Assembly: GCA_017383485.1 (NCBI GenBank)
Contig: JAFNXM010000008.1
Location: forward strand, 1-55,062
DNA length: 55,062 nt
Direction of reading: 5' to 3'
From: Bacteroidaceae bacterium
GTDB lineage: Bacteria > Bacteroidota > Bacteroidia > Bacteroidales > Bacteroidaceae
Shown here in pieces: positions 1 to 55,062 of this stretch (the stretch's first letter is position 1; the number at the start of each line of letters is the position of its first letter). The notes below the pieces were generated by a model. That model ran no database searches. It was not told the DNA's origin and saw only the letters and a list, made by a program, of their open reading frames with translations. The position numbers were made by a program, and so were the translations under genes.

Positions 1-166
<166 letters not shown>

Positions 167-176
167 TCAAAAGAAG

Positions 177-248
<72 letters not shown>

Positions 249-255
249 AAAGGTG

Positions 256-328
256 AGCGGAAAACGAGGCTCGAACTCGCGACCCCCAGCTTGGAAGGCT
301 AGTGCTCTACCAACTGAGCTATTTCCGC
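256..328 (-). tRNA. tRNA-Gly (TCC anticodon)
   Basis: The minus-strand cloverleaf has acceptor arm GCGGAAA/TTTTCCGC, a D arm AGCTCAGTTGGTAGAGC, T-loop GTTCGAGCC and anticodon loop CTTCCAA, giving TCC. CCA is not encoded. It is 7 bp from the tRNA-Thr gene, so the two are surely processed from one precursor. Confidence 0.95.
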
Positions 329-347
329 ATTCCTTGTTTGTTGGTAG

Positions 348-430
348 TGGGCAAAGATGGATTCGAACCACCGAAGGCGTAAGCCAGCAGATTTACAGTC
401 TGCCCCATTTGGCCACTCTGGTATTTGCCC
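348..430 (-). tRNA. tRNA-Tyr (GTA anticodon)
   Basis: The 83-nt minus-strand gene has acceptor GGGCAAA/TTTGCCC, anticodon loop CTGTAAA (GTA) and the long variable arm expected of a class II tRNA. CCA is not encoded. It is first in the Tyr-Gly-Thr tRNA run upstream of tuf. Confidence 0.95.
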
Positions 431-543
431 GTATCTCCCTTGGATTTCGTAGCCGAAATTTGCAGCCGCTCCGAAAAGAGGCTTGGAAACGGCTGCAAAG
501 TTAGGCATTATTTTTTACCCGCAAAACTTTTTCGGGTATTTTT

Positions 544-840
544 TTATTTAGTGCGTTGTTTTTCTTTAAATTTCTCTACTTGTTTCTGCAGTGCTTCTAC
601 ACAGAGATCTACGCCTTCTTCGAATGTATCGCAAGTTTTATCTGCGTGCAGATTTCCACCTGGCATAGTAATGCTCATTTGCACTTCTTTGTTCATCGCA
701 GTTTCTGGCTTTACTACTTTGAGTACCACATCAACTGTTGCGTCTTCACAAACCTTAGCAAATTTTGCTGTTTTCTTTTCAATAAACGCTTGCAACTTTT
801 CTGTTGCATCGAAATGAATAGATTGTACTCTAACTTGCAT
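544..840 (-). CDS. hpf: Ribosome hibernation promoting factor, short form (HPF/RaiA family)
   Basis: A 98-residue protein starting MQVRVQSIHFDATEKLQAFI, with the beta-alpha-beta-beta-beta-alpha layout and Lys-rich end of the short HPF/YfiA family. Such proteins bind the decoding region of the small subunit and help form inactive ribosomes in stationary phase. The start is fixed by an unusually strong ribosome binding site, AAGGAGGT four bases before ATG, a rarity in Bacteroidota. Its downstream neighbours (three tRNAs, tuf) match the common Bacteroidota order. In relatives xerC usually lies just upstream; here xerC is 18 kb away and on the other strand. Confidence 0.92.
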   Translation of the reverse strand: MQVRVQSIHFDATEKLQAFIEKKTAKFAKVCEDATVDVVLKVVKPETAMNKEVQMSITMPGGNLHADKTCDTFEEGVDLCVEALQKQVEKFKEKQRTK

Positions 841-855
841 AGTGACCTCCTTTTT
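831..855 (-). promoter_or_regulatory. Strong Shine-Dalgarno site of hpf
   Basis: The minus strand reads AAAAAAGGAGGTCACTATG, giving eight consecutive bases (AAGGAGGT) complementary to the 16S rRNA 3' end. Nearly all other genes here lack such a site; rplF is the other clear exception. It decides the hpf start. Confidence 0.7.
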
Positions 856-1331
856 TAAACTTTTATACTCTTTTCAGAGCGTGGTTCTATGAAATTTAAT
901 AATACGCTGAGGTTACATCTGCACAGAGGCGGATGTGATCCTCTGCTTTCAATGGCGAATATACTACTTTTTTCGTTCGCAAAACAATTTTATCTGTTAT
1001 TTTTTCAAAAATCTGAGGAATATTTGGATAATTTCAGAGTGGCACGCCATAAACATTGCTGTGCAACACATTTTGACGACCAAGGGGGAAGCCGGAAAGA
1101 GGGGAAAAGGAAAGAGCGGGAAAGAAGAAAAAAGGGGGAAAGGGAGAGATATTAAGACCAAAGCACCACCAACTCCGATTTCGGCAAATAGAGCACGCTT
1201 TATCGAAATAGCGGCATTGGGTTATGATTTATTCCGAAAAGCCTCGGCATGCGAATATATACATATATATAATAAAGGAGTGCGGCGTTTCACAACGACA
1301 CACTCCAAAATCAAATAATCAATTACTAGTT
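841..1331. other. Gene-free stretch upstream of hpf
   Basis: No convincing gene is present. The stretch holds the hpf ribosome binding site, an almost pure purine run on the plus strand at about 1082-1152, and a terminator-like hairpin at 1277-1306 serving the 58-aa peptide gene. Open frames here have no recognisable product and are judged non-coding. Confidence 0.6.
1277..1306 (-). terminator. Hairpin terminator after the 58-aa peptide gene
   Basis: GGAGTG and CACTCC pair across an 18-base loop that has further CG pairs; on the minus strand it is followed by the T-rich TTTATTATATATATG. It lies 26 bp past the stop of the small peptide gene. Confidence 0.55.
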
Positions 1332-1508
1332 TTACCAGATTCCGCTGGTTTCTTCTTCTGAATCTTCTGTATCCCAGAAGCTTTTCTTGTTGGTCAATGA
1401 TTCAGTACCATCGTATTCAGTGTAACCAAAACCAACGCTTGCGGCAATCATACCTTCTGTACAGAAATTCACTTCCAATGATTTAGGTTGTATATATAAC
1501 TTTTTCAT
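1332..1508 (-). CDS. Small 58-residue peptide of unknown function
   Basis: This short frame encodes MKKLYIQPKSLEVNFC, then TEGMIAASVGFGYTEYDG, and a C-terminal part rich in acidic, Trp and Phe residues (SFWDTEDSEEETSGIW). I do not recognise a named family, but short Bacteroidales proteins with an MKK-Y-P-V-TEGMIA beginning and an acidic, aromatic end are familiar to me as uncharacterised hypotheticals. It lies 40 bp downstream of the 572-aa T9SS cargo gene on the same strand and is followed by a terminator, so it is probably the last gene of that transcript. There is no clear signal peptide. Function is unknown; a secreted or modified peptide is only a guess. Confidence 0.65.
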   Translation of the reverse strand: MKKLYIQPKSLEVNFCTEGMIAASVGFGYTEYDGTESLTNKKSFWDTEDSEEETSGIW

Positions 1509-1548
1509 AACGTTCTATTTCTAATTTAATTTGTGTTTATACTCAGCC

Positions 1549-3267
1549 TTATTTCACGATAAACTTCTTGCCGTTTTGGATGTAGATGCCACCCTTGACA
1601 GTGTTCAACACACGACGACCGCTGAGGTCATAGATAGCAGAGTTTGTTTTGCCTGTCACTACGCTTTCGATAGCAGTAACTTCGTCTACCATCAACTTGA
1701 ACGCAGACACGTTGCTGGTACCGAGGTTAAGGTAAGTCTTGTTAGCCTTCAAAGTAGAACCCACCTTAGCTGGATAGAAACCAATACCGAGGTCACCACG
1801 TACGAAGATGTATGATTTTTCAGGAAGTGTAACGTCTGCACCTGCAGAGTGTGAGAAAGCATTTTCTGGAACTTCTACTGAAGTCTTATTTGGGTTCATA
1901 GTTACTCTTTCTGCACTACCCACCAAAAGTACACCAAAGTTTGCAGGTACTACGCCTTCTCCCAATGCCTTCAACGAAATCACATCTGTGCCATTTACTT
2001 CGCTTGGTTGTGCGTAGTAAGCTGTCACACCCGATGGGATGGTTGTAGCGTATGGTGCGCTGAATGTACCAATACGACCCTCCATATTGCTGAGCAATTG
2101 GTCATCTGCAGTAATTTCTGCGAGGTTGACGTTTAATGGAACGTTAACATTAACTGCTTCAAAGATAAATGAAGATCCATCGTCACCCAGGCCACTATTG
2201 TTCCAACCATTCACAGCCATTTCGCTATTCCAGTAAGAAAGGCAATTGTATGAGTTGTAAGTATTATTACCATGTTGTGTCCAATAAGAATTTTCAGAAT
2301 CCTTTACTTTGACACACCAATAATCACCTGTTTTCTTTGATTTAACAAATGTAAACTTAGTCTTGTAATCTGCAGCCGAATTAGGATCTTCCAACCATGC
2401 AAAAGCATTAGATTCGTCACTTGTATTAGCAGACATTGCAAGGATTTTACCTGTTTCATAATTATAGAAACTATAGCCTTCTGTATCATTACCAGTGATA
2501 CACCAATAGCCACTTTCATCTGGAGTCGAAGATTTATCCAAAGAGAGATAATTTGTACCACTCTTTATATTGTCACCACTTAAGCATTTAAAGTTACCAT
2601 TCTTGATAGTATAGAATTTTGTATTTACATCCCAACCATTAGCTGTGGGTGCTTGTGAAACTGTTACATTTGTTGGCGCATTCTTTGTGTCAGACTCTTC
2701 TGATTCACCGCCACCAGATTCACCGCCACCAACTTCCGAACCATCGATAGCTTCAATTGTAAGAGTTTTAAAGGATCCGTCACTTATTGTTACTGGAGAA
2801 CCCATTTCTGAAGGATTCAAAAAATAAGTTGTTTCATAATAAACTCCACCAGTTGATTTTGCCCACATAATCTTATGGGTATCACCATCCTTTAGAACGA
2901 TCCAACGTTGTTTATCACTAGTATACCCATCAACAAGTGTTGCAGTATATCCATTACTATCACTTCTGCGGAATAAATACTTCTCAGTTGATACAGACTT
3001 AATATAATAAACCTTATGACCATCACCTGATTGAGGAGCTAAAACAAACTTAAAATGAGTTGCTTCATTTTCTTGATTATATCCAACGCTTGTGTCATAA
3101 GTTACATAAGAATTTTCTGCGTAAATATAAGCTTCTTTACCTAGATTTTTTGTAAACTTGATAGTATAGACCTTAGATTCGTCTAACACTAAATCGTCAG
3201 TAGCCATCGATGGCACCACCCCAACAAATGTAAATAGTAGGGCGAGTAAAAACGTAATTTTCTTCAT
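1549..3267 (-). CDS. Secreted T9SS cargo protein with two beta-trefoil-like halves
   Basis: A 572-residue protein with a signal peptide (residues 1-22, ending PSMA). Residues 25-175 and about 205-375 each look like a beta-rich module with repeated YTIK, RWIVLKDG and YWCV elements, which suggests a ricin-type trefoil fold, joined by a Gly/Glu/Ser linker at about 176-195. Residues 380-500 form another beta domain often found before the sorting signal. The last ~45 residues, with AIYDLSGRRVLN and GGIYIQNGKKFIVK, are a type A T9SS C-terminal domain, so the protein should cross the outer membrane and be attached to the surface. No catalytic motif is seen; ligand binding is an inference. The 58-aa peptide gene follows it. 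Confidence 0.75.
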   Translation of the reverse strand: MKKITFLLALLFTFVGVVPSMATDDLVLDESKVYTIKFTKNLGKEAYIYAENSYVTYDTSVGYNQENEATHFKFVLAPQSGDGHKVYYIKSVSTEKYLFRRSDSNGYTATLVDGYTSDKQRWIVLKDGDTHKIMWAKSTGGVYYETTYFLNPSEMGSPVTISDGSFKTLTIEAIDGSEVGGGESGGGESEESDTKNAPTNVTVSQAPTANGWDVNTKFYTIKNGNFKCLSGDNIKSGTNYLSLDKSSTPDESGYWCITGNDTEGYSFYNYETGKILAMSANTSDESNAFAWLEDPNSAADYKTKFTFVKSKKTGDYWCVKVKDSENSYWTQHGNNTYNSYNCLSYWNSEMAVNGWNNSGLGDDGSSFIFEAVNVNVPLNVNLAEITADDQLLSNMEGRIGTFSAPYATTIPSGVTAYYAQPSEVNGTDVISLKALGEGVVPANFGVLLVGSAERVTMNPNKTSVEVPENAFSHSAGADVTLPEKSYIFVRGDLGIGFYPAKVGSTLKANKTYLNLGTSNVSAFKLMVDEVTAIESVVTGKTNSAIYDLSGRRVLNTVKGGIYIQNGKKFIVK

Positions 3268-3590
3268 AATTGTTAGAATTTGTATTGTTAATAATTTATT
3301 GTTTTAGTCACTTTGTTAAGCCATGTAACTATACACCACACAGCGTGGCAAAATTAATATAAAAAAATCTATGAATTTGACGTAAATACATGAAAACTAA
3401 TGCAAAACGGCATTTACCCCCCCCTATTTTGCTAAGTCGAGTTTGCAAAATGAGGTATAAAATCATCAAAAAGGGGAATGTTGTGCACGTGGGGACTTCG
3501 CATCGTGGGGCGCGAAATGGCGAAAAATGTTTTGGGCGATTTGTAGACGCCACAGTGTGGTGTCCCTACGCTCATATTCCCCACCCCTGT

Positions 3591-3682
3591 CAAAAAAAGT
3601 CAAGGCCTTGTGAAAATTTCGCGACGGCTCGTTAAAAAAAGGTTTAATGTTTTTTGAAAAAGGTTAGACCTTTTTTTAGAAG
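3591..3682 (+). repeat. Dispersed intergenic repeat, copy A
   Basis: Begins AAAAAAAGTCAAGGCC, contains the family core AATTTCGCGACGGCTCGTT, and continues with A- and T-runs around GGTTTAATG and GGTTAGACC. It matches copies near 11.05, 20.75, 40.95 and 51.6 kb. Confidence 0.75.
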
Positions 3683-3842
3683 CATCATATTGTGGCGTCT
3701 GAATAGGCCTCCACGCCTCGCGAATAGCACGCTAAACAATTGCTCCACGCTGTATTCGCTGAATTCACTTAACGTAAGATTTCTAAACAACCCGTTCGCC
3801 AAAACTGCTGCGAGACACGTGAGATACGCCGGCGCACTTCAA

Positions 3843-3885
3843 CAAAAAAACAGCCGACGACACTCCATGGGGAGCGCCGTCGGCT
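3843..3885 (-). terminator. Intrinsic terminator of the 864-aa protein gene
   Basis: On the minus strand AGCCGACGGCGCTCC pairs with GGAGTGTCGTCGGCT around a CCAT loop and is followed by GTTTTTTTG. It lies about 20 bp past the stop codon. Confidence 0.85.
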
Positions 3886-3906
3886 ATTATATATTATATG
3901 TATCGA

Positions 3907-6501
3907 TTAATCCTTGACAGGAGTCATCTTAGTCTTAGCCATATTCACATAGCAGCTTGCGTATGAATATGTACCATAAACTTTACCAGTAGCTTGCAAA
4001 GAACCATCTGCACCGATTTCAAATACGAGGTCTGCAGAATCTGTATCCTTCACACCAAAGTTCTTCAAGATAAGTTTGTTGTCTACGAGTTCGTAAGGAG
4101 CAGATGCAGACATAAACTTCGCGCCGTTGAGACGGAGATCAAGAGTTGCATAACCTGCTTGCAAGATACCTTCTGCTGTGCTGTCGATATAGAGTGTACC
4201 TACGATCGAAGGCACTTCTGCTTCATAACCACTAGCGCCCAGATAGAAGTCACCGGTGTACTTCTTAGCCAATTGAGCATCTGCGATTTCTGGCACGAGG
4301 CTTGCTGTAGTCAAGTCTACGTTCATGCCACCAGTCACACCGTAGTAGGTCTCGCGACCGAGGATACGGCCATCTTCTGTCACGGTGAATACGACGTCGG
4401 TAGTCTTTGTTCCACCATTGCCGTCGCCTACCTTCACGCCCTTGAGGGTGAGTTTGGTTTCGCCGAGAACGTAGGGCACGCATGAATTGATCAAATCCTT
4501 GCCTTCTGCGCTACAGATCAGTGTAGCGTAGCCTGCCTTCTTGCCGCCGTTAGCATCTTGATCGATCAACAGTTTACCAGCCACCTTGATTTGAGTTTCG
4601 CCAGATGTGCCGTTGTATGTTGCAGTGTAGACGTCGGCCAATTCAGGCAGTTTCACTTCAGGAGCAACGAGAGCATTAGCTTGGTCGAGCACTACGTAGC
4701 TATTATCAGATGTCGAATAGATGCGTTGGCCTGCGCCAGTGTCCTTCAGCCATGCCTTTTGCTTGTCAGCAGAAAGTTGGAAGACGAAGGTCATACGGTT
4801 TGTTCCTCTGTGGCCAGTACCAGCCAATATTGTAGTCAAGGTGATAGTATTATCCTTAGCATTGTAGATATACTTTTGGCAGTCAGCCACAGCTGAATAA
4901 TACTTAGTATCGCCATAGATTTGGATATCGAGTGCAGCGTAACCAGGTTTTTCCTTACCCATCAAGTTTTGATCCATGTAGAGGTAAACCTTTTGCTTAG
5001 CTACTTCAGAACCACCTTCGAAGCAACCGAGCACCTTTTCATTGATATACTTCGATGGACCTTCCCATTTATCTACCACTTGTTCGGTGTAAGTCATCGC
5101 ATTCATATCGAGGATAAACACACGTTGCTGACCATTATAGTCAACAGTAGCCACACCACTTTCCATCACGTAAGAATATTCCTTGCCATCGATTTCCACT
5201 GTACCGAAGCCGTCAAAATAGATAGAACCGGCTTCACTACCCTTTGGCAAGTAATAACCTGCTTCCTTACCTTGCATTGTAATAGTAGGTTCTTCATTGC
5301 CTGAAACGTAAGTATACTTTGCAATAGTCTGTCCATCTACTGCGATCATAGCTTCAGATGTTTCGCCGATGCTTGTACCCTTCTTGAATGTCAAAGTTGC
5401 TACCTTTGAGATGTAGCCATAGTTGTCCATCCATACGTGTGTCAACTCGCCAGTATCCTGATCTTTCATTTCCAACAGGCCCTTGTAAGCATCGCCAGTG
5501 CGGAATGCGCCGATATAGGTGAAAGGTTTCTTGCCAGTCACATAAATGCGGGTATTTTCGTGTCTGTCTTGGTTGTAGTCGTGGATTGAGATGACGATAT
5601 AGTCGTTCACAAGGAAAGTACCGTTCACACCATAAGTGGGTTGGTCGCGGAGTTCGAGGTCTGCACCTTCTTCGTCATCTTCTTTAGGCTCTACGTAGTG
5701 AGTAAATCCGTTGCTGCCTTGCTTGTATTCGAACACGTCAACAAAGTTATACTTCATCGCATCGTCAGACTTGATGTGGCATGTACCATTCGCCTTGAGT
5801 TCCATGCTCAAAGGAGGAATATTGTCGCGATCAATCAAACCATTTGCTGCAGTATATTCATAACCTGTGTACTTGCCCAAGAAATCGCAACCGAGATAAG
5901 TATTCAATTCCATTGATGTGCTGCGGATCACAACGGGTTCGTTGGGCATATAGAACGCCCAGGCATCGATACCGAGCAAGTTGTTTTCCTTTACATCCAA
6001 GAATACGAAACCTTCGATATCGCTGTAGACATTGCCAGTGAGTTGACCGACAATTTCCAATTCGTGAACGTAGCCTGGCTCTGTGCGTACATCAAAGTGA
6101 GGCTTGCCGTTGGGCTTATCGCCCGTCCAGTTCAGTGGTTTATCCGCGCCCATCAAATGATCGTTGTTGATACAGTCCAGCATCACGATAGGTGCGTGGG
6201 GATCACTTTCACATTTGATTTCCAAATAATCACTGCTCACACCCTGATACATGATCGAAGCAATTTCTGCCATAGAGAAATCGTAAGTTGCCCCAGTCAC
6301 CAACTCGATGTGAAGTGTAGTATATACATCTGATGCAGGATCATCCTTCAAGTAGGTAAACTTATTGATATCGTCTACCATAAAGGATTGAATCAATCCG
6401 TTGCTACCCATGATGTCCAAACGGTCGCATACATAGGCTTGGCTCACTGATGCTGACAGGAAGAGGATCAGCGAGAGAATATATTTCATCATCGTTTTCA
6501 T
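3907..6501 (-). CDS. Large secreted beta-repeat protein (calycin-like), 864 aa
   Basis: Signal peptide at residues 1-22 (cleavage after SQAYV is plausible). Two short N-terminal modules of the form LDIMGSNGLIQSFMVDDI and LVTGATYDFSMAEIASI resemble the module found in neighbouring proteins. The C-terminal half holds three ~120-residue repeats at about 489-620, 623-744 and 746-864, each with a Y/F-G-(T/A)-SG opening, an (L/Y)YxD strand, PGYA or AGYAT-L, and a late D-V-F-T/E strand. This matches proteins usually called calycin-like in Prevotella. No T9SS C-terminal signal is present. Its start overlaps the stop of the preceding 157-aa T9SS-type protein by four bases, so the two are translationally coupled and may act together at the surface. 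Function unknown. Confidence 0.7.
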   Translation of the reverse strand: MKTMMKYILSLILFLSASVSQAYVCDRLDIMGSNGLIQSFMVDDINKFTYLKDDPASDVYTTLHIELVTGATYDFSMAEIASIMYQGVSSDYLEIKCESDPHAPIVMLDCINNDHLMGADKPLNWTGDKPNGKPHFDVRTEPGYVHELEIVGQLTGNVYSDIEGFVFLDVKENNLLGIDAWAFYMPNEPVVIRSTSMELNTYLGCDFLGKYTGYEYTAANGLIDRDNIPPLSMELKANGTCHIKSDDAMKYNFVDVFEYKQGSNGFTHYVEPKEDDEEGADLELRDQPTYGVNGTFLVNDYIVISIHDYNQDRHENTRIYVTGKKPFTYIGAFRTGDAYKGLLEMKDQDTGELTHVWMDNYGYISKVATLTFKKGTSIGETSEAMIAVDGQTIAKYTYVSGNEEPTITMQGKEAGYYLPKGSEAGSIYFDGFGTVEIDGKEYSYVMESGVATVDYNGQQRVFILDMNAMTYTEQVVDKWEGPSKYINEKVLGCFEGGSEVAKQKVYLYMDQNLMGKEKPGYAALDIQIYGDTKYYSAVADCQKYIYNAKDNTITLTTILAGTGHRGTNRMTFVFQLSADKQKAWLKDTGAGQRIYSTSDNSYVVLDQANALVAPEVKLPELADVYTATYNGTSGETQIKVAGKLLIDQDANGGKKAGYATLICSAEGKDLINSCVPYVLGETKLTLKGVKVGDGNGGTKTTDVVFTVTEDGRILGRETYYGVTGGMNVDLTTASLVPEIADAQLAKKYTGDFYLGASGYEAEVPSIVGTLYIDSTAEGILQAGYATLDLRLNGAKFMSASAPYELVDNKLILKNFGVKDTDSADLVFEIGADGSLQATGKVYGTYSYASCYVNMAKTKMTPVKD

Positions 6502-6971
6502 TTGCCTAAAGTGATTTTGTGCGACATTCCGTTAACTTTCACGACATAGTTGCCTGCACCTAAGCGGTTCAAGTGCAATGTATAGGTGCCACCATTTGCC
6601 TTTTCTGAAATCAGGCAACGGCCATCAGCACCGAAGACTTGCACATTAGCACCTTCAGGCAACTTTGAAAATACCAAAGTACCATCTTGCCATTGCATAC
6701 CCTCAGCATCTTTATTCACGCCGTCGATGCCAACACTTTCATCAAAGGTAAAACCAATCAATTCGCTTGAAGCGTATGACACTCTGAAATTCTCTGAACG
6801 GAAGGTTACTGACGTTCCACTGAATGTGGTGGTCATGCCTTCGCTCAAGTTGATTTGCGCCACATCTCCGCTTTTCAGCGAAACCAAGACGCTGCGGTAA
6901 CCATCCGCCAACATTGTTGAGACGCCCACTGTCAGGATGAACATCACCAACATAAGTTTTTGTTTCAACAT
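6498..6971 (-). CDS. Small secreted protein with T9SS-type C-terminal domain, 157 aa
   Basis: Signal peptide to about residue 22 (STMLA). A short beta module (SVLVSLKSGDVAQINLSE to GFTFDES) is followed by a T9SS-like sorting domain with VQVFGADGRCLISE and LGAGNYVVKVNG. The same architecture is seen in the 154-aa protein at 10.3-10.8 kb, and the two are clearly paralogous in layout. Its stop overlaps the start of the 864-aa protein (ATGA). The small size and near absence of anything but signal modules suggest a surface anchor or partner subunit rather than an enzyme; this is inference. Confidence 0.65.
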   Translation of the reverse strand: MLKQKLMLVMFILTVGVSTMLADGYRSVLVSLKSGDVAQINLSEGMTTTFSGTSVTFRSENFRVSYASSELIGFTFDESVGIDGVNKDAEGMQWQDGTLVFSKLPEGANVQVFGADGRCLISEKANGGTYTLHLNRLGAGNYVVKVNGMSHKITLGK

Positions 6972-7025
6972 AGCTTTGTTGTTTTAATATATTATTAATT
7001 TGTATTTACCCTATGTTAAAGTCCG

Positions 7026-7064
7026 CACACCGACCACTCCGCAGGATGCGGTGCAACCGGTGTG
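7026..7064 (-). terminator. Hairpin between the two surface-protein operons
   Basis: CACACCG pairs with CGGTGTG, with a nested CCGC/GCGG stem. It lies downstream of the 471-aa gene and upstream of the 157-aa gene. The T-run after it is weak, so termination may be partial. Confidence 0.45.
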
Positions 7065-7103
7065 TGTATTTTACTATCCCATAGGTCGTAGTTTTTATTC
7101 AAG

Positions 7104-8519
7104 TTATTTACCTGTGTAAGCAGTTCCCTTTCCAGCATAGGAAATACTTAGTGTCTTCATCGAGCCGCTTGGCGAAGAGCTCCAAGGGGTAGTATATGAA
7201 TCCAGCAAGTTCAGTTGCACATTATATACATCACCTTGCTTCGACACGTTCAGTTCACCTTGTTGTGTCTTGTTCATATAGTCATTATCTGCCGACGAGT
7301 GTTGAATTTCCTTATACTTGACTTCCCAAGTGTAGGGTTCAGTTTGCGCCAGATTGATTGCGCCTGTACCGATCAAGGTACTACGCAATTTTATCATTGG
7401 TGTGATCATCGCATCGTTTGGCGATTTATTACCTTCGCTCATGAAGTAGAAATAAGTATAACCACCGCTTTCCTTCACTTGCATTTCGGTAATATCCACC
7501 TTACTTATCACTTCAGCATACGCATTAGATACGGTAAATGAATTACCCACACTTTGTGTCAGCATCATTTCGTCGAAATTGTCCACCATCTTAGTTTCAC
7601 CATAGTAGTCACCGGTCAAGATAGTTCCGTCAGCGAGTGTAATATTGTAGGTGAAATACACACCATTCTCACCTACCGAGGGATCTGAGTAGGCTGTAAT
7701 ATAACCAGTAGTACTCGCGTCAGCCTTGATCTCAGTTTCGTCTATATAGTTAATAATAGTCAAGGTATAGCTTTCGGGATTCTGTGCCAAATCCACCTTA
7801 CCTGAATTGAATTTGCTATTGGACAAAGAGAACAGCACGGCATATTCGCCATTGTGCATATCGATAACTTTGTCTGATTCAACGGGGCCAAAGGCGAAAG
7901 TTCTGGTACCTGTCTCAGCATCTACCTTGGCAAAAACAGTACCTACTTTGTTCGTATAAATATCGCCTGCGCCAGGGATAATAGTAAAGCGGTTGGTCGC
8001 AGTATATCCTGCAGAGAATGTACCACGATAGGCAGCACGCAAACGGCCACCGCTATAATAAGCCTCAAGACTTATGGTCAGCGTATTTCCTGTCTTATCT
8101 TTATTGATGCGGAGCGAACCTTTTGCATCTTTTACGGTAGTATTTCCGTTAATCTTAAGGCGCACTTCTTCAGCAGCGGCTGTACCGAGCGTATATTGCA
8201 CGCCCAAACCACCATCAGGCAAAGTGATAGAGAGCAATGGCGTTGATGCGTCATCACCAAAGAGGTTGTAGGTTGTACCGCCATCAGACTTCACCTCGCG
8301 CACAGTATTGATATCGTAAATTGTATTACCGATTTCGCACTGCTTTGCCAGTTCTTCAAGTTCGATGGTAGTGAATTCTACCTTTTCTACTTCAGAAACG
8401 CGATAATCCACCTTGACGCCATCTGTCGTATATACCGACATGATTTCCTCTTTTTGCTGCGCTGACATTGTCAACGCGGCAAAAGAGAAAGCCAATGTTA
8501 ATATTTTTTTCATTTTCAT
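7104..8519 (-). CDS. Secreted beta-rich protein (calycin-like), 471 aa
   Basis: Signal peptide MKMKKILTLAFSFAALTMSA. Residues 22-60 carry the short module SVYTTDGVKVDYRVSEVEKVEF also seen at the start of its neighbours. The rest is beta-rich with repeated G-T-L-G and A-Y-x-G segments and no catalytic motif; the protein ends YAGKGTAYTGK without a T9SS signal. The start overlaps the end of the 600-aa gene by four bases, so it is the third gene of a coupled set (154-aa, 600-aa, 471-aa). Likely located in the periplasm or outer membrane; function unknown. Confidence 0.65.
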   Translation of the reverse strand: MKMKKILTLAFSFAALTMSAQQKEEIMSVYTTDGVKVDYRVSEVEKVEFTTIELEELAKQCEIGNTIYDINTVREVKSDGGTTYNLFGDDASTPLLSITLPDGGLGVQYTLGTAAAEEVRLKINGNTTVKDAKGSLRINKDKTGNTLTISLEAYYSGGRLRAAYRGTFSAGYTATNRFTIIPGAGDIYTNKVGTVFAKVDAETGTRTFAFGPVESDKVIDMHNGEYAVLFSLSNSKFNSGKVDLAQNPESYTLTIINYIDETEIKADASTTGYITAYSDPSVGENGVYFTYNITLADGTILTGDYYGETKMVDNFDEMMLTQSVGNSFTVSNAYAEVISKVDITEMQVKESGGYTYFYFMSEGNKSPNDAMITPMIKLRSTLIGTGAINLAQTEPYTWEVKYKEIQHSSADNDYMNKTQQGELNVSKQGDVYNVQLNLLDSYTTPWSSSPSGSMKTLSISYAGKGTAYTGK

Positions 8520-10318
8520 CGTTTGATCATCTTAATTGGTTCACATGTGCCCACTTTCACTACGTACACGCCCTTTGGCATATCTTTCAGAGAAACTTTT
8601 GTAGCACCCAATTTAGACCACACCTTCTTACCGCTCATATCATATACGTTCACTTGGTCTGCAGGTTTCACAAAGCCCAGGAGCAATGTTTCTTTGTCGA
8701 GATAAGTGTAAGTAGGTGTTTGTTCAAGGCTACCGATACCAGCAGGCAATTCAAATTGTGGCAACACTTGGCCAGACCATTTACCTGTAATATTGTAACC
8801 AGCGTCATCGAACACGTTGATGTCTACGGCGTAGGTATCACCTTCCACCCACTTGTAGTCGAACGAACCAGCGTATGCAGGAGCCAAACCATCGGCTACC
8901 AGATAGCGACCTTCAGCGAAGTGATACCAGCGCGTACCTGTCAGGTCACCGCCATTGTGGAAATAACCCTTCATTGATTTGAAGAGACCAATGTAGTAGT
9001 CCCAGTTTTCTTCCATGATAGAATAAGTACCTGAAGGAGGTGCAGCTGCACCCAGTTCTGTGATGAAGTTCAGACGGAAGATATCACCGCCGTTGTCTAC
9101 GATTTCCTGGTCGAGTCCTGAAGGCGAACCGATATCCAGGTAGAATCTACCATAACCCATGATATCTTCGTCCTTCCACAAGCGTGCTCTTGGGATTTGA
9201 TTGAGGTCCAATTCATAGTCTTGTGTCAACGTAGAAATGATTGCGCCTTCTGGGGTATCCACCGAGTTGTCAATAAGGTTGATTCTACCCTTGTAAGTAC
9301 CCTTCACTGTGTAGTCGTCATCTGTACGCAAGTCTACAACCACAGTATATACGCTATCTTCGTCTATTGACACTTCGACTGTACCATCTGCGATGTAGCA
9401 GACAGCAATATCCATTGTTTCGAAACGTTGTTGCACGAAAGAACCCATTACGATAGTAGTACCCATATAGTCTACCACAGTACCGGGATAGTAAGTCCAG
9501 CGTTGGAAGTTCTTAGCCACCTTGTAAGTACCAGGCTTAACGTGAGCTTCCTTGAAATCACCAAACAAAGTATTGAAGAGGTTGATCTGCAAGCAGTGAC
9601 CTACACCAGTGTGTGCGCCGGTTTCTCTGTCGAATTCGCAGTCGTAGAGGTTCAACGCAATATTACCAGTCTTGCTTTGGAACAAGTCGCCCATATAGCA
9701 TCCCAGCGCGCCGGTAAAGTTCAAGTCCAAATCCTTACCGATCAAAGGATAGGGGCTGTTCACCGTGCTCTTGCGCTTGTAAGTAGGTTGTCCCTTGTAA
9801 GTGAAGGTATAAGTATTCTTACGATAAGTACCCTTAAACTTCACTACCAAGTCGCCGTCTTCAGCATAAGATACTTCAACGTCACCCGACAAGTCTACCA
9901 TATCCACATTCTCGCCTTCGTAGTAATAGAGGGCCGAGTAGTCTGGGTTGAAAGTGATGTTTTCTGCATCCAGGCTTGACTTATAAGTACCTGCAGGGAG
10001 TGCAATGGGAGACGTAGGGTCTGCATAGAAGTCCAAAGCTACGACCCAACCATTTGTAGCCTCAACGGGAGTCACCGCACCAGAACTTGCATCAAACTTT
10101 GCATCGAAGGATGAAAGGATCATGTAGTAGTTGCAAGGCGTACTTGCTTCATAATATACAGCACCAGGGCAGTAAGTCATTTCAAAGTCACCAGAAGCTG
10201 GCAAAAGCTTTGGCGCAGCAGTTTGTGCTGGCACTGCTTTCTTCACAAATGGCACTTGCTCTTGTGCATTCAAAGCGATAGAAAAAATCATCGCCAAAAG
10301 GAGTAAAATTTTCCTCAT
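8516..10318 (-). CDS. Secreted T9SS cargo protein, 600 aa
   Basis: Signal peptide MRKILLLLAMIFSIALNA. A long beta-rich body with several aromatic G-x-Y strands is followed by a C-terminal T9SS domain: VNVYDMSGKKVWSK and MPKGVYVVKVGTCEPIKMIKR. It should therefore be exported and surface-bound by T9SS. It is the middle gene of a set linked by four-base ATGA overlaps on both sides. No enzyme motif was found. The body resembles Bacteroidales surface proteins with no assigned role, and a glycan- or host-binding function is only a guess. Confidence 0.7.
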   Translation of the reverse strand: MRKILLLLAMIFSIALNAQEQVPFVKKAVPAQTAAPKLLPASGDFEMTYCPGAVYYEASTPCNYYMILSSFDAKFDASSGAVTPVEATNGWVVALDFYADPTSPIALPAGTYKSSLDAENITFNPDYSALYYYEGENVDMVDLSGDVEVSYAEDGDLVVKFKGTYRKNTYTFTYKGQPTYKRKSTVNSPYPLIGKDLDLNFTGALGCYMGDLFQSKTGNIALNLYDCEFDRETGAHTGVGHCLQINLFNTLFGDFKEAHVKPGTYKVAKNFQRWTYYPGTVVDYMGTTIVMGSFVQQRFETMDIAVCYIADGTVEVSIDEDSVYTVVVDLRTDDDYTVKGTYKGRINLIDNSVDTPEGAIISTLTQDYELDLNQIPRARLWKDEDIMGYGRFYLDIGSPSGLDQEIVDNGGDIFRLNFITELGAAAPPSGTYSIMEENWDYYIGLFKSMKGYFHNGGDLTGTRWYHFAEGRYLVADGLAPAYAGSFDYKWVEGDTYAVDINVFDDAGYNITGKWSGQVLPQFELPAGIGSLEQTPTYTYLDKETLLLGFVKPADQVNVYDMSGKKVWSKLGATKVSLKDMPKGVYVVKVGTCEPIKMIKR

Positions 10319-10779
10319 CTTATAAATATTTTTAGGGTTTGTACAGAATTTTGAACCAGGTAAGTTCCCGCGGGAATACCTGAAAGTGAAATTTCACAAC
10401 GGCCACTGGCGTCACAGTCTGCCTGGCGCACCACAGCTCCACTCATCGCCACCACGACTACACGGCCCGAGCAACCGCTCACTGACACCTTGCCATTCAA
10501 CAAAGATATACTAAAATCTGAAGCAGTCACCGTATTTTCGATACCTACGGGAACTTCTTCGAAAGTAAAGCCACTGACATTGCTGCGCTCAATAGTTGCC
10601 GAAGCCGCAGAGGAAGTGATCACCATATCCTGATCCACAAATTCCACCTTTGGCTGATCCGACAGCACAAAGGTACGACGGCTACCGTCGGTCATATTTA
10701 CAACCAACATCGAGTCAGCCCATGCAAACAGAGGCAGAAGCAATAATACTGCTACCAACTGCTGACGAAAATTTCTCAT
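10315..10779 (-). CDS. Small secreted protein with T9SS-type C-terminal domain, 154 aa
   Basis: Signal peptide MRNFRQQLVAVLLLLPLFAWA. The short module LVVNMTDGSRRTFVLSDQPK to GFTFEEVP is followed by a T9SS-like end (VVVVAMSGAVVRQ, IPAGTYLVQNSVQTLKIFIR). Same layout and size as the 157-aa protein at 6.5-7.0 kb. It heads a three-gene set and overlaps the 600-aa gene by four bases. A -7 element TATATTTG lies 64 bp upstream. Confidence 0.65.
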   Translation of the reverse strand: MRNFRQQLVAVLLLLPLFAWADSMLVVNMTDGSRRTFVLSDQPKVEFVDQDMVITSSAASATIERSNVSGFTFEEVPVGIENTVTASDFSISLLNGKVSVSGCSGRVVVVAMSGAVVRQADCDASGRCEISLSGIPAGTYLVQNSVQTLKIFIR

Positions 10780-11041
10780 AATTCAATAATATTGTAACAC
10801 ATCCGGCACCAAAATGAATTAGGCGCACTATGATTTATTCGGCAAATATACTCAAAACTTTTAATTTTGGCACCCAATCATCACATTTTTACTAAATAAT
10901 TGTACCTTTTTGCCACATTTCGCCTCATTATGTCACATTTTGAGCCCATCTCACAAATTCGTCCCACTATTTATTTTTTCCAAAGCCGAGTTTTTTTCAG
11001 ACAGACCATCGGACCCATAAAATCAGCGCTAAATGAGGCGC

Positions 11042-11107
11042 AAAAAAAGTCCCAACCTTTTTTAAATTTCGCGACGCCTCGTTAAAAAAAGATTAGACCT
11101 TTTTTGA
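11042..11107 (+). repeat. Dispersed intergenic repeat, copy B
   Basis: Starts AAAAAAAGTCCCAACC, holds the core AAATTTCGCGACGCCTCGTT and ends GATTAGACCTTTTTTG. It is shorter than the other copies. Confidence 0.7.
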
Positions 11108-11306
11108 ACGAGGCCTAGGATCGTGAAAATTGGCTTTAACGGAGTACAAAATGCCGACTTCAAAAAAGGGCAGAAATCATTACTTCAATACACCATATTA
11201 TATATAGGGCAAAGTTTATTCATCCCAAACACCGCTCGCCAAGACCCCAAAACGAGCAACAAAAACATAGAAAATGCATCAAAAAGAGAAAAAAAGAGGG
11301 TAAAAC

Positions 11307-11337
11307 TTGTTGCTTATAAAATAATTGCCTAATTTTG
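11307..11337 (+). promoter_or_regulatory. rpsU promoter
   Basis: TTG, then 20 bases, then TAATTTTG, matching the Bacteroidota consensus. The predicted start site is about 50 bp upstream of the rpsU ATG. Confidence 0.7.
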
Positions 11338-11393
11338 CACTCCGCAAGAAGAATGAAATAAAAGTAACAAAATAATAATAAACAAATCTCAAA

Positions 11394-11585
11394 ATGATTG
11401 TAGTACCTGTAAAAGAAGGCGAAAACATCGAACGCGCCCTCAAGAAATTCAAGAGAAAATTCGAAAGAACTGGTGTTGTTAAAGAACTCCGTGCACGTCA
11501 ACAATTCGACAAACCTTCTGTATTGAAGCGTTTGGCTCGCGAACGTGCTGCTTACGTTCAACAACTTCGCTCACAAGAAGACTAA
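11394..11585 (+). CDS. rpsU: 30S ribosomal protein bS21
   Basis: 63 residues, MIVVPVKEGENIERALKKFK..., with the basic R/K-rich helix of bS21, which sits on the 30S platform near the anti-Shine-Dalgarno end of 16S rRNA. The length is normal for Bacteroidota. It has its own promoter and terminator, so it is a single-gene unit. No Shine-Dalgarno site precedes it, unlike hpf. In relatives rpsU is commonly followed by xerC and hpf; here 7 kb of other genes separate it from xerC. Confidence 0.95.
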   Translation: MIVVPVKEGENIERALKKFKRKFERTGVVKELRARQQFDKPSVLKRLARERAAYVQQLRSQED

Positions 11586-11618
11586 ATGAACGCCAGTCGC
11601 CATCGTGCGAAAGAAATA

Positions 11619-11663
11619 ATTCGGCTCGCTCCTACGACAAGTAGTTGCGAGCCGAATTTCGTT
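11619..11663 (+). terminator. rpsU terminator
   Basis: ATTCGGCTCGC pairs perfectly with GCGAGCCGAAT across a 17-base loop, followed by TTCGTTTG. Confidence 0.75.
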
Positions 11664-11736
11664 TGCAATACACCCACATCTGCACAGATATTTTCAAGAA
11701 TGTATGCCAAACAGGCTATTATCTGCAAAAAATCAG

Positions 11737-11744
11737 TATATTTG
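11737..11744 (+). promoter_or_regulatory. -7 element upstream of the YARHG gene
   Basis: TATATTTG matches the TAnnTTTG consensus 44 bp before the ATG; no good -33 element is seen. Confidence 0.4.
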
Positions 11745-11788
11745 CAAAAGAAAATAGCTTTCGCAACAAACCTTAATCATATTACATC

Positions 11789-12172
11789 ATGAAAAGACTT
11801 TTGTACATCTCATTAGCAGTCTTTGCTCTCCTCTTTTCACAGGAAACAAAAGCCCAACGCTACGACGTACCCTCTATCCCCAAACAAAGTCGTACAGTCA
11901 CCAAGTCGGGACCAGTATATGGCACACAATACGACTGGCTATCCGTACGCTATGCCAACTACGACGACATCTATGGTATGGACAAGGGGCAATTGAGAGT
12001 CCTGCGCAACTCCATCTACGCACGTCATGGACGCAAGTTCAAGGACAAAAACCTGCGCGCCTATTTCAATACGCAAAGATGGTACAAACCTATCTACGAC
12101 GAAATACCCGCAAGTCGCCTCAACAAGTATGAAAAGGCAAATATCGAGTTCCTGAAAAAACTGGAACAATAG
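11789..12172 (+). CDS. YARHG domain protein, secreted
   Basis: 127 residues with a signal peptide (MKRLLYISLAVFALLFSQETKA). Residues about 63-125 contain the defining YARHG motif in NSIYARHGRKFKD, followed by the typical Y-F-x-x-x-x-W-Y-K-P and N-x-x-E-x-x-N-I-x-x-L elements. YARHG domains are extracellular or periplasmic modules of unknown biochemical role. The GH20 gene starts 42 bp downstream on the same strand, so the two may be co-transcribed. Confidence 0.85.
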   Translation: MKRLLYISLAVFALLFSQETKAQRYDVPSIPKQSRTVTKSGPVYGTQYDWLSVRYANYDDIYGMDKGQLRVLRNSIYARHGRKFKDKNLRAYFNTQRWYKPIYDEIPASRLNKYEKANIEFLKKLEQ

Positions 12173-12214
12173 GTAGTCCCCAAAAGATAACCCTAAATTT
12201 TAAAATCATACATC

Positions 12215-14251
12215 ATGAAAAAGAACTTACAAAGAATTGGACGCTGGGTGCTCAGTGCTTGTTTGCTCTTTACTACAAGTGCGCTCTCAGCAGAAATCAA
12301 TCCGCAGCCTTTCGTCATTCCTGAATTGCAAACATGGACAGGCGCAGAGGGCAGTGTAGAACTCTCGGGCGTATTGCGCGTCAGTGGCGGCGACAAAGAG
12401 TTGACCCGCGTGGCAAATGCCTACGCGACTGACTACAAGACCATGTTTGGCAAGGCACTCACAGTGAAGAAAGGCGCGCCAAAGGCCGGCGATGTGCTTT
12501 TTGTACTGAAGAAGAATGACAAGGAATTAGGCAAAGAGGGCTACCGCCTCAACATCGGCAATCACATCACCGTGACTGCAGCAACTGCTCAGGGTGCGTT
12601 CTGGGCAACACGTACATTGCTCCAACTCTCCGAACAATACGCCGCATTGCCTAAGGGCGAAACCGTGGACGTACCCGTGTACGAATTGCGCGGTTTTATG
12701 ATTGACGTAGCGCGTAAGTTTATGCCTATCGACTATCTGAACGACTTGGTAAAGGCAATGGCTTACTATAAAATGAATGCACTCCAGGTGCACCTCAACG
12801 ACAACGGTTTCCGTCAATTCTTTGGCGGCGATTGGGACAAAACTCCCTCGGCATTCCGTCTCGAGAGCACACAGCACCCTGGTTTGACTGCCAAGGATGG
12901 CCACTACACCAAGAAGGAATTTATCGACCTTCAAATCTTGGGCGAAAACAACTACGTTGAAGTGATCCCCGAAATCGACGTACCAGCACACAGCTTGGCA
13001 TTCGTACACTACAAGCCTCAACTCGGTAGCAAGGAATACGGCATGGACCACCTTGATATGTTCCACCCAGAAACTTACCCCTTCATCGATAGCGTATTCC
13101 GCGAATATCTCGAAGGCAAGAATCCTGTATTCCGTGGCAAGCGCGTGAATATTGGTACCGACGAATATAGCAATCGCGATAAGAAGGTGGTGGAAAAATT
13201 CCGCGAATTCACCGACCACTACATCAAGTTTGTAGAAAGCTTCGGCAAGCAAGCTATGGTATGGGGTGCGTTGACACATGCCAAGGGCGAAACACCCGTG
13301 AAGAGCGAGAATGTCATCATGAACATTTGGCACAACCCCTATGCTCAACCCAAGGATATGAAGGAACAGGGCTACAAGCTCGTATCTATCCCTGACGGCC
13401 TCGTATATATCGTGCCAGCTGCCGGCTACTACTACGACTACCTCAACTGCAACTACCTCTATAGTCACTGGACTCCAGCCAACATCGGCGGCGTACAGTT
13501 TGAAGAAGGCGATCCCGACATCCTCGGCGGTATGTTTGCAGTGTGGAATGACCACCACGGCAACGGTATCTCTACATACGACGTGCATCACCGCACCTAC
13601 CCTGCGCTCCAAACGATCGCCGTGAAGTGCTGGACAGCCAGCAAGACCAAACTCCCCTACAACGAATGGGATGCTAAGCGCTGGGCATTGAGCGAAGGCC
13701 CCGGCGTGAACTGGTTGGGCCGTATTGGTGCGAAGCAAAGCCTCGTCGCAGAGATGGCAGCAGTGAAGCCTGGCGACAAACTGCCCTACGAAGAAATCGG
13801 CTACGACTACACCGTATCGTTCCAAGTGAAAGGTGCAAAGGAAAACAAGGGCACTGTACTCTTCAGTTCTGCTCACACTAAGTTCTACATCTCTGACCCC
13901 AGAGAAGGCAAGCTTGGTTTCGAACGCGATGGCTACCTGAACACATTCAACTATCGTATTCCTGATGGACAAACTGTCAATATCACTATTCAGGGCAACA
14001 ACAAAATGACTCGCCTCTATGTAGACGGCAAACTCAAGGAAGAGCTTGGCGTGAAGCCTCTCTACGTGATCAACGATTACAGAAAGGCCAACTACATCTC
14101 AGATCCCAATATGAAGAATGTAGAGCTCTACAATACCGATGGCGATAAGATTTACTATCAACGCACTTTGGTATTCCCACTTCGCAATGCAGGACAATTC
14201 AACAGTACTGTTTCTGACTTGAAAGTTTGGAACTATCTCAAGCAAATGTAA
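12215..14251 (+). CDS. Family GH20 beta-hexosaminidase, 678 aa
   Basis: Signal peptide MKKNLQRIGRWVLSACLLFTTSALSA. Residues 27-150 form a GH20b-type N-terminal domain. A TIM barrel follows, starting RGFMIDVARKFMP, with the catalytic Asp-Glu pair in NIGTDEYSN (D316-E317). About residues 530-678 look like a concanavalin/LamG-type sandwich (FYISDPREGKLGF, MTRLYVDGKLKEEL). GH20 enzymes remove terminal GlcNAc or GalNAc by substrate-assisted catalysis; this subtype is probably a periplasmic or surface exo-hexosaminidase acting on host or dietary glycans. It differs strongly from the second GH20 at 16.2-18.5 kb. Substrate preference cannot be read from the sequence. Confidence 0.88.
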   Translation: MKKNLQRIGRWVLSACLLFTTSALSAEINPQPFVIPELQTWTGAEGSVELSGVLRVSGGDKELTRVANAYATDYKTMFGKALTVKKGAPKAGDVLFVLKKNDKELGKEGYRLNIGNHITVTAATAQGAFWATRTLLQLSEQYAALPKGETVDVPVYELRGFMIDVARKFMPIDYLNDLVKAMAYYKMNALQVHLNDNGFRQFFGGDWDKTPSAFRLESTQHPGLTAKDGHYTKKEFIDLQILGENNYVEVIPEIDVPAHSLAFVHYKPQLGSKEYGMDHLDMFHPETYPFIDSVFREYLEGKNPVFRGKRVNIGTDEYSNRDKKVVEKFREFTDHYIKFVESFGKQAMVWGALTHAKGETPVKSENVIMNIWHNPYAQPKDMKEQGYKLVSIPDGLVYIVPAAGYYYDYLNCNYLYSHWTPANIGGVQFEEGDPDILGGMFAVWNDHHGNGISTYDVHHRTYPALQTIAVKCWTASKTKLPYNEWDAKRWALSEGPGVNWLGRIGAKQSLVAEMAAVKPGDKLPYEEIGYDYTVSFQVKGAKENKGTVLFSSAHTKFYISDPREGKLGFERDGYLNTFNYRIPDGQTVNITIQGNNKMTRLYVDGKLKEELGVKPLYVINDYRKANYISDPNMKNVELYNTDGDKIYYQRTLVFPLRNAGQFNSTVSDLKVWNYLKQM

Positions 14252-14273
14252 TCAACAGAAATATTATACAAAT

Positions 14274-14309
14274 AAGCCGCTGAGCTACGACTCAACGGCT
14301 TATTTTTTA
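14274..14309 (+). terminator. Terminator of the GH20 gene
   Basis: AAGCCGCTGAG pairs with CTCAACGGCTT (one mismatch) and is followed by ATTTTTTAT. Confidence 0.85.
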
Positions 14310-14472
14310 TTTGCCTAATCTGTACGAATGAACAAAGCTGGAAATTCGTTCTATCGCTCAGAAGTGACGTCTTATAAAAGTTGCCATACGCTAAATGTTC
14401 ACCTCTACGCCTTATTCTATCTCAACAGACACAGAACACTTCACATACTTTTCACTGCATCAAACAGCCTCA

Positions 14473-15993
14473 TCACATTGCCGAATACTGCGCGTTCAGC
14501 CATTGGAATCTCGCTTCAAGCCAATTCTTCATGATCTGCACTTCGTTTTCATAGGAACCTGCAATCGTACTATTGGGCCAAACGTAATTATACAACGTAC
14601 CCCACTTATTATTATTCTCTGCCGCAGAGTGCTTCAGATAGCTGGCGTTGTCATTGATATTTTGATAAATCTGATCCCTATTATCATAGAAATAAGCGAA
14701 ACGGTGCTTCACTTCTTTCACAAAATTGGGATCCTGGAAGAGACGGTCAAACCACAATACGTTTTTGATCCAAAAACCTTCGGGCGACTCACATCCATTC
14801 TCAATCGTATTGCCAAAAGCGATATCATAATCCCACAATGGGCCCATTTTGAGCTTACCACCTCTAGCTAGGTGCATATAGCAGCTAGAGAAGAAGCACG
14901 CATCATTGTTCTTGGTGATTTCGTTAATCAGATACCAATCTACAAACGAAGCCACATCTATATATTTGGTATATCCCTTAGACGGATCCTTAAAGTCATC
15001 GGAGAACAATACCCGCTCGACGGTATTCAGATAGTCCACCACATAATTGTAGGCAGAATCGCCGACCTCGACTTCGGGGCTCTTTATGTTGATTGGTTGA
15101 CCGACACGCTTCACGATGAAGGTAACGTCCGTACTATCCGCCTTGGCATCCACTTCAAGCAAATAGCCGTCATCGCCGACATTGACTCTGTCAGCACCGA
15201 CCTTGATCTGCTCTGCCAATTGATAGGTGCCACAGTATTCACCATTGAGCACTAACTCCACGAAGTGCGAACGATTGGTGTATTCCAGTTTGCTCATGCG
15301 TCCCATATCAAAGGCCGTCTTGTTGCGCACGAATGTCTTGTCCACATAGTTGGCCAGCAGCACCCACTCCTTATCTGCAGGTTCACCGAGCAAAGACACT
15401 TTTTTATCAAACTTCAACTTATAGGGGCGTTTGGGCATCAACCAAGTCGAATTGCCACGTCCTTTGATCTTCACACTATCCTCAAACACATCGCCAGCGC
15501 CGCGTGTCACGATATCTTCAACGATGCGGAAAGTTCCGGACAGATAGTCGTCCTTGGATTCCACTGGTGCTCGGCCATTAGTGTTGATATAAATGATAGG
15601 TAGTCCTGTGAAGCAGGTCACACGCAGAACATACGTTTTCTGTACATTCTCCGCCTGCAACTGCAATACCACAGGTTCAGAGCAATCCAATGCTGTCACG
15701 CCACTCACGACTTCGACGCCATTATGCATCAAACGGCCTGTTCCAACGCTAAAAGTAGGCACAAGCGTTTTGTTTTCTACAATTTGCGGAATATGACATG
15801 CAATCACACTATCGCCTATGACCTCGCACGCCACATCAGACACCAATTGCAGACTGTTATTGCTGGAAAGAAAGGTGAAGTCCTTTAGTGTCGCTGCGTC
15901 TGCTGCTTCGACACTTTCCTCAATATAAATCGTATCTTCGCAAGATGTAAATGCTATACTTAACGATAAAAATAGAAATAACCAAAATCTCAT
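14473..15993 (-). CDS. CotH kinase family lipoprotein
   Basis: 506 residues with a lipoprotein signal (lipobox FTSC, Cys at about residue 18). A beta domain (30-130) precedes the CotH domain, recognised by VKIKGRGNSTWLMPKRPYK, KEWVLLANYVDKTFVRN, FVELVLNGEYCGTYQL and the acidic GPLWDYDIAFGN. CotH proteins have an atypical protein-kinase fold; the Bacillus spore CotH phosphorylates coat proteins. In Bacteroidota they occur on surface and T9SS proteins and their targets are unknown. Both the glycine-rich loop and the D-x-D motif are intact. The 1017-aa protein at 42.8-45.8 kb carries a related domain. Confidence 0.85.
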   Translation of the reverse strand: MRFWLFLFLSLSIAFTSCEDTIYIEESVEAADAATLKDFTFLSSNNSLQLVSDVACEVIGDSVIACHIPQIVENKTLVPTFSVGTGRLMHNGVEVVSGVTALDCSEPVVLQLQAENVQKTYVLRVTCFTGLPIIYINTNGRAPVESKDDYLSGTFRIVEDIVTRGAGDVFEDSVKIKGRGNSTWLMPKRPYKLKFDKKVSLLGEPADKEWVLLANYVDKTFVRNKTAFDMGRMSKLEYTNRSHFVELVLNGEYCGTYQLAEQIKVGADRVNVGDDGYLLEVDAKADSTDVTFIVKRVGQPINIKSPEVEVGDSAYNYVVDYLNTVERVLFSDDFKDPSKGYTKYIDVASFVDWYLINEITKNNDACFFSSCYMHLARGGKLKMGPLWDYDIAFGNTIENGCESPEGFWIKNVLWFDRLFQDPNFVKEVKHRFAYFYDNRDQIYQNINDNASYLKHSAAENNNKWGTLYNYVWPNSTIAGSYENEVQIMKNWLEARFQWLNAQYSAM

Positions 15994-16132
15994 AATACTA
16001 TTCTTTTATCATTTTAACAATATTACAGAGCAAAATTACTTTTTTTATTTAAAACAGAGCACTTTTTCCCATTTCATCGTAAAACAAATTACTTTTTAGG
16101 AGAATATGCCAAATGGCCAGAACAAAAGAAAG

Positions 16133-16166
16133 ACCTCCATCAACAACGATGTGTGCTGATGGAGGT
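16133..16166 (-). terminator. Terminator of the 774-aa GH20 gene
   Basis: ACCTCCATCA pairs with TGATGGAGGT; on the minus strand it is followed by CTTTCTTTTG. It lies 40 bp past the stop. Confidence 0.8.
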
Positions 16167-16206
16167 TTGAATATTCACCGCGGGGATTTTGCTCCCAGCT
16201 CTATTG

Positions 16207-18531
16207 TTAGTTTATAATCAACTCGTCAACGAAGAGGAAACCTACGTTACCCTTTGCGCCGTGCCATTTGGGCAATACGTGCTCTGAGAGTGCCTTCACC
16301 TTGACGAAACGCACGGTTTCAGCGGGGAAATTGTAGCGGTGCTCGTAGATTTCATCAGGATCGCTTTCCTTCATTTCGGGGATGTCTTTCTTCACCACGG
16401 TGCGGTAGTTCACGCCATCGTCCGACACGCTGATTTCCACGCCGCGCGCATCCATCACCCAGTTGCTCTTGAGAATAGTCACATTGAAGCCCACCTGCGA
16501 GATTTCTTTGGGTTGTCCGAAATCCACCACTGCTTCCAGGTCTGTACCACTGAAGGCAATCCAGCGACCTGTGTTATAGTTGTTGGTTTCACCCCACATA
16601 CCATCGGTCAGCATCTTGGCACCGCCGTATGTATATTGGTTGTGCGAGGGCTGGAGCAAGGTCACCTTGCAACCTGTAGCCTTGTTGAAATTGAAGTTCT
16701 CAGTCAGCGTGCGCGTTTTACCGCTTGGACGGAACGCAGCAGCCTTGAACGTAGCAGTTTTGTTAATCAACACACCATCACCATAGCATGCAGAAGATGC
16801 AGTAGGTTCGCTACCATCCAAAGTATAACGGATTTCTGCGCCATCGATAGTGCTCATTTTTGCGATGATTCCGCCCTTTTCTGGCGAAGACACGTATTCT
16901 GCTTCAGCATCAAACACATGCTTTGCATAGTTGTAACCCTGCAGATCGTACAATTGGATGAAACGGGGCAAGCGTTGACGGAATGCTTCGTAGTCGCGCT
17001 TTTCTTGTGCTGTCCATTGGATTTCGCTCAATGCTGCCATACGGGGCAACTCCATATATTCTACCTGGCGATAGTTGGGGATATATTCTGTCCACAGGTT
17101 AGCCTGTACACCCACGATGTGTTTAGCCTGCTCTGCAGTGAGCGACTTGGGCATAGGATTATATGAATAGACGAGTGCCAAAGGCAAGCATCCACCGATA
17201 GCGATAGGTTCGTTTTTGATATCAGCACTTTGATAGTAGTCGAAATAGAGGTAGGTATTTGGTGTCATCACAACGTCGTGACCTTGCTTAGCAGCTTCCA
17301 CGCCACCAGCCTCGCCGCGCCATGACATCACTGTAGCACCTGGTGCCAAACCGCCTTCGAGGATTTCATCCCAGCCGATCATCTTTCTGCCTAAAGTAGC
17401 GAGGTGTCGACCTGCGTGGCGGATAATATAACTTTGTAAGCGTTCTTCGGCAGTGTGCTTGTGGTCGGCCTCCAATTTTTCGTGCTTGATACGTGCTTGG
17501 CACTTGGGACAAACTTTCCATCTCACTTTTGGACATTCGTCGCCGCCCACGTGGATGTATTCCGAGGGGAAGAGTTCTACGATTTCGTTGAGCACATCGT
17601 CGATGAATTGGAGGACTTTGTCGTTGCCGGCGCAGAGTACGTCATCAGATACGCCCCACATCTTCCACACTTCGTATGGGCCACCTGTACAACCGAGTTC
17701 GGGATAAGCAGCCAGTGCGGCTTGCATGTGACCGGGCATATCGATTTCGGGCACGATGGTAATGTGGCGTTCTTGTGCATACTTGACGATAGCACGTATT
17801 TCCTTTTGTGTATAATAGCCTTGGTGTGGCGTACCATCATAGTTTTCGGTATTGTGACCAATGACTGTCTCGGGACGATACGAACCCACTTTCACCAATT
17901 TGGGATACTTCTTGATTTCTACACGCCAGCCTTGGTCGTCGGTCAAGTGCCAGTGCAAACGGTTGATATTGTGCAATGCCAGCATATCAATGAATCGGCG
18001 CACAGAGTCAGCGGTAATAAAGTGGCGAGAAACGTCCAGATGCGCACCACGGTACGAAAATCTTGGCGCATCGTTGATTTCTACGGCAGAGAGTACTTTA
18101 CTCTTGTTCGCACCAGCCAAAACTTTGCGCAAAGTCTGTACACCATAGAACACGCCAGCGGGAGTTTTACCTTGAATCAAAGCACCCTTATCACAGACTT
18201 TGAAGCTGTAGCCCTCGGCATTGGCAATTTTATCGTTGATCTGCAACAGAATTTGATTACCCTCGCCCACTTTTGTGGTAAGTTTGAGAGAAAGGCCTGT
18301 TGTCTGCTTCACGTAATCGGCCAAGAATTGTGCCTCACGCTTCAGGTTGACATCACCCTTTTGATAGCAGATTTGAGTTTTAGCATTCAGGGTAAATGCT
18401 GCACCCTGTTTCTGGACGATTTGATTGGGCAAAGGAACTACGTCATAATGGGTTTGCTGAGCATTAGCTACCGCAGACAAACCGAAAAAGCCAAACGCTA
18501 AGATGGCGGCATAGAAAGATTTGCGAATCAT
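16207..18531 (-). CDS. Beta-N-acetylhexosaminidase GH20 with C-terminal F5/8 domain
   Basis: 774 residues, signal peptide ending VANA. Layout: GH20b domain (25-155), GH20 barrel (160-500) starting RGAHLDVSRHFI, with HWHLTDDQGWR, the catalytic pair in HVGGDECPK (D331-E332) and MSWRGE; a chitobiase/hexosaminidase C-terminal beta domain (about 545-620); and an F5/8 type C (discoidin) carbohydrate-binding domain (about 625-774). This is the common Bacteroides-type exo-beta-N-acetylglucosaminidase that trims GlcNAc/GalNAc from N- and O-glycans or peptidoglycan fragments in the periplasm or on the surface. A TACCTTTG -7 element lies about 125 bp upstream. Two Cys-x-x-Cys pairs near residue 340 are an oddity. 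Confidence 0.92.
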   Translation of the reverse strand: MIRKSFYAAILAFGFFGLSAVANAQQTHYDVVPLPNQIVQKQGAAFTLNAKTQICYQKGDVNLKREAQFLADYVKQTTGLSLKLTTKVGEGNQILLQINDKIANAEGYSFKVCDKGALIQGKTPAGVFYGVQTLRKVLAGANKSKVLSAVEINDAPRFSYRGAHLDVSRHFITADSVRRFIDMLALHNINRLHWHLTDDQGWRVEIKKYPKLVKVGSYRPETVIGHNTENYDGTPHQGYYTQKEIRAIVKYAQERHITIVPEIDMPGHMQAALAAYPELGCTGGPYEVWKMWGVSDDVLCAGNDKVLQFIDDVLNEIVELFPSEYIHVGGDECPKVRWKVCPKCQARIKHEKLEADHKHTAEERLQSYIIRHAGRHLATLGRKMIGWDEILEGGLAPGATVMSWRGEAGGVEAAKQGHDVVMTPNTYLYFDYYQSADIKNEPIAIGGCLPLALVYSYNPMPKSLTAEQAKHIVGVQANLWTEYIPNYRQVEYMELPRMAALSEIQWTAQEKRDYEAFRQRLPRFIQLYDLQGYNYAKHVFDAEAEYVSSPEKGGIIAKMSTIDGAEIRYTLDGSEPTASSACYGDGVLINKTATFKAAAFRPSGKTRTLTENFNFNKATGCKVTLLQPSHNQYTYGGAKMLTDGMWGETNNYNTGRWIAFSGTDLEAVVDFGQPKEISQVGFNVTILKSNWVMDARGVEISVSDDGVNYRTVVKKDIPEMKESDPDEIYEHRYNFPAETVRFVKVKALSEHVLPKWHGAKGNVGFLFVDELIIN

Positions 18532-18653
18532 AAAGGAATTGTTATGTTTATAGGGTTTAAGTTATTCTTCTAAATGCAACGGACATCTCGTCTTTCGCCT
18601 ACCGTTTTGCCGAGAACTTGACTACAATTGAGCATATCCATTGGACAACCTTA

Positions 18654-18661
18654 CAAAGGTA
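18654..18661 (-). promoter_or_regulatory. -7 element for the 774-aa GH20 gene
   Basis: TACCTTTG on the minus strand matches TAnnTTTG; the -33 region is not consensus. Confidence 0.4.
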
Positions 18662-18767
18662 TGGAATATTTTTGTATTTTTGTGAAAATTTCGAAGAATA
18701 ATATTTTATAATGTACGCCAGACCATAGGTGCAAAACGCGCCAACGGTATAAAGCGACGCATCACAG

Positions 18768-19721
18768 ATGACCACAATTGAACAAAATCAAGCGACCCTG
18801 CAACGCTTTCTGACCTATCTCAAGGCGGACAAGGGCTACTCTCCACTCACGCTGACAGCGTACGAGGGAGACTTGACTGATTTTGCAAAATTCCTCCATT
18901 CCATCGACGAATCTTTGACTTGGCAGGACGTAGACGCCGACTTGATCAGACGATGGGTGGTGGCGACTCGCGAAGGCAATATCGGTGCGCGCAGCATCAA
19001 GCGCAGATTGAGTTCAGCACGCTCCTTTTTCAAATATTTGCTGATGATGGGCGAAGTGGAAAAGAATGTAGCACGATTGGTCAAGAATCCGAAAGAAGAC
19101 AAACCCCTGCCCTACTTCCTACGCCAGGAAGAAATCGACCAACTCCTGGATCACACGAAATTCCCCGACACTTTCGAGGGCATGCGCGACAGATTGATCA
19201 TCCTGACCTTTTACAGCACAGGCATACGTCGGGCCGAGCTCATCGGACTGAACGTAGAGGATGTCGCGCTGTCTGCTGGTGAAATCAAGGTAACAGGCAA
19301 ACGCAACAAGCAACGTATCGTCCCCTTTGGCGAAGAGTTGAAACATGAACTGACAGCATATCTCGCAGCACGTACAGCACAGATGCGACTGCCAAATGCT
19401 GAAAAAAATGCGATGAATAGGGCATTTTTTGTAACAAAGTCTGGGGGAAGGGTGACAGAGGCAGACGTACATAAAATTGTAACTGGCTACCTCTCACTCG
19501 TCACACAGCAGAAGCACCGTTCACCACACATCCTGCGCCACACCTTTGCCACCACGATGCTCAACAATGGGGCAGATCTCCGTGCAGTGCAGGAATTACT
19601 CGGCCACGAGAGTCTGAAAACTACCGAAATCTACACCCACACCACCTTTGCCGAATTGAAAGACATCTATGCCAAGGCACACCCGAGAGGCAAGAAGGCA
19701 GAAAGCGAAAACAATAGCTGA
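18768..19721 (+). CDS. xerC: Tyrosine recombinase XerC/XerD type
   Basis: 317 residues. An N-terminal SAM-like core-binding domain (about 8-95) is followed by the catalytic domain with the full active-site set: R154 (STGIRRAEL), K178 (VTGKRNKQR), H254 and R257 (SPHILRHTFAT), H280 (LLGHESL) and nucleophile Y289 (TEIYTHT). The length suits a chromosomal dimer-resolution recombinase rather than an integrase. In many Bacteroidota xerC stands between rpsU and hpf; its proximity to both here supports the XerC call, although XerD cannot be excluded. Nothing suggests that it acts on the nearby repeats. Confidence 0.85.
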   Translation: MTTIEQNQATLQRFLTYLKADKGYSPLTLTAYEGDLTDFAKFLHSIDESLTWQDVDADLIRRWVVATREGNIGARSIKRRLSSARSFFKYLLMMGEVEKNVARLVKNPKEDKPLPYFLRQEEIDQLLDHTKFPDTFEGMRDRLIILTFYSTGIRRAELIGLNVEDVALSAGEIKVTGKRNKQRIVPFGEELKHELTAYLAARTAQMRLPNAEKNAMNRAFFVTKSGGRVTEADVHKIVTGYLSLVTQQKHRSPHILRHTFATTMLNNGADLRAVQELLGHESLKTTEIYTHTTFAELKDIYAKAHPRGKKAESENNS

Positions 19722-19863
19722 TTTTCCGATGAAATGGGAGATTTTTGGCATTTCACGCAGAAAAATTTGCATTTATATTACCCCGGGAATACTATAAAAC
19801 TACGAAATACTACACATAACCCACACCGGTAAAACTTATCTACCACACCCCCGAAAACACCAC

Positions 19864-19892
19864 TATCCGCACAGCACTGCTGCGGATATTTT
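19864..19892 (+). terminator. xerC terminator
   Basis: TATCCGCA pairs with TGCGGATA across a nine-base loop, followed by TTTTGG. Confidence 0.6.
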
Positions 19893-19938
19893 GGTCATAT
19901 ACTTACTACTAAAACTCCGTAAATACAACGATACCATT

Positions 19939-20661
19939 ATGAAAAAGTTTATCCTTTCCATCATACTGGCACTCTGCACCCTGCCCGTTTTGGCACAGTT
20001 GAACATCCAAGTACACTACGACTTTGGTGGAGCTATCTATGGTCAGCAGCTCTCTAATCGTCCACATTGGGTGGCCACCATCGAAAATTTCACCCCCGAC
20101 AAATGGGGCAGCACCTTTTTCTTTGCCGAGGGGGAGTTTGGCGATAGGACTGTGAAGAGTGGTTATGCAGAAATCGCCCGTGAGTTGCAGTTCTGGAAAG
20201 CCCCCTTCGCCGTCCATATCGAATACAACGGCGGACTATCCGCCGATGCTGGAGGATACGACGACGCCTACCTCGGTGGAGCCGCTTGGAATTGGGCAAA
20301 TAGCGACTTCACCCGCACATTCTCCGTGCAATTGCTCTATAAATATATGGCCAGACAGGCCAAAGGCAACCGCCATTCGTGGCAACTCACCACCGTGTGG
20401 GGCGTACATTTCGCCAAAGGGTTATGTTCCTTTATTGGCTACGCAGACTTGTGGCAGGACAAGCGCGTGAATGGTTCACTCGTCCTGAGCAGCGAACCCC
20501 AATTTTGGGTAAACCTCAATGCCCTGAAACGTATCGACGACCAGTTCAACCTGAGCGTAGGCAGCGAGTTAAGAATATCCAACAACCTCGTCTGGCCCAC
20601 CACCGGCACAAACAACCGCTTCTATGCCATCCCCACCCTCGCCCTGAAGTGGACGTTTTGA
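19939..20661 (+). CDS. DUF5020 family outer-membrane protein
   Basis: 240 residues starting MKKFILSIILALCTLPVLAQ, a signal peptide; this start is chosen over an upstream in-frame ATG because only it gives a proper signal sequence. The mature part alternates short beta strands (VHYDFGG, ATIENFTPDKWGSTFFF, FAVHIEYNGG, PTLALKWTF) and ends in Phe, as expected for an outer-membrane beta-barrel. The family resembles Tsx-type nucleoside channels, which suggests a small-molecule channel, but the substrate is unknown. A copy of the dispersed repeat begins about 70 bp after the stop. Confidence 0.8.
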   Translation: MKKFILSIILALCTLPVLAQLNIQVHYDFGGAIYGQQLSNRPHWVATIENFTPDKWGSTFFFAEGEFGDRTVKSGYAEIARELQFWKAPFAVHIEYNGGLSADAGGYDDAYLGGAAWNWANSDFTRTFSVQLLYKYMARQAKGNRHSWQLTTVWGVHFAKGLCSFIGYADLWQDKRVNGSLVLSSEPQFWVNLNALKRIDDQFNLSVGSELRISNNLVWPTTGTNNRFYAIPTLALKWTF

Positions 20662-20726
20662 CCCATTCCGAGGGAAGCATATCTTCCCTTCGCCACCCCA
20701 CCTCGCCCTATGATTTCACAACCCTA

Positions 20727-20812
20727 GACCTTTTTCAAAAAACATTAGACCTTTTTTAAACTAGCCGTCGCGAAATTTAAAAAAGGTCTTACTTTTTTTC
20801 AATCATGTTACA
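20727..20812 (-). repeat. Dispersed intergenic repeat, copy C
   Basis: Inverse orientation: on the minus strand it reads AAAAAAAGTAAGACC, then AAATTTCGCGACGGCTAGTT, then AAAAAAGGTCTAATG and GGTCTAGGG. It ends 18 bp before the first 47-bp CRISPR-like repeat. Confidence 0.75.
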
Positions 20813-20829
20813 CTTTAGGAAAAATTCTA

Positions 20830-20876
20830 TTGTGAATTGCTTTCAAATTAGTACTTTTGCATAGGTAGAAACATCG
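20830..20876 (+). repeat. 47-bp CRISPR-like repeat, copy 1
   Basis: Identical to copy 3 except for the first base (A for G). The unit begins GTTGTGAATTGCTTTCAAAT and ends GCATAGGTAGAAACATC. From memory, this is close to the 47-bp type II-C CRISPR repeats of Bacteroides in length, in its GTTGTGATTTGCTTTCAAAT-like start and in its GAAACA end. The sequence immediately after it is a methyltransferase gene fragment. Confidence 0.7.
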
Positions 20877-21024
20877 CCGGTGGTGTATAGCAGTCGTCCG
20901 TGGTGCGTTTGGGCTCAATTTTCTCAACGAATGCTTTATAATCGTTAAATTTTTCGTTTTTTTGCCCATAGTATTGCACGTTTAGTTTTTTGTATGTAGA
21001 TTTGCGGAGTCTTGGGGCAGTCAC
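20877..21024 (-). pseudogene. Truncated phage-type adenine methyltransferase, N-terminal piece 1
   Basis: Reading from a possible GTG at 21024, the minus strand encodes KKLNVQYYGQKNEKFNDYK then AFVEKIEPKRTTDDCYTPPA, the N-terminal signature of phage and plasmid DNA adenine methyltransferases (TTDDCYTPP). The frame is cut at the border of repeat copy 1 and runs into repeat sequence. A homologous stretch with about 88 percent identity by eye lies at about 21477-21607. It cannot make an active enzyme. Confidence 0.6.
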
Positions 21025-21223
21025 GTATTGTGATGATGGTTGTTAAGGACAGCCGCTTCAAGACTTTTTTTTGTATCGCATAGGCTTGTTCAAATCCTTT
21101 TTTGTGTTCTTCAAATTTTATAATCCATTCATTACCTCTAAATTTGAAGGTATAAATGTGATAGCAAACAACGCCTCTTTCTTCCTTCTTTTTTATATTA
21201 TTTACATCTTTAGGGTCATTCAA
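21025..21223 (-). pseudogene. Remnant of a small phage-like gene upstream of the methyltransferase
   Basis: The minus strand encodes MNDPKDVNNIKKKEERGVV then CYHIYTFKFRGNEWIIKF and EEHKKGFEQAYAIQKK, a small alpha/beta protein of the type seen beside such methyltransferase genes in phages. The frame overlaps the methyltransferase start. I do not recognise a named family; whether it is complete is uncertain. Confidence 0.35.
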
Positions 21224-21273
21224 ATCTTTACCCTCCCCTAAATAACTTCGCCTTTTATATGCTAATTTATTGA

Positions 21274-21320
21274 GTTGCGAATTGCTTTCAAATTAGTACT
21301 TTTGCATAGGTAGAAACATC
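21274..21320 (+). repeat. 47-bp CRISPR-like repeat, copy 2
   Basis: One difference from copy 3 (GTTGCG instead of GTTGTG at the fifth base). It is followed at once by CCAAGATTGAGAAAGGCGGG, the reverse complement of the methyltransferase DNPPFSIL region. Confidence 0.7.
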
Positions 21321-21610
21321 CCAAGATTGAGAAAGGCGGGTTGTCTATGACGATACAGGTCCCTGTATAGCCTTCGGCTTGGTAGTCTCCAGCAGGGCGG
21401 AATGGTCGCATGATACGTGCCCCCTGTGGCACCGGGTAGTTGTCGAGGACATATTTCAGCACTGCGTCGTAGACAGCTGGTGGTAGGCGCAGTCGTCAGT
21501 GGTTCGTTTTGGCTCAAATTTCTCAACGAATGCTTTATAATCGTTAAATTTTTCATTTTTCCCCCATAGTATTGCACGTTTAGTTTTTTGTTTGTAGATT
21601 TGCAGTGAAA
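21321..21610 (-). pseudogene. Truncated, frameshifted phage-type adenine methyltransferase, piece 2
   Basis: The minus strand first encodes NVQYYGG and the TTDD region, then in another frame AVLKYVLDNYPVPQGARIMR, PFRPAGDYQAEGYTGTC and VIDNPPFSIL. The DNPPF catalytic motif and the RPF-x-x-x-GDY element are hallmarks of phage adenine-specific methyltransferases. At least one single-base loss near TATGGGGGAAAAATG and an indel near the DDC codons break the frame, and the gene stops at repeat copy 2. It is a dead fragment reaching further into the gene than piece 1. Confidence 0.65.
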
Positions 21611-21677
21611 AATTGGTGCGCTGTTCACATGTCGGAACTATTTATAGTTTGCAGGCTTCGGAGAGACACCAATTTTT
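21608..21677. repeat. Inverted repeat beside methyltransferase piece 2
   Basis: AAAAATTGGTG and CACCAATTTTT face each other across 48 bp that contain a second palindrome, AACTATTTATAGTT. It starts where similarity to the first methyltransferase fragment ends, so it may be a phage control element or a recombination point. Confidence 0.5.
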
Positions 21678-21720
21678 TTATATAAATCTCATTGTGTAAA
21701 TATTGTCGCTCCCATGATCT

Positions 21721-21767
21721 GTTGTGAATTGCTTTCAAATTAGTACTTTTGCATAGGTAGAAACATC
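21721..21767 (+). repeat. 47-bp CRISPR-like repeat, copy 3
   Basis: Reference copy: GTTGTGAATTGCTTTCAAAT, then TAGTACTTTT, then GCATAGGTAGAAACATC. It contains TTG-N19-TACTTTTG, a full Bacteroidota promoter match. It is followed by TGTTGTTTTTTTAGTG and, about 50 bp on, a rho-independent terminator on the same strand. Confidence 0.7.
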
Positions 21768-21816
21768 TGTTGTTTTTTTAGTGAAATCAAAATGTAAGTT
21801 GTGAAGACATTAGGTT

Positions 21817-21846
21817 GCCCTCGTCCTTTATCGGGGGCTTTTTTAT
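21817..21846 (+). terminator. Terminator downstream of repeat copy 3
   Basis: GCCCTCG pairs with CGGGGGC (one G-T pair) around TCCTTTAT, followed by TTTTTTATT. It would stop transcripts started inside repeat 3 after about 90 bases. Confidence 0.75.
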
Positions 21847-21857
21847 TGTCTAAAAAG

Positions 21858-21890
21858 AACTGACGAGCCTTTGCTTTTCATCAGTTTTTT
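21858..21890 (+). terminator. Second terminator downstream of repeat copy 3
   Basis: AACTGA pairs with TCAGTT, followed by TTTTTT; it stands 12 bp behind the first terminator. Confidence 0.5.
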
Positions 21891-22229
21891 TACGCCTTCA
21901 AAAAATAAAATAAAAAAACTATGACCTTTCGGACTTATAATAAATAAGGGCATATTAAGAGTTTTTCGAGGACATTTTTCAAGCCCTCATCTACGCTAAA
22001 GATGAAGGGCGTTCTTATGGCGATAGTATCTTTGCATTGTCAATCCACAACACGCAAGCGTGCGTAAAATGATCATAAGGATATGTATGGAAAGATCATC
22101 AAGTGTGATGAAGCCACGCACTATACAATTCACTCCATATAATCAAACAAAAGATTGACAGCGCTCTTTGACTTATTGTACAAAAGGGGAAAAGATATTA
22201 ATAGGCACAGATAATACAAAATGGACGGC

Positions 22230-22271
22230 AGGCAACAAAAACAAAGAGGGTGTGCCATATAGGGCACACCC
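22230..22271 (-). terminator. Terminator of the ribosomal superoperon after rplQ
   Basis: GGGTGTGCC pairs with GGCACACCC around ATATAG; on the minus strand it is followed by TCTTTGTTTTTG. Confidence 0.85.
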
Positions 22272-22299
22272 ATCTTGAAACATATTGCGATTGAGAATA

Positions 22300-22779
22300 T
22301 TACTCTGCTGCTGTTTCTTCTGCTGCAACTTCTGTAGCAGGAGCTTCTGCAACTGGAGTAGCACTCTTCTTGCCTGAACGGCGAGTACGAGGTGCTTTCT
22401 TCTCAGTCTTAGCCATGTTTTCGTTGTAGTCTACCAATTCGATGAAGCACATTTCTGAACCATCGCTAGGACGGAAACCAGTCTTGATGATACGAGTGTA
22501 ACCACCGGGACGGTTAGCTACCTTTTGTGATACTTCTCCGAAGAGTTCAGTTACCACATACTTGTCTTGGAGGTAACGGAAAACTACACGACGTGAAGCT
22601 GTAGTATCCACCTTGCAACGAGTGATAAGTGGTTCAACGTACTTCTTCAACGCTTTTGCCTTAGCAAGAGTCGTATTGATTCTTTTGTGCTTGATCAAAG
22701 AACATGCCATGTTAGAAAGCATAGCTGCTCTGTGAGAAGCTGTACGGCTCAAATGATTGAATTTCTTGTTATGTCTCAT
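22300..22779 (-). CDS. rplQ: 50S ribosomal protein bL17
   Basis: 159 residues starting [20 protein letters not shown]. The conserved core (1-118) binds 23S rRNA near the tunnel exit. The tail from about 120 is rich in Lys, Ala and Glu ([12 protein letters not shown], then [10 protein letters not shown]), an extension common in Bacteroidota. It is the last gene of the rplC-rplQ unit, 7 bp after rpoA, and is followed by a strong terminator. Confidence 0.97.
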
Positions 22780-22786
22780 TGTTTAA

Positions 22787-23779
22787 TTAATCCTTATCTA
22801 ATTTATATTTAGAAATGTCAGTTCCAAACGACAAATTTTCTCTCTCAAGCAACTCTTCAAGTTCAACGAGTGACTTCTTACCGAAGTTGCGGAACTTGAG
22901 AAGATCAGCCTTGTTAAACTGTACAAGATCGCCCAATGTATCAACATCTGCAGACTTGAGACAGTTGAGAGCACGAACAGAGAGGTTCATGTCAACAAGA
23001 CGAGTCTTGAGCTTTTGACGCATGTGAAGGATTTCTTCATCGAATTCTTCATTGTCCAAATTAGCACCGTCTTCGATGGTAATCTTTTCATCAGAGAAGA
23101 GCATAAAGTGGCAAATAAGAATCTTCGCAGCTTCCTTCAACGCATCTTTTGGATGAATGGAACCGTCCGTAGTGATTTCGAGCACGAGCATGTCGTAGTC
23201 AGTCTTTTGCTCAACGCGGAATGGCTCAACTGCGTACTTGACATTACGGATAGGAGTGTAAATAGAATCGATAGCAATCGTATTAACATCTTTGCAGAAC
23301 TCGCGGTTTTCGTCTGCGGGGACATAACCACGACCCTTGTTAATGCTGATTTCTATCTGCATCGTGGCTTTGGGTTCGAGATGGCAAATCACTAATTCAG
23401 GATTTAACACTTCAAATCCAGAAAGGTACTTGTTAAGGTCACCAGCTTTAAACTCAGTAGAGTTAGATACAGTGACGTTAACTGTTTCAGTTTCGAATTC
23501 TTCAACTAACTGTTTGAAGCGTACCTGCTTCAGGTTGAGGATAATGTTGGTTACGTCCTCAATTACTCCGGGCACAGAAGCGAACTCGTGCTCAACACCA
23601 TCGATTTTGATGGTGTTGATAGCAAAGCCTTCGAGCGACGAGAGCAAGATGCGACGTAGCGCATTTCCGACAGTTGTGCCGAAACCTGGCTCCAAAGGAC
23701 GGAATTCGAACTTTCCGTACTTAGAGTCGTTTTCCAACATTACCACTTTATCGGGTTTTTGAAATGCTAATATCGCCAT
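22787..23779 (-). CDS. rpoA: RNA polymerase subunit alpha
   Basis: 330 residues. The N-terminal domain (1-235) with [20 protein letters not shown] assembles the polymerase through alpha dimerisation. The C-terminal domain (about 255-320; [20 protein letters not shown]) contacts upstream DNA and activators. It lies between rpsD and rplQ, the standard alpha-operon position, so polymerase subunit and ribosomal protein levels are linked. Confidence 0.98.
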
Positions 23780-23799
23780 GAATATATTCAGTTTATAAA

Positions 23800-24408
23800 T
23801 TAGTTTTTAGAGTACAACTCGACGATCAATTGTTCCTTGATGTTTTCAGGAATATCTGCACGTTCGGGTTTGTGAAGCATCTTACCAGACTTTGTAGCTT
23901 CGTCCCATTCCATCCAAGCATACTTGCTGTGATTGAAACCAGCGAGTGAGTCTGCAATTACTTCCAAAGACTTAGACTTTTCACGAACTGCGATAATTTG
24001 ACCGGGTTTTACGCTATAAGAGGCGATATTAACAACTTGACCATCCACTGTGATGTGCTTGTGGTTAACCAATTGACGAGCAGCAGCACGAGTAGGAGCG
24101 ATACCCAAACGGTATACTACGTTGTCAAGACGGCATTCCAAGCTTTGAAGAAGTACTTCACCGGTAATACCACTGTGTGAAGCAGCCTTTTCAAACATGT
24201 TGCGGAATTGCTTTTCCAAAACGCCGTAAGTATATTTCGCCTTTTGCTTTTCAGCCAACATGATACCGTATTCAGAAGTCTTACGACGACGTGAATTACC
24301 ATGTTGTCCTGGAGGATAGTTACGCTTTGAAAGTACCTTATCTGCTCCAAAAATAGCCTCACCGAACTTACGAGCAATACGAGACTTAGGACCTGTATAT
24401 CTAGCCAT
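23800..24408 (-). CDS. rpsD: 30S ribosomal protein uS4
   Basis: 202 residues, [20 protein letters not shown], with the S4 RNA-binding domain around 90-150 ([20 protein letters not shown]). It initiates 16S 5'-domain assembly. There is no zinc-binding Cys cluster at the N-terminus. The position between rpsK and rpoA is canonical; uS4 is often the translational regulator of this operon. Confidence 0.98.
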
Positions 24409-24434
24409 ATTATTCTAATTGTACGTTTAAATGA

Positions 24435-24824
24435 TTATACTCTTCTTCTCTTGGGAGGACGGCAACCGTTGAATGGCAACGGAGTTACGTCGATGATTTC
24501 AACTACTTCGATACCTGCACCATGGCATGCACGAATAGCAGATTCGCGACCGTTACCGGGACCCTTTACATAGGCTTTCACCTTGCGAAGACCGAGATCG
24601 TAAGCCACTTTTGCACAATCTTGTGCAGCCATTTGAGCTGCATAAGGAGTGTTCTTCTTTGAACCACGGAAGCCCATCTTACCTGCTGATGACCAAGAGA
24701 TAATTTGACCTTCGCTATTTGCCAAAGATACAATGATATTATTGAAAGAGCTATGTACGTGCAATTGACCCATTGCATCAACCTTAACCACTCTCTTCTT
24801 AGTAACGACTGTTTTCTTTGCCAT
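24435..24824 (-). CDS. rpsK: 30S ribosomal protein uS11
   Basis: 129 residues, with the conserved [20 protein letters not shown] region and the basic C-terminus [11 protein letters not shown]. It forms the platform that touches mRNA in the E site. Ten bases separate it from rpsM. Confidence 0.98.
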
Positions 24825-24834
24825 ATTCTATTTA

Positions 24835-25215
24835 TTATTTAGTAGCTTTTTTCTTATTTGCAACAGTCTTTTTGCGACCCTTGCGAGTACGTGCATTGTT
24901 CTTAGTACTTTGACCACGAACTGGGAGACCGAGACGGTGACGAATACCACGGTAGCAACCGATGTCCATCAAACGCTTGATGTTAAGTTGGATTTCTGAA
25001 CGAAGATCACCTTCTACCTTGAATTCTGCACCAATGATTTCACGAATCTTAGCAGCTTGGTCGTCTGTCCAATCCTTAACCTTAATGTCTCTATCAATAC
25101 CGGCTTTGTCTAAAATCTTAGCCGAACTACTACGACCTATACCATAAATGTAGGTCAAAGCAATTTCGCCTCTCTTGTTTTGAGGCAAGTCTACGCCAAC
25201 AATTCTTATTGCCAT
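24835..25215 (-). CDS. rpsM: 30S ribosomal protein uS13
   Basis: 126 residues, [20 protein letters not shown], with the helix-turn element [11 protein letters not shown] and the [17 protein letters not shown] tail that reaches the P-site tRNA. It bridges the small-subunit head and the large subunit. Confidence 0.98.
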
Positions 25216-25246
25216 ATAATTATACTTTTATTATGCGAAAACTGGA

Positions 25247-25363
25247 TTAACCCTGACGTGTTTTGAATTTAGGGTTCTTTTTGTTAATCACGTACAGGCG
25301 ACCCTTACGACGCACGATCTTGCAGTCAGCAGTGCGCTTCTTTAATGATGCTCTTGTTTTCAT
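25247..25363 (-). CDS. rpmJ: 50S ribosomal protein bL36
   Basis: A 38-residue frame between infA and rps[21 protein letters not shown], then [18 protein letters not shown]. bL36 is a tiny 23S-binding protein that usually binds zinc through C-C-C-H. Only one Cys (C14) remains here, so this is the zinc-free type. Its position is canonical. Confidence 0.95.
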
Positions 25364-25377
25364 ATTTATGTTTTTCT

Positions 25378-25596
25378 TTATTTGTATCTAAACACTATTC
25401 TTCCTTTTGAGAGGTCGTATGGACTCATCTCAACCTTCACCTTGTCTCCAGGGAGAATTTTGATGTAGTGCATACGCATCTTTCCTGAGATATGGGCTGT
25501 GATTTCGTGCCCATTTTCTAACTCAACTCTGAACATTGCATTGCTCAATGCTTCTACAATTGTTCCGTCTTGTTCGATAGCTGTTTGTTTCGCCAT
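25378..25596 (-). CDS. infA: Translation initiation factor IF-1
   Basis: 72 residues, [20 protein letters not shown], a single OB-fold (S1-like) ending KGRIVFRYK. It binds the A site during initiation. It starts 1 bp after the map stop codon, so the two are probably coupled. Confidence 0.97.
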
Positions 25597-25597
25597 G

Positions 25598-26392
25598 TTA
25601 ATTATTTTGTCGTTCTACTTCTTCAATTCCTTCAAATGAGGATAAGATTTCTGCCTTACCACGATGAATTGCTATGGTATGTTCGAAATGCGCTGCTGGT
25701 TTCCCATCACGAGTGATTACACTCCAACGATCTTCCATCAGCTGAATTTCTGGACTACCTAAGGTAATCATAGGTTCAATTGCAATACAAAGACCGTTTT
25801 TCAATTGTTTACCAGTACCCTGTCTACCATAATTTGGCACCTGAGGGTCTTCGTGCATTTCTCGACCGATACCATGTCCGACGAATTCCTTGACAACGCC
25901 ATAACCATATTGTTCGCAATGTGATTGAACAGCGTAACTGATGTCTCCAATTCTACGTCCGACGATTGCTTGATCTATTGCCTTGTATAGAGACTCTTTG
26001 GTCACCCGTAGCAAATGTTTGATTTCTTCTGAAACTTCGCCTACACAAAATGTATAACAAGAATCTCCGTTGAAACCTTCAAGCAATGCTCCACAATCGA
26101 CAGACACAATATCACCTTCTTTTAAAGGTTCGTCATTGGGAATCCCGTGAACCACGACTCCATTTACTGAAGTACAAAGCGAAGCAGGAAAGGGAGAACC
26201 ATATGGATTTGGAAAGCCCTTGAATGTAGGAACTGCTCCGTGATCACGGATAAATTGTTCAGCCAAGGTGTCCAACATTCGGGTAGTGACACCCGGCTTT
26301 ACAATTTTAGCAACTTCTGCGAGAGTTTGTCCAACCAGTTGGTTGGCATTTCTCAGCAAATTTATTTCATCCTCTGTTTTTAAGTAAATCAT
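25598..26392 (-). CDS. map: Methionine aminopeptidase, type I
   Basis: 264 residues. It removes the initiator Met from new proteins using two metal ions; the ligands are visible in [20 protein letters not shown] (two Asp), [14 protein letters not shown] (His), IAIEPM (Glu) and AHFEHTIAI (Glu). There is no N-terminal SH3-like extension. It is encoded between secY and infA as in most Bacteroidota. Confidence 0.96.
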
Positions 26393-26411
26393 CAGAAGTT
26401 GTAACGATTAA

Positions 26412-27746
26412 TTAATATGCTGACACAGATGCACCGCGTGAGCGAGTGTGACCTGAATTCAACAAACCATCATAACGTCTTACTAAAAGATGACTCTGCA
26501 CTTGTTGGATGGTGTCAAGAACAACACCCACAAGGATCAACAGAGAAGTACCTCCAAAGAATTGTGCGAAACTTTGTTTTACACCGAACAGGCCTGCGAA
26601 TGCTGGCATGATGGCGATGATTGCTATAAACAAAGATCCCGGCAGCAAAAGGCGTGTCATCACCTTATCTAAATAATCTGCAGTATTCTTACCGGGTTTG
26701 ATACCTGGGATAAATCCATTGTTGCGCTTCATATCTTCTGCCATTTGAACGGGGTTCAAAGTGATTGCAGTATAGAAATATGTAAACGCTACGATAAGTG
26801 CAACATATACTACATTGTAAGGGATACTGGTGTAATCACGGAAACTACTAAAGAAACCATTACCGTCGCCTGTTGTAGAAAGTGTCAAGGGGATAAACAT
26901 GATTGCTTGTGCAAAGATGATAGGCATAACATTTGCAGCAAACAACTTCAGTGGAATATATTGACGTGCGCCACCGACTTGACGATTACCTTCAACTCGC
27001 TTAGCGTATTGTACAGGAACTTTTCTTGTAGCCTTCACCAAGAGAATGGCCAAAGCCATTACTGCGAGGAGAGCAAGAATTTCGAAGAGGAACATAATAA
27101 AGCCACCACCTTCAGCACCTGACCATGCAGAAACGAATTCTTCAATAATAGCGGACGGGAGACGTGCAATAATACCGATCATGATGATCATTGACACACC
27201 GTTACCAATACCCTTGTCGGTAATGCGCTCACCGAGCCAAAGGATAAACATACTACCAGCTGCAAGGATAACCGTAGACGTAGCAAGGAAACCAAAGCCA
27301 TCGCCTGCTTCGAATGCAGGACCTACTTGATATTTCAAATTAATCAAATACGCAGGAGCTTGGAATAACAAAATTGCAATTGTCAACCAACGTGTATATT
27401 GATTAATCTTGCGACGACCGCTTTCGCCTTCACGTTGCATCTTTTGGAAATATGGGATTGCAACGGCACACAACTGAATGACAATCGATGCTGATATGTA
27501 AGGCATGATACCCAAAGCAAATACAGAAGCATTTGAGAAAGCACCACCCGAGAACATGTTCAACAAAGACATCAAACCTTCGCTTGTTTGTTCTTGCAAA
27601 GCACCCAACTTATTAGGGTTGATACCTGGCAATACAATGAATGAGCCAAAACGGTATATAGCAACAAAGAGGAGAGTTATGAGGATTCGAACTCTCAAAT
27701 CCTCAATTCTCCAAATGTTTTTAATGGTCTCGATTATCTTTTTCAT
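26412..27746 (-). CDS. secY: Protein translocase subunit SecY
   Basis: 444 residues with about ten hydrophobic membrane segments. Conserved landmarks include the plug-region glycines after IVLPGINPNKLGALQ, and PVQMAEDMKRNNGFIPGIKPG in the cytoplasmic loop that contacts SecA and the ribosome. It forms the inner-membrane Sec channel that delivers all the secreted proteins encoded nearby to the periplasm. Confidence 0.97.
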   Translation of the reverse strand: MKKIIETIKNIWRIEDLRVRILITLLFVAIYRFGSFIVLPGINPNKLGALQEQTSEGLMSLLNMFSGGAFSNASVFALGIMPYISASIVIQLCAVAIPYFQKMQREGESGRRKINQYTRWLTIAILLFQAPAYLINLKYQVGPAFEAGDGFGFLATSTVILAAGSMFILWLGERITDKGIGNGVSMIIMIGIIARLPSAIIEEFVSAWSGAEGGGFIMFLFEILALLAVMALAILLVKATRKVPVQYAKRVEGNRQVGGARQYIPLKLFAANVMPIIFAQAIMFIPLTLSTTGDGNGFFSSFRDYTSIPYNVVYVALIVAFTYFYTAITLNPVQMAEDMKRNNGFIPGIKPGKNTADYLDKVMTRLLLPGSLFIAIIAIMPAFAGLFGVKQSFAQFFGGTSLLILVGVVLDTIQQVQSHLLVRRYDGLLNSGHTRSRGASVSAY

Positions 27747-27760
27747 GAATAGAGATTGGA

Positions 27761-28207
27761 TTAGATTTTAGTTGTTGTTCCACCAAGAGCTTGGATAGCA
27801 GCTTCTGCAGTCTTAGAGAAAGCATGAGCTTCAACAGCCAACTTGATAGTCAACTCACCATTACCAAGAATCTTTACCAATTGGCGAGAAGAGATAAATC
27901 CTGCTGCAACCAATTCTTCAACACCAATCTTTTCATAACCCTTAGCTTCTGCCAAAGTTTGAAGAGTAGAGAGGTTGATAGCCTTGTATTCTACACGATT
28001 TATATTCTTGAAGCCGAACTTAGGTACGCGACGTTGCAAAGGCATCTGTCCGCCCTCAAAACCTATTTTCTTGCTGTAACCAGAACGTGACTTAGCACCC
28101 TTGTGACCACGAGTAGAAGTACCACCCATGCCAGAACCTGGACCACGACCGATACGCTTACGTGTTTTTACAGCACCTTCTGCAGGTTTTAAAGTATGTA
28201 ATTTCAT
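27761..28207 (-). CDS. rplO: 50S ribosomal protein uL15
   Basis: 148 residues, MKLHTLKPAEGAVKTRKRIG with the glycine-rich RGPGSGMGGTSTRGHKGAKS segment that threads into 23S rRNA. It lies between rpmD and secY, the standard position. Confidence 0.97.
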   Translation of the reverse strand: MKLHTLKPAEGAVKTRKRIGRGPGSGMGGTSTRGHKGAKSRSGYSKKIGFEGGQMPLQRRVPKFGFKNINRVEYKAINLSTLQTLAEAKGYEKIGVEELVAAGFISSRQLVKILGNGELTIKLAVEAHAFSKTAEAAIQALGGTTTKI

Positions 28208-28226
28208 AACTTCTTCGTTGTTTTAT

Positions 28227-28403
28227 TTATTCTACGACAGTTACCAAGTGGTGTACTTTACGAATCATTCCTTGTACTACAGGATTGTCTTCCTTTTCTA
28301 CTACTTGATTCATCTTTTTCAATCCGAGAGCATCGAGCGTGCGCTTTTGATCGATAGAAGCACCGATACGGCTTCTAGTTTGTTTGATCTTTATTGTTGC
28401 CAT
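28227..28403 (-). CDS. rpmD: 50S ribosomal protein uL30
   Basis: 58 residues from MATIKIKQTRSRIGASIDQK. An upstream in-frame ATG would add 26 residues unlike the family and overlap rpsE, so the inner start is chosen. The size is normal for bacterial uL30. Seven bases follow the rpsE stop. Confidence 0.95.
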   Translation of the reverse strand: MATIKIKQTRSRIGASIDQKRTLDALGLKKMNQVVEKEDNPVVQGMIRKVHHLVTVVE

Positions 28404-28410
28404 AGTAATA

Positions 28411-28917
28411 TTATCCTCTAAATACTTTTTCCAAAGATACACCACGATGCTGTGCAACAGTGCGTGCATCACGCATTTCACTCAAAGCCTTGATAGTAGC
28501 CTTAACCAAGTTGTGAGGGTTAGAAGAACCCTTAGACTTAGCCAATACGTCAGTAACGCCAGCGCTTTCCAATACAGCACGCATAGCTCCACCTGCTACT
28601 ACTCCGGTACCTTCTGATGCAGGAAGAATCACTACTTCAGCACCGCCAAACTTAGCAGCTTGTTCGTGAGGTACAGTACCCTTCAAAACGGGAACCTTAA
28701 CCAAGTTCTTCTTTGCAGCTTCAACACCCTTAGCGATAGCAGCTGTAACTTCACCAGCCTTACCAAGACCGCATCCGATTACTCCCTTGCCGTCACCAAC
28801 AACGACGATTGCTGCAAACGTAAAGGTACGACCACCTTTGGTTACTTTAACTACGCGATTGATAGCAACCAGTCTATCTTTCAATTCTTCGCTATTAACA
28901 ATTACTCTGTTTGCCAT
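28411..28917 (-). CDS. rpsE: 30S ribosomal protein uS5
   Basis: 168 residues from [20 protein letters not shown] (the Met two codons upstream is less likely). It has the double-stranded RNA-binding domain followed by the [15 protein letters not shown] ribosomal fold-2 segment. uS5 lines the mRNA entry channel and influences accuracy. No loop deletion is seen. Confidence 0.97.
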
Positions 28918-28923
28918 AATCAA

Positions 28924-29268
28924 TTAGAATTTAAGTCCACCTTTACGTGCACCTTCAGCAACTTCTTTCACACGACCGTGATAAAGATAACCATTACGGT
29001 CAAATACCACAGTTGTGATACCAGCTTCAAGTGCTTTTTGAGCTACAAGTTCGCCAACCTTAGCAGCTTGCTCTTTCTTTGGCATTGCTTCCATGCCCAA
29101 AGATGATGCTGCTACGAGTGTGCTTGCAGTTTCGTCATTGATAATTTGTACGTAAATCTGCTTATTGCTTCTGAATACGCTCATGCGGGGACGCTCGGTA
29201 GTACCAGAGATTTTATTGCGAACCCGATATTTAATCTTAATGCGTCTTTGTTCTTTCTTTGTTGTCAT
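28924..29268 (-). CDS. rplR: 50S ribosomal protein uL18
   Basis: 114 residues, ending [20 protein letters not shown] plus a short tail. The protein binds 5S rRNA in the central protuberance together with uL5. Its basic N-terminus ([16 protein letters not shown]) is conserved. Confidence 0.97.
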
Positions 29269-29286
29269 AATCTTACAAATTTAAAA

Positions 29287-29856
29287 TTACTTAGCACCTG
29301 CAGACTTACCGGACTTTCTACGGATTTGCTCACCGAGGAACAAGATACCCTTACCTTTGTAAGGTTCAGGCTTGCGGAATGAACGGATTTTTGAGCAAAC
29401 CATACCGAGAAGTTGCTTGTCGCAAGACTCTAAACAAATATACGGGTTTTTATTTCTCTCAGACTTTGTTTCCACCTTAATTTCAGGGGGGAGTTGGAGG
29501 AAGATTGCGTGAGTGTAACCGAGAGAGAATTCAATCAAGTTGCCTTGATTTGATACACGGTAACCTACACCTACGAGTTCCATTTCCTTCTTGTATCCTT
29601 CTGATACACCAACTACCATGTTGTTAACGAGAGAACGATACAAACCGTGGTAAGCATGCTTTTGCTTAGTTTCCACGTCTGTGTTGTTTTCGTCAACAGT
29701 GAGTGTGATAACGTTGTCTTCAACTGTTACGATGATAGAAGGATCTACAGCTTGGCTTAACTCACCCTTTGGTCCTTTTACAGACACTACATTATCCTTC
29801 AGCGTTACAGTAACTCCTGCAGGGATGTTAATCGGCAATTTACCTATTCTAGACAT
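29287..29856 (-). CDS. rplF: 50S ribosomal protein uL6
   Basis: 189 residues from MSRIGKLPINIPAGVTVTLK. This start is supported by AGGAGG five bases upstream, one of only two clear Shine-Dalgarno sites noticed here; an upstream ATG would add ten unlike residues. It has two repeated alpha/beta domains and the conserved end EPYKGKGILFLGE. It lies near the factor-binding site of the large subunit. Confidence 0.97.
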   Translation of the reverse strand: MSRIGKLPINIPAGVTVTLKDNVVSVKGPKGELSQAVDPSIIVTVEDNVITLTVDENNTDVETKQKHAYHGLYRSLVNNMVVGVSEGYKKEMELVGVGYRVSNQGNLIEFSLGYTHAIFLQLPPEIKVETKSERNKNPYICLESCDKQLLGMVCSKIRSFRKPEPYKGKGILFLGEQIRRKSGKSAGAK

Positions 29857-29870
29857 ATTTCCTCCTATTA

Positions 29871-30266
29871 TTAGTAAACATAGCAAAGAACTTCACCACC
29901 AATTTTCAAGGTAGCAGCTTCTTTGTCTGTCATTACACCTTTGGACGTTGAGATAATTGCAATACCAAGTCCGTTGATAACTCTAGGCATATCCTTGTAA
30001 CCTGTATACTTACGCATACCAGGAGTAGATACGCGGGTCAAGCTCTTAATAGCGTTAACCTTAGTTTGAGGATTGTACTTCAAGGCAATCTTAATTGAAC
30101 CTTGAGGACCATCTTCAACAAATTTGTAGTTGAGGATGTAACCCTTGTCGAAGAGAATCTTAGTGATTTCCTTCTTCAGATTTGACGCAGGCACTTCAAC
30201 AACTCTGTGCTTAGCCTGAATTGCATTACGCAATCGGGTCAAATAATCTGCTATTGGATCTGTCAT
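29871..30266 (-). CDS. rpsH: 30S ribosomal protein uS8
   Basis: 131 residues, MTDPIADYLTRLRNAIQAKH, ending EAATLKIGGEVLCYVY. It binds the central 16S domain; in some bacteria uS8 also represses its own operon. Canonical place between rpsN and rplF. Confidence 0.97.
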   Translation of the reverse strand: MTDPIADYLTRLRNAIQAKHRVVEVPASNLKKEITKILFDKGYILNYKFVEDGPQGSIKIALKYNPQTKVNAIKSLTRVSTPGMRKYTGYKDMPRVINGLGIAIISTSKGVMTDKEAATLKIGGEVLCYVY

Positions 30267-30325
30267 AATAAAAATTGTTTAATTAATCGGGACTGTCCCG
30301 ACAATATTAAAAAATTAAAAATAAA

Positions 30326-30628
30326 TTACCAGCTTGCTTTCTTTACACCGGGAATCAAACCGCTAGAAGCCATTTCTCTGAATTGAATACGAGAGAGACC
30401 GAACAAGCGGATATATCCTTTTGGACGACCAGTGATCTTGCAACGATTGTGCAAACGGATAGGGTTAGCGTTGCGAGGAATGCTTTGGAGTTTACGTGCT
30501 GCTTCGTATGCTTCTGCAGGATCGTTAGACTTGTTAACAATTTCCTTCAATGCTGCACGCTTAGCCGCATACTTGGCTACTAACTTGGCTCTTTTTACTT
30601 CGCGAGCCTTCATGGATTCTTTTGCCAT
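30326..30628 (-). CDS. rpsN: 30S ribosomal protein uS14, zinc-free type
   Basis: 100 residues, [20 protein letters not shown], ending [18 protein letters not shown]. It lacks the Cys-x-x-Cys pairs of the short zinc form and has the longer N-terminal part of the C-minus form. It binds the head of the 30S subunit. Confidence 0.96.
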
Positions 30629-30635
30629 ATCTCAA

Positions 30636-31193
30636 TTAGTTATTTTTAGCGTTTTTAAAAGGCAGACCGAACTCTTTCAACAATGCGTAACCTTCTTCGT
30701 CTGTTGGAGCAGAAGTCACGAATGTGATATTCATACCAAGGATACGATCGATTGTATCGATGTTGATTTCAGGGAAGATGATTTGTTCTTGGATACCGAG
30801 GGTATAGTTACCACGACCGTCGAACTTGCTTTCAATACCCTTGAAGTCACGGATACGAGGCAATGCCACGCGAACCAATTTTTCGAGGAATTCATACATC
30901 TTCTCACGACGAAGTGTTACCATTACACCGATAGGCATCTTCTTACGAAGTTTGAATTGTGCAACGTCCTTCTTAGAAACTGTTGCTACTGCCTTTTGAC
31001 CAGTGATTGTAGTAAGTTCGTTGATAGCTACTTCGATGATCTTCTTATCAGCTGTAGCCATACCCAAACCCTGATTGATAACAATCTTTTTGAGTACTGG
31101 GATTTGCATTGAAGAAGAGTAGTTAAACTGCTTCATCAAAGCCGGAGCAATACGCTCGGCATATTCCTTCTTAAGGTTTGCTGTATTACTCAT
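30636..31193 (-). CDS. rplE: 50S ribosomal protein uL5
   Basis: 185 residues, with the conserved [14 protein letters not shown] and the [20 protein letters not shown] region. It binds 5S rRNA and contacts P-site tRNA. Its start codon shares one base with the rplX stop (TAATG), suggesting coupled translation. Confidence 0.97.
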
Positions 31194-31513
31194 TATTTAA
31201 TCTCCTCTCCTGATGTTTTAGAATAACGAACCAACTTACCATTCTCATTGCGACGGCGACCTACGCGTGTAGCTTTGCCAGTCTTTGGGTCAACCACATT
31301 CAAGTTTGAGATGTGGATAGGTGCTTCCATCTTTACGATGCCACCTTGAGGGTTCTTAGCGCTAGGCTTCTGACTTTTAGAAACCATATTTACGCCTTCG
31401 ACGATAGCACGTTGCTTTTCTACAAGCACTTTGAGGACCTTACCAGTTTGTCCCTTGTTTTCGCCTGCGTTAACGTAAACTGTATCGCCGCTTTTGATAT
31501 GTAACTTACTCAT
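31193..31513 (-). CDS. rplX: 50S ribosomal protein uL24
   Basis: 106 residues, [20 protein letters not shown], with the KOW motif in the first 35 residues. It is an early-assembly protein near the tunnel exit. Stop and start overlap rplE by one base. Confidence 0.97.
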
Positions 31514-31530
31514 ACTATCTGATTTCTGTA

Positions 31531-31896
31531 TTAAAGTACTTCTGGTGCCAAAGAAACCACTTTCATATTGACTGCACGGAGTTCACGAGCGACAGGACCG
31601 AAGATACGGCTAGCTCTCAATTCACCAGCGTTGTTCAAGAGTACACACGCATTATCATCAAAGCGGATGTATGAACCATCTGGTCTGCGAATCTCTTTCT
31701 TAGTACGTACGATCAAAGCCTTTGATACTGCACCTTTTTTAATATCACTCGACGGAATCACGCTCTTTACAGATACAACGATTACATCGCCGACAGAAGC
31801 ATAGCGTCTTCTAGTACCACCGAGAACTCGGATACAGAGTGCTTCACGTGCACCGCTATTATCTGCTACTGTTAATCTAGATTCTGACTGTATCAT
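31531..31896 (-). CDS. rplN: 50S ribosomal protein uL14
   Basis: 121 residues, [20 protein letters not shown], the near-invariant family start, ending FMKVV-type ([13 protein letters not shown]). It forms part of the subunit interface and binds silencing factor RsfS in other bacteria. Confidence 0.98.
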
Positions 31897-31898
31897 AA

Positions 31899-32153
31899 TT
31901 ACTTAGCTCTTTCTACAATTTCAACGACTCTCCAACGCTTTGTCTTACTCAAAGGACGAGTTTCCATGATCAACACAGTATCACCCATGTTGCAGTCATT
32001 CTTTTCATCATGAGCATGGTACTTCTTAGTCTTGGAGATAAATTTACCATAAATAGGGTGTTTTTCCTTGAACTTAGCAGCAACTACAATGGTCTTGTCC
32101 ATCTTGTTGCTAACCACAACACCTTGTCTTGTTTTTCTTAAATTTCTTTCCAT
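31899..32153 (-). CDS. rpsQ: 30S ribosomal protein uS17
   Basis: 84 residues with the OB-fold core [20 protein letters not shown] and the [14 protein letters not shown] end. It binds the 5' domain of 16S rRNA. Two bases separate it from rplN. Confidence 0.97.
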
Positions 32154-32165
32154 CAGGCGACCATT

Positions 32166-32360
32166 TTATTTGTTAAGTTCACGCAACACAGTTTTCATCT
32201 TAGCGATGTCACGACGTACAGCTTTGATCTGTGCAGGGTTTTCCAAAGGAGAGATGCTGTGGTTCAATACCATGTGGTTGTACTTAGCAACCTCAGCCTC
32301 GATGCGCTCAGCCAATTCATTGGCAGGGATTTGTCTAATTTCTGCAATTTTCATAATCAA
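32166..32360 (-). CDS. rpmC: 50S ribosomal protein uL29
   Basis: 64 residues, two long helices ([40 protein letters not shown]). It lies next to the tunnel exit, where trigger factor docks. Its start overlaps the rplP stop by four bases (ATGA). Confidence 0.97.
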
Positions 32361-32782
32361 GCGTTTTTATCGTAATCGTGTCTCACTACAAACTTTGTGG
32401 TAACAGGAAGTTTTTGTGCTGCCAAGCGAAGTGCTTCTTTAGCTACTTCAAAGGGTACACCTTCCAATTCAAAGATAATACGTCCAGGAGTAATTGGGAA
32501 TACATATCCTACGGGATCACCCTTACCCTTACCCATACGTACGTCAGCAGGTTTCTTAGTAATTGGTTTATCTGGGAAGATACGAATCCAACTTTGTCCT
32601 TCACGTTGCATGTAACGTGTCATTGCGATACGTGCTGCTTCGATTTGGCGACCAGTGAGCCAGTGTGTATCAAGGCTCTTTATACCAAAACTACCAAATG
32701 CAAGTTGGTTGCCACGTTGTGCATTACCTTTGCAACGGCCTTTTTGCGGTCTTCTGTATTTTGTTCTTTTTGGTTGTAACAT
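32357..32782 (-). CDS. rplP: 50S ribosomal protein uL16
   Basis: 141 residues, [20 protein letters not shown], with the conserved R-M-G-K-GKGDP element ([14 protein letters not shown]). It supports the A-site and peptidyl transferase region. No unusual residue was noticed. Confidence 0.97.
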
Positions 32783-32799
32783 AATACTCTTAGTGTGAA

Positions 32800-33525
32800 T
32801 TAACGGTTGTTATTTCTCTTGTTACGGAACTTGCGGCCATTGCCATTATTTCCGCGTCCGCTTTCCTTTTCAGGAGTGAAGTTTGGAGTAAGATCGCGCT
32901 TGCCATAAACTTCACCGCGGCAGATCCAAACCTTGATACCGAGGATACCAACTTTTGTCAAAGCTTCAGCGTGGCAATAGTCGATATCAGCACGGAGTGT
33001 GTGCAAAGGAGTACGTCCTTCTTTGTACATTTCGCTACGTGCCATTTCAGCACCATTCAGACGGCCACTGATTTGCACCTTGATACCTTCAGCGCCAGCG
33101 TGCATTGCGTTTGCAATAGCCATTTTGATTGCGCGACGGTAAGCGATTTTGCCTTCAACCTGGCGAGCGATGCTCTTCGCAACGATAGTAGCATCAAGGT
33201 CGGGCTTCTTCACTTCGAAGATGTTAATCTGTACGTCCTTGTCTGTAATTTTCTTGAGTTCTTCTTTGAGTTTGTCAACTTCCTGACCACCCTTACCAAT
33301 GATTATACCTGGGCGTGAAGTGCACACGGTAATAGTGATAAGTTTGGGGGTACGTTCGATGACGATGCGTGCAACGCTAGCCTTAGCCAAACGTGCATCA
33401 AGGTATTTGCGGATTTTGCTATCCTCGAGCAAATTGTCACCGAAGTTTGAGCCTCCAAACCAGTTAGAGTCCCAACCACGTACAATACCAAGTCGGTTGC
33501 TTATCGGATTTACTTTTTGTCCCAT
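32800..33525 (-). CDS. rpsC: 30S ribosomal protein uS3
   Basis: 241 residues, [20 protein letters not shown]. The KH domain has [20 protein letters not shown] and the C-terminal domain helps form the mRNA entry channel. A basic, Asn-rich tail ([18 protein letters not shown]) extends the end, typical of Bacteroidota. Confidence 0.97.
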
Positions 33526-33536
33526 ACTATTTCTTA

Positions 33537-33935
33537 TTAATCATTAGTTTTAGTACCCACGAACACTGTCACGTGGTTTGAACGTTTACGAATTCTATAA
33601 CCTCTACCTTGTGGTGCTGGACGCATGCGTTTGAGAGTCACACCTTCGTCAACAAAAATCTTGGTTATGAACAATTCGCCATCTTCAGCCTTACGCTCAT
33701 TCTTTTGTTCCCAGTTGGCGATAGCCGAACGAAGTACTTTTTCTACATCTTGTGATGCTGCCTTCTTTGAGAATCTGAGGGTACCGAGGGCGCGATTCAC
33801 CTCCATGCCGCGTACCATGTCTACTACGTAGCGCATCTTGCGGGGTGAAGAGGGAACATTTTGCAACTTAGCAAAATATTGGGTTTTCAGGGCTTCTTTT
33901 CTTTTTTCAGCCGCTAATCTTTTTCTAGCTCCCAT
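33537..33935 (-). CDS. rplV: 50S ribosomal protein uL22
   Basis: 132 residues; after a ~20-residue basic extension comes [20 protein letters not shown]. The beta-hairpin loop around [20 protein letters not shown] reaches into the exit tunnel where macrolides bind. No insertion is seen in the loop. Confidence 0.97.
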
Positions 33936-33979
33936 TTATTAATTTCTCTTTTTAATTTCTGGATTGAATATCCCGTTTA

Positions 33980-34249
33980 TTATTTTTTCTTGTTACCGCC
34001 GTGGCCACCGAACTTGCGTGTGAGTGCGAACTCACCGAGCTTGTGTCCTACCATGTTTTCGGTCACATAAACGGGGATGAATTTATTTCCGTTGTGAACT
34101 GCAATTGTATGACCCACGAAATCTGGGGAAATCATTGAAGCTCTAGCCCATGTCTTAACTACGCTTTTCTTGCCGCTTTCATTCATAGCAAGCACCTTCT
34201 TTTCCAAAGATACAGCGATGTATGGACCTTTCTTTAATGAACGACTCAT
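33980..34249 (-). CDS. rpsS: 30S ribosomal protein uS19
   Basis: 89 residues, [20 protein letters not shown], ending [17 protein letters not shown]. It forms the head of the 30S with uS13. Forty-four bases separate it from rplV, one of the longer gaps of the cluster. Confidence 0.97.
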
Positions 34250-34274
34250 ATTGTTCTTATTCTTTTAGTGCTTA

Positions 34275-35102
34275 TTACTTCTTATTGCATCTTTCGATTA
34301 TGTACTTGCTTGATTGCTTCTTAGGTGCTCTAGTCTTCTTACCCTTAGCATACAAGCCTGTACGTGAGCGTGGGTGTCCACCACTTTGACGACCTTCACC
34401 ACCACCCATTGGGTGATCTACTGGGTTCATTACAACACCACGGTTGTGAGGACGACGTCCCATCCAGCGTGAACGACCTGCCTTACCTGAGCTTTCGAGA
34501 GCGTGGTCTGAGTTACCAACACTACCTACTGTAGCTTTACAAGCGCTCAAGATCTTGCGAGTTTCGCCTGAAGGAAGTTTGATTACACAATAAGCACCTT
34601 CACGAGAAGTCAACTGAGCGAAGTTACCTGCTGAACGCACGAGGAGAGCACCTTGACCAGGACGGAGTTCAATGTTGTGAATCACTGTACCTACTGGGAT
34701 GTTCTTCAAAGGAAGTGCGTTACCGATTTCAGGAGCAGCTTCTGCACCAGAAAGCAACTTGTCACCAACTTTCAATCCGTTAGGAGCGATAATATAACGC
34801 TTTTCACCATCAGCATAGAAGAGCAATGCGATACGAGCCGAGCGGTTTGGATCGTACTCGATAGTCTTCACTGTTGCGGGTACACCATCTTTTTCTCTCT
34901 TGAAGTCGATGAAGCGGAACTTTCTCTTGTGACCGCCACCGAGGTAACGCATAGTCATCTTACCAACATTGTTGCGACCACCACTTGCGCGCTTACCACA
35001 TACGAGAGATTTTTCAGGTACGGATGCAGTAATTTCTTCGAACGTACCTATAATTTTGTGTCTCTGCCCTGGTGTTGTGGGCTTAAATTTACGTACTGCC
35101 AT
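34275..35102 (-). CDS. rplB: 50S ribosomal protein uL2
   Basis: 275 residues, with the near-invariant [17 protein letters not shown], whose His is linked to peptidyl-transferase centre assembly. It is the largest protein of the cluster and a primary 23S binder. Confidence 0.98.
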
Positions 35103-35109
35103 CTTTTAT

Positions 35110-35400
35110 TTAGATATTGCTATAAAAATCGATTGTTTCACCTTCCTTCACAGTCACGATAGCTTTCTTGAAAGCATTTGTGCGACCCTTGAGAAGGCCA
35201 GCCTTTGTGTAACGGCTCTTATTCTTGCCTGCGTAACGCATAGTGTTTACATCCACTACAGTCACACCATACAAAGCTTCAACTTCAGCCTTAATTTCGA
35301 GCTTGTTTGCTTCTGGGCGAACAATAAAGCCGAACTTGTTTTGCTTTTCTGAGACAGTATTCATCTTCTCAGTAACAATAGGTTTGATAATGTATGCCAT
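35110..35400 (-). CDS. rplW: 50S ribosomal protein uL23
   Basis: 96 residues, MAYIIKPIVTEKMNTVSEKQ, ending KKAIVTVKEGETIDFYSNI. It is the docking site for SRP and trigger factor at the exit tunnel. Eight bases precede rplB. Confidence 0.97.
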   Translation of the reverse strand: MAYIIKPIVTEKMNTVSEKQNKFGFIVRPEANKLEIKAEVEALYGVTVVDVNTMRYAGKNKSRYTKAGLLKGRTNAFKKAIVTVKEGETIDFYSNI

Positions 35401-35414
35401 TTCTGTTCGATGCT

Positions 35415-36044
35415 TTATTTAGTTAAAACTTCATTGATTTGTCCAAGTGCGTTTTCTGTTACGAGCAATACACCTGCGTTCAATACGCCGTATGTATTCA
35501 AGTCAGCTGCGCAAGACACTTTCACTCTTTCCAAGTTACGTGCAGACAATACTACATTCTTGTTTACGCCTGGCATCAAAACCAACACCTTTTGACCTTC
35601 TACCTTGAGATTCTTCATGATCTCAACGAAGTTCTTAGTCTTAGCTTCTGCCATTTCGAAGTCTTCTACAACTACAATAGCATTTTCTTGAGCCTTGTAT
35701 GCAAGTGCACTACGACGAGCCAAAGACTTAACTTTCTTGTTCAACTTGAAAGAGTAGTCACGAGGTTGTGGACCGAATACACGAGCACCACCTACGAGTA
35801 CTGGAGAGTTGATATCACCACGGCGAGCACCACCACCACCTTTTTGACGGCCGAGCTTGCGAGTTGAACCACTCATTTCACTTCTTTCCTTAGCCTTAGC
35901 TGTACCTTGACGTTGAGCTGCGAGGTAACGACGAACATCGAGATAAATCGCGTGGTCGTTTGGTTCAATACCGAAAACTGAATCATTGAGCGCAACTACT
36001 CTGCCAGTATCTTCACCTTTGATGTTTAATACTTTTACTTCCAT
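35415..36044 (-). CDS. rplD: 50S ribosomal protein uL4
   Basis: 209 residues. The extended loop with [20 protein letters not shown] lines the exit tunnel. In E. coli uL4 represses the S10 operon; whether it does so here is unknown. Its start shares one base with the rplC stop (TAATG). Confidence 0.97.
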
Positions 36045-36661
36045 TACTTCTCAACAATTACGATTGAACCTTTGCATCCTGGCACGCTACCCTTAATCAA
36101 GAGCAAGTTGTGTTCAGGAATTACCTTTAACACTCTCAAGTTCTGAGCTGTCACACGCACGTTACCCATTTGGCCGCCCATGCGCAAACCCTTGAACACC
36201 TTAGCGGGGTAAGAACAAGCACCGATAGAACCGGGCTTACGTGAACGGTCATCTTGACCGTGAGTAGTTTGTCCTACACCACCGAAGCCATGACGCTTCA
36301 CAACGCCTTGGAAGCCCTTACCCTTAGAAGTACCAACAACGTCAACAAAGTCAGCGTCGTTAAACAATTCTACGGTCAAAGTGTCACCCAAGTTCAATTC
36401 TTGTTCAAAACCTGTGAACTCGGCCAAGTGACGCTTGGGAGTAACTCCAGCCTTCTTAAAGTGACCCATCAAAGGAGCAGAAGTATTCTTTTCCTTTGCA
36501 TCTTGGAAGCCTACCTGCACTGCAGCGTAGCCATCCTTTTCGACACTTTTAATCTGAGTTACCACGCAAGGACCAACTTCAATCACAGTGCATGGCACAT
36601 TCTTGCCATCAGCACTGAATACGGATGTCATTCCGATTTTCTTTCCTAATAATCCTGGCAT
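36044..36661 (-). CDS. rplC: 50S ribosomal protein uL3; first gene of the rplC-rplQ unit
   Basis: 205 residues, [20 protein letters not shown], with the long loop [20 protein letters not shown] and [15 protein letters not shown] near the peptidyl-transferase centre. It is an assembly initiator. Here it begins its own transcription unit, with a consensus promoter 153 bp upstream and a structured leader, because rpsJ, normally its upstream neighbour, lies 11 kb away behind a terminator. Confidence 0.97.
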
Positions 36662-36667
36662 TTCAGT

Positions 36668-36733
36668 TTATTTTAAAATAATTAAGTTAATTTTCTCACT
36701 AATTCCGTAGCCCTCAATCACCGTCATGACCAT
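36668..36733 (-). CDS. Possible 21-residue leader peptide before rplC
   Basis: ATG GTC ATG ACG GTG opens a frame MVMTVIEGYGISEKINLIIL plus one Lys, stopping 6 bp before the rplC start. It lies wholly inside the inferred transcript. No known leader peptide matches, and the frame could be chance. Confidence 0.2.
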   Translation of the reverse strand: MVMTVIEGYGISEKINLIILK

Positions 36734-36813
36734 GGGGCGGAAGGTTATCACTAACCGCGGCAAAAGCCATTAAAAATAAAGCAGTTATCGAAATATTACT
36801 ACTTTTCGGAGTG

Positions 36814-36844
36814 CAAAGATACGCATTTATTCCTAAACAGCAAA
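36814..36844 (-). promoter_or_regulatory. Promoter of the rplC-rplQ superoperon
   Basis: On the minus strand TTTG, 19 bases, TATCTTTG: a perfect match to the Bacteroidota consensus. It gives a leader of about 145 bases. Confidence 0.85.
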
Positions 36845-37115
36845 TATTTGCCACTCTTTTTTTCAAAATATTTTACAATCACTCAGCGACTTCCGTTTCA
36901 AACGATGAGCAAGAAAAGTGAAACGTCGAAAGATAAAAGTTGAGAGAAAAAAAAATTAGACCTGGACTATAAAAACAGAGAAGCACCAAAGAAAATGCAT
37001 GTTTCATAACATAAAAATTCTTTTGTTCATCCCCTTTCATCCCTTGCTTATTGCCCATTCTTCCCTCACACCTGCCCATAACAAACCCTTATACACATAA
37101 TATATAATATACACG

Positions 37116-37149
37116 CGTGCGTGTACGCATATATGTACGCACACGCACG
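37116..37149 (-). terminator. Hairpin after the HicB-like gene
   Basis: CGTGCGTGT pairs with ACACGCACG around a 16-base purine/pyrimidine alternating loop. It is followed by AT-rich DNA rather than a clean T-run. Confidence 0.45.
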
Positions 37150-37178
37150 AGTAGGGTGGAAATTATCCGAGCCCAGTA

Positions 37179-37400
37179 TTAGCAGTTCAACCTACTATAT
37201 ACCAGTTCCACATTATCCCAATCCACCTTTTCGCCATTGGCATCCTCAAACTGATCGCCGATTCCTGCTACGATTTCCAGAAAGTCAGCCACAGCTTCTT
37301 CCTCTGTTGCGCCGTAGCCACAAAGTTCTTCTATTTCGGCAGGATAAACTACGAAGTCTATATCTTCTACTTTTTCAATAATCACTTCAATCTGTTTCAT
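37179..37400 (-). CDS. HicB-like protein without a HicA partner
   Basis: 73 residues, MKQIEVIIEKVEDIDFVVYP, then AEIEELCGYGATEEEAVADF. The beta strand, a C-G-x-G-x-T-x-E-E-A helix start and the following helix follow the partial RNase-H-like fold of HicB antitoxins. No DNA-binding domain is attached and no HicA toxin gene is adjacent, so an orphan HicB-like protein is the best description. A TACTTTTG -7 element lies 80 bp upstream. Confidence 0.6.
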   Translation of the reverse strand: MKQIEVIIEKVEDIDFVVYPAEIEELCGYGATEEEAVADFLEIVAGIGDQFEDANGEKVDWDNVELVYSRLNC

Positions 37401-37477
37401 ACCTAAATATTTTAAGGGTTAATATTTATTTCTACCTCCCACAGACACAACTACGGCTTACGTGAGGTTAGCAACTT

Positions 37478-37485
37478 CAAAAGTA
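37478..37485 (-). promoter_or_regulatory. -7 element for the HicB-like gene
   Basis: TACTTTTG on the minus strand; no consensus -33 element. Confidence 0.35.
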
Positions 37486-37589
37486 AGTAAAATCTTTCGA
37501 TTCTTTGTCGCCAACTCTATTAATTTTTGATTTACCGAGCAAAAAATGCGCTAATCTATTAAACAACACATCTAGGAAAAACAGGAAAC

Positions 37590-37626
37590 AACAAAGGAAC
37601 ACTTCCAATAGAAGCATTCCTTCGTT
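37590..37626 (-). terminator. Terminator of the CsgG/DUF799 operon
   Basis: AACAAAGGAA pairs with TTCCTTCGTT and an inner CTTC/GAAG stem continues it; the minus strand then reads GTTTCCTGTTTTTCC. Confidence 0.65.
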
Positions 37627-37646
37627 ATTCAATTCCGTCAAAACAA

Positions 37647-38318
37647 TTACTTCACCATTGCCCTGAATATTTTTTTACCTGCAGGATTTGCTGAATCTAC
37701 CCCATGGCTAGGCGAATATTTACCTGCAGGCAAGTCTGTAAGCACATACGCATTACATCTTCTACCAGCGATCACTTTATCTGTAACAGCCGTATTAACT
37801 GCTGTAGCTACAAGGCTCACGAGTGCTCCCAAACCACTACTTCCTGCATTAATACTAGTGTCTAGTCTAATATCCCCTTCTCTATTATAAAGGATTTCTC
37901 CTGTTTTTGTAGAACGAAGTACATATTCTATATTAACATCCAAATAACCAAGTGCGGTTTTACGCTTCCAGTCCTTGATTATGGTAAACATGACAGCATC
38001 TGCTCCAAGCACCTTCCCAAAAGTGCTTACATCACCTTCCAAGAACATTTCTGCATCATATGCACTTTCCTGTTGAAACATCTCCATGGTCAAATAAGGA
38101 GAGAACACATAATATCCCTTTTCACACAAAGGTTGATATAAGGTGGTATAGAAATAGTCTTTTGCCTCAGCATGAGTAGTCTGATTTATTGGAGGCATAA
38201 TCGCTATAGTCAAAGGTTTTTCCTCATACATTTTTGCATATTGGTCTCCCATTAACACAGGAGTCGTACATGATGCAAATGCCATAGCGGCTATTAAGAA
38301 CATAAATATTTTTCTCAT
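37647..38318 (-). CDS. DUF799 (GNA1162-like) lipoprotein
   Basis: 223 residues with lipobox FASC (Cys17). The body contains LTIAIMPPINQTTHAEAKDY, GYYVFSPYLTMEMF and LGADAVMFTIIKDW, the pattern of the GNA1162/DUF799 family, whose Neisseria member is an outer-membrane lipoprotein with a fold like the TolB N-terminal domain. It is the last gene of a five-gene unit and overlaps the DUF4810 gene by four bases. CsgG, DUF4810 and DUF799 genes occur together in several Gram-negative groups, which supports a common envelope complex of unknown cargo. Confidence 0.82.
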   Translation of the reverse strand: MRKIFMFLIAAMAFASCTTPVLMGDQYAKMYEEKPLTIAIMPPINQTTHAEAKDYFYTTLYQPLCEKGYYVFSPYLTMEMFQQESAYDAEMFLEGDVSTFGKVLGADAVMFTIIKDWKRKTALGYLDVNIEYVLRSTKTGEILYNREGDIRLDTSINAGSSGLGALVSLVATAVNTAVTDKVIAGRRCNAYVLTDLPAGKYSPSHGVDSANPAGKKIFRAMVK

Positions 38319-38659
38319 TTTTCCAATTGTTTAATAATTCGTGAAATGTACTTTTCTGACTCGGGATAAAGTTTTATTTCGTCTTTCATCAATTTTAGCC
38401 CTTCTTCCTTCTTACCTGCAAAATATAACATATATCCATATTCGGCACAGAATCCTGGAGGAACAACACCGCGAGTACCAACCTGTCCCTTTGATAATTT
38501 CTCGTATTCCTTAAACATATTATCTTTCAATTCATCCGTCTGCTTCTTACTGTATTGATAAGTAGCGTCCTCATAATCATACCAAGAATAGAGCGAAGAT
38601 GAAGTTGTACAAGATGAAAGTGCAAAAACAGCAAGTGCACCAATAAATAACTTTCTCAT
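38315..38659 (-). CDS. DUF4810 lipoprotein
   Basis: 114 residues, lipobox LSSC (Cys17), followed by SLYSWYDYEDATYQYSKKQT, VPPGFCAEYGYMLYFAGKKE and a helical tail. This fits DUF4810, a TPR-like small lipoprotein. It stands between the 109-aa lipoprotein and DUF799 with almost no spacing. Confidence 0.82.
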   Translation of the reverse strand: MRKLFIGALAVFALSSCTTSSSLYSWYDYEDATYQYSKKQTDELKDNMFKEYEKLSKGQVGTRGVVPPGFCAEYGYMLYFAGKKEEGLKLMKDEIKLYPESEKYISRIIKQLEK

Positions 38660-38661
38660 AT

Positions 38662-38991
38662 TTACAATATAATTTGTTTAACCTCTTGAGTTGACAAGAG
38701 CAATTTCTTTTGATAAACCACCTTACCACCACTTACTACTTTTATATGCCTAGCACCAGTAGCAACACCATATTGAGTACCCTTAGCATGTGACTTCTTT
38801 TGCTTCACAACCTTTGCCGAGAATGATGGTACGCCATCTATCTGCACTTGCACTTCTTGGTTTGCATACTGACCTGAACTTACAAAAAGTAGATATGCAA
38901 TATCTTCCTTACCTCCTTGTTGAGCTACAGGATAATTCGCACAACCTAAAAGCAAGAATGGGAGAGTCAATAAAACTAAAAACCTTTTCAT
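38662..38991 (-). CDS. Small lipoprotein of unknown family, 109 aa
   Basis: Lipobox LLGC (Cys17). The mature part is beta-rich (IAYLLFVSSGQYANQEVQVQ, GARHIKVVSGGKVVYQKKLL), suggesting a small sandwich. It overlaps the CsgG gene by four bases and is two bases from DUF4810, so its synthesis is tied to theirs. I do not recognise the family; it is an addition to the usual CsgG-DUF4810-DUF799 trio. Confidence 0.7.
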   Translation of the reverse strand: MKRFLVLLTLPFLLLGCANYPVAQQGGKEDIAYLLFVSSGQYANQEVQVQIDGVPSFSAKVVKQKKSHAKGTQYGVATGARHIKVVSGGKVVYQKKLLLSTQEVKQIIL

Positions 38992-39914
38992 TTTATTTCT
39001 TCAATTACATACTGGTTCATATTTGTAGCATTTATCTCGTCTGTTCCTGACACTTCAACAAAAGCATATTCAGTCTCAGGTGTATCTCCTCCAGTCATGA
39101 TAACTTTTGCCTTACCGACTTCTTTTCCTGGTAAGGTTATCATTATACCAGTTTGCGGATTTTTAACTTTCTTTCCTTTTGTCTTAATAGCAAACGTCAT
39201 GCCTTCCTTAATGCCTTGACTGTTTCCACCAGCTATAAGGATGGCGTCAGAATCGTAAGAGAGGAAATAGGTCTTCCATGAGCTATTGGTACATTTATTG
39301 ATGATATTCTCTACGAGTTGACCTATCGCTTCTGAGATTGCCTTATCACTCAGAGTTGCATCAAAACTTGCCTGACCACCAACACCAAGAGTTGTCTTTG
39401 TAGTCAATTCTGCAGAGCCTTTTGCCTCATCAGAGTAAATAATCAATCCTGTAGAAACATCCACCAATCTTATAGAAACCGCAGCTTCTACTACTTGCGT
39501 TTTCTGCGAAGAGAACACACCATTCTTTCCTACATTTTTTCGTCCATATTCAGTGATTGAGCCAATAATCATATAGTCTGCGCCAATAGTAGCAGCACCA
39601 GACTCTCCCTTTTGACATTCCTCAAGCAAAGAAGACAAATCGCTTCTTTCCAACAACAAGAATTTACCAGAAGCTGCAAGTTTTGAAGACAAGATATCCA
39701 AAGCCTGCTTACCCATTGGATCATTTTCTTTATCATAGAAAATGCCCTTTGCATATTGGGTCTCATTAGAAAATCTACCAATTGCAACTTTTCTTTTGAG
39801 AGACATACCCTGCTCTTGCTCGCTAACAGGATTTTCTATTATCTCAGTATCACGCTGTGCAAAGGCTGCCACTGAAAAAATCATTGACAGAGTAAATAAT
39901 ATTAACTTTTTCAT
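38988..39914 (-). CDS. CsgG family outer-membrane secretion protein
   Basis: 308 residues. The signal peptide MKKLILFTLSMIFSVAAFAQ has no lipobox Cys, unlike E. coli CsgG. The CsgG core is clear: RKVAIGRFSNETQYAKGIFY, LLERSDLSSLLEECQ, GADYMIIGSITEYG and VSIRLVDVSTGLIIYSDEAK. E. coli CsgG forms the nonameric pore for curli. Here no curlin (CsgA) or CsgEF gene is adjacent; the partners are lipoproteins and a beta-barrel. The C-terminal ~90 residues form an extra beta domain (GIKEGMTFAIKTKGKK). A role in outer-membrane transport or envelope maintenance is inferred. Confidence 0.85.
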   Translation of the reverse strand: MKKLILFTLSMIFSVAAFAQRDTEIIENPVSEQEQGMSLKRKVAIGRFSNETQYAKGIFYDKENDPMGKQALDILSSKLAASGKFLLLERSDLSSLLEECQKGESGAATIGADYMIIGSITEYGRKNVGKNGVFSSQKTQVVEAAVSIRLVDVSTGLIIYSDEAKGSAELTTKTTLGVGGQASFDATLSDKAISEAIGQLVENIINKCTNSSWKTYFLSYDSDAILIAGGNSQGIKEGMTFAIKTKGKKVKNPQTGIMITLPGKEVGKAKVIMTGGDTPETEYAFVEVSGTDEINATNMNQYVIEEIK

Positions 39915-39938
39915 ACACTATATTTTTACTATTTTCAA

Positions 39939-40466
39939 CTAGAAATCTATACCCACAGAAATATTCAAGCTATGTATATATGCTCTATTTGTAGTATAAC
40001 TGTAAGAATAATATTTATACCCTTGCGCTGTATAACCGAGTCCAACATTGAGTCCTAAGTTCTTTGCCAAGCCAATACGAGCACCAATACTAGGCGAAAG
40101 ATACAAACCACTTATATCAACAGCTGTATACCCCACTTTCAAGTCAAAGAAGGGCGACACACTACCTTGGCCAATATTTGCTCTAAAATTTGCAAACACA
40201 GGAATAGCCAGTGCACTATCAAAATAATCTAGTTTATAGAAATCTAGGCCTACACCAGCACCCACAAATATATTTTTATTCAATTGATATCCATGAGAAG
40301 TTGTAAATCCAAAACCCAATGAATTGAGTTTTTTATACACGCCATCATTACCGGGTTTTAACGTCAAATCCACAAACCCCTTATAACGACCGCCTTGAAT
40401 TTGTTGCGCACTTACATAAGAAAAGGTCGAAACCAAAAGTACTAAAATAACAAGTATTCTTTTCAT
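39939..40466 (-). CDS. Outer-membrane beta-barrel protein, 175 aa
   Basis: Start chosen at MKRILVILVLLVSTFSYVSA, a signal peptide; an upstream in-frame ATG would add 28 unlike residues. The mature part alternates amphipathic strands (GYKGFVDLTLKPG, NIFVGAGVGLDFYKLDY, RIGLAKNLGLNVGLGYT) and ends in Phe (SVGIDF), the outer-membrane barrel signature. It heads the CsgG operon, 24 bp before csgG. It could be a porin-like partner or an accessory of the CsgG module; cargo unknown. Confidence 0.75.
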   Translation of the reverse strand: MKRILVILVLLVSTFSYVSAQQIQGGRYKGFVDLTLKPGNDGVYKKLNSLGFGFTTSHGYQLNKNIFVGAGVGLDFYKLDYFDSALAIPVFANFRANIGQGSVSPFFDLKVGYTAVDISGLYLSPSIGARIGLAKNLGLNVGLGYTAQGYKYYSYSYTTNRAYIHSLNISVGIDF

Positions 40467-40538
40467 AATATTGACATATAAGATTAACCCTACTCTATTT
40501 CGGTTTTTCAGGATACACCGGAAGCTCCTAAACTCGGT

Positions 40539-40691
40539 AAGTACGCACACAAAAAAGCGTGGAGCTTTGTCGTACTTATCCTCAAGGTGTTTGGCGTAAC
40601 CTACCGATAGAACAACTCAAAGCCCACGCAATGCGCGAGCATCTCGTCATATTCCTATCGGTATCTTTTAGTCACCAAACTTCAGAGGATA
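40539..40691. ncRNA. Strongly structured region, candidate non-coding RNA or 5' leader
   Basis: Hairpin 1: AAGTACG (40539) pairs with CGTACTT (40571), with ACAAA/TTTGT continuing inside. Hairpin 2: TATCCTC (40577) pairs with GAGGATA (40685), AAG plus TTTGG with CCAAACTT, then TACCGATAG (40602) with CTATCGGTA (40655), an interrupted stem of about 24 pairs with an asymmetric bulge, enclosing a CGAG/CTCG tip. It lies in the inferred 5' leader of the CsgG operon (minus strand) but could be transcribed separately on either strand. The layout recalls 6S-like RNAs, but I cannot identify it. Confidence 0.4.
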
Positions 40692-40786
40692 GAATAAAAC
40701 GTAAACGCTTTTCCAATATGTCTAAAATGTGCGTATCAATATACGCTAATGTTTCATAGGCTCATTATTTTGTGAATTTACTTTCG

Positions 40787-40794
40787 CAAAAGTA
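40787..40794 (-). promoter_or_regulatory. -7 element for the CsgG operon or structured RNA
   Basis: TACTTTTG on the minus strand; a TTG lies 16 rather than 19-20 bases upstream. A start here would place the structured region inside a ~310-base leader. Confidence 0.35.
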
Positions 40795-40913
40795 AAAAAT
40801 ATTTAATTGTCAAGAAAGGTTTCGCATCACTTTTTTCACCAGAACTAAATAATTGGCGACATCCCTGTTTTCATAACTCCATAAAGCCTTCCAACACCCC
40901 CACTCCACCCCAA

Positions 40914-41003
40914 AAGAAAAAAGTCAAGGCCTCGTAAAAATTTCGCGACGGCTCGTTAAAAAAAGGTCTAATGTTTTTTAAAAAAGGTCTTGACTTTTTT
41001 TGA
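40914..41003 (+). repeat. Dispersed intergenic repeat, copy D
   Basis: The most symmetric copy: AAAAAAGTCAAGGCCT at the left and AGGTCTTGACTTTTTTT at the right are near-perfect inverted ends, flanking AATTTCGCGACGGCTCGTT, AAAAAAAGGTCTAATG and a T6A6 tract. Confidence 0.78.
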
Positions 41004-41091
41004 GGGGCAAATTAAGGGAGGAAGGGAGCAAAGGGATGTAACATTTTTTTCGCTTTTTTATGGTTCATAAGGGAAAGAAAGGGCGAAAAAA

Positions 41092-41123
41092 TTTGGTGGG
41101 CTGACGGATACCCACTACCTTTG
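41092..41123 (+). promoter_or_regulatory. Superoxide reductase promoter with inverted repeat in the spacer
   Basis: TTTG, 20 bases, TACCTTTG. The spacer is bounded by GTGGG and CCCAC, an inverted repeat placed where a repressor could block polymerase. Confidence 0.7.
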
Positions 41124-41202
41124 CCCACAGATGGTCGGAGCACGAACGCAATGGGCGGGGTGGCATACGGCCCGAATATTGAACAATAAAAAACTGAGTA
41201 TT

Positions 41203-41577
41203 ATGGCAACGAAATTTTATAAATGCGCACATTGCGGCAATGTGGTTCACAAGGTAGTAGACAAGGGTGTACCCGTATTTTGCTGTGGACAGAAAATGGA
41301 AGAATTGGAACCCAACACCGTAGATGCGAGCGGCGAAAAGCATGTACCCGTGGTGACACGTGTGGACGACTGCCGATTGAAGGTGGAAGTGGGTAGCGTG
41401 GCTCACCCTATGCTGCCGGAACACCACATCGCTTTCGTGTATGTAGAATGCGAACAGGGCGGTATCCGCGTGGATTTGACCGACAAACCCAAAGCAGAGG
41501 TGTGCGTATGTGGCAACAAGCCGGTGGCTGTGTATGAATACTGCAACCTGCACGGATTGTGGAAGACTGAACTATAA
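41203..41577 (+). CDS. dfx: Superoxide reductase (desulfoferrodoxin, two-iron type)
   Basis: 124 residues from MATKFYKCAHCGNVVHKVVD; the upstream in-frame ATG would add 24 unlike residues across the promoter region. Centre I is a desulforedoxin Cys4 iron site (C8, C11, C27, C28). Centre II has the His4-Cys set H47, H68, H74, C114 and H117, with the KHVP and HPMLPEHH motifs and CNLHGLW. The enzyme reduces superoxide to peroxide without making oxygen, a defence suited to an anaerobe. Neighbours are unrelated; it is a single-gene unit with its own promoter and hairpin. Confidence 0.93.
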   Translation: MATKFYKCAHCGNVVHKVVDKGVPVFCCGQKMEELEPNTVDASGEKHVPVVTRVDDCRLKVEVGSVAHPMLPEHHIAFVYVECEQGGIRVDLTDKPKAEVCVCGNKPVAVYEYCNLHGLWKTEL

Positions 41578-41617
41578 CGACACTACGACATAGGACACGA
41601 CGTCCGCATACAAAAAA

Positions 41618-41656
41618 ATACGACCTGGGGCTCTCGAGATGAACCTCAGGTCGTAT
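41618..41656 (+). terminator. Hairpin after the superoxide reductase gene
   Basis: ATACGACCTGGGG pairs with CCTCAGGTCGTAT (13 positions, one G-T) around a 13-base loop; the following GCTTTATTG is only moderately T-rich. Confidence 0.6.
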
Positions 41657-41730
41657 GCTTTATTGTAAATTTACTACAATATCTATGTAGTCACAGATCT
41701 TTCTTTATATCGCGCTTGACACCATATACA

Positions 41731-42738
41731 TCAGCGCACATACACTTTCCTACCATTGATGATATAAAGGCCTTTCTTCAATTTGCCAAGTCCAGCGGGG
41801 GATTGTGGTACGGCGCGACCACTCAGGTCGTAGATGCGCAGGGATTTTTCCTGTTGTACACCTACACCCGTGAGGGCGGTGATGTGCGAAGCGCCATAGA
41901 CGTAGACATCGTGAGCTGGCATGGTCGCGGGCACGTCTTGCCAGCCTTCGAAGGTCATGTGCTCACCCAAATCTACAGCAGGGGGAACGATCTTTTCACC
42001 ATATTTCACCTGCTGCGTAGCATAGTGCGCGCCGTCCAGGTAGTAGTAGACGCTATAAGTATTGACTTCGTAAGCAGCCGATACGACCAAATCGTGAGCA
42101 GGCATCACCTTGGGCAGGTCTTCCCACTCGACAAAGGTGTGACCTTCCTTGTCGGGCGCAGTGGGTGGGATGATTTCGGCACCAACCTCGAGGGTGTCGG
42201 TAGCAAACGTTTTGCCGTCGACCATATAGGTGATGCTGTGCGTCGGAGTGACTGCCGACTGCACTTCAAACGAGACCTTGGCATTGCTCAAAGTCATCTC
42301 CTTGCCCGAACGCAGGGAGAAGCGTATTTTGGACAGGACCACCTCATATTTTGCCGGCGCCAAAGTGGTCGTAGCACGGAGCTGGAGCGTAAAAATGGTG
42401 CTGGCGCCCTTGCCGGGTATGGCTGCATTGGCATCTGAATAGGCAATGACTCTGTATATCCCACCGCTCAACGAACTGCCTAAGAGGGTGTGTCCCATCA
42501 GGCGAGACCCAGGTGTGAGACTGCCCTCTACCACCTCGACGCCAACAGGCAGTGTGACGTCCATCTGAAAGGCGGTAAAATTGGTCTCGGTGGCGTCGAG
42601 CTGGACATCAAGCGCCCAGGACTTTCCTTCCTCCAAGGTTTCTATATAGCCCTTGACTGAATTTTGCGAGAGGGCGTGCTCTGTCCCCAACATAAGGAGG
42701 AGGAGAGAAATGACGATATAGATGATGCTGTTTTTCAT
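41731..42738 (-). CDS. T9SS surface protein with cohesin-like domain and two InlB-type repeats
   Basis: 335 residues, signal peptide to about residue 24 (HALSQ). Residues 28-160 have the cohesin-like pattern (FTAFQMDVTLPVGVEVVEGS, GASTIFTLQLRATT, SFEV). Two Listeria-Bacteroides repeats follow (about 170-225 and 228-285), each with Y-x-V/L-DG, A-T-x-x-V/L-x-x-G-x-x-I, F-x-x-W and MPAHD. The end LRIYDLSGRAVPQSP with GLYIINGRKVYVR is a T9SS signal. Only 12 bp separate it from the dockerin/CotH gene upstream, so both are in one operon and may bind each other on the surface; that binding is inference. Confidence 0.75.
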   Translation of the reverse strand: MKNSIIYIVISLLLLMLGTEHALSQNSVKGYIETLEEGKSWALDVQLDATETNFTAFQMDVTLPVGVEVVEGSLTPGSRLMGHTLLGSSLSGGIYRVIAYSDANAAIPGKGASTIFTLQLRATTTLAPAKYEVVLSKIRFSLRSGKEMTLSNAKVSFEVQSAVTPTHSITYMVDGKTFATDTLEVGAEIIPPTAPDKEGHTFVEWEDLPKVMPAHDLVVSAAYEVNTYSVYYYLDGAHYATQQVKYGEKIVPPAVDLGEHMTFEGWQDVPATMPAHDVYVYGASHITALTGVGVQQEKSLRIYDLSGRAVPQSPAGLGKLKKGLYIINGRKVYVR

Positions 42739-42750
42739 ACCTCAGAGATT

Positions 42751-45700
42751 TTACAATATTACTTTTTTACCATTAATGATATACACGCCGTGCTGCAATC
42801 CGTCGAGCGATTTCACACCCTGCTTAATCAGGCGGCCGCCGGCGTCATAGACATCCACGGCCTGGGGTTGTGCTGGCGCTACGACTTGCTGAACAGGTGT
42901 AGCTTCGCCAAATTGGAAGCGCACAGAGGATGGGCGCACTCGGCAATCTTCGCCCACGCTATTGGTCAGTACGGCATTGTCGATGCTCAGGATACGTCTG
43001 TCGGCAGGAACGGTGGCCAGGGGCGACAAGTGCAAGGCAATAGACATCTCGCCCACGGGGAGCAACACCCCGGCAGGTGAATAGACGATGATGCGATAGC
43101 GGGTGTCGTCGAGTTGCTCCATGCGATGCGAGAAACCATCGAGCGACGCAGGCAATACGAGGTGAGACACTTGCATCTCGGCAGGCACGACGACATCAAA
43201 TTGTGTAGCAGAATAAGCGCCTTCGCGTATCTCAAATTGGAGATCGGCGGTAGCAGAGGCTTCATCTTCTTTCACCATAAAAGGCTGACAATTGAGCGCT
43301 GCTTCGGCTGGTGTCAACTGCATCTGACGTGTGGCCGACACGCTCTGATTCATGACTAACGAAACGAGGTGCACGAGGTCGTTGATGGTCACATCGGTGT
43401 TGGCATCAACGTCGGCTTGCTGGAAGTCGAAGGTTTCATTTTCACGTTGCAAGAGGTGGTTGACCACACATACCATGTCCGCCACTGTGATATAACCATC
43501 CTGGTTGACATCTCCCACGGTGATAGGCAAAGGTGTATCGAGATCGTAAGGCGTCAAGATACCGAAGGAATATTCCGCACGACGGCGCAACCAGTCCTTG
43601 GTGCGCTCTACGATAGGTTCATAGTTATTGCCATCGCTCCACTTCTGCGCATTGTGCAGAATAGAAGGTTTGGCATAGGCATAGTAGTCGTCGACGTATT
43701 CTATGAGTTCGTCGAGGTGATTTTCTACGAAGTCTTTCCACTCGGCGTAGCTAGCGCGCTTGACTTGCTCACTATTCCAACGCAGGGCCTTGAAGAATTG
43801 GGCGCCGTTCTGACTGGTGAAATAGTCGTAGTAGTTGACTTCAGGATGTGTACTGCAATATTGACTATTGTTCTCGTAGCCGTACGCCCAGTCAAAGTCC
43901 CACACGGGGCCGAATACGTATTTGCTGTGCAGAGCCAGGAGGTCTTCCTTGTAGAGGTGGCAACTTTTGGGGTGGCGCAATTCCAGATTCATCACCAGTT
44001 CGTTGACGAGCAAGAAGCGGGCGAGCATATCCACATCCACAAGGTTTTCGTATGCCGAGCCACCACTGCGCAGAGTATTGGTGAGATTGTTAAAGTCGTT
44101 CTTAATAATCGTGAACTGCGCATTCGGGTCGGCGTATTCAGAGAGGTCGGGATCCTTGACATTGACCGGTAGCGAATAGGCAGAAGTCGTAAAGCGGTAG
44201 GTCTCGTCGTAATAGGTGTCGAGTTCAAGTCTTGCAGCGTTGGTCTCGTCATCCAGGTCAATGCTATTGTTAGAGAATCCGCATTGTTGTGTGAAGTTGT
44301 AGTTACCACGATAGTTACCATTCATATACAATTCGACGGGGATAATGCGATTGGCGCCTGCCGTCTCGACCATGGCAGCAACCTTCATCGCCATTGCATT
44401 TGACAACATTGAACCAGTCTGTCTGTTGGCCAGCAGCACCCAACTCTTGCCCTTGGTCAAGCCAAAGGGTTTGACGCTGCTATCAAACTTCAGACGATAG
44501 GGGCTTTTGCCCGTTTCACCAGCCCAACTACTATTACCACGGCCGCGAATATTGACAGAATCCTGCATACTGGGGAATACGCCAGCACCATCTATCGTGA
44601 TATGAGCACGTAGGTAAGTTTCTCTGTCGGCAGGCATCTTGCCCCCCTCGATGTTGATATCTATACGCGGTACTTGGGTTGCTTTGTCTGTCAACCACTC
44701 TACGTCCACCGCCACCTTTCGTCCACTCTGCATCCATGTCATTGCGTAGATAGCAGGTTGCAGCAATTCGGACTCGGTGATACTGACAATTTCTGCTTTG
44801 TTAAGCACCAATTCTGCCAGGCAAAGGTAGTTCTTATAAGTCGCTTTGGTCATTTCAAGGCGAACTCTGTCAAACGGCTTTTCTGCAGAGATAACAGGCG
44901 ACGTATAACGCAATGAGATGCCATTGGTAGGGAGGCCGTCAGCTGTAGTAAGTTTTTTTACCTCTATCCAGGTGACACCACCGTCGGAACTTACTTGCAC
45001 AGAGAATTCGCTTGGACATTTATTTGCCGCGTCAGGACGTGTGACATATTCAAAAGAGAAATGCGAGATTTCCTCGGGCAAGGCAATATCTATATAGGGC
45101 GACTCATCAAGTGGCAGAGGTTTGTGTTCTCCATTGCCCCATGTAGAGTGAAAAATAGTTTTAATATTGCCGTCGAGCATCTTGCCCAATGTTTCCGACA
45201 CAGTATTGGTGGGTGCATTGGTGCTGAGCATTTCTTCGGTCAAAGCGATGGGGGTCTGCTTGTACTTGACTTCTGGCGCACTCCACATTTCATCTTGAAT
45301 CTTTCTGTACTGCAGTTCGCGCGCCTTGCTGTCCGTGAGCACGTAGGTCACAGTTTTATCAAAGCGCAAGCGGGATACTTTGCTCACCTGCTCTACCCCA
45401 TTGACGTAGGCCTTGGCTGTGGGCGAACTCAACTGAAAGGATGGCGTCAGGCGCTTACCTATGGCGCCAACTGTAGCAGTGACGGCATCAGGGGTGACGT
45501 TGGCTTCAACGTCGACAAAGACTTGATCGTTGTACTTATTGTTAAATTTGAACGAGGTAAACTCTGGCAACTGCGGCGCAGCACCTAATGAATCGACTTC
45601 GCTTGCCGAATACACAATGACTGAATCATTGACCAAGGTGATCTTAAGTCCGCTGTCATTTTCCTCAAATGCCTTGTACACTTCGACAGGGAAAATATCC

Positions 45701-45804
45701 AGTCCACCATTGCTGAGATAGATATACAAAGGTTTCTGCTGTTCAGCAAGAAGACTTATTTGCAGTCCAAGAACGAGCGACAATAAAAGTAATAACCTTT
45801 TCAT
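42751..45804 (-). CDS. Large T9SS surface protein: F5/8, CotH, dockerin-like and cohesin-like domains
   Basis: 1017 residues, signal peptide ending SLLA. Order: beta domain (25-170); F5/8 type C-like domain (about 190-340); CotH kinase domain (about 395-730) with VNIRGRGNSSW, KSWVLLANRQTGSMLSN and GPVWDFDWAYGYE; dockerin-like pair (about 764-818) with DVNQDGYITVADM and DVDANTDVTINDL calcium loops; cohesin-like domain (about 830-965); T9SS end (VDVYDAGGRLIKQG, HGVYIINGKKVIL). CotH domains are kinase-like; dockerins bind cohesins, and its operon partner carries a cohesin-like domain. It probably belongs to a calcium-dependent surface assembly; substrate unknown. Confidence 0.8.
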   Translation of the reverse strand: MKRLLLLLSLVLGLQISLLAEQQKPLYIYLSNGGLDIFPVEVYKAFEENDSGLKITLVNDSVIVYSASEVDSLGAAPQLPEFTSFKFNNKYNDQVFVDVEANVTPDAVTATVGAIGKRLTPSFQLSSPTAKAYVNGVEQVSKVSRLRFDKTVTYVLTDSKARELQYRKIQDEMWSAPEVKYKQTPIALTEEMLSTNAPTNTVSETLGKMLDGNIKTIFHSTWGNGEHKPLPLDESPYIDIALPEEISHFSFEYVTRPDAANKCPSEFSVQVSSDGGVTWIEVKKLTTADGLPTNGISLRYTSPVISAEKPFDRVRLEMTKATYKNYLCLAELVLNKAEIVSITESELLQPAIYAMTWMQSGRKVAVDVEWLTDKATQVPRIDINIEGGKMPADRETYLRAHITIDGAGVFPSMQDSVNIRGRGNSSWAGETGKSPYRLKFDSSVKPFGLTKGKSWVLLANRQTGSMLSNAMAMKVAAMVETAGANRIIPVELYMNGNYRGNYNFTQQCGFSNNSIDLDDETNAARLELDTYYDETYRFTTSAYSLPVNVKDPDLSEYADPNAQFTIIKNDFNNLTNTLRSGGSAYENLVDVDMLARFLLVNELVMNLELRHPKSCHLYKEDLLALHSKYVFGPVWDFDWAYGYENNSQYCSTHPEVNYYDYFTSQNGAQFFKALRWNSEQVKRASYAEWKDFVENHLDELIEYVDDYYAYAKPSILHNAQKWSDGNNYEPIVERTKDWLRRRAEYSFGILTPYDLDTPLPITVGDVNQDGYITVADMVCVVNHLLQRENETFDFQQADVDANTDVTINDLVHLVSLVMNQSVSATRQMQLTPAEAALNCQPFMVKEDEASATADLQFEIREGAYSATQFDVVVPAEMQVSHLVLPASLDGFSHRMEQLDDTRYRIIVYSPAGVLLPVGEMSIALHLSPLATVPADRRILSIDNAVLTNSVGEDCRVRPSSVRFQFGEATPVQQVVAPAQPQAVDVYDAGGRLIKQGVKSLDGLQHGVYIINGKKVIL

Positions 45805-45912
45805 ATATTATAAAGATTACAGGTTAACATTCCGTAGTTTTGTAGATTTTTTGTCAAATCCAATGCCTACAAGGCGAAAGTACTTCTTTTCAAAAAAACG
45901 GCCAAAAGTTTT

Positions 45913-46665
45913 TTACATTTTATCCTTCTTTACCAGGACTAATGCCATCAACCAATTGGGCAGGATGCGCATTATAGGCACAAGCATTGCCCAGCGCATG
46001 GTAATCGTAGCAACACCTTTGCGACGGTCGATAGCACGCACAATAGACCTCACAGCCTTTTCAGGTTTGAGTACCCAAAAGAATTGTTTGGGATTTGCAA
46101 GCAGAGGTGTGAGTACAAATCCAGGGCGTATATCTGTCACGCAAAGGCGTCCGCCAGTGCGCATGGCACGTTGCCTTATCGCTTCCAGATAATGCGACTG
46201 AAAGGCTTTAGAAGCAGAATAGGCGGGCGCTGGAGCCAAACCTCGCACGCCAGCAATACTGCTGATAGCTGCCAAATGGCCAAAACCTTGCTCTTTGAAA
46301 TAAGTATAAGCCCAATCCACGATTGCTGTCCAGCCGACAACGTTTGTTTCGATCATGGGGCGTTCCGCTTCATAGGAGAGCACAACATTTTGATTGCCTA
46401 CGCCGGAGCTTAGCACCAGCAAATCCATGCCGCCCATCTGCATCACTAATGCTTTCAGTTGTTCAACGCATGCTTCAGGCTGTGTCACATCACAAACTGC
46501 TGTATATACGTCTGGGTGCCCAGCTGCGACTTCTGCTAACAATTGCTGGCGACGTGCTGCGACGCCTACGACACATCCTCGTGATATATAAGTCTCGGCT
46601 ATTCCGCGGCCCAAACCTGATGTTGCGCCCACGACGAGTACTCGCTTGGGGGTATACTTTTTCAT
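45913..46665 (-). CDS. Short-chain dehydrogenase/reductase
   Basis: 250 residues. The Rossmann motif GATSGLGRG (13-21), the NVVG motif near 108, the catalytic Ser in AAISSIAG (S135/S136) and Y149-SAS-K153 make a complete classical SDR active site using NAD(P)H. A hydrophobic segment near the C-terminus (WAMLVPIMRILPNWLMALVL) suggests membrane association. It lies 108 bp upstream of the CotH/dockerin gene without a functional link. The substrate cannot be read from the sequence. Confidence 0.88.
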   Translation of the reverse strand: MKKYTPKRVLVVGATSGLGRGIAETYISRGCVVGVAARRQQLLAEVAAGHPDVYTAVCDVTQPEACVEQLKALVMQMGGMDLLVLSSGVGNQNVVLSYEAERPMIETNVVGWTAIVDWAYTYFKEQGFGHLAAISSIAGVRGLAPAPAYSASKAFQSHYLEAIRQRAMRTGGRLCVTDIRPGFVLTPLLANPKQFFWVLKPEKAVRSIVRAIDRRKGVATITMRWAMLVPIMRILPNWLMALVLVKKDKM

Positions 46666-46693
46666 ATATTTATCTACTAGTTGACGTGATTAT

Positions 46694-46846
46694 TTACTCT
46701 CTTACAAATCGCCCGGCTTCTGTGATATGAAATCCTGTATGCTTTGCACGCTCTACGACCTTATTTCTTTGATTATTTGCCTTCGACTTCAAAGATTTTC
46801 CTACACGCTTACCTGATTTCTTTTGAGATGGTTTTGTTTTTCTCAT
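46694..46846 (-). CDS. Small highly basic protein, 50 aa
   Basis: From the inner start MRKTKPSQKKSGKRVGKSLK the product continues SKANNQRNKVVERAKHTGFH and ends TEAGRFVRE. About a third of residues are Lys or Arg. An upstream in-frame ATG at 46900 overlaps the inferred -7 element, so the inner start is preferred. No family recognised; the end (AKHTGFHITEAGRFVRE) looks like a conserved motif. Nucleic-acid binding is a guess from charge. It stops 28 bp before the SDR gene and may be co-transcribed with it. Confidence 0.5.
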   Translation of the reverse strand: MRKTKPSQKKSGKRVGKSLKSKANNQRNKVVERAKHTGFHITEAGRFVRE

Positions 46847-46897
46847 TGCTTCATTATTTATATTAAGGCAATAATGATATTTCACGGATTTACGTAG

Positions 46898-46905
46898 CAA
46901 ATATA
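46898..46905 (-). promoter_or_regulatory. -7 element before the small basic protein gene
   Basis: TATATTTG on the minus strand, 51 bp before the chosen ATG; -33 element not clear. Confidence 0.4.
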
Positions 46906-46983
46906 CGAGATTCCCACAATATAAGCCCTAACCAAATACGTATTTTCCGCTACGAATAAACCTTTTTTAGTTATTCACCACTC

Positions 46984-47014
46984 TTTGCATTTTAATTAAT
47001 AATATCTATATTTG
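46984..47014 (+). promoter_or_regulatory. Promoter of the thioesterase gene
   Basis: TTTG, exactly 19 bases, TATATTTG: a perfect Bacteroidota consensus. Confidence 0.85.
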
Positions 47015-47109
47015 CAACAAGGCTGAAGAAATGTGCTAATGTTTGTCGAACCCTAACGCACATACAATAATAGATAAGCAACGACTTTTTACCAATAAAC
47101 CTACGCAAA

Positions 47110-47583
47110 ATGAAGAAGATCATCAACCCCTTTATCAACCTGGAAGGATATAATTGCTTTGGCTGCGCACCCAACAACCCTTTTGGCGTAAAGATGGAGT
47201 TTTATGAAGATGGTGAGGATATAGTCTGCCATTGGACACCCCGAAGCGAATATCAAGGTTGGCTTGACACCCTGCACGGCGGAATACAGAGCGTTCTGCT
47301 GGATGAAATCTGCGCTTGGGCGCTGATGCGCAAACTGCAAACGGCAGGAGTTACCTCGAAAATGGAAACACGCTTTTTAAAGCCAGTCAGTACGAACGAC
47401 ACAATGATAACACTGCGCGCTCATATTGCAGAACAGAAAAGAAATATCGTCATTATCGACGCTACGTTGGAAAACAGTGCAGGAGAAATTTGTTCACAGT
47501 CACGCTGCACCTACTTTGCTTTCCCACAAGAAAAGGCTAAGCAAGAAATGTTTTTCAGTGGATGCCTTACTGAGGGGGAATAA
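47110..47583 (+). CDS. PaaI-like hotdog-fold thioesterase
   Basis: 157 residues. The hotdog core carries TLHGGIQSVLLDEICAWAL (H56-G57-G58, D65), the usual acyl-CoA thioesterase signature, and the downstream strands VTSKMETRFLKPVSTNDTMI. Two Cys in the N-terminal NCFGCAPNNPFG motif mark a common subgroup. It hydrolyses acyl-CoA or aryl-CoA thioesters; the substrate is unknown. Monocistronic with its own consensus promoter. Confidence 0.85.
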   Translation: MKKIINPFINLEGYNCFGCAPNNPFGVKMEFYEDGEDIVCHWTPRSEYQGWLDTLHGGIQSVLLDEICAWALMRKLQTAGVTSKMETRFLKPVSTNDTMITLRAHIAEQKRNIVIIDATLENSAGEICSQSRCTYFAFPQEKAKQEMFFSGCLTEGE

Positions 47584-47713
47584 CTTCACACAGACTTATC
47601 AAAGATTCGTCACATTGAAGGACAAGACAATATCGATGTATAAGTCAAGGCACAATTCAGACACTTGTCAAACGATATAAAATAAGGAGTCTGCCGTCAT
47701 AGAATAAGGATAC

Positions 47714-47746
47714 AAAAAAATGTTCTCGCATGCGAGAACATTTTTT
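47714..47746 (-). terminator. Bidirectional terminator after rpsJ
   Basis: TGTTCTCGCA/TGCGAGAACA is a perfect 20-bp palindrome flanked by seven A and six T, so it works from both sides. It ends the rpsL-rpsJ unit and separates it from the accessory block. Confidence 0.85.
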
Positions 47747-47764
47747 ATCTGAAGTGATTTCAGA

Positions 47765-48070
47765 CTACACTTTAATTTCAACTTCAACACCACAGGGGAG
47801 TTCGAGCTTCATCAAAGCGTCAACAGTCTTAGCAGTTGAGCTATAGATGTCGATGAGACGCTTGTAAGTAGAGATTTCGAACTGTTCGCGGCTCTTCTTG
47901 TTAACGAATGTAGAACGGTTAACAGTGATGATACGCTTGCGAGTAGGGAGAGGAATTGGACCGCTAACTACTGCACCTGTTGCCTTAACGTTCTTAACGA
48001 TCTTTTCTGCTGACTTTTCAACGAGAGTGTGATCGTAAGATTTCAATTTGATACGAATTTTTTGACTCAT
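47765..48070 (-). CDS. rpsJ: 30S ribosomal protein uS10
   Basis: 101 residues, [20 protein letters not shown], ending [11 protein letters not shown]. uS10 belongs to the 30S head and, as NusE, links ribosomes to transcription antitermination. In most bacteria rplC follows directly; here a terminator and about 11 kb of unrelated genes intervene. Confidence 0.97.
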
Positions 48071-48099
48071 TTTTATTTTTGTTTAATGTATTCCGCAGG

Positions 48100-48125
48100 C
48101 GGTTCGGACTAAGAGTCATTCGTTA
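48100..48125. repeat. Hairpin between fusA and rpsJ
   Basis: CGGACTAA pairs perfectly with TTAGTCCG across a 10-base loop. No T-run follows, so it is not an intrinsic terminator; an mRNA processing or stability element is possible. Confidence 0.5.
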
Positions 48126-48162
48126 GTCCGATGCCTGTCGGGATGTCAATTGAAGTTTACTC

Positions 48163-50283
48163 TTATTTAATCAAATCTACGCGACCCTTAACTTCTTCGA
48201 GCACAGCCTTAGCGATGCTGTTAGAAACAGGAGCGTGGTGATCGTATTGCATTGAGCTTGTAGCACGACCAGAAGTGATAGTACGGAGAGCTGTAACGTA
48301 ACCGAACATTTCTGCGAGGGGCACAGTAGCCTTAACGATACGTGCACCGCTACGAGCGTTGTCCATACCTTCTACTTGACCACGACGCTTGTTCAAGTCA
48401 CCGATAACGTCACCCATGTTTTCTTCTGGAGTAACAACTTCGAGCTTCATCATTGGTTCCATCAAGCAAGGACCTGCTTGAGCACAAGCGTTCTTGTATG
48501 CTTGCAAAGCTGCGATTTCGAATGACAATTGGTCTGAGTCGACTGGGTGGAATGAACCATCGAGGAGCTCAACCTTGAGGCTGTCGAGAGGATAGCCACC
48601 GAGCACACCGCTCTTCATTGCGTTTTCGAAGCCCTTTTGTACTGAAGGGATGAATTCCTTAGGAATGTTACCACCAGTTACCTTGTTTACGAATTGGAGG
48701 CCGCCTTCCTTGAAGTCTTCATCTACTGGACCAACGTTAACGATGATATCAGCAAACTTACCACGACCACCAGATTGCTTCTTGTAAACTTCGCGGAGGT
48801 TAACAGTCTTAGTGATAGCTTCCTTGTAGTTTACTTGTGGCTTACCTTGGTTACATTCTACCTTGAATTCGCGCTTCAAACGGTCGATGATGATATCGAG
48901 GTGGAGCTCACCCATACCAGAAATAACTGTTTGACCGCTTTGTTCGTCAGTCTTCACTGTAAATGTTGGGTCTTCTTCAGCCAACTTAGCGAGACCTGTA
49001 GAAAGCTTATCGAGGTCTTTTTGAGTCTTAGGCTCAACTGCGATACCGATAACAGGATCGGGGAAGTCCATAGATTCGAGTACGATTGGTGCGCCTTCTT
49101 CTGCGAGAGTGTCACCAGTACGGATGTCCTTGAAACCTACACCTGCGCCGATATCACCAGCACCGATCACGTCAACAGGGTTTTGGTGATTTGAGTGCAT
49201 TTGGAAGAGACGGCTCACGCGTTCCTTCTTACCAGAGCGAACGTTGTAGATGTAAGAACCTGCTTCTACCTTACCAGAATATACGCGGAAGAATGTCAAA
49301 CGACCTACGTATGGGTCAGTAGCAATCTTAAATGCGAGAGCAGAAGTCTTTTCGTCTTCGCTTGGCATACGAGATTCTTCTTCGTTTGTATCAGGATTCA
49401 TACCGATAATAGCGGGAGTATCCAATGGAGAAGGCAAGAACATACATACGTAGTCGAGAAGAGTTTGTACACCCTTGTTCTTGAACGAAGAACCACAAGT
49501 CATAGGAACGATATCGAGTGCGAGTGTACCCTTGCGGATAGCTGCAACGATTTCTTCTTCAGTGAGGCTATCTGGATCTTCGAAATATTTTTCCATCAAG
49601 GTTTCGTCTTGCTCAGCTGCGAGCTCGATCATCTTGCCGCGCCATTCTTCGCATTCGTCAACCAATTCAGCAGGAATATCTTCTACAGAGTATTCTGCAC
49701 CCATGGTTTCGTCGTGCCAAAGGATAGCCTTCATCTTGATCAAGTCAACGATACCCTTGAAGTTTTCTTCTGCACCGATGGGCACTGAGATAACGCAAGG
49801 TGTTGCACCAAGTACTTCCTTCATTTGACGTACTACTTCGAAGAAGTCTGCACCAGAGCGGTCCATCTTGTTGACGTAACCGATACGAGGAACGTTGTAC
49901 TTGTCAGCTTGGCGCCATACAGTTTCAGATTGAGGTTCAACACCACCTACTGCACAGTAAGTAGCTACTGCACCGTCGAGTACACGGAGTGAACGTTCTA
50001 CTTCGGCAGTAAAGTCAACGTGTCCCGGAGTGTCAATCAAGTTGAACTTGTACTTATTACCACCCCAAGTCCAGTAAGCTGTAGTAGCTGCTGAAGTAAT
50101 TGTGATACCACGTTCTTGCTCTTGGGCCATCCAGTCCATTGTAGCAGAACCGTCGTGTGTTTCACCGATCTTGTGTGTCTTACCGGTATAGAAAAGGATG
50201 CGCTCACTGGTTGTAGTCTTACCAGCGTCGATGTGCGCCATGATACCGATATTACGGGTCAAAAGTAAGTCTTGCTTTGCCAT
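48163..50283 (-). CDS. fusA: Elongation factor G
   Basis: 706 residues, [21 protein letters not shown] motifs: [10 protein letters not shown] (P-loop), RGITI (G2), DTPGHVDF (G3), NKMD (G4). Domain IV contains GGRGKFADI and the C-terminal domain [15 protein letters not shown]. It drives tRNA-mRNA translocation. Located between rpsG and rpsJ as usual. The only complete EF-G gene in this window. Confidence 0.97.
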
Positions 50284-50303
50284 TTTATTATTTGGTAAAG
50301 AGA

Positions 50304-50780
50304 TTAAAATCTGAAGTGAGCGAACGCACGGTTAGCTTCTGCCATACGGTGCATATCTTCTTTACGCTTGAATGCACCACCTTGTTCATTGTATGCATCC
50401 ATGATTTCAGCTGCGAGCTTGTCAGCCATGGTCTTACCACCACGCTTACGAGCATAGCCGATCATATTCTTCATAGAAACTGATTCCTTACGGTCAGGAC
50501 GGATTTCAGTAGGTACTTGGAAAGTAGCACCACCGATACGACGGCTCTTTACTTCCACTTGAGGAGTCACCTTATCAAGAGCAGCCTTCCAGATTTCGAG
50601 AGCTGACTTTTCTTGATCCTTCATCTTTTGACCTACGATTTCGAGTGCACCGTAGAAGATTTCGTAAGAAATATTCTTCTTACCATCATACATCAAGTGG
50701 TTTACAAACTTAGAGACCTTAACATCTCCGAACACGGGATCTGGAAGGATAACGCGTTTCTTTGGTTTAGCTTTTCTCAT
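50304..50780 (-). CDS. rpsG: 30S ribosomal protein uS7
   Basis: 158 residues, [20 protein letters not shown], with the [10 protein letters not shown] and [12 protein letters not shown] elements. It initiates assembly of the 30S head and, in E. coli, regulates this operon. Twenty bases precede fusA. Confidence 0.97.
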
Positions 50781-50883
50781 TGCTTTTTAAAAATTTGGTT
50801 GTTAGACAGGTTGCAATCAAAGTTCTTCAACTCCCCTTTGGGATGTTTACTCAACCTCACTGCTGACCAAAATTAAATTGTTT

Positions 50884-51267
50884 TTACTTCTTAGCTGCTT
50901 TAGGACGCTTAGCACCATACTTAGAGCGACGTTGTGTACGGTTTGCTACACCAGCAGTATCCAATGTACCGCGTACGATGTGGTAACGTACACCAGGGAG
51001 GTCCTTAACACGACCACCACGTACCAATACGATGCTGTGCTCTTGCAAGTTGTGACCTTCTCCTGGGATGTAAGAGTTGACTTCCTTAGAGTTTGTCAAA
51101 CGTACACGAGCTACCTTACGCATAGCTGAGTTAGGTTTCTTAGGGGTTGTAGTGTACACACGTACACAAACACCTCTACGCTGAGGGCATGAATCCAAAG
51201 CAGGAGACTTAGACTTGTCTGCCGCTACACTTCTACCCTTTCTTACTAATTGTTGAATAGTAGGCAT
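50884..51267 (-). CDS. rpsL: 30S ribosomal protein uS12
   Basis: 127 residues, [20 protein letters not shown], with [18 protein letters not shown] and [12 protein letters not shown]. Lysines at positions 43 and 88, the usual streptomycin-resistance sites, are the wild-type residues. It controls decoding accuracy. It is the first gene of the rpsL-rpsG-fusA-rpsJ unit, 103 bp before rpsG. Confidence 0.97.
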
Positions 51268-51350
51268 AGTTTTGATTTTTAATTTGTTATATATATTGTT
51301 TGTTTGTATCTAAACTGTAATCATAGGTGCACACTACACCTTTCGGGCGG

Positions 51351-51381
51351 CAAAGTTACGAAGTTTTTTTGAAACTCGCAA
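51351..51381 (-). promoter_or_regulatory. rpsL operon promoter
   Basis: On the minus strand TTG, 20 bases, TAACTTTG; the leader would be about 75 bases. Confidence 0.65.
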
Positions 51382-51529
51382 GGTTACAACGAAGTAATTA
51401 TTACCACTTTGATAAGTTTTTTGTTTCACGATGCTTGAAGTGGAAGTTTCTCCATACATTGAAAAAGGATGTACACGACCCATTTTTCAAACGCAAAACA
51501 GACTTTCTACTTGCCTGAATATTGGTGTA

Positions 51530-51620
51530 AAAAAAAGTCGGCGCGGAATTTTAAAAAGCCTAGACCTTTTTTAAAAAAAGCCTAACCTTTTTTGAAAAAG
51601 ATTAGACTTTTTTTTCGAGG
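51530..51620 (+). repeat. Dispersed intergenic repeat, copy E (divergent)
   Basis: Begins AAAAAAAAGTCGGCGCGGAA and carries three iterations of a TAGACC/TAACC/TAGAC plus T-run unit about 22 bp apart; the central core is degenerate. Confidence 0.6.
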
Positions 51621-51741
51621 GGTCTGCTCCCCCACATTTTTTATCCTTTAAGATCTGACATAAGGTTTACTGTATACCTTATATATAATAATAAGTGTAC
51701 CATTTTCACATTATGCCTTCTGGCGCACTTTATCGCCGGTC

Positions 51742-53106
51742 CTATTCGTGCTTGACAAATCCACAGGCTTCTATCGCTTTAACCACGATATCGATGCACT
51801 TTTCGCATGTAGGCACATCCACGGCTTCTGCCATGACACGCACCAGGGGTTCTGTACCTGAGGGGCGAACCAAAATACGGCCATCGCTGCCCAACACTAC
51901 TTCAGCTTCAGAAATGGCAGCTTGCACCAAAGGTGCAGACATGACTAAGACTTTTTCTGTCACTGGGACATTGCGCAGCACCTGAGGGAATGTTTTCACA
52001 GATTGAGTCAATGCCGAAAGCGTTGACTTCTTTGCAAGCATCACTTCCATCATTTTAAGGCTTGTCAGGATACCATCTCCCGTCGAAGCATACTTGCCAA
52101 AGATGATGTGACCCGACTGCTCGCCACCGATGACGTTTTTGTTGGTCGCCATATATTCATACACATACTTGTCGCCAACTGCGGTTTTGACATACTCTAT
52201 ACCCAATTCATCAAGCGCCTTGAACAATCCCAAGTTGGACATCACTGTCGCCACTACGGTATTGGTTTTCAACTCGCCCATCTCTTTCAAGTAGCGTGCA
52301 TATATATACAGGATCTTGTCGCCATCTACGACATTTCCCAGTTCATCAACACACAAGCAGCGGTCTGCATCGCCGTCGTAGGCAAAGCCTGCATCCAGAC
52401 CATTCTCTACGACAAAGCGCTGAAGTCCCTCGATATGCGTACTGCCGGCATTGCGATTGATATTCGTACCATCCGGTTCGGCGTTAATCACGTAGGTCTT
52501 TGCCCCAAGTGCATTAAATACAGAGGGAGCTATGTTCCATGCACTACCATTAGCACAATCCAGAGCAATCTTCTTGCCTTTGAAAGAGTAGAGACCCAGT
52601 GAAATCAGATAACCGATGTAGCGATTTCGACCCTCGATATAATCCACAGTACGTCCTATTTTCTCGCGAAGGGCATAGGGCGGTATACCGGATTTGCCAT
52701 CCAGGAAATCTTCTATCAAACTGATAGTCTCGTCATCCATTTTCTCACCATTGCCATTCAGTAGTTTTATCCCGTTGTCATAGTAGGGATTGTGGCTGGC
52801 TGAAATCATTATACCGCAATCAAAGCCGTCGCATTTGGTGACATAAGACACAGATGGCGTAGTAGTGACATGAAGCAGATAAGCATCAGACCCAGAAGAG
52901 GTAATACCGGCTGCCAGTGCATATTCAAACATATAAGAGGAACGCCTGGTGTCCTTACCGATCACGATTTTTGCCTCTCTTTGTTGCGCTGCAGCCTTTT
53001 CGCCGAAGTAATAACCCAGGAAACGGCCTATCTTGAAAGCAATCTTTGCAGAAAGTTCAACATTGGCTTCACCGCGGAAGCCGTCTGTTCCAAAATATTT
53101 TCCCAT
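51742..53106 (-). CDS. glmM: Phosphoglucosamine mutase
   Basis: 454 residues, MGKYFGTDGFRGEANVELSA. Active-site serine S104 in ISASHNPYYDNG; magnesium loop DGDADR; phosphate-binding RPSGTEPLVRVM near the end. It converts glucosamine-6-phosphate to glucosamine-1-phosphate on the way to UDP-GlcNAc, peptidoglycan and LPS. The start GTDGFRG and length fit GlmM better than phosphomannomutase. It lies downstream of ddh, also a cell-wall precursor gene, but an intrinsic terminator lies between them. Confidence 0.88.
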   Translation of the reverse strand: MGKYFGTDGFRGEANVELSAKIAFKIGRFLGYYFGEKAAAQQREAKIVIGKDTRRSSYMFEYALAAGITSSGSDAYLLHVTTTPSVSYVTKCDGFDCGIMISASHNPYYDNGIKLLNGNGEKMDDETISLIEDFLDGKSGIPPYALREKIGRTVDYIEGRNRYIGYLISLGLYSFKGKKIALDCANGSAWNIAPSVFNALGAKTYVINAEPDGTNINRNAGSTHIEGLQRFVVENGLDAGFAYDGDADRCLCVDELGNVVDGDKILYIYARYLKEMGELKTNTVVATVMSNLGLFKALDELGIEYVKTAVGDKYVYEYMATNKNVIGGEQSGHIIFGKYASTGDGILTSLKMMEVMLAKKSTLSALTQSVKTFPQVLRNVPVTEKVLVMSAPLVQAAISEAEVVLGSDGRILVRPSGTEPLVRVMAEAVDVPTCEKCIDIVVKAIEACGFVKHE

Positions 53107-53124
53107 AGTCTTTTTATACTGAAA

Positions 53125-53167
53125 GAAAAAAATAAGGTTGCCCTATCTGTTCAAACAGAGCAACCTT
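53125..53167 (-). terminator. Terminator between ddh and glmM
   Basis: AAGGTTGC pairs with GCAACCTT, with an inner CTGTT/AACAG stem; the minus strand continues ATTTTTTTC. It should end most ddh transcripts before glmM. Confidence 0.8.
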
Positions 53168-53188
53168 CATTATATATAACATTCAAGG

Positions 53189-54088
53189 TCACACCAAATG
53201 TGCGATCCATTCTTCGCGGTCGCCGGGAAGGAGATCCACCATAGGTATTTCGATCATCGTGTAACAGCCTGGCTTTTGGCGCATAGTGGCACGCGCTACG
53301 CAAACGAGGACTTGCGCTGTGAGCGCAGGGTTGTTGATGCGCATATTGAATTCGAAGAGCTGGTTTTGTGTCACACCCGACACACCCTTGCGCGTCATAT
53401 TCACGCCATGACCCATATCGATTACGTCGTCCACACAGGGCACCTCGATCACGTGAGTCTCATCATTGACAAAGTAGGGATCTGCCTTAACCGCTGCTGC
53501 TACGGTAGCAAGTTCATAGCCCTCTTCCAACTCTACATAAACCATACGGCGATGAATACCTGTACCAGTGGGGATAGTCATCGAAAGGGCCGCCTTGACA
53601 CCTTCGATAGCCTTGACTGCAACAGTGTGGCCCATCGACATACCAGGACCGAAGTTGGTATAAGTTATACCCTTTGGCGCAATGGCTTGGAGCAATGTGC
53701 GCACGACCGAGTCGCTACCTGGATCCCAACCTGCAGAAATGATGCTAACAGCACCAGTTTCCTTTGCAGATGCATCCAAAGAGCGGCGTAAATCTACTAT
53801 TTTCGAGTGAATGTCAAAACTATCTACAGTATTGATACCCTTTGCGAGCATCTTCTTTGCATATTCTTCAACACTGCGTGTGGGAGTACAGAGCAAGGCC
53901 ACATCTACATGACCCAAATCTTCAATTTCGCTGACTACTTTATAAGCAGAAAGTTCGGCGGGACAACCTTGCGCACCATTTCTACGCACCACTCCTGCGA
54001 TTTCAAAGTCGGGCGCAGCATCGAGTGCTTGCAACGCATATTTTCCAATATTGCCATATCCTACGATGGCTGCAACTATTTTTTTCAT
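53189..54088 (-). CDS. ddh: meso-Diaminopimelate D-dehydrogenase
   Basis: 299 residues. The NADP-binding motif [15 protein letters not shown] opens the Rossmann domain; [15 protein letters not shown] and [20 protein letters not shown] are the family's substrate-binding signatures. The enzyme makes meso-diaminopimelate in one reductive step from tetrahydrodipicolinate, supplying lysine and peptidoglycan. It is common in Bacteroidales, where it shortens the usual pathway. Confidence 0.93.
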
Positions 54089-54159
54089 AATCTTTATACG
54101 ATTTATTAAGTCTTAGTTAAAAGCGAGTGAAAGTATTGGTAAAAGAGCAAATCTTAGTA

Positions 54160-54194
54160 AAAAGAGTGAGAAGAACATGATGCTCTCTCACTCT
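54160..54194 (-). terminator. Terminator of the DUF3467 gene
   Basis: GAGTGAGA pairs with TCTCACTC; the minus strand continues TTTTTACTAAG. Confidence 0.75.
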
Positions 54195-54205
54195 CGTATT
54201 CTTCA

Positions 54206-54538
54206 TTAAGCGTCACCTTCTGGCATACCAAAAGGTGTAGCTGTACGACCACCCTGTTGTTGTTGTTGTTCCATACCAGGAAGGTTGATTGGACCAAATG
54301 CAGCTTCATACTTCATCACATTATCTTGCAAAGCAAAAAGCAAACGCTTTGCATGCTCAGGAGCCAGGACAATACGGCTCTTAACATTTGCTGTAGCTAT
54401 GCCGGGAAGCACGCGCACAAAGTCAAGCACCATCTCAGCACTGCTGTGAGTGATAATTGCCAAATTTGCGTATGTACCTTCTGCCACATCTGGAGTAAGC
54501 TCTATCTTCAGTTGATTGTCATTGTTTTTATTTGCCAT
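54206..54538 (-). CDS. DUF3467 protein
   Basis: 110 residues, MANKNNDNQLKIELTPDVAE, with YANLAIITHSSAEMVLDFVR and SRIVLAPEHAKRLLFALQDN, and a Gln-rich end (EQQQQQGGR). This is DUF3467, a small protein of unknown function that in Bacteroidota usually stands directly after rpoC and before rpsL. Here 5S rRNA lies upstream and ddh downstream, so the original neighbourhood is lost. It has its own promoter and terminator. Confidence 0.88.
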   Translation of the reverse strand: MANKNNDNQLKIELTPDVAEGTYANLAIITHSSAEMVLDFVRVLPGIATANVKSRIVLAPEHAKRLLFALQDNVMKYEAAFGPINLPGMEQQQQQGGRTATPFGMPEGDA

Positions 54539-54647
54539 TATTCTATTGTTTATTATTAGATTAAACTTTATTTATTCGAATGAAAACTTATACATTCAAA
54601 AGAGAACTCATTCTCTCAAAATGAACATCAATTCACTCAAAACCGTA

Positions 54648-54679
54648 CAAAATTACAGAGTTCATACGGACTGACCAAA
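54648..54679 (-). promoter_or_regulatory. Promoter of the DUF3467 gene
   Basis: On the minus strand TTTG, 20 bases, TAATTTTG, matching the Bacteroidota consensus; leader about 100 bases. Confidence 0.8.
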
Positions 54680-54923
54680 CAAAGTGATATTGTTTTTCTA
54701 TTATTTTTGCTTTTTTATAAAGCAACTACATCTTTTTTAAAAAACAAAGAAACAGCAGGAGCAGACAAAATCATATCTATAAGTATCAATTTCAGTCTGC
54801 AAATTGAGCTATACGACCAAAATCACATGACGAGATAAAGAGACGAGGAGATGAAGAATGTTGAAAAATAATATCTCAAACGAGAACAGCAAATAAATAC
54901 AACTAATATTATATCCAAATGGA

Positions 54924-54961
54924 AACCGCTTGAAAAGATCATTTTGTCTTTCCAAGCGGTT
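54924..54961 (-). terminator. Hairpin after 5S rRNA
   Basis: AACCGCTTG pairs perfectly with CAAGCGGTT and the stem continues with GAAAGA/TCTTTTC. It stands just downstream of 5S and probably ends the rRNA transcript, though a T-run is lacking. Confidence 0.6.
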
Positions 54962-54967
54962 CGTATA

Positions 54968-55062
<95 letters not shown>

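Follow-up and report, generated by a model that had tools for sequence, protein, structure and literature searches.

A probable relict type II-C CRISPR-Cas9 locus with phage-derived DNA between its repeats in a Bacteroidaceae draft genome

The locus is situated in a 55,062-nt stretch of contig JAFNXM010000008.1 of a Bacteroidaceae bacterium (assembly GCA_017383485.1), called here the window; the genome (G000) is a draft of 1.68 Mb in 39 contigs, 63.6% complete. It is flanked on the left by a DUF5020 gene (19939-20658, + strand; Pfam PF16412, E 5.5e-90) and on the right by rplQ (22300-22779, - strand) with rpoA beyond. Between these markers, three 47-nt repeats in + orientation, R1 (20829-20875), R2 (21274-21320), and R3 (21721-21767), enclose two long intervals assigned to the - strand, i1 (20876-21273, 398 bp) and i2 (21321-21720, 400 bp). 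Directly after R3 come exactly 30 nt (S3, 21768-21797, +), a normal-length spacer by position and length, then the octamer GTTGTGAA (21798-21805, +) and a tracrRNA 3' tail with its terminator hairpin and without the anti-repeat (21806-21843, +). Positions 20400-22600 of the window contain no N. An interspersed palindromic intergenic element of the GACCTTTTT...AAAAAGGTC type adjoins the array at 20734-20802 and is also found in the window at 3592-3664, 11042-11128, 40917-40990, and ~51550-51614.

Pairwise comparison of the repeats over 47 nt gave one mismatch for R1/R3, one for R2/R3, and two for R1/R2, in agreement with the initial annotation, which had described three near-identical 47-bp repeats in one orientation, R1 and R2 each one base away from R3. 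Of the interval lengths given there, 397 and 400 bp, the latter is correct and the former is 398 bp. R1, the distal terminal copy, starts with ATTGTG, and R2 carries one private substitution (GTTGCG). The likeness of the three is not due to chance, because their mutual alignments within the window have E-values of 4e-18 to 6e-16. The Rfam family RF01362 (CRISPR-DR49) matched R1, R2, and R3 at 47/47 positions with 35.2, 35.5, and 39.4 bits, respectively (E 0.00015-0.0013), below its 41-bit gathering score. Each repeat retains a TAnnTTTG element, the form of the -7 promoter motif in Bacteroidota; apart from the tracrRNA terminator, nothing usable came from predictions of promoters, terminators, and folds.

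The initial annotation would have abandoned the CRISPR interpretation for a repeat scattered over the genome outside CRISPR contexts or absent from Bacteroidota arrays. A search of the G000 genome with R3 and 22 flanking bases retrieved the three window copies, the next of 13 matches being an 18-bp fragment (E 0.19). With just three copies in its own genome, the repeat was ruled out as a genome-wide or non-CRISPR element. A phage-borne mini-array with an R3-type repeat was also ruled out, with zero exact pattern matches in the viral collection.

The exact-pattern scan of genome contigs for the array repeat led to one stretch, JAGKTZ010000024.1 of a Prevotellaceae MAG (isolate cow7.9), which we take to be the same record as a contig of G001, a sibling of the same genus. 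This contig carries 21 repeat copies with 29-30-nt spacers; relative to R3, a single C-to-T change marks 20 of these copies, and the terminal copy departs from R3 at one other base. The gene order is rpoA, rplQ, an XRE/peptidase-like gene (domains HTH_3 and Peptidase_M78), tracrRNA, cas9, cas1, cas2, array, DUF5020, and a xer recombinase. The encoded Cas9 (1439 aa; TIGR01865, 483 bits, cut-off 100), type II Cas1 (313 aa; TIGR03639, 312 bits, cut-off 120), and Cas2 (110 aa; TIGR01573, 72 bits, cut-off 24.5) were confirmed by NCBIfam with these scores and also by Pfam. In the G001 array (L035), one spacer is present twice at the old end, and two near-identical spacers differ solely at their 3' ends.

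The DUF5020 protein of the window is 92% identical to that of G001 and rplQ is 98.7% identical to its counterpart. The 477 bp from the end of the DUF5020 gene through R1 align to G001 at 92%, and the same-side terminal repeat of G001 likewise starts with ATTGTG. DUF5020/xer and rplQ/rpoA bracket both the window locus and the intact G001 locus, and the parts between them are missing in the window. Judged by sequence comparison, R1-R3 are genuine type II-C CRISPR repeats, as the initial annotation had proposed, because a near-identical repeat (one mismatch to R3) serves an intact cas9-cas1-cas2 locus at the same site in G001. The subtype was assigned because of the three-gene operon combined with a 47-nt repeat, as in PMC5704556 and PMC6008519. 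The type II-C repeats of B. fragilis also have 47 bp (PMC5704556); in the type II-C system of R. anatipestifer, the repeats have 47 bp, the spacers 30 bp, and the tracrRNA lies upstream of cas9 (PMC6008519).

In tblastn searches of the window (E 1e-5), rplQ, rpoA, DUF5020, and xer of G001 were found, and cas9, cas1, cas2, and the XRE gene gave no match. Neither TIGR01865 (E 0.001) nor G001 Cas9 (E 1e-20) detected a Cas9 in the G000 assembly, which is 63.6% complete, so a cas locus elsewhere in the genome is possible; the search for cas1 and cas2 covered the window. The site where G001 keeps cas9 is assembled in the window and has no cas9. Among the 58 genus genomes, 19 match G001 Cas9 at E 1e-20. 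Two other arrangements were seen in relatives. In G008:C4 (L046, near 3024-3069), a tracrRNA-like sequence with a degenerate anti-repeat is present, a search of the 7-kb locus brought up no cas genes, and Cas9 had no match in the 81%-complete genome, perhaps another case of cas loss. G012, G011, and G017 (L044, L181, and L182) have cas9-cas1-cas2 loci with a single repeat beside cas2, which in G011 abuts a run of N.

The sequence following S3 reads GTTGTGAAGACATTAGGTTGCCCTCGTCC. S3 and the tracrRNA tail after R3 were both missing from the initial annotation. The spacers of relatives, collected from intervals of 21-59 nt and hence in a set blind to long ones, numbered 142, of which 140 were unique; the length was 29 or 30 nt in 137 of the unique ones, 31 nt in two, and 48 nt in one. 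When the fetched loci were scanned for the tracrRNA tail without a filter, it turned up in the window and in the relatives G001, G018, G007, and G008, and GTTGTGAA occupies the corresponding place in all five. This octamer equals the first 8 nt of the repeat and is also an internal tracrRNA 8-mer; at the window locus, the tracrRNA survives from GTTGTGAA onward only. The octamer and the tail are probably a deletion scar, mainly because the distance from R3 to GTTGTGAA is that of one spacer. From the tail to ~22240, BLAST against G001 gave a lone 36-bp match; therefore, the change extended past the junction.

The ancestral order would have been DUF5020, array, cas2, cas1, cas9, tracrRNA, XRE/peptidase gene, and rplQ, as G001 still displays. 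In the proposed event, GTTGTGAA opening an array repeat would have been joined to GTTGTGAA inside the tracrRNA, and everything in between would have been lost: the array on its leader side, cas2, cas1, and cas9, and the anti-repeat of the tracrRNA. The remnant would then read R1-i1-R2-i2-R3-S3, an 8-nt repeat stub, and the tracrRNA tail. We consider it rather likely that this is what remains of a type II-C CRISPR-Cas9 locus and that the DNA in its intervals is truly of phage origin. The remnant should be non-functional as an immune system: no crRNA pathway is expected from the locus because the anti-repeat is missing and no Cas9 is at hand. The suggestion of the initial annotation that it might be a working repeat-bounded cassette system found no support in a locus that has lost its cas genes.

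The two long intervals contain, by homology, phage-derived DNA. In i1, the stretch ~21064-21273 probably encodes the last part of a phage head protein, and ~20876-21005 is the 5' part of an adenine methyltransferase gene; in i2, methyltransferase residues up to DNPPFSIL, which touches R2, are followed by ~117 bp without an identifiable relative. The adenine methyltransferase function is our assumption from the DNPPF motif. In i2, this gene is matched in two different frames (21319-21483 and 21489-21614). PHROG 21498, a family with no named function, was matched by the second i2 fragment (E 3e-21) and by the methyltransferase relative in G020 (E 2e-48), and a viral-contig search with the latter gave 317 confirmed relatives, 80 of which were kept. 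Over 65 aa, the i1 head fragment shares 52% identity with a G008 open frame, which comes after a Mu-F-like segment (PF04233, 28.6 bits, cut-off 29.6; PHROG 220 minor head protein, E 4.5e-16), and a single 283-aa frame of G020 contains both the Mu-F-like and the i1-like parts. The G020 frame had no Pfam or NCBIfam match, and the i1 head fragment itself had no Pfam or PHROG match.

The i1 DNA search of 50,697 phage records found nothing, and no relative could be confirmed among the viral contigs for the i1 head fragment, for the second i2 fragment, or for a DNA pattern of i1. In the 58 genomes, the last ~117 bp of i2 had chance-level matches only. Of the 140 unique spacers of relatives, none matched i1 or i2 above 34 bits, the three hits above 34 bits falling elsewhere. 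A simple duplication of one interval into the other was ruled out since the 116 bp that they share lie at unequal offsets (15-130 versus 169-283).

The methyltransferase homology extends to residue 41/41 at R1 in i1 and to residue 58/58 at R2 in i2, and the homology of the i1 head fragment reaches its residue 3, ~8 nt from R2. Phage homology thus meets the repeats to within ~8 nt at three of the four interval edges; the right edge of i2 has no relative. The initial annotation had rightly placed phage DNA in the intervals, as the PHROG 21498 match and the 317 viral-contig relatives of the methyltransferase indicate, and had it start exactly at a repeat end, which applies to the left edges of i1 and i2 and, to within ~8 nt, to the right edge of i1.

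The same phage region also occurs outside arrays. The 116-bp core common to i1 and i2 (92%) recurs outside CRISPR repeats on contig C24 of the same genome (95%), as a tandem pair in G001 (86-93%), and in longer versions in G020 and G008. The C24 piece (L038:2641-3024) is phage debris of ~380 bp that includes the methyltransferase start; it has no CRISPR-like flanking duplication except for a weak 14-nt pair. No alignment to this ~380-bp piece was found in the G001 contigs, which break at the same site with different DNA. With the G020 copy as a query, the methyltransferase 5' region was matched in 6 of the 58 genomes; the truncated copies in G000, G001, and G008 each contain the gene start, as does the G020 copy from which the query was taken, and G070 and G076 have long open frames. 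These observations are at most suggestive of a hot spot, since short matches depend on the query. In G001:C103 (L039:1061-1228), an 84-bp intergenic unit is present in two tandem copies and has relatives at many places across the genus genomes.

A second array with an exceptional interval was found in another family of the order (G060:C14, L180). Its 34 repeats follow one another at 75-76-bp steps except at one interval: 32 of the 33 intervals have 29-30 nt and one has 2282 bp. The repeats bounding the latter are intact (0 and 1 mismatch to the query copy). A 497-aa open frame reaching the repeat matches four viral contigs (22 stretches tested), the best at 52%, and the interval is colinear with viral contig L227, position 2281 corresponding to L227:2501 and position 1 to L227:4746, so that viral-contig homology comes within 1 nt of the repeat at both edges. 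L227:2501 lies inside a 715-codon frame (start 1832) and L227:4746 inside a 536-codon frame; because the alignment ends within these two frames, phage genes are cut at both G060 repeats. The 497-aa frame had no PHROG match and the matching L227 segment no Pfam match, and we regard the interval as phage-like by the label of the predicted viral contigs. None of the 32 normal G060 spacers matches the 2282-bp interval.

A weaker third case is G006:C104 (L178:5165-5772): past the end of a regular array stand two degenerate half-repeats of 25 nt, each with 2 mismatches, at a distance of 542 bp, and the 160-aa open frame that they enclose matched no PHROG significantly (best E 0.058). It indicates that decay at array ends also occurs. 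The G006 halves apart, the fetched arrays of G001, G003, G005, G006, G007, G019, and G020 run at 75-78-bp steps, with one 94-bp unit in G019 as the exception. A spacing search of 399 family genomes, restricted to exact repeat cores in three narrow size ranges (G060 being outside the family), found gaps of 415-444 bp in 26 genomes and gaps of 155-184 bp and of 385-414 bp in none; among the matches listed for the first range, those not from the window's genome were regular arrays. Regular 77-bp units as the origin of the ~445-bp spacing were rejected for the window, as the listed matches from other genomes have an intervening repeat and the two from its own genome do not. In an open-access literature library, the entries listed for unusually long spacers or prespacers, for chimeras of spacer and protospacer, and for arrays with interruptions contained no described case.

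How did the phage DNA come to lie between the repeats? The flush ends on full repeats (398, 400, and 2282 bp) and the phage DNA, colinear where this can be judged, point to joining at two spacers that match one phage, and the flush and colinear G060 interval favors this over the capture of a long fragment. Such joining may have taken place in the cell by recombination or in the assembly, where the assembler may have crossed at shared 30-nt words. In the leading but tentative explanation, spacer-anchored recombination in the cell was the route. Two spacers of the array would have been directed at separate sites of a single phage, and recombination, assumed to occur at the 30-bp matches, would have put the intervening phage segment in place of the array portion between both spacers; the incoming segment was perhaps released by a pair of Cas9 cuts. 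Both edges of each interval would then consist of a 30-nt spacer that directly adjoins a repeat. Counting against this route, the array would have needed three or four spacers that all target a region of ~600 bp in the same phage, no unique spacer of the relatives matched i1 or i2 above 34 bits, and no normal G060 spacer matched the long G060 interval. The other origin of a two-spacer joint, an assembly chimera, is almost as probable: the assembler would have left the array for a co-occurring phage at a word common to spacer and protospacer and returned at another such word, the true arrays being ordinary. A chimera would account for the flush ends and arbitrary lengths in G000 and G060, both of which are drafts (G000 with 39 contigs and 63.6% completeness), and sibling assemblies do break at arrays, with the contigs of G003 and G020 ending there, that of G015 beginning at a repeat, and an N run lying beside the single repeat of G011. 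It does not sit easily with three repeats that differ from one another, R2 having its private base, with a methyltransferase split over two frames in i2, unlike a live phage gene, or with the right end, a coherent deletion scar in a region free of N. That the closest phage of i1 was not found in the viral collection, either with the protein fragment or with the DNA pattern, is compatible with recombination and chimera alike.

Before the G060 case was known, untrimmed capture was given the first place, as a tentative choice, ahead of recombination and then chimera, both of which were held to be unlikely, and other decay was held to be very improbable. The initial annotation had named both spacer-phage recombination and the capture of long fragments; with the help of G060, the former is now the leading route and the latter has become less likely. 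Untrimmed capture, which we now regard as unlikely, would mean that Cas1-Cas2 put over-long phage fragments between duplicated repeats after the trimming to 30 bp had been lost in the course of Cas9 decay. The full repeats flanking both intervals and the nearly equal lengths are in its favor, as are findings on the type II-A system of S. pyogenes (PMC8034620), where unprocessed substrates were integrated by Cas1-Cas2 on its own and a complex with HNH-inactive Cas9 led to unprocessed spacers and more ectopic insertions. The same paper states, however, that the complex hardly processes long double-stranded substrates and that nuclease-mutant Cas9 still yields 30-bp spacers, other nucleases possibly doing the trimming. 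R. anatipestifer gains its new spacers at the cas2 end (PMC6008519), whereas i1 and i2 lie at the far end and S3 is normal, and a 2282-bp interval in an array that is regular on both sides, as in G060, is a poor fit to a trimming fault. Ordinary decay, in which phage debris landed in the spacers of a dying array and touches the repeats by coincidence, appears more improbable still. Debris with the same methyltransferase 5' region does lie outside CRISPR repeats in C24 (~380 bp), G001, G008, and G020, and the degenerate repeat halves of G006, 542 bp apart, stand next to a regular array. Against a coincidence are the distances between phage homology and repeat, at most ~8 nt at the three window edges that could be judged and at most 1 nt at both G060 edges, and the C24 remnant, which lacks a flanking duplication except for the weak 14-nt pair.

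If spacer-anchored recombination was the route, segments of 398 and 400 bp were swapped into the window array and one of 2282 bp into that of G060. The wider proposition, that Bacteroidales type II-C arrays swap in whole phage segments between two matching spacers and leave repeats on both sides, is speculative at present and we consider it unlikely rather than established. If the long intervals are real, they suggest together with G060 that CRISPR arrays can exchange DNA with the phages that they target, and such exchange, if true, would reshape views on how arrays gain and lose memories. If the intervals are assembly products, they call for caution in the mining of metagenome arrays and suggest a simple filter. 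The locus would in addition provide a clear snapshot of type II-C loss by a deletion between array repeat and tracrRNA through a shared 8-mer. Promoter activity of the TAnnTTTG elements, if present, would in addition yield transcripts of i1 and i2 that are antisense to the phage methyltransferase gene.

The window locus can be compared with several known systems. Rfam CRISPR-DR49 matches its repeats over the full length, yet with 35-39 bits against the curated 41. Orphan arrays without cas genes, such as Enterococcus faecalis CRISPR2, share the absence of cas genes, and the summary description of CRISPR2 makes no mention of long phage intervals or a tracrRNA-fused scar. The untrimmed integration of S. 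pyogenes II-A (PMC8034620) likewise produces inserts longer than 30 bp but belongs to type II-A, and the excerpted text describes no ~400-bp insert. The G060 array resembles the window in its phage-like interval, flush between intact repeats, and differs in the length of 2282 bp, the repeat, the phage, and the otherwise regular array. Unlike the Bacteroidota type II-C loci, as represented by G001 and Riemerella anatipestifer CH-2 CRISPR1 (PMC6008519), the window locus has no cas9, cas1, or cas2 and no anti-repeat, and its intervals are 398 and 400 bp instead of ~30 bp, S3 being the only one of 30 nt. With these loci it shares the 47-nt repeat, the 30-nt spacer, and the tracrRNA body, and specifically with G001, the terminal repeat variant and the chromosomal site.
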